NCBI GenBank assembly: GCA_022566355.1
Contig: JADFJB010000096.1
Coordinates: 1-19,032 of the forward strand
Length of the DNA: 19,032 nt
Direction: 5' to 3'
DNA from: a candidate division KSB1 bacterium
GTDB taxonomy: Bacteria; Zhuqueibacterota; JdFR-76; DREG01
The notes beneath the pieces were generated by a model. It had not been told where the DNA came from. It made no database searches and saw only the letters and a list, made by a program, of their open reading frames with translations. The stretch's first letter is position 1. Each line of letters starts with the position of its first letter. Of this stretch, positions 1 to 19,032 are shown piece after piece. A program made the position numbers and the translations under genes.

Positions 1-44
1 TACCGCGGTACGAAAGGCTATTTATTTGAAGTAGAGTGCTTGAA

Positions 45-172
45 GTGACAAAAGCACAAAGGCACAAAGGCACAAAGGCACAAAGGCACAAAGGCACAAA
101 GTAACAAAGTAACAAAGTAACAAAGTGACAAAGGAGCAAAGTAACAAAGTAACAAAGTAACAAAGTAACAAA
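45..172. repeat. 16-unit octamer tandem array (RNRRCAAA)
   Basis: Sixteen consecutive 8-base units run without a break. The first two are GTGACAAA and AGCACAAA, then come five GGCACAAA, three GTAACAAA, one GTGACAAA, one GGAGCAAA and four GTAACAAA. Every unit ends in CAAA. Variants are grouped in blocks, which is what local duplication by slippage would give. The period of 8 is not a multiple of 3 and no gene spans it. It lies upstream of the S9 peptidase gene. No function can be read from it. Confidence 0.95.
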
Positions 173-411
173 GGAGGAAGAGAAAAGGAAGAAAAACGCT
201 TATGTTATTGCGGTCTGCCAGTTTACAAGCGGTGATCTCATTATTGAATTGCAGGACAGTGTTTCTCCGTTTAGCAAAAGTAGCAGCATGCCATTTTTGC
301 TGCCTCCTTATTGCTCTTCCGTATACTATTAATCTTTGATGTTTTATTTAGTCTTCAATCAATCAAACCAATTTATTAACTTATTTTCCAAATAACATAA
401 GGAGAAGCGCC
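173..411. other. Non-coding leader upstream of the S9 peptidase gene
   Basis: This stretch between the octamer array and the first gene shows no convincing gene. The last bases before the ATG contain a good Shine-Dalgarno sequence (AAGGAG at 399-404, seven bases from the start). The AT-rich stretch at 330-395 presumably holds the promoter, but I cannot point to a definite -35/-10 pair. Confidence 0.5.
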
Positions 412-2421
412 ATGATTCAAATAAAATCAGTTCATCGAAGTTGGTTTGTCCTGGCTTTGTTGATTCTACTATTGTTTTCAACGACAGCGATGACCCAGGA
501 CAAGGTCTTCACACCTGAGATGGTTGTCAGTTTGGAGAGGGTATCCCAGGTTTCTTTGGATCCAACTGGCGAATGGATCGCTTATGTTTTGAGTGTTCCG
601 AGAAGTGAAAAGGATACACCAGGCGGAGCCTATTCTGAAATTTGGGTCGTAGGGACCAAGGGTGGAGAACCAAAGCGATATACTTCGAAGCCTGTTAGCG
701 CATGGTCTGTTGGCTGGTCTCGTGATGGCAAATCGATAACCTTTCTTTCCCATCGCAAGGAGCATGATGCGAATACGCAAGTCTATCAAATGCGCATCGA
801 TGGTGGAGAAGCAACGGCATTAACCCATCATGAAACTTCTGTCAGTTCGTATCAATGGTCACCCGATGGTCAATCAATTGCATTTCTGTCTACCGATCCG
901 GCAACCGATGCGGAAAAGGAAGCAAAAAAAGCTGGAGAAGATTGGCAAGTTGCAGATGAGAATTTCAAGCATCGTCGTTTATGGGTAATGAATGTAGCAA
1001 ACGGGGAGTCACACAAGATTTATGAAAAAGAACTATCTACCTGGAGCTATACCTGGTCCCCGGATGGCAGTAAAATCGCAATACAAGCAACAGATACTCC
1101 ATTGATTGATGATTCCTATATCTACAAAAAGATCTATACCGTTTCTGTAGATGGTGGAGTGCCGGCAATCCTTTGCAAGACCGAAGGGAAAATTGGTAAT
1201 ATGGCATTCTCTCCGGACGGCACCCAGCTTGCTTTTGTTGCTGCCGTAAGTCTTAACGATCCCATAGCCCAGAGTGTGTTTGTGGTTTCTGCAAATGGTG
1301 GAACGGCTAAAAATCTTACCGAGAATTACGGTGCGACAGCTAATTGGATTGGTTGGTTGGACAATAAGGAACTTTTAATGTCAGCTACCGAGGGCACCCA
1401 ATCTTCTCTGAATCGCCTGAATGCCAGTAATGGTAAGATGAAAAAGATTTTTTCCTCGGGAGCAATCTTGCAAAGTTTGAGTATTCAATCAAAAAAAGGT
1501 TTAATAGCAGCGGTCGCTCATACTCCGCAACATCCACAAGAAGTGTTTGCAGGCAAACTCAAAGATGGTAAATTAATGCGGTTAACCAAACATAACTCCG
1601 ATTTAGCCGCAGTCAAATTAGGGAGACAAGAAGTTATTGAGTGGAAGGCCAAAGACGGAATGTCGATTGAGGGTATCTTGACTTATCCAGTCGATTACGA
1701 GCAAGGTCAAAATTATCCCCTGGTTTTGCAAATACATGGTGGACCCGAAGGTGTAAGCCTTAATGGCTGGAATACGCGCTCCGGCTATCCTGTCCAAGTT
1801 TTAGCGGCGAATGGTTATATGGTTCTGGAACCGAATTATCGAGGCAGCGCTGGTAAAGGAGTTGCATTCAGCAAGGCCGATCATGATGATTTAGGCGGCA
1901 GTGAGTTTGATGATGTTTTGTCGGGAATAGACGCATTGATAGATAGAGGCCTGGTCGATCCGGACCGGGTTGGCACTGGTGGATGGTCTTATGGCGGCTA
2001 TTTCTCGGCATGGGCGGCCACTCGTTTTAGTGAGCGATTCAAAGCATCCGTAGTTGCCGCAGGTATTACGAACTGGATTTCGTTCAATGGCACAACCGAT
2101 ATCCCCCATGAAATGTCATTGGTGCATTGGAATTCCTATTGGTACGATCAAAGGGATTTGCACTGGCAGCGATCCCCGATGTACCATATCGAGAAAGCAA
2201 AAACCCCAACTTTGGTTGTGCACGGAATGTCCGACGCACGGGTCCATCCTGGACAGGGAATCGAATTATATACAGCCTTGAAACATAAAAATGTCCCGAC
2301 CAAGCTGGTTTTGTATCCACGCCAACCACATGGTTTGAGAGAAAGAGCGCATCAATTGGATTTCATCAAACGGGTGGTAGCCTGGTTTGATCAGTATTTA
2401 AAAAAAATGGCCACGAATTAA
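412..2421 (+). CDS. Secreted S9 family prolyl-oligopeptidase-like serine peptidase
   Basis: The 669-aa protein starts with a signal peptide: a basic N-terminus, a hydrophobic stretch at about 11-26, and probable cleavage near residue 28. Residues about 45-390 form a beta-propeller, with WSPDG-type (PD40) blade motifs near residues 102-106, 149-153, 215-219 and 266-270. The C-terminal part, about 420-669, is the alpha/beta-hydrolase domain. The nucleophile is Ser526 in GWSYGG, the acid is probably Asp608 in HGMSDARVHPG, and the base is His640 in RQPHG. Length and order match the acylaminoacyl-peptidase / DPP-IV-like branch of family S9, which cleaves short peptides. The start is supported by AAGGAG seven bases upstream. 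Two other exported peptidases follow, suggesting a role in peptide scavenging outside the cytoplasm. Exact specificity cannot be told. Confidence 0.93.
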   Translation: MIQIKSVHRSWFVLALLILLLFSTTAMTQDKVFTPEMVVSLERVSQVSLDPTGEWIAYVLSVPRSEKDTPGGAYSEIWVVGTKGGEPKRYTSKPVSAWSVGWSRDGKSITFLSHRKEHDANTQVYQMRIDGGEATALTHHETSVSSYQWSPDGQSIAFLSTDPATDAEKEAKKAGEDWQVADENFKHRRLWVMNVANGESHKIYEKELSTWSYTWSPDGSKIAIQATDTPLIDDSYIYKKIYTVSVDGGVPAILCKTEGKIGNMAFSPDGTQLAFVAAVSLNDPIAQSVFVVSANGGTAKNLTENYGATANWIGWLDNKELLMSATEGTQSSLNRLNASNGKMKKIFSSGAILQSLSIQSKKGLIAAVAHTPQHPQEVFAGKLKDGKLMRLTKHNSDLAAVKLGRQEVIEWKAKDGMSIEGILTYPVDYEQGQNYPLVLQIHGGPEGVSLNGWNTRSGYPVQVLAANGYMVLEPNYRGSAGKGVAFSKADHDDLGGSEFDDVLSGIDALIDRGLVDPDRVGTGGWSYGGYFSAWAATRFSERFKASVVAAGITNWISFNGTTDIPHEMSLVHWNSYWYDQRDLHWQRSPMYHIEKAKTPTLVVHGMSDARVHPGQGIELYTALKHKNVPTKLVLYPRQPHGLRERAHQLDFIKRVVAWFDQYLKKMATN

Positions 2422-2468
2422 TGGTTAATTGTGAATAGTGAATGATCGAACTGAATAAGCAAATCTAA

Positions 2469-2541
2469 TCTGAATCGGGATTTTCAGGATTATTAGAATT
2501 AATTCTTGTGAATCCTCAAATCCTGATCATCCTGGTTCAGA
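2469..2541. repeat. ATCCTG-type imperfect inverted repeat
   Basis: The left arm at 2469-2491 and the right arm at 2519-2541 are complementary at 19 of 23 positions, with a 27-base loop. Both arms carry the AGGAT/ATCCT words also seen at 16709-16749. It is probably one copy of a dispersed intergenic repeat. It could also fold in the mRNA 3' end of the S9 peptidase gene, but it has no T-tract, so I do not call it a terminator. Confidence 0.6.
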
Positions 2542-2645
2542 CATTTTTTTGACAACCCTTTTTATCAATAATTGCTTCATTTCACAATCATAATTGAAAA
2601 TTACGCCGATTCTGATAATGATTTTGTTCAAGCTGAGCATCACGT

Positions 2646-2747
2646 ATGAAACGGTTTCACTTGTTTGAGTTTGAAGATTTAGACTGGTTCCCCAATGTAA
2701 TTCGCGAGGGAATGACCGATTATCTGCGCTTTTTCATCACAAAATAA
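2646..2747 (+). pseudogene. N-terminal remnant of a class I SAM-methyltransferase-like family
   Basis: The frame from ATG 2646 encodes 33 residues beginning MKRFHLFEFEDLDWFPNVI and ends at TAA 2745-2747. The HLFEFEDxxWFP start and the following D-Y/F-L-R-F stretch are, from memory, the N-terminus of a conserved family annotated as SAM-dependent methyltransferase or hypothetical protein in Bacteroidota, Leptospira and relatives. The full-length protein is much longer, and nothing recognisable continues after the stop in the following 190 bases. No ribosome binding site precedes it. I read it as the leftover 5' end of a deleted gene; family assignment rests on memory of the motif only. Confidence 0.5.
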
Positions 2748-2938
2748 ACAGCAACCTCCTAATCAGATTGATTTATTGCAAGACCGATTTTCTCTTCAGA
2801 TAATATCTGACTGATTTCTCAATTCGTATTTTAACAATAAAAAAATTGAGGCCTTTTTACTTGGAATTTTGCCATCTATTAAGTATTGTTGAGTACCCAA
2901 TAATTGTATTAATTGTAATTCTAATGAGGAGTTAACCT

Positions 2939-4522
2939 ATGAGAAAGTTTACAATAATTATAATATTAATTTGCTTATTTGGTTTTTCGAACTCGGCAGC
3001 GATTGCCCAGAATCTGGCTACCGATGATGAAGTATTGAAACAGATCTGGACAGAGGCCATGGATAACTCGCAATTAAAACAACTTGCCCATGAACTTTTA
3101 GATGTTATCGGGCCACGACTGGTCGGAACACCGCAGATGAAAAAAGCACATGATTGGGCTGTAGAGAAGTACAAAGGGTGGGGCATTTCAGCCAGAAATG
3201 AAGAATGGGGTAAATGGCGTGGTTGGAGAAGAGGAATTTCGCACATCGACATGATGGAACCACGGGTGCGAACTCTTGAAGGAACAATGATGGCCTGGAG
3301 TCCGGGTACATTGGGTCCGCTAAAAGCAAGCTGTATTATTATGCCGGATGTTGCTGATTCAATCGAATTTGAAAACTGGTTGCCCAATGTAAACGGCAAG
3401 TTCGTGCTCATATCAATGCCGCAACCAACCGGCCGCACAGATGATAATTGGGAAGAGTTTGCTACTGAGGAATCCTTCGAAAAAATGAAAGAGGAACGGC
3501 AAAAACTGCGTGATGATTGGCGTGAAAGAGTTAAAAAAGCAGGATACAACCGCAGGACTTTACCAAAAGCTATTGAAGACGCCGGCGCTGCCGGTATCAT
3601 CGCTTCACGGTGGTCAAATGGCTGGGGAGTTAACAAAGTGCTTGGCACTACTACCCAAAGAATTCCAACGGTTGATTTGAGCTTAGAAGATTACGGTTTG
3701 GTGTATCGTCTTGTCGAGCATGGAGATAATCCAATCATCAGGATTATCGCAGATGCGGAATTTTTAGGAGAAGTGCCAACTTTTAATACAATTGCTGAAA
3801 TTAAGGGAACTGAAAAGCCCGATGAATACGTCATTCTCTCTGCTCATTTCGATTCCTGGGATGGAGCCTCCGGTGCAACGGATAATGGAACCGGTACGTT
3901 GACTATGATGGAAGCGATGCGAATTTTGAAAAAGTCATATCCTAAACCAAAACGTACCATCCTGGTTGGTCATTGGGGCAGCGAGGAACAGGGCTTAAAC
4001 GGATCTCGTGCCTTTGTAGAAGATCATCCTGAAATTGTTGAAAACCTGCAAGTTTTGTTTAACCAGGACAATGGCACGGGTCGTGTGGTGAGAATATCCG
4101 GTCAAGGTTTTATCGATGCCGGTATGTTTTTGGCTAAATGGCTTGCTCGAGTCCCCAGCGAGGTGACACGACAGATTAATTTGCGATTACCAGGAAGACC
4201 ATCTCGGGGAGGCAGTGATAATGCCTCTTTCGTAGCTGCAGGCGCGCCTGCGTTTTCCATTGGTTCGTTAAGCTGGGATTATGGAACATATACCTGGCAT
4301 ACCAACAGGGATACTTATGATAAATTGGTTTTCGATGATTTGATGAATAATGTAGTCCTTGCTGCGTCACTGGCATATTTAGCATCCGAGGATCCGGAAT
4401 TGGTATCCCGGGAAAAACGTGTGATGCCTGTAAATCAGGAAACAGGTAAACCGAGGCCGTGGCCAACACCCAGGGAACCCAATCGGAGAGGTGGTTTTCC
4501 GAAAGAGGATAACCGAAACTAG
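2939..4522 (+). CDS. Secreted M28 family zinc peptidase with PA-like domain
   Basis: The 527-aa protein has a signal peptide (hydrophobic residues 5-16, probable cleavage AIA|Q after residue 23). A PA-like insert covers roughly residues 110-260, including the GAAGII stretch near 216-221. The M28 catalytic domain follows, about 285-485. Its metal and catalytic residues are visible: His303 and Asp305 in SAHFDSWDG, Asp315 in GATDNGTG (bridging ligand), Glu349-Glu350 in GSEEQG (general base and ligand), Asp377 in NQDNGTG, and His454 in TWHTNRDTYD. A charged, probably helical insert lies near 175-205 and the last 35 residues are rich in Pro/Arg. M28 members are mostly aminopeptidases or carboxypeptidases using two zinc ions. 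The start has GAGGAG at 2926-2931. Specificity is not readable. Confidence 0.92.
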   Translation: MRKFTIIIILICLFGFSNSAAIAQNLATDDEVLKQIWTEAMDNSQLKQLAHELLDVIGPRLVGTPQMKKAHDWAVEKYKGWGISARNEEWGKWRGWRRGISHIDMMEPRVRTLEGTMMAWSPGTLGPLKASCIIMPDVADSIEFENWLPNVNGKFVLISMPQPTGRTDDNWEEFATEESFEKMKEERQKLRDDWRERVKKAGYNRRTLPKAIEDAGAAGIIASRWSNGWGVNKVLGTTTQRIPTVDLSLEDYGLVYRLVEHGDNPIIRIIADAEFLGEVPTFNTIAEIKGTEKPDEYVILSAHFDSWDGASGATDNGTGTLTMMEAMRILKKSYPKPKRTILVGHWGSEEQGLNGSRAFVEDHPEIVENLQVLFNQDNGTGRVVRISGQGFIDAGMFLAKWLARVPSEVTRQINLRLPGRPSRGGSDNASFVAAGAPAFSIGSLSWDYGTYTWHTNRDTYDKLVFDDLMNNVVLAASLAYLASEDPELVSREKRVMPVNQETGKPRPWPTPREPNRRGGFPKEDNRN

Positions 4523-4540
4523 TTTTTTATTTTAGTAACG

Positions 4541-4588
4541 CATCCCCTTCGACGAGTTTATCCTGAGCATGACGAATGGCTCAAGAGG
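4541..4588. repeat. Fragment of a dispersed intergenic repeat
   Basis: The words CCCTTCGACGAG, GAGTTTATCCTGAGCA and ATGACGAATGGCTCAAG resemble the module inside the MITE-like element at 7631-7794, whose complement reads GAGTTTATCCTGAGCGCAGC. It appears to be a decayed or partial copy. No function is suggested. Confidence 0.45.
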
Positions 4589-4758
4589 TTGCTTGGATAT
4601 GCTGGCTAAAGTTGGCTAATATATGAAATGGGAAGGATCTTGTTAAATATCATCACCTTACGTTATGACATTTAATGCTTGTTAATGTATTCTTTGAGAT
4701 TTTGAGTTTTAACACAGTCTCAAATCTGCTTTCAATAATTCTAACCAAAGGAATAAAC

Positions 4759-6466
4759 ATGATAAATAAAATAAATAAATATTTGTGTTTTCCTTTTATA
4801 GTGTTGTTGGTTTTAAGTCAAAGCGCCATTGCCCAAAACGAAGATCCCCGAAATCCCAATTGGAAAAAATACCATAGTACTACGGACGCATAAACTGTTA
4901 CAAGGTTGGATAACTGAATTTCCGAACCTGACAAATCTTTATTCAATTGGGAAAACCCACAAAGGCACTCAATTGATGGTAATTGAAATTACCAACAAGA
5001 AAACCGGAAAAGCCTCTGAAAAACCGGGTTACTATTATGATGGCAATATTCATGCTGGAGAACTTACCGGTGCTGAAGTCGCTCTTTATTTTGCCTGGCA
5101 TGTTTTGAGTAATTATGGCAAAGATCGACGAATAACCGAACTGTTAGATACACACACACTTTATGTACGTCCTAAGTTTAATCCTGATGGCGCAGATCTG
5201 GCTTTAAACACGCCAATCAATCTTCGCAGCACACCGAGACCTTATGATGAAGATGGAGATGGTTTGTTGGATGAAGATCCAACCAACGATCTGAATAAGG
5301 ATGGCGCCATCACGCGAATGCGAGTTAAAAATCCGAACGGAATATGGAAGATCAGTCAGGAAGATCAGCGGATTATGGTCCGCCGTGAAGATGGCGATTT
5401 ATCCGGCAATTTCTATGATTTATATTCCGAAGGTATCGATGATGATGATGATGGATATTACAACGAAGATGGCATTGGCGGCATCGACATGAATCGTAAT
5501 TTTCCACGCAATTGGGGTCTGGAGTTTGAACAGCGAGGCGCCGGGCCATATCCACTTTCAGAACCGGAAACCCGGGCAACGATTGAGTTTATCAATGCTC
5601 ATCGGAATATTACCGGTGTTTTTCATGGCCATACCTCGGGTGGATTTTTGTATCGGCTCCCTTCGACGACATCCTGGGATAATTATAATCTTGCCGATCA
5701 AAGATTAATTCTCGAATTATCTGATAAATATAAGACCACAACCGGACAACGAGTAGTACCCAGTTATAGCAATCCTAGAATTCATCGACATGGCACATTG
5801 ATAAGCTGGTCTTACTGGGATTTTGGCGTGGTTGCATTTGTACCAGAATTCTGGGGTGGGTTTGGCCGGGATTATGATAAAAATGGCAGCGTAACTGAAA
5901 TCGAACGACTGCGTTGGAACGATGAAGAATTAGGCGGTTCCGGATTTGTTAACTGGCAAAGGTTTGATCATCCAAAATTGGGACAAGTGGAGATTGGCGG
6001 TTGGAAAACCCGTTTTACCCGGCAGAATCCACCCACTCATCTCCTTAAAGGGGAAATCGAAAAATATGTACCCTGGATGCTGTGGCTGGCTGAAATCAGT
6101 CCTCGTATTGTGATTAAAGAAGTTTCTACGGAATTTATTGAAAAGAGTAAAATTGCGAAAATTACGGTTCTCATTGAAAATGAAGGATACTTACCAACCA
6201 ACATCACACAAAGAGCATTGGATGCAAAAATTGCTTCACCTGTTCGTGTATTAATGGACTTGAAAGATGCTGAGCTTATATCAGGCAAAAAGCGGGTAGA
6301 TATTGGACATTTGAATGGCAAACGAGGAAGTCAGGGAGAATCGGCTGATTCCAAACATACCGTTGAATATATCGTCCGTGTAAATGGAAAAAATCCTTCG
6401 GTTTCTGTAACTGTCCAATCAGAAAAGGGTGGGGTGGTGCGGAAGGTTATTTATTTAAGAGATTAA
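4759..6466 (+). CDS. Secreted M14 zinc carboxypeptidase, frameshifted after the signal peptide
   Basis: Translation from ATG 4759 (AAAGGA at 4747-4752) gives a signal peptide with cleavage near AIA|Q, then reaches TAA at 4891. The rest is in the next frame from 4892 to 6466. Dropping one T near 4891 restores a 568-aa protein that joins smoothly (STTDA/KLLQGW). In restored numbering the M14 residues are all present: His98 and Glu101 (NIHAGE), Asn245-Arg246 (MNRNF), third zinc ligand probably His291 (HGHTSGG), and catalytic Glu363 (VPEFWGG). Asp-rich calcium-binding-like loops occur near 163-173, 177-188 and 227-237, and an EF-hand-like loop at 371-382. A beta-sandwich-like domain ends the protein. 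The shift may be a real mutation or an assembly error. Read alone, the 4829 ATG would lack an export signal. It is the third exported peptidase in a row. Confidence 0.85.
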
Positions 6467-6483
6467 TAAATTATTTGAAAAAC

Positions 6484-6619
6484 ACATAACGGTCACGCAT
6501 CAGTTGCGCCGAAACCTCCAGAAGTACTAACTTTCAATAACAACAATTACAACATGCGAGGTACGAGATTTCGAAAAATCGCCACGCGTTTCGGCGTCAA
6601 CTGGATGCGATGGTTAGGT
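6484..6619 (-). repeat. Integron attC-like recombination site (59-base element)
   Basis: Read on the minus strand, the site starts with ACCTAAC (R'', fits RYYYAAC) and ends with GTTATGT (R', near GTTRRRY), 136 bp in all. Between them the arms pair: AGTTGACGCCGAAAC on one side and the complement of AGTTGCGCCGAAAC on the other, plus an outer GCATC stretch. The 5' arm (minus reading) has two unpaired extra bases; on the + strand they are T6597 and G6603 or G6604, the same base identities as the extrahelical T and G of known attC hairpins. The inner part is a long variable loop with a smaller stem. It begins 13 bases after the stop of the minus-strand gene, the normal place for a cassette's attC. 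Confidence 0.82.
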
Positions 6620-6632
6620 GGCAACTGTTAAT

Positions 6633-7334
6633 TTACCTCATTAACAACATTTTCTTTGTTTCTACAAAATCATTACCTACTTGCAATCTATAAAAATAGA
6701 TTCCACTTGAAAACTTACTTGCGTCAAAATTGATAGAATATGTATCTGCCTTTTGAAATTCTCTAACTAAAGTCTGAATGCTCCTACCAAGCATATCATA
6801 AACTTTTAATGTCACAAAATCTGAACGTGGTATGGAATATGAAATCTTCGTTGATGGATTGAATGGATTTGGATAGTTTTGAAATAGATGAAATACTTCA
6901 GGAACACTTCTACTCTCATATTCAATATCGGTCGTTTGTTGAACAAAAATTTTAATTGTATCTGACAAGCCATAACCAATTAATTCACCAGTTATCGAGT
7001 AAGTTCCCTCCTCAAGGCGATAATAATCAGGTGTGTGATTCCAGATCCAAGTATACAATGAATCAGGTGAAATGGTTACTTGAGTTAACACAGCATAACA
7101 ACCGTGATATGAGGCAGAATAGAAATCATCAATGTAGTATTCCGATTGACAAGAACTGGTGAAATACAATGTGAGTGTATCAATTGTAGGATTGTGTGCT
7201 GTGATGTTAATAATAATTGGCTCCTCAACTTGATACTCGGTTTTATCTATAGAAACGGTAATCTCTATTTGAGCCATAACTTCAGCACTTCTGAAAAAAA
7301 TAATTAGTATTGCAATAAATAAGATATTTCTCAT
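6633..7334 (-). CDS. Exported BsuPI-like protein with type IX secretion sorting domain (cassette gene)
   Basis: The 233-aa protein has a signal peptide (hydrophobic residues 4-14, probable cleavage near VMA|Q at 21-22). Residues about 24-132 are beta-rich and resemble the BsuPI / intracellular proteinase inhibitor fold: a domain with N-P-T-x-D-T-L-T-L-x-F, two cysteines (SSCQ and HGCY) that could pair, and a late EEGTYSITGEL strand. Residues about 150-233 are a Por-type sorting domain: FQNYPNPFNPST, VTLKVYDMLGR, GIYFYRL and a C-terminal K-K-M-L-L-M-R. Such domains send proteins through the type IX system to the cell surface. AGGAG lies at 7347-7343, a good distance from the start. It is the only gene on the minus strand and the cargo of the integron-type cassette. 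The BsuPI match is by eye and its activity is unknown. Confidence 0.82.
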   Translation of the reverse strand: MRNILFIAILIIFFRSAEVMAQIEITVSIDKTEYQVEEPIIINITAHNPTIDTLTLYFTSSCQSEYYIDDFYSASYHGCYAVLTQVTISPDSLYTWIWNHTPDYYRLEEGTYSITGELIGYGLSDTIKIFVQQTTDIEYESRSVPEVFHLFQNYPNPFNPSTKISYSIPRSDFVTLKVYDMLGRSIQTLVREFQKADTYSINFDASKFSSGIYFYRLQVGNDFVETKKMLLMR

Positions 7335-7363
7335 GACTATTACTCCTACTATTTTTTAAAGCC

Positions 7364-7370
7364 ACCTAAC
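7364..7370 (-). other. Cassette 5' core recombination site GTTAGGT
   Basis: The minus strand reads GTTAGGT, an exact fit to the integron core consensus GTTRRRY, 30 bases upstream of the cassette gene's start codon. With the next three bases it mirrors the opening of the attC at 6613-6622. The predicted exchange point is between G (7370) and the first T. Confidence 0.72.
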
Positions 7371-7630
7371 TACGTTTATCAAACTATAATAATAGACTAT
7401 ATCTGAAAAAATTATTGGTTAAAAATCTATACGCTCCAAAACATCATGTGATTTAGCAATATAAGAATTGTGATTTCTTTAATCAAGTTCGATTTATTTG
7501 TTTATTAAGAGGCTTTAAAGCTGTTTCAAAAAAATTCCTTTGACAAAACATAAAAAAGATGCTTATTAAAATTGGAACCTAAAAATATTTAATGAAATAT
7601 TAATAAAATATATCCACATTAATGATTAAA

Positions 7631-7794
7631 GACTTCTGAAAAATCAATCAATTGTCATTTCGACGAAGCCCTTCGGCTGCGCTCAGGATAAACTCCGCGA
7701 GGAGAAATCTTGTTCCCACTATGTATAGGCTTTAAAGATTTCTCGTCGTAAACTCCTCGAAATGACAACGTCATAGGTATTTTTAAGAAGTTTC
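7631..7794 (-). repeat. MITE-like palindromic element, copy A
   Basis: The ends are inverted copies of one another (CTTCTGAAAAAT on the left, ATTTTTAAGAAG on the right), followed inward by TGTCATTTCG and its complement, and by AAGATTTCTC-type arms. A 37-base block at 7733-7769 is identical, in reverse complement, to 10990-11026. Relative to copy B it is inverted and contains an extra ~26 bases with the CTCAGGATAAACTCC module. It encodes no protein. Confidence 0.75.
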
Positions 7795-7805
7795 TAGTAC
7801 ATATT

Positions 7806-7823
7806 AGTGCTAAAATTAGCACT
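7806..7823. promoter_or_regulatory. Perfect 8+8 inverted repeat upstream of radA
   Basis: AGTGCTAA and TTAGCACT are separated by AA, 70 bases upstream of the radA start. The short gap makes a stable RNA hairpin unlikely, so a dimeric-protein operator is the better guess. The words are those of the CIRCE heat-shock operator half-sites, but in the opposite order and spacing, so I do not call it CIRCE. Confidence 0.3.
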
Positions 7824-7893
7824 TTTGTGAAATAATATGAACAAAATTTACTAAGCAGTATTAAATTTTCGACTAAGAGCCCTAATAACCAAA

Positions 7894-9267
7894 ATGGCCA
7901 CTAGAACAAAACCAGCAAAAACCATTTTCGTTTGCCAGAATTGTGGTAACGAGTTTCCCCGTTGGGCAGGTAAATGTACCCAATGCGGTGAATGGAACAG
8001 CCTGGTCGAGGAGAAAATTCAGCCGGTAAAACGAAGCGCCAGAGTTCTAGAAATTGGACAACCATCAAAATCCGTTTTACTCAATGATGTCATAGTCGCC
8101 GATTCCCATCGAATTAAGAGTAATCTCAAAGAGTTTGATCGGGTTTTGGGAGGCGGCTTAGTGCCAGGTTCCCTGGTCTTAAATTCTGGCGATCCAGGTA
8201 TCGGTAAGTCAACACTGCTCTTACAAGTTCTTTCAGGTTATGCAGAGAATGGGCAAACGGTTTTGTATGTTTCCGGAGAAGAATCTCTACAGCAAGTAAA
8301 AATGCGGGCATTACGACTTGGTTTACAGCCGGGGAATTTTTACATATTTTCTGAAGTGGATATTCACCAGGTACTAGCCGAAATCCAACGATTGGATGCC
8401 AAAATTGTCGTCATCGATTCGATCCAGACTATGTTCAATCCGGAATTCGACAGCGCTCCGGGTAGTGTAACGCAAGTACGAGAATCTGCCATGGCTTTGC
8501 TCCAGTTAGCCAAAGCCAAAGAGATCAGCATATTATTAGTGGGGCATGTAACCAAAGATGGCGCTGTTGCCGGCCCCCGGGTTTTGGAACATATGGTGGA
8601 TGTCATGTTGTTTCTGGAAGGCGATCGGCACTATCAATACCGAATCCTCAGAGGAATCAAGAATCGCTTTGGCTCGACAAACGAGATTGGCGTCTTCGAG
8701 TTGAATGAAGAAGGCATGGTGGAGATCGAGAATCCATCACAACTGTTTTTATCCGGTGTAAATGAAGAGATTTCCGGTTCGACAATCACTTGCGCCGTCG
8801 AAGGGACGCGTCCGATTCTGTTCGAATTGCAGGCATTAACGACTTCAACCAGTTTTGGAATGGCGCAAAGAACCGCTTCCGGAATCGATCAAAAACGACT
8901 GGCGCTCTTGTTGGCTATCCTTGAAAAGCGCATGGGTTATCATGTGGGAGAATTCGATGTATTCGTCAAGTTGGCCGGTGGGCTTCGGATCGAGGACCCT
9001 TCCGTGGATTTAGCTATTTTGATGGCCATCGCCTCCAGTTATAAAGACCGAATTTTGAATTCAAAAAGTTTGTTTTTGGGTGAAGTAGGTTTGGGAGGAG
9101 AAATCCGGGCTATATCCCAATTGGAAAGCAGGCTCAAAGAAGCGGACTTACTTGGATTTCACATTGCTTATGTTCCCAAACAAAAACGAAAAGCGTTAAA
9201 TTTAAAGAAACTTAAAGTAGTTGAACTGGAAAATATTCGATCAGCTTTAACAAAATTTAATAATTAA
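7894..9267 (+). CDS. radA: DNA repair protein RadA (Sms)
   Basis: The 457-aa protein has the full RadA layout. An N-terminal zinc finger uses Cys14, Cys17, Cys28 and Cys31 (CQNCG...CTQCGEW). The RecA-like ATPase has Walker A GDPGIGKST at about 99-107. The RadA-specific KNRFG motif is at 256-260. A C-terminal Lon-protease-like domain (about 290-457) contains the GEFDVFVKLAGGLRIEDPS region and lacks peptidase activity in this family. RadA is a hexameric ATPase/helicase that promotes branch migration and processing of recombination intermediates. The length is typical (about 455 aa). No Shine-Dalgarno sequence precedes the ATG. It stands alone between two repeat-bearing intergenic regions. Confidence 0.97.
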   Translation: MATRTKPAKTIFVCQNCGNEFPRWAGKCTQCGEWNSLVEEKIQPVKRSARVLEIGQPSKSVLLNDVIVADSHRIKSNLKEFDRVLGGGLVPGSLVLNSGDPGIGKSTLLLQVLSGYAENGQTVLYVSGEESLQQVKMRALRLGLQPGNFYIFSEVDIHQVLAEIQRLDAKIVVIDSIQTMFNPEFDSAPGSVTQVRESAMALLQLAKAKEISILLVGHVTKDGAVAGPRVLEHMVDVMLFLEGDRHYQYRILRGIKNRFGSTNEIGVFELNEEGMVEIENPSQLFLSGVNEEISGSTITCAVEGTRPILFELQALTTSTSFGMAQRTASGIDQKRLALLLAILEKRMGYHVGEFDVFVKLAGGLRIEDPSVDLAILMAIASSYKDRILNSKSLFLGEVGLGGEIRAISQLESRLKEADLLGFHIAYVPKQKRKALNLKKLKVVELENIRSALTKFNN

Positions 9268-9269
9268 CC

Positions 9270-9393
9270 TGAGTTCGACATTACCATATTATAAGCAAAA
9301 TATGAATTGCTATTAGCCTTCGACTCCGCTCAGGCAACTAATTTAAGCCATGGTGAGCGGAGTCGAACCATGAATGTACTTATGTCGAACTCA
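9270..9393. repeat. Nested palindromic intergenic element
   Basis: Two perfect inverted repeats are nested. The outer arms TGAGTTCGACAT (9270-9281) and ATGTCGAACTCA (9382-9393) enclose the inner arms TTCGACTCCGCTCA (9319-9332) and TGAGCGGAGTCGAA (9354-9367), with a 21-base loop. It begins two bases after the radA stop codon. A decayed copy with the same outer and inner words lies at 15009-15124. It may act as the radA 3' hairpin, but no T-tract follows. Confidence 0.75.
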
Positions 9394-9457
9394 CATTAAT
9401 TAGAGATTATTTAAAGAAAATCGGTTTTTATGAGCAACACTTATAAACAATCATTGA

Positions 9458-10603
<1,146 letters not shown>

Positions 10604-10624
10604 AAAGAATAAAGGAGAAGGATT

Positions 10625-10936
10625 GTGATAGCATCTTTTGTACTCATGCAAGGGGAGCAAGGCGGCAGTGCCTTCATGGCATTTTTGCCATTCATTTTGA
10701 TTTTTGTCATTATTTACTTTCTAATGATTCGACCGCAGACCAAGAAGCACAAAGAAACAAAATTGATGATCCAATCTCTGCAAAAAGGTGATGAAGTGGT
10801 TACGGCTGGTGGAATTTATGGGACTATTGCAGGGATTAAAGAAAAAGAAGGAATTTTAATTTTAAAGATAGCCGATAACGTTAAAGTTAATATTTCTCGC
10901 GCTTCTATTACACGAAAAGTAGAAAAAGCTGCTTAA
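10625..10936 (+). CDS. yajC: Preprotein translocase subunit YajC
   Basis: The 103-aa protein has one membrane helix at about residues 17-35, ending in the family signature FLMIRPQTKKHKE, followed by a small cytoplasmic domain with the LQKGDEVVTAGGIYGTI motif. YajC binds SecDF and the SecYEG channel and assists protein export. The GTG start at 10625 is supported by AAAGGAGAAG at 10612-10621. It is most likely co-transcribed with tgt. Confidence 0.96.
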   Translation: MIASFVLMQGEQGGSAFMAFLPFILIFVIIYFLMIRPQTKKHKETKLMIQSLQKGDEVVTAGGIYGTIAGIKEKEGILILKIADNVKVNISRASITRKVEKAA

Positions 10937-10965
10937 GGATTAGAAGCATTCAAAATGGCATAAAG

Positions 10966-11118
10966 AGATTTCTGAAAAATAATTATAATGTTGTCATTTC
11001 GAGGAGTTTACGACGAGAAATCTTTATAATCCATACTCTGAAATGACTAGTTACACGATAAGATTTCTCCTCGCTTCGCTTCGTCGAAATGACATTCTGT
11101 TGATTTTTCAGAAGTTTC
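10966..11118 (+). repeat. MITE-like palindromic element, copy B
   Basis: The ends TTCTGAAAAAT and ATTTTTCAGAA are inverted copies, followed inward by TGTCATTTCG / CGAAATGACA and GAGAAATCTT / AAGATTTCTC pairs. The block 10990-11026 is identical to the complement of 7733-7769 in copy A. It fills nearly the whole yajC-fmt gap and could form a long hairpin in the transcript. It has no coding potential. Confidence 0.75.
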
Positions 11119-11148
11119 AAATAATCATTTTATCAACTTATTTCGTTT

Positions 11149-12081
11149 ATGAAAATTGTTTTTATGGGAACTCCGGATTTTGCGGTTCCCACATTAAAGG
11201 CTTTAGCTGGATCTCCTCATGAGGTTCAGCTCGTAGTTACAGGTTTAGATAAGCCCAGGGGGCGTGGTCAAAAGTTCATCCCAACGGCAGTTAAGAACGC
11301 TGCAGTGGAATTGGGTATAAATATTTACCAGCCTCAATCCTTGAAATCAGAAGAAATAGTTGATTATTTAAAATCGTGTCCGGTAGATTTATATGTTGTG
11401 GTGGCTTTCAGAATTTTACCGGAGAACATTATTGAAATCCCTTCAAAAGGGGTGATCAATTTACATGCTTCACTCTTACCCAAATACCGGGGCGCCGCAC
11501 CTATTCAATGGGCATTGCTAAACGGTGATTCCGAAACCGGTGTAACCACTTTTTTTATTGAAAAAGGCGTTGATACCGGTAATATTATTTTGCAACGAAA
11601 AATTGAGATTGATGTTGATGATACAGCCGGAACGCTGCATGATCGATTGTCAGAAATTGGCGCTGAGTTGGTGCTTCAAACGGTTAACCATATTGAAGCT
11701 GGGACTGAGCCGAGAATGAAGCAGGCTGGCCAGCCGACAAAAGCTCCAAAAATCACTCGGGAACATTGTAAAATAGATTGGAAAAATTCATCAAATCGCA
11801 TCATGAATCAAATAAGAGCATTTTCACCGTACCCTGGCGCTTTTACTTATCTCGAGGATAAGCTGGTTAAAATATATCGTGCTCGCCCTGTTGAATTTGA
11901 CTTAAAAGCAAATAATGGAGATGTTCATGTAAATGACATTCAGAGATTGTTCGTCAAAGCTGCGGATGCTTGGATAGAAATAGAAGAAATCCAACAGGAA
12001 GGAAAAAAACGTATGCGGACGATTGATTTTGTAAGGGGGGTGGATTCTAGAAAATTGTCAACTGGTTTTAAAGTGAATTGA
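11149..12081 (+). CDS. fmt: Methionyl-tRNA formyltransferase
   Basis: The 310-aa enzyme transfers a formyl group from 10-formyl-tetrahydrofolate to initiator Met-tRNA. It opens with MKIVFMGTPDFAVPTL, typical of the family. The N-terminal hydrolase-like domain contains the KPRGRGQK loop and the catalytic set Asn104 and His106 (INLHASLLPKYRGAAPI) and Asp142 (EKGVDTG). A C-terminal OB-like domain starts near residue 205. Length matches the usual ~310-320 aa. There is no obvious Shine-Dalgarno sequence. It starts 30 bases after MITE-like copy B and heads the tightly packed fmt-rsmB-PASTA-rpe run. Confidence 0.97.
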   Translation: MKIVFMGTPDFAVPTLKALAGSPHEVQLVVTGLDKPRGRGQKFIPTAVKNAAVELGINIYQPQSLKSEEIVDYLKSCPVDLYVVVAFRILPENIIEIPSKGVINLHASLLPKYRGAAPIQWALLNGDSETGVTTFFIEKGVDTGNIILQRKIEIDVDDTAGTLHDRLSEIGAELVLQTVNHIEAGTEPRMKQAGQPTKAPKITREHCKIDWKNSSNRIMNQIRAFSPYPGAFTYLEDKLVKIYRARPVEFDLKANNGDVHVNDIQRLFVKAADAWIEIEEIQQEGKKRMRTIDFVRGVDSRKLSTGFKVN

Positions 12082-12090
12082 CCTGGGGCA

Positions 12091-13473
12091 ATGCTTCAAT
12101 CTTATCCCAGTTCAATCAAACAAATGAATAAAAAAGGCAAAGCCTCTGAAGCAAGGATCAATGCGGTCAAGCTTCTTTGTGAGTTTAATAAAAATATGAA
12201 GCCATTAAATCTGTTGCTGCAGGATTTTTGGCAAGACATGAGACCAGACCAAAAGGAGCAATCATTTGTTTCCGAACTGATTTACGGCAGTGTGCGATGG
12301 CGCATACAATCAGATTGGATTTTAGGCCAATTTGTTCATGGTAAATTGAACGAATATCCAATTGAAGTTCGAGAAATTCTCCGCTGCAGCATTTATCAAT
12401 TGCACCATCTGAAAACAATTCCGGGTTATGCGGTTTTGAATGAAGCTTTTATGCTCGCTAGGTATTTTAGAAGAATTAAATACGCCCGTTTAATTAATGG
12501 TGTCTTAAGAAATTATCTGCGTAATCGCCATCGAATTCGATTCCCAGGTAAAGAACCTGATTTGATTTCCTGGTTTTCTGTGAATTATGCATTCCCTGCC
12601 TGGATGGTAGAACTTTTATTGCAACAGTACGATTCTAATACAATAGAACATATTCTCAATAGTTTAAATCAACGACCTCGGCTTACATTGCGAGTAAACC
12701 TGAAGAAAATAGCAACCTATGAATATCAACAAAAAATAAGTGATAAAAATATTGATTTTCAACCGGGGAAATACCTGCCAGAATATTTGGTACTTAATAA
12801 TTTCAAAGGATCGGTTAAAGATTTGCCAGGTTATTATGAAGGTTGGTTTAGTGTTCAAGATGAAAGCGCAGGTTTTTCTGCTCATTGCTTAATGCGGACA
12901 TCACCTGACAAAATTGTAGATGTCTGTGCTGCTCCCGGCGGCAAGATTACCCACCTGGCTCAATTAAGCGACAATAATAAAACTCTATTTGCTTTGGATC
13001 AATCTTTTGGGCGTCTTGGTAAGGTTTTGGATAATTTGAATCGATTGGGTATTCAAAATGTCAAAGTTCTTCAGGGTGATGGCACCAAGCTGCCACTGAA
13101 CGAATGTGACGCTGTCCTCATTGATGCACCCTGTTCCGGCTTGGGAGTGATTCGAAAAAATCCGGATATTAAAATTCGCCGTAACCCAATTGATGTGAAT
13201 AATATTCAAAAGCTACAATCCAAATTATTAAAAGAAGCAGATAAAGTCTTGAAATTCGGGGGAATTTTAATTTATAATACTTGCACCATCAATAAAAATG
13301 AGAACCAAAAAATGATCGAAAGTTTTTTGCTTTCGAATCAACATTATTCGATTGAAAAGATGGATGACTTTGGTGATCTATCCGGGAATTATTTGAATAC
13401 CGTTAGTGAGATTGATACCATGGATGGTGTTTTTTGTGTGAGTTTAAAGAAAGGTAAATTGAATGGGAAGTGA
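12091..13473 (+). CDS. rsmB: 16S rRNA (cytosine-967-C5) methyltransferase RsmB (Sun)
   Basis: The 460-aa protein has an N-terminal NusB-like RNA-binding domain (about 15-150) and a Rossmann methyltransferase domain (about 170-460). The SAM-binding motif is VDVCAAPGGK. The two motif cysteines are Cys348 in DAPCSGLG and Cys398 in YNTCTI; the latter is the expected nucleophile by family knowledge. The 12091 ATG has only a weak GGGG upstream. A start at 12124 (MNKKGKASEARINAVKLL) would fit the family's usual N-terminus equally well, so the first 11 residues are uncertain. It is nine bases from fmt and overlaps the next gene by 11 bases. Confidence 0.94.
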   Translation: MLQSYPSSIKQMNKKGKASEARINAVKLLCEFNKNMKPLNLLLQDFWQDMRPDQKEQSFVSELIYGSVRWRIQSDWILGQFVHGKLNEYPIEVREILRCSIYQLHHLKTIPGYAVLNEAFMLARYFRRIKYARLINGVLRNYLRNRHRIRFPGKEPDLISWFSVNYAFPAWMVELLLQQYDSNTIEHILNSLNQRPRLTLRVNLKKIATYEYQQKISDKNIDFQPGKYLPEYLVLNNFKGSVKDLPGYYEGWFSVQDESAGFSAHCLMRTSPDKIVDVCAAPGGKITHLAQLSDNNKTLFALDQSFGRLGKVLDNLNRLGIQNVKVLQGDGTKLPLNECDAVLIDAPCSGLGVIRKNPDIKIRRNPIDVNNIQKLQSKLLKEADKVLKFGGILIYNTCTINKNENQKMIESFLLSNQHYSIEKMDDFGDLSGNYLNTVSEIDTMDGVFCVSLKKGKLNGK

Positions 13474-14308
13474 TTTGGAAAAGGAGCCTGAACAGCAACA
13501 GGATGCTGCTTCACCTTCTGACTATATAATAATCCGATTATTTATTAGATTCAAAAACTGGTTCGAATGGAAGTACCCACTACGTTTAGGAATTGCAGTT
13601 GTTGGGATGGCCTTACTAGTACTTTTGTTCGATCAAATTATTCTGCCCATTTATACCAAACATGGTGAAGAGGTGATATTGCCCAATGTTGAATTTGAAA
13701 TGGTTGAAGATGCCAATAAAATTTTAGAACAAAATGGATTCAGGCCTATTTTAGACCATGAGAATTTTAGTAAATCCCTCCCCAAAGGTACGGTATTAAC
13801 ACAAAACCCGGCGCCAGGAACAACAGTCAAAACCGGACGTCGTGTATATTTGGTAGTCAGTAAGGGAGAAAAGTGGATTGGTGTACCTGATCTGATTGGA
13901 CAGTCCGAACGAAATGCCGAAGCGATATTACGAAGGTCAGAATTAGTCCCGGGAAAATTGGAATATGAGTTTTCTACAATGTATCCTAAAAATGTTGTTA
14001 TTGGTCAATCGATTATGAGTGGCGATAGTGTCACCATCGGGGATACCGTCCGTTTTGTTATAAGTCTCGGGGATATCCCTGAGTTTTTAGCTGCACCACA
14101 ACTTACCGGCAAAAGCTTTAGAGAAGCCAGGAAGATCCTTGTAAGGTCAGGTTTTCAGCTCGGAATCATCATTTATCGGGTAAACGAAGATCTATTGCCC
14201 GAGACCATATTGGGGCAATCGATTCCAGCTGATTCACTGATCGATCCGTCGACGCCAATAGATTTAATTGTGAGTAGAATTGAAGACCAGGAGGAACTAG
14301 AAAATTGA
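13463..14308 (+). CDS. Membrane-anchored protein with three PASTA domains, no kinase domain
   Basis: The 281-aa protein has an acidic, Gln-rich N-terminus, one membrane helix at about 41-63, and three successive PASTA domains at about 72-138, 141-208 and 211-275, each with the usual QNPAPGTTV / GQSIPADSLI-like ending. The predicted topology is N-in with the PASTA domains in the periplasm. PASTA domains bind muropeptides or peptidoglycan and normally belong to Ser/Thr kinases or PBPs; here no catalytic domain exists. The gene sits between rsmB and rpe, the position of PrkC in the Firmicutes fmt-sun-prpC-prkC-rsgA-rpe cluster. It overlaps rsmB by 11 bases and rpe by 4, so it is surely co-translated. 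Its function is unproven; cell-wall sensing or scaffolding is a guess. Confidence 0.9.
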   Translation: MGSDLEKEPEQQQDAASPSDYIIIRLFIRFKNWFEWKYPLRLGIAVVGMALLVLLFDQIILPIYTKHGEEVILPNVEFEMVEDANKILEQNGFRPILDHENFSKSLPKGTVLTQNPAPGTTVKTGRRVYLVVSKGEKWIGVPDLIGQSERNAEAILRRSELVPGKLEYEFSTMYPKNVVIGQSIMSGDSVTIGDTVRFVISLGDIPEFLAAPQLTGKSFREARKILVRSGFQLGIIIYRVNEDLLPETILGQSIPADSLIDPSTPIDLIVSRIEDQEELEN

Positions 14309-14967
14309 GTAAGCAAACGATACTGGCGCCATCGATATTAAATGCGGATTTTTCTCGTCTTGGCGAGCAAATCAAACTGGTTGAAAATGCCGGGGCCGGC
14401 TGGTTGCACCTAGATGTGATGGATGGTCATTTTGTTCCAAATATTTCTTTCGGGCCGCCGGTGTTGCAACATATTCAAAAAATCACGAACTTACCCATTG
14501 ATGTCCATTTGATGGTTGAAAATCCGGATGACTTTCTTCAGAATTTCCAGCAAATCGGAGCAAAAATTGTCACTGTCCATGCGGAAGTTTGTACTCATTT
14601 GTACAGGACTTTAGAGAGAATTAAATCTCTCGATATGAAAGCTGGTGTTGCACTCAATCCGGCTACACCGATATCAAATATTGAACCCGTGATCCCTTAT
14701 GTAGATTTGATTCTAGCCATGACTGTCAACCCCGGTTTTGGTGGTCAGGCTTTCATTCCTGAAGTTTTAATGAAGATCAAACAAATAGCTAAAATGATTG
14801 AGGATTCCGGGAAAGATATTTTTTTGGAAGCTGATGGCGGTATAGATTTGGATATGGCTAAAGATGTAGTCAGCAACGGTGCAAATGTGTTGGTAGTAGG
14901 ATCAGCAATTTATCAATCGAAAGATATTTCAGCAACCGTGAAAGAATTTCTTTCTATATTGGAATAG
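14305..14967 (+). CDS. rpe: Ribulose-phosphate 3-epimerase
   Basis: The 220-aa TIM-barrel enzyme interconverts ribulose 5-phosphate and xylulose 5-phosphate in the pentose phosphate pathway. Conserved pieces are ILAPSILNADFSRLG at the start, HLDVMDGHFVPNISFGP, DVHLMV, VNPGFGGQ and EADGGI. The metal ligands and catalytic residues are visible as His35, Asp37, His68 and Asp177. The TTG start at 14305 is supported by AGGAGG at 14289-14294 and by a four-base TTGA overlap with the upstream stop codon. It is the last gene of the fmt-rsmB-PASTA-rpe run. Confidence 0.97.
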   Translation: MSKQTILAPSILNADFSRLGEQIKLVENAGAGWLHLDVMDGHFVPNISFGPPVLQHIQKITNLPIDVHLMVENPDDFLQNFQQIGAKIVTVHAEVCTHLYRTLERIKSLDMKAGVALNPATPISNIEPVIPYVDLILAMTVNPGFGGQAFIPEVLMKIKQIAKMIEDSGKDIFLEADGGIDLDMAKDVVSNGANVLVVGSAIYQSKDISATVKEFLSILE

Positions 14968-15008
14968 AAAGGATATTCAGACTTACATTATAAAGGATTT
15001 TAAATAAC

Positions 15009-15124
15009 GTGAGTTCGAAAATAAGTGAATCATGGTTTAACTCCACTTGCCACGGTTTATATGGCAGCATGTGCCGAGACAAAGGCTGAATACTTTCCTT
15101 ATGAATAAATTATAGCGAACTGAC
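15009..15124. repeat. Decayed copy of the nested palindromic element
   Basis: Outer words GTGAGTTCGA (15009-15018) and GCGAACTGAC (15115-15124) match the arms of the 9270-9393 element. Inside, CATGGTTTAACTCCACTTG corresponds to the complement of the intact inner arm (CATGGTTCGACTCCGCTCA), with most differences being C-to-T or G-to-A changes. The opposite inner arm is no longer recognisable. This fills much of the gap between rpe and the next gene. Confidence 0.5.
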
Positions 15125-15129
15125 GATAA

Positions 15130-15163
15130 ATAATAATTAGGATTTTTACAGACTAATTATTAT
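15130..15163. repeat. Perfect 11-bp inverted repeat
   Basis: ATAATAATTAG (15130-15140) and CTAATTATTAT (15153-15163) are exact complements around a 12-base loop. It is AT-only apart from two G-C pairs, so it is a weak hairpin, and it lies directly before a possible promoter. It could be an operator for the 143-aa gene downstream. Confidence 0.4.
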
Positions 15164-15164
15164 G

Positions 15165-15193
15165 TTGATATTTGTTTAACAACTATTTAAATT
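15165..15193 (+). promoter_or_regulatory. Possible sigma-70-like promoter
   Basis: TTGATA (15165-15170) and TAAATT (15188-15193) are separated by 17 bases, 58 bases upstream of the ATG at 15252. They match the consensus at 5/6 and 4/6 positions. Such matches are easy to find in AT-rich DNA, so this is tentative. Confidence 0.28.
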
Positions 15194-15251
15194 CCATATC
15201 GTAACTTGATTCTTATTTATCCCGGATTTGTAAATCGAGTTGGAGTAATTA

Positions 15252-15683
15252 ATGAGAAATGAATTGACTAAAAAAGATGCTGAAAGCATTGCTAAATTAA
15301 TGCAAGTTCCTGTAAAGGACCTTGGAAACTACTACAGAATCGTCTTGGAAAATCCTGAGAATAAACATCGCCTTGCCCTGGAATTACACCCCAAGGTTCC
15401 TATGGGTGCTCATGAAGGAACTTTAGTTTCTGTATACACGACTAATGCACACCTACAATTGCAATTTTGTACGGGTTATGTTCTCTCCGAGTCCCTTGGT
15501 GAAGTAACTTTCTACGCGGAATCCGGGGACAAAATCTCGGGATTGATCGTTGATCGGACAGCAAGCTGTTCCGTTTATTCCAATGTGGATCGGAGCATTC
15601 TTTCCGGTGATTTAAGCACTCTCGGCCCGGAAGTAATGATGTCCAGTATTGCTCTTTCTCTAACCGAGCAGGAATTAAAGTAA
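15252..15683 (+). CDS. Unrecognised conserved-looking 143-aa protein
   Basis: I do not recognise this family. The protein is soluble-looking, with no signal peptide or membrane segment. Residues 1-25 are helical and charged, and the remainder alternates polar and hydrophobic residues as in a beta-rich domain, with HPKVPMGAHEGTLVSVYTT and GYVLSESLGEVTFYAESGD as its most distinctive stretches. Two cysteines are present (QFCTG, ASCSV) without a metal-site pattern. It is clearly coding: it has TTGGAG at 15240-15245 before the ATG, normal composition, and sits in line with its neighbours, 56 bases before the recombinase gene. No function is proposed. Confidence 0.8.
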   Translation: MRNELTKKDAESIAKLMQVPVKDLGNYYRIVLENPENKHRLALELHPKVPMGAHEGTLVSVYTTNAHLQLQFCTGYVLSESLGEVTFYAESGDKISGLIVDRTASCSVYSNVDRSILSGDLSTLGPEVMMSSIALSLTEQELK

Positions 15684-15739
15684 GAAAGCATCCATTTTTT
15701 TCACTGACTTATTACAACCAAATATCTCCCCATTGCTTC

Positions 15740-16687
15740 ATGGATGATCAAACACAAGTAAACACCTCAACACTTCAACCTAAATACGGACAAATTCTTG
15801 ATCATTATTTGACTTATCTTCGGATTGAGAAAGGACTGGCTGACAATACTATTGATAATTATGGAATCGATCTGAGAAGGTATTTTCAACATCTGCATTC
15901 CGATAATTTGTCACTTTCAAAAGTGACAATTCAAACCTTATCCAACTTCATCTATTCTTTATATGATCTTGGTCTTGCTCCTGCATCAATTCATCGAACC
16001 ATTTCATCTCTCAAGGGATTTCATAAATTTATGCATGAAGAAGGGGATTCAGATAATAATCCAACTGAATTATTGGAAGCCCCAAAAATTGTGCGAAAAA
16101 TTCCACATGTACTCAATCAGGATGAGATGGTTGAGCTGTTACAGCAACCTGACCTTTCTGATGATTTCGGATTACGTGATGCTGCTATGCTTGAATTTGC
16201 TTATGCCACCGGAGCCCGAGTATCCGAAATATTGAAAATCACCTTGAAAAATCTGAATTTTGAACAGGATTTCGTACAAATTATATTTGGAAAAGGTAAT
16301 AAGCAGAGAATTGTGCCGATTGGGAGTTTTGCAAAAAAGTTAATAATAAAGTATCTTGCAGAATTAAGGCCGAAACTAGCCAAGCGAAAATATTCTGGAG
16401 AAGTACTTTTTCTCAGCCGTACAGGCAGGCCATTAACCAGGATGGCATATTGGAATTTACTTAAAAAATATGTAAAACAAGCAAGTATCGTAAAACAAGT
16501 TTCTCCGCATACGATCCGTCATTCCTTTGCGACACATTTACTAGAGGGTGGTGCAAATTTGCGGGCTGTGCAAGAGATGTTGGGCCATTCGGATATTTCT
16601 ACTACAAGCATATATTTACATTTGGATAGAATGTACCTGCAAGAAGTACATCGCTCTTTTCATCCTCGAGAACAATTAAAGTATTGA
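15740..16687 (+). CDS. xerD: Tyrosine recombinase XerC/XerD type
   Basis: The 315-aa protein has an N-terminal SAM-like core-binding domain (HYLTYLRIEKGLADNTIDNY, about 23-105) and a C-terminal catalytic domain (about 120-305). All active-site residues are visible: Arg160 (GARVSE), Lys185 (GKGNKQR), His257 and Arg260 (SPHTIRHSF), His283 (LGHSDI) and the nucleophile Tyr292 (SIYLH). Xer proteins resolve chromosome dimers at dif during division. XerD versus XerC cannot be settled by eye; XerD is the closer feel. It lacks the long insertion between motifs that marks integron integrases, so it is not an IntI for the cassette at 6484-7370. No Shine-Dalgarno sequence is seen. Confidence 0.92.
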   Translation: MDDQTQVNTSTLQPKYGQILDHYLTYLRIEKGLADNTIDNYGIDLRRYFQHLHSDNLSLSKVTIQTLSNFIYSLYDLGLAPASIHRTISSLKGFHKFMHEEGDSDNNPTELLEAPKIVRKIPHVLNQDEMVELLQQPDLSDDFGLRDAAMLEFAYATGARVSEILKITLKNLNFEQDFVQIIFGKGNKQRIVPIGSFAKKLIIKYLAELRPKLAKRKYSGEVLFLSRTGRPLTRMAYWNLLKKYVKQASIVKQVSPHTIRHSFATHLLEGGANLRAVQEMLGHSDISTTSIYLHLDRMYLQEVHRSFHPREQLKY

Positions 16688-16708
16688 TGGGTTTCACTTA
16701 ATTCACTT

Positions 16709-16749
16709 GAATCTGGTTTATCCTGTAAATCCTGTCTGAATTAGAATTT
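16709..16749. repeat. ATCCTG-type dispersed repeat, second copy
   Basis: GAATCTGGTTTATCCTG is followed by AAATCCTGTCTGAATTAGAA. Its complement shares the words AGGATTT, CAGGAT and the GAATC end with the inverted repeat at 2469-2541. It fills most of the 73-base gap between the recombinase and SDR genes. Confidence 0.5.
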
Positions 16750-16763
16750 TAAAGTATGTATTG

Positions 16764-17504
16764 ATGAGTCTTAAAGATCGAGTCATCTTAGTAACCGGCG
16801 GCGCCAGAAGGGTGGGTGCTGCAATTAGCCGCATTATTGCTAAAAGCGGTGCAAATCTGATTCTCCATTATCACTCCTCGGAAAATGAAGCAAACGAACT
16901 GAAAGATGAGCTGCAAAGCCAAAATTTGCATGTAGAATTGAGGTGTTGCGATCTTTCAGATATTAACCAAGCAGCAGCGATGGTAGCTTCAGTTGTTGAG
17001 AAACATGGCAAAATTGACGCTCTGGTCGGGAATGCCGCTACTTACTACAAGACTCCGTTCTTAAAGACAACTGAAAAAGAATGGGATGAAATATTATCTA
17101 TAAATTTGAAAGCGTATTTTTTTCTGTGCCAGCAGATTGGCATTCAAATGAAGTTACAAAAACATGGTAAAATTATATTAATATCAGATGTTAGCGCCGA
17201 GCTTGCATGGCCTAATTATCTACCGTACACAATCAGCAAAGCAGGAATTAATCATTTGGTTTATGGATTGGCAAAAGCATTGGCGCCGGAAGTACAAGTG
17301 AATGCGGTTGCTCCGGGAACGGTACTACCCGCTGAACAATCCTCTCGCAAAAGAAGGGAGTTTTTTAAAAATCACACCCTGCTGAAGAAGATTGGAGCAC
17401 CGGAAGATATTGCAAAAACCGTAAGATTTTTACTTGCAGATTCGGAATATATAACCGGAACAATAATACCCGTGGATGGCGGTTTTCGCCTGGAAGGAAG
17501 TTAA
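16764..17504 (+). CDS. Short-chain dehydrogenase, pteridine-reductase-like
   Basis: This 246-aa Rossmann-fold oxidoreductase starts at ATG 16764 (a TTG three bases earlier is also possible; neither has a Shine-Dalgarno sequence). The cofactor motif TGGARRVGAA has the paired arginines typical of NADPH-using pteridine reductases. N-A-A-T follows near residue 92, then the active-site Tyr155-xxx-Lys159 (YTISK). At 13 residues before the tyrosine, where most SDRs have serine, there is Asp142, as in PTR1 of Leishmania and E. coli FolM. This suggests reduction of a pterin or dihydrofolate-like substrate, though FabG-like activity cannot be excluded. The stop codon touches the next gene's ATG, so the two are likely co-translated. 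Confidence 0.86.
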   Translation: MSLKDRVILVTGGARRVGAAISRIIAKSGANLILHYHSSENEANELKDELQSQNLHVELRCCDLSDINQAAAMVASVVEKHGKIDALVGNAATYYKTPFLKTTEKEWDEILSINLKAYFFLCQQIGIQMKLQKHGKIILISDVSAELAWPNYLPYTISKAGINHLVYGLAKALAPEVQVNAVAPGTVLPAEQSSRKRREFFKNHTLLKKIGAPEDIAKTVRFLLADSEYITGTIIPVDGGFRLEGS

Positions 17505-17936
17505 ATGAAGATTTATTTTTCCGCCGCAATTAGCGCCGGACGAAGTTATGCACCGATTTACAAGAAAATGGCAGAGACGCTAACTGAAAATGGACTTACC
17601 GTTTTGACTGAACATGTCGCCGATTTAAATGTGCTGCAAATGGAAAAGAGTTTTTCTGCGACTGAGATTTATAATCGGGACATCCGCTTGATTCATGATT
17701 GCGACCTTTTGCTTGCGGAAATTTCCCATCCATCGACAGGAGTGGGATATGAAATTGCATATGCATTGCTTAGCGATAAGCCGGTTATTGCGACTTATCT
17801 CAGCGGGCTTAAAGTCAGTAAAATGATAACTGGAAATACCCAACAAAACCTTTATATTTATACTTATGAATCTATCAACGATTTATTGGATTATCTGCCA
17901 GGATGGATTGAAACCAGCATGTCGGTGTACAAATGA
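17505..17936 (+). CDS. Deoxynucleoside 5'-monophosphate N-hydrolase-like protein (DNPH1/Rcl family)
   Basis: The 143-aa protein belongs by eye to the nucleoside 2-deoxyribosyltransferase superfamily. It has the opening strand MKIYFSAAISAGR, the RDIRLIHDCDLLLAEISHPS core, and the GVGYEIAYAL helix whose glutamate is the expected nucleophile. DNPH1 members hydrolyse the base from dNMPs; relatives move bases between deoxyribosides. Length fits the short DNPH1 type (about 140-175 aa). It begins immediately after the SDR stop codon and overlaps the M50 gene by four bases (ATGA). Substrate is inferred from family only. Confidence 0.82.
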   Translation: MKIYFSAAISAGRSYAPIYKKMAETLTENGLTVLTEHVADLNVLQMEKSFSATEIYNRDIRLIHDCDLLLAEISHPSTGVGYEIAYALLSDKPVIATYLSGLKVSKMITGNTQQNLYIYTYESINDLLDYLPGWIETSMSVYK

Positions 17937-18574
17937 TCGATCAAATTTTATTTTTGTTTCCTGTATTAATTTTTTCCGTGGTAGTTCATGAATGTGCCCA
18001 TGGCATTGCTGCGGAACGAGCCGGTGATCCGACTGCAAGAATGCTTGGCCGGATTACTTTAAATCCAATTAAACATATCGATCTGGTCGGATCGATCATC
18101 GTCCCTGGATTCCTAATCCTCACAGGTTCCTCTTTTTTTATTGCTTGGGCCAAACCGGTTCCGGTTAATCCGGCTTATTTTAAAAACAGGCGCCAGGATG
18201 AAATTAAAGTGTCCTTTGCCGGCCCGCTTTCCAACTTGATCCTCTCGGTTATTTTCTTAGTGTTAAGTTTACTGTGGATCACTGGTTTTGGCGTTACCGA
18301 TCTTAATAATAAATTTCTTTATGTTTTTCGCATGGGGATGTTTATTAACCTGTTGCTTGCATTTTTTAACTTGCTGCCCATTCCGCCCTTGGATGGCTCG
18401 CATATCCTGGAAAATGTGTTACCCCCCGAATTCGCAAAGATCATGGCAAAAATCCGACCTTACGGATTTTATATTCTTATTATACTGATGATGACAGGAT
18501 TTTTCCGGGTTATATTTATCCCTGTTCGCATAATTTTTGGATATTACCAGGGTATCATTCAGTCTTTTTTGTGA
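17933..18574 (+). CDS. M50 family membrane zinc metalloprotease (site-2-protease-like)
   Basis: The 213-aa, strongly hydrophobic protein has five or six membrane segments. The zinc-binding motif HECAH (His19, Glu20, His23) lies in the first helix, and the second conserved motif NLLPIPPLDG supplies the third ligand, Asp154. WAKPVPVNP and FAGPLSNL are further signatures of the small, PDZ-less M50B proteases common in bacteria. Such enzymes cleave membrane-embedded substrates. The ATG overlaps the stop of the upstream gene, which makes it the last member of the SDR - DNPH1-like - M50 run. Substrates are unknown. Confidence 0.92.
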   Translation: MIDQILFLFPVLIFSVVVHECAHGIAAERAGDPTARMLGRITLNPIKHIDLVGSIIVPGFLILTGSSFFIAWAKPVPVNPAYFKNRRQDEIKVSFAGPLSNLILSVIFLVLSLLWITGFGVTDLNNKFLYVFRMGMFINLLLAFFNLLPIPPLDGSHILENVLPPEFAKIMAKIRPYGFYILIILMMTGFFRVIFIPVRIIFGYYQGIIQSFL

Positions 18575-18743
18575 TTTAGGGTGGATGGTTTGCCCGCAAA
18601 AACGCAGATCAGTTTATACTTACCCCAAAATCCTTTTATAAAAGTTGATAACTAAATTATAATTAACCTTCATTATTCATGAATTATGATTTTAAGCTTA
18701 AAATTTCCAACTATGTTATCTCGTCGTTTAGGCTGTTGTAGAG

Positions 18744-18870
18744 TGTCATTCCCTAATGCTTTCAGGCTATCCGCGAGACACAAAAAATGTCATTTTCGAA
18801 TGTTTTCAGGTTATCAGAGAACCCCATAACTGTCACCCCCGAGCGCTTTAATCGGGGGTCTATTTGCATT
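18744..18870. repeat. Three degenerate 43-44 bp direct repeats
   Basis: Units begin with TGTCAYY at 18744, 18788 and 18831. The first two align well (TGTCATT, AATGYTTTCAGGYTATC, GAGA); the third is more diverged and has become a hairpin, CCCCCGA (18836-18842) with TCGGGGG (18852-18858). They resemble decayed TGTCATTCCCG-type intergenic repeats. Confidence 0.55.
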
Positions 18871-18974
18871 AGTTAAGCACAAAATGAACTTTTGATTAAA
18901 GCTTGCAGGAGTGACAAGACCGATTCTCGGACAGTCTGATGTTTATCGGGGATCTATGTGGCCTGTGTAACAAG

Positions 18975-19009
18975 ATTCCCGATAATCCCGCCCCAGGCGG
19001 GACGGGAAT
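18975..19009. repeat. GC-rich interrupted hairpin
   Basis: ATTCCCG (18975-18981) pairs with CGGGAAT (19003-19009), and TCCCGCC (18986-18992) pairs with GGCGGGA (18996-19002), with an ATAA bulge and a 3-base loop. It is followed by TGACAGTTTTAT. It could be a terminator-like structure for a transcript from either side, but looks like another copy of the TCATTCCCG repeat family. Confidence 0.55.
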
Positions 19010-19032
19010 GACAGTTTTATAAATCAGTTATG

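Follow-up and report, generated by a model that had tools for sequence, protein, structure and literature searches.

How a single gene cassette came to stand in a chromosome with no integrase gene beside it is the question raised by positions 6484–7370 of the window, as the whole stretch of 19,032 nucleotides under analysis is called here. In the initial annotation the locus was described as an integron cassette that had been inserted alone at a secondary site. Cassettes without integrase are common and their origin usually remains unclear; here a retained attI would mark a former integron rather than an off-target insertion, and the locus is very probably the relic of a chromosomal integron, consisting of attI and one cassette in first position pointing away from attI, with no intI.

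The cassette itself occupies 880 bp (6490–7369, minus strand) and, to judge from its sequence, is an integron cassette composed of one ORF, an attC site, and a 5′ core, as had been proposed. Integron core sites are cleaved as G^TT, and the two ends were placed according to this cleavage at the two core sites, with the crossover between 7370 (G) and 7369 (T). The ORF is read towards the attC, and over all 10 nt the 5′ core GTTAGGTGGC (7361–7370, minus strand) is the exact reverse complement of 6613–6622, where the attC opens, as is expected of the two halves of one circular site. The exact complementarity reported for this decamer was confirmed, and each form is unique in the window, the decamer starting at 6613 and its reverse complement at 7361. 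The same 10-nt rule is followed by the first cassette of an integron with intact intI in the relative G002 (GTTATACTAA / TTAGTATAAC). The outer half-site TTATGT (6484–6489, minus strand), assigned from its sequence and the recombination mechanism, may be either the right half of the original attI or the start of a lost next cassette.

The attC (136 bp, 6484–6619, minus strand) is delimited by the R″ box ACCTAAC and the R′ box GTTATGT, with a variable loop between the arms; on the plus strand these boxes read GTTAGGT at 6613–6619, 13 nt past the stop codon of the cassette ORF, and ACATAAC at 6484–6490. When the plus strand of 6484–6619 was folded as single-stranded DNA, the free energy was −25.8 kcal/mol versus −14.95 ± 2.65 kcal/mol for shuffled sequences (z = −4.1), and none of 200 shuffles was as stable. 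On the gene strand the site is arranged as ACCTAAC-CATC-GCAT-(C)-CAGTTG-(A)-CGCCGA ... TCGGCG-CAACTG-ATGC-GTGACC-GTTATGT, where all 16 of 16 stem pairs form and two bases, 6 bp apart, stay unpaired (C and A on the gene strand, that is, G and T on the folding strand). These are the two bases first pointed out as extrahelical, and their register is the usual one of attC sites beside intact intI genes elsewhere in the phylum. The plus strand would be the folded, recombining (bottom) strand.

Further support was obtained from comparison with attC sites extracted beside full-length intI genes of other genomes of the phylum (loci L115, L101, L065, L075, and others). The arm score of the window attC is 18.75, equal to that of the L115 attC and the sole match above 14.5 in the window, while in 60 first-order Markov versions of the window the score had its median at 13.0 and never exceeded 15.4. 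The covariance model R3, built from ten attC sites, all of other genomes, with a 40-nt loop, was run with the Infernal speed filters off over the whole 19-kb window and returned one significant match (6497–6608, minus strand, 20.8 bits, E = 9e-4), the next best having an E value of 0.48, so that a single attC is present. With the default Infernal filters the site was absent from the R3 output (attC sites were detected in 46 of the 84 genomes searched using filters of the default type), and an earlier covariance model with a short loop, R2, missed it, the site probably exceeding the match length that this model expects. The R3 score lies below those of most attC sites of relatives; the window attC is a somewhat weak scorer, and the cassette claim rests on the sum of evidence. 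A scan of the window against Rfam gave no match. The attC-like palindrome announced after the stop codon was thus upheld by its fold, its arm architecture, and the R3 match, the last only with the filters off.

Hairpins often separate convergent genes, and the palindrome contains one weak terminator-like site, no more than is expected by chance; it is nevertheless scarcely credible that the palindrome is a hairpin of another kind, such as a terminator or REP-like element, with core-like motifs arisen by chance. The genome holds no second copy of the palindrome, and against such a hairpin stand the exact attC architecture, the 10-nt complementary 5′ core, the attI flank, the match of an independent model, and a homologous tail followed by attC in another genome, G016, described below.

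The main evidence on the origin of the cassette comes from its 5′ flank. At 7368–7416 (minus strand) lies a conserved block of 49 bp with the core GTAG^TT at its end, identified by conservation and position as an attI-type site and forming the left boundary of the integron relic. When relatives were searched with DNA from around the cassette, 7344–7423 was matched twice, on contig C40 of G002 and contig C94 of G005, and the block is 90–92% identical (44–45 of 49 positions) to the sites on these contigs and on contig C13 of the host genome itself. In both relatives (loci L037 and L038, respectively) the matching block is located about 130 bp downstream of a decayed intI, in which the C-terminal end of IntI can still be read, although it is more decayed in G002. 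The L037 and L038 loci are 86.5% identical over 319 bp and their likeness ends at the core GTT; beyond the core each block-bearing site runs into different sequence. The sequence model R1 (52-bp block) had four strong matches in 118 genomes, namely, the two relatives, the window, and C13:2879–2929 of the host. An attI pattern search through all genome contigs indicated only the relatives G002:C40 (“uncultured Deferribacteres bacterium”) and G005:C94 (“Bacterium BMS3Bbin03”), and none was found in viral contigs. The block ends in AAAC-GTA-GTT, which seems reminiscent of attI1.

The 49-bp block stands beside decayed intI in both relatives and has a second copy elsewhere in the host genome. Its position and conservation thus make the 5′ flank almost certainly an attI, and the locus would therefore be what is left of an integron rather than the product of off-target insertion. 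The earlier proposal of a solitary insertion at a secondary, non-attI site, carried out by an integrase located elsewhere, draws on the lack of intI at the locus, on lone attC sites elsewhere in the host genome, and on off-target insertion as a documented activity of IntI (PMC2426708); since the flank is the same conserved attI block, this proposal is not supported and has become improbable. The block can also be used as a tag for finding integron relics in this lineage. At L037 the cassette behind the decayed intI (4566–5545) carries a MazE/PemK-type pair, and its attC has a mutated R′ box (ATTATAC).

The place where intI is expected, 7417–7893, holds no trace of this gene: tblastn with IntI gave no match there, as the initial annotation had anticipated for the vicinity of the cassette, and no intI 3′ sequence was found beside the window attI, so that the adjacent intI which a complete integron possesses is absent. 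Within this interval lies a dispersed palindromic repeat of about 165 bp (7632–7796, “AGATTTCTCGTCGTAAACTCCTCGAAATGACA”), MITE-like, with 9 further copies in the host genome that are 77–96% identical. In the host genome (4.62 Mb, 213 contigs, 98.5% complete) no full-length intI was found; an intact copy could sit in an assembly gap. What was found is an intI pseudogene with the IntI-specific region (C15:12338–12707, corresponding to 1339–1708 of locus L096), and the closest relative with intact intI is G002 (contig C88). The host thus appears to have lost its integrase, and at the window locus, where no intI trace is left beside attI, intI would have been lost as well. Such pseudogenes and losses are common, about one-third of intI genes being pseudogenes in one survey (PMC2426708).

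Two side observations belong to these integrase loci. At L096 the pseudogene is followed by what by eye is a HigBA-type toxin-antitoxin pair, which resembles the antitoxin ORFs preceding attC sites in other genomes of the phylum, and on G002:C88 (locus L095, 7270–7392) what looks like the 5′ end of a group II intron (“GTGCATCTCACAGGGTGAAAGTCCCTGTCGGG”) stands directly behind an attC, where the contig ends.

The hint of an integron pool in this lineage proved well founded. In addition to the intI pseudogene, the host genome contains a tandem cassette array on contig C200 (attC sites at 247, 1170, 2107, and 3652), lone attC sites on contigs C184, C206, C24, and C3, and the second orphan attI at C13:2879–2929. 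Because C184, C200, and C206 are short contigs of a fragmented assembly, they can be assigned to the host with less confidence than the window. The C13 attI has no intI nearby and is accompanied by decayed cassettes: it is followed by an ORF with HEPN/RES domain, half of a broken attC-like site, and more small ORFs. In the same orphan attI region (locus L094, minus strand, about 2935–1800) a DUF433/PIN-like pair is seen by eye further on.

The presence of two orphan attI loci at unrelated places of one genome, neither with intI nearby and with a likeness confined to the attI block, raises another explanation, in which transposition, or copying of the attI region, distributed units of attI plus cassette that had no intI and were served in trans by an integrase elsewhere, the window locus never having had an intI of its own. 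This course of events is also considered unlikely. An intI remnant lies upstream of attI in both relatives, the C13 attI keeps a 13-nt match to the intI-attI spacer of these relatives (p 0.03–0.04, weak), no intact intI was found in the host genome, and the frequent decay and loss of intI cited above likewise speak against it.

For such an integron relic the following history can be proposed. A functional IntI would have recombined the folded bottom strand (the plus strand of the window) of the attC of a circular cassette with attI. This recombination would have split the attC core, the 5′ junction now being G|TTAGGTGGC, which would be why the junction complements the attC opening. Later IntI would have been lost, probably by deletion, from the locus and apparently from the genome, and with this loss the cassette would be fixed in place, barring an integrase acting in trans.

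The cargo of the cassette is a protein of 233 aa (6633–7334, minus strand). Both of its proposed parts were recognized: a BsuPI-like domain at residues 28–118 (PF12690, E = 1.1e-5, which passes the Pfam cut-off) and, at residues 154–229, a type IX sorting tail (Por_Secre_tail PF18962, E = 2.6e-11; NCBIfam TIGR04183, E = 6.2e-12). The N-terminus MRNILFIAILIIFFRSAEVMAQ has a hydrophobic stretch and is signal-peptide-like by eye. As had been noted, the gene brings its own good ribosome site, AGGAG upstream of the ATG; a candidate for the cassette promoter Pc near attI, TTGATT-17-TATATT, is found at 7486–7458, promoter-like sites being no commoner here than in shuffled sequence, and the gene may be expressed. 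The host possesses SprA of the type IX translocon (TIGR04189 over cut-off, open frame of 2028 aa), and the cassette protein, in which the protease-inhibitor-like BsuPI-like domain is joined to the type IX tail, is probably sent to the cell surface via this system.

The combination is an unusual cargo class, and it indicates that cassettes can carry proteins addressed to type IX secretion. The nearest DNA relatives found for the tail are two genes of G016, a genome of another family. On contig C202 a papain-like protease with tail shares 75% DNA identity with the window through the tail and the stop codon into the attC, and a weaker attC stands in front of this papain-like gene; on contig C81 an attC comes after the gene of a tailed endonuclease/phosphatase-like protein. 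In the examined loci an attC comes directly after 3 of 24 type IX-tailed genes (the window gene and both G016 genes); random segments of the same loci gave 27 matches in 3000. In the ORFs that immediately precede 21 other attC-like sites no such tail was detected. Cassettes with type IX cargo are thus a minority, but more than a single accident. That cassettes can encode secreted proteins is already known (PMC9668308), and in the open-access literature no paper linking type IX cargo to cassettes was found. A wider reading, doubtful at present, is that cassettes of this phylum may act as a modular kit for surface proteins, in which a constant 3′ module of tail and attC is combined with exchangeable cargo domains ahead of it (BsuPI-like, papain-like, or nuclease-like), integrons thereby remodelling the cell surface; it is based on the three cases above, the window tail having its 75% DNA identity with one of the other two.

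As to the neighbourhood, the relatives have radA but other genes upstream of it; with gene order on that side not conserved, they offer no empty site for comparison. In the window three peptidase-like genes lie in a row at 412–6466 (S9-like and M28-like by eye, M14 by Pfam), and these are not beside radA in the relatives.

Compared with known systems, the window shares with sedentary chromosomal integrons, the intI-attI-attC arrays, the attI block, the first-position cassette, and the attC architecture, but differs from them in having no intI and one cassette only. In archaeal integrons attI is located directly downstream of intI (PMC9668308), and likewise it follows the intI 3′ end in G002 and G005. 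Pseudo-integrons with decayed intI (PMC2426708) have their counterparts in G002:C40, G005:C94, and the C15 locus of the host, whereas in the window not even a trace of intI is left. The attC-linked type IX genes of G016 resemble the window in that an attC of shared architecture, with a 73–78-nt loop, comes directly after the tail, and differ from it in cargo domains and in the attC sites themselves, the C202 site having a changed R″ box. Finally, like the CALIN elements and single attC sites lacking integrase (PMC9024848), the window carries an attC-bearing cassette without neighbouring intI; with one attC it forms no cluster, a true cluster being that on C200 of the host. IntegronFinder seeks attI for class 1 integrons only (PMC9024848). 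Unlike CALIN, the window has retained its putative attI, and through it the probable origin of the locus as a former integron is still visible.
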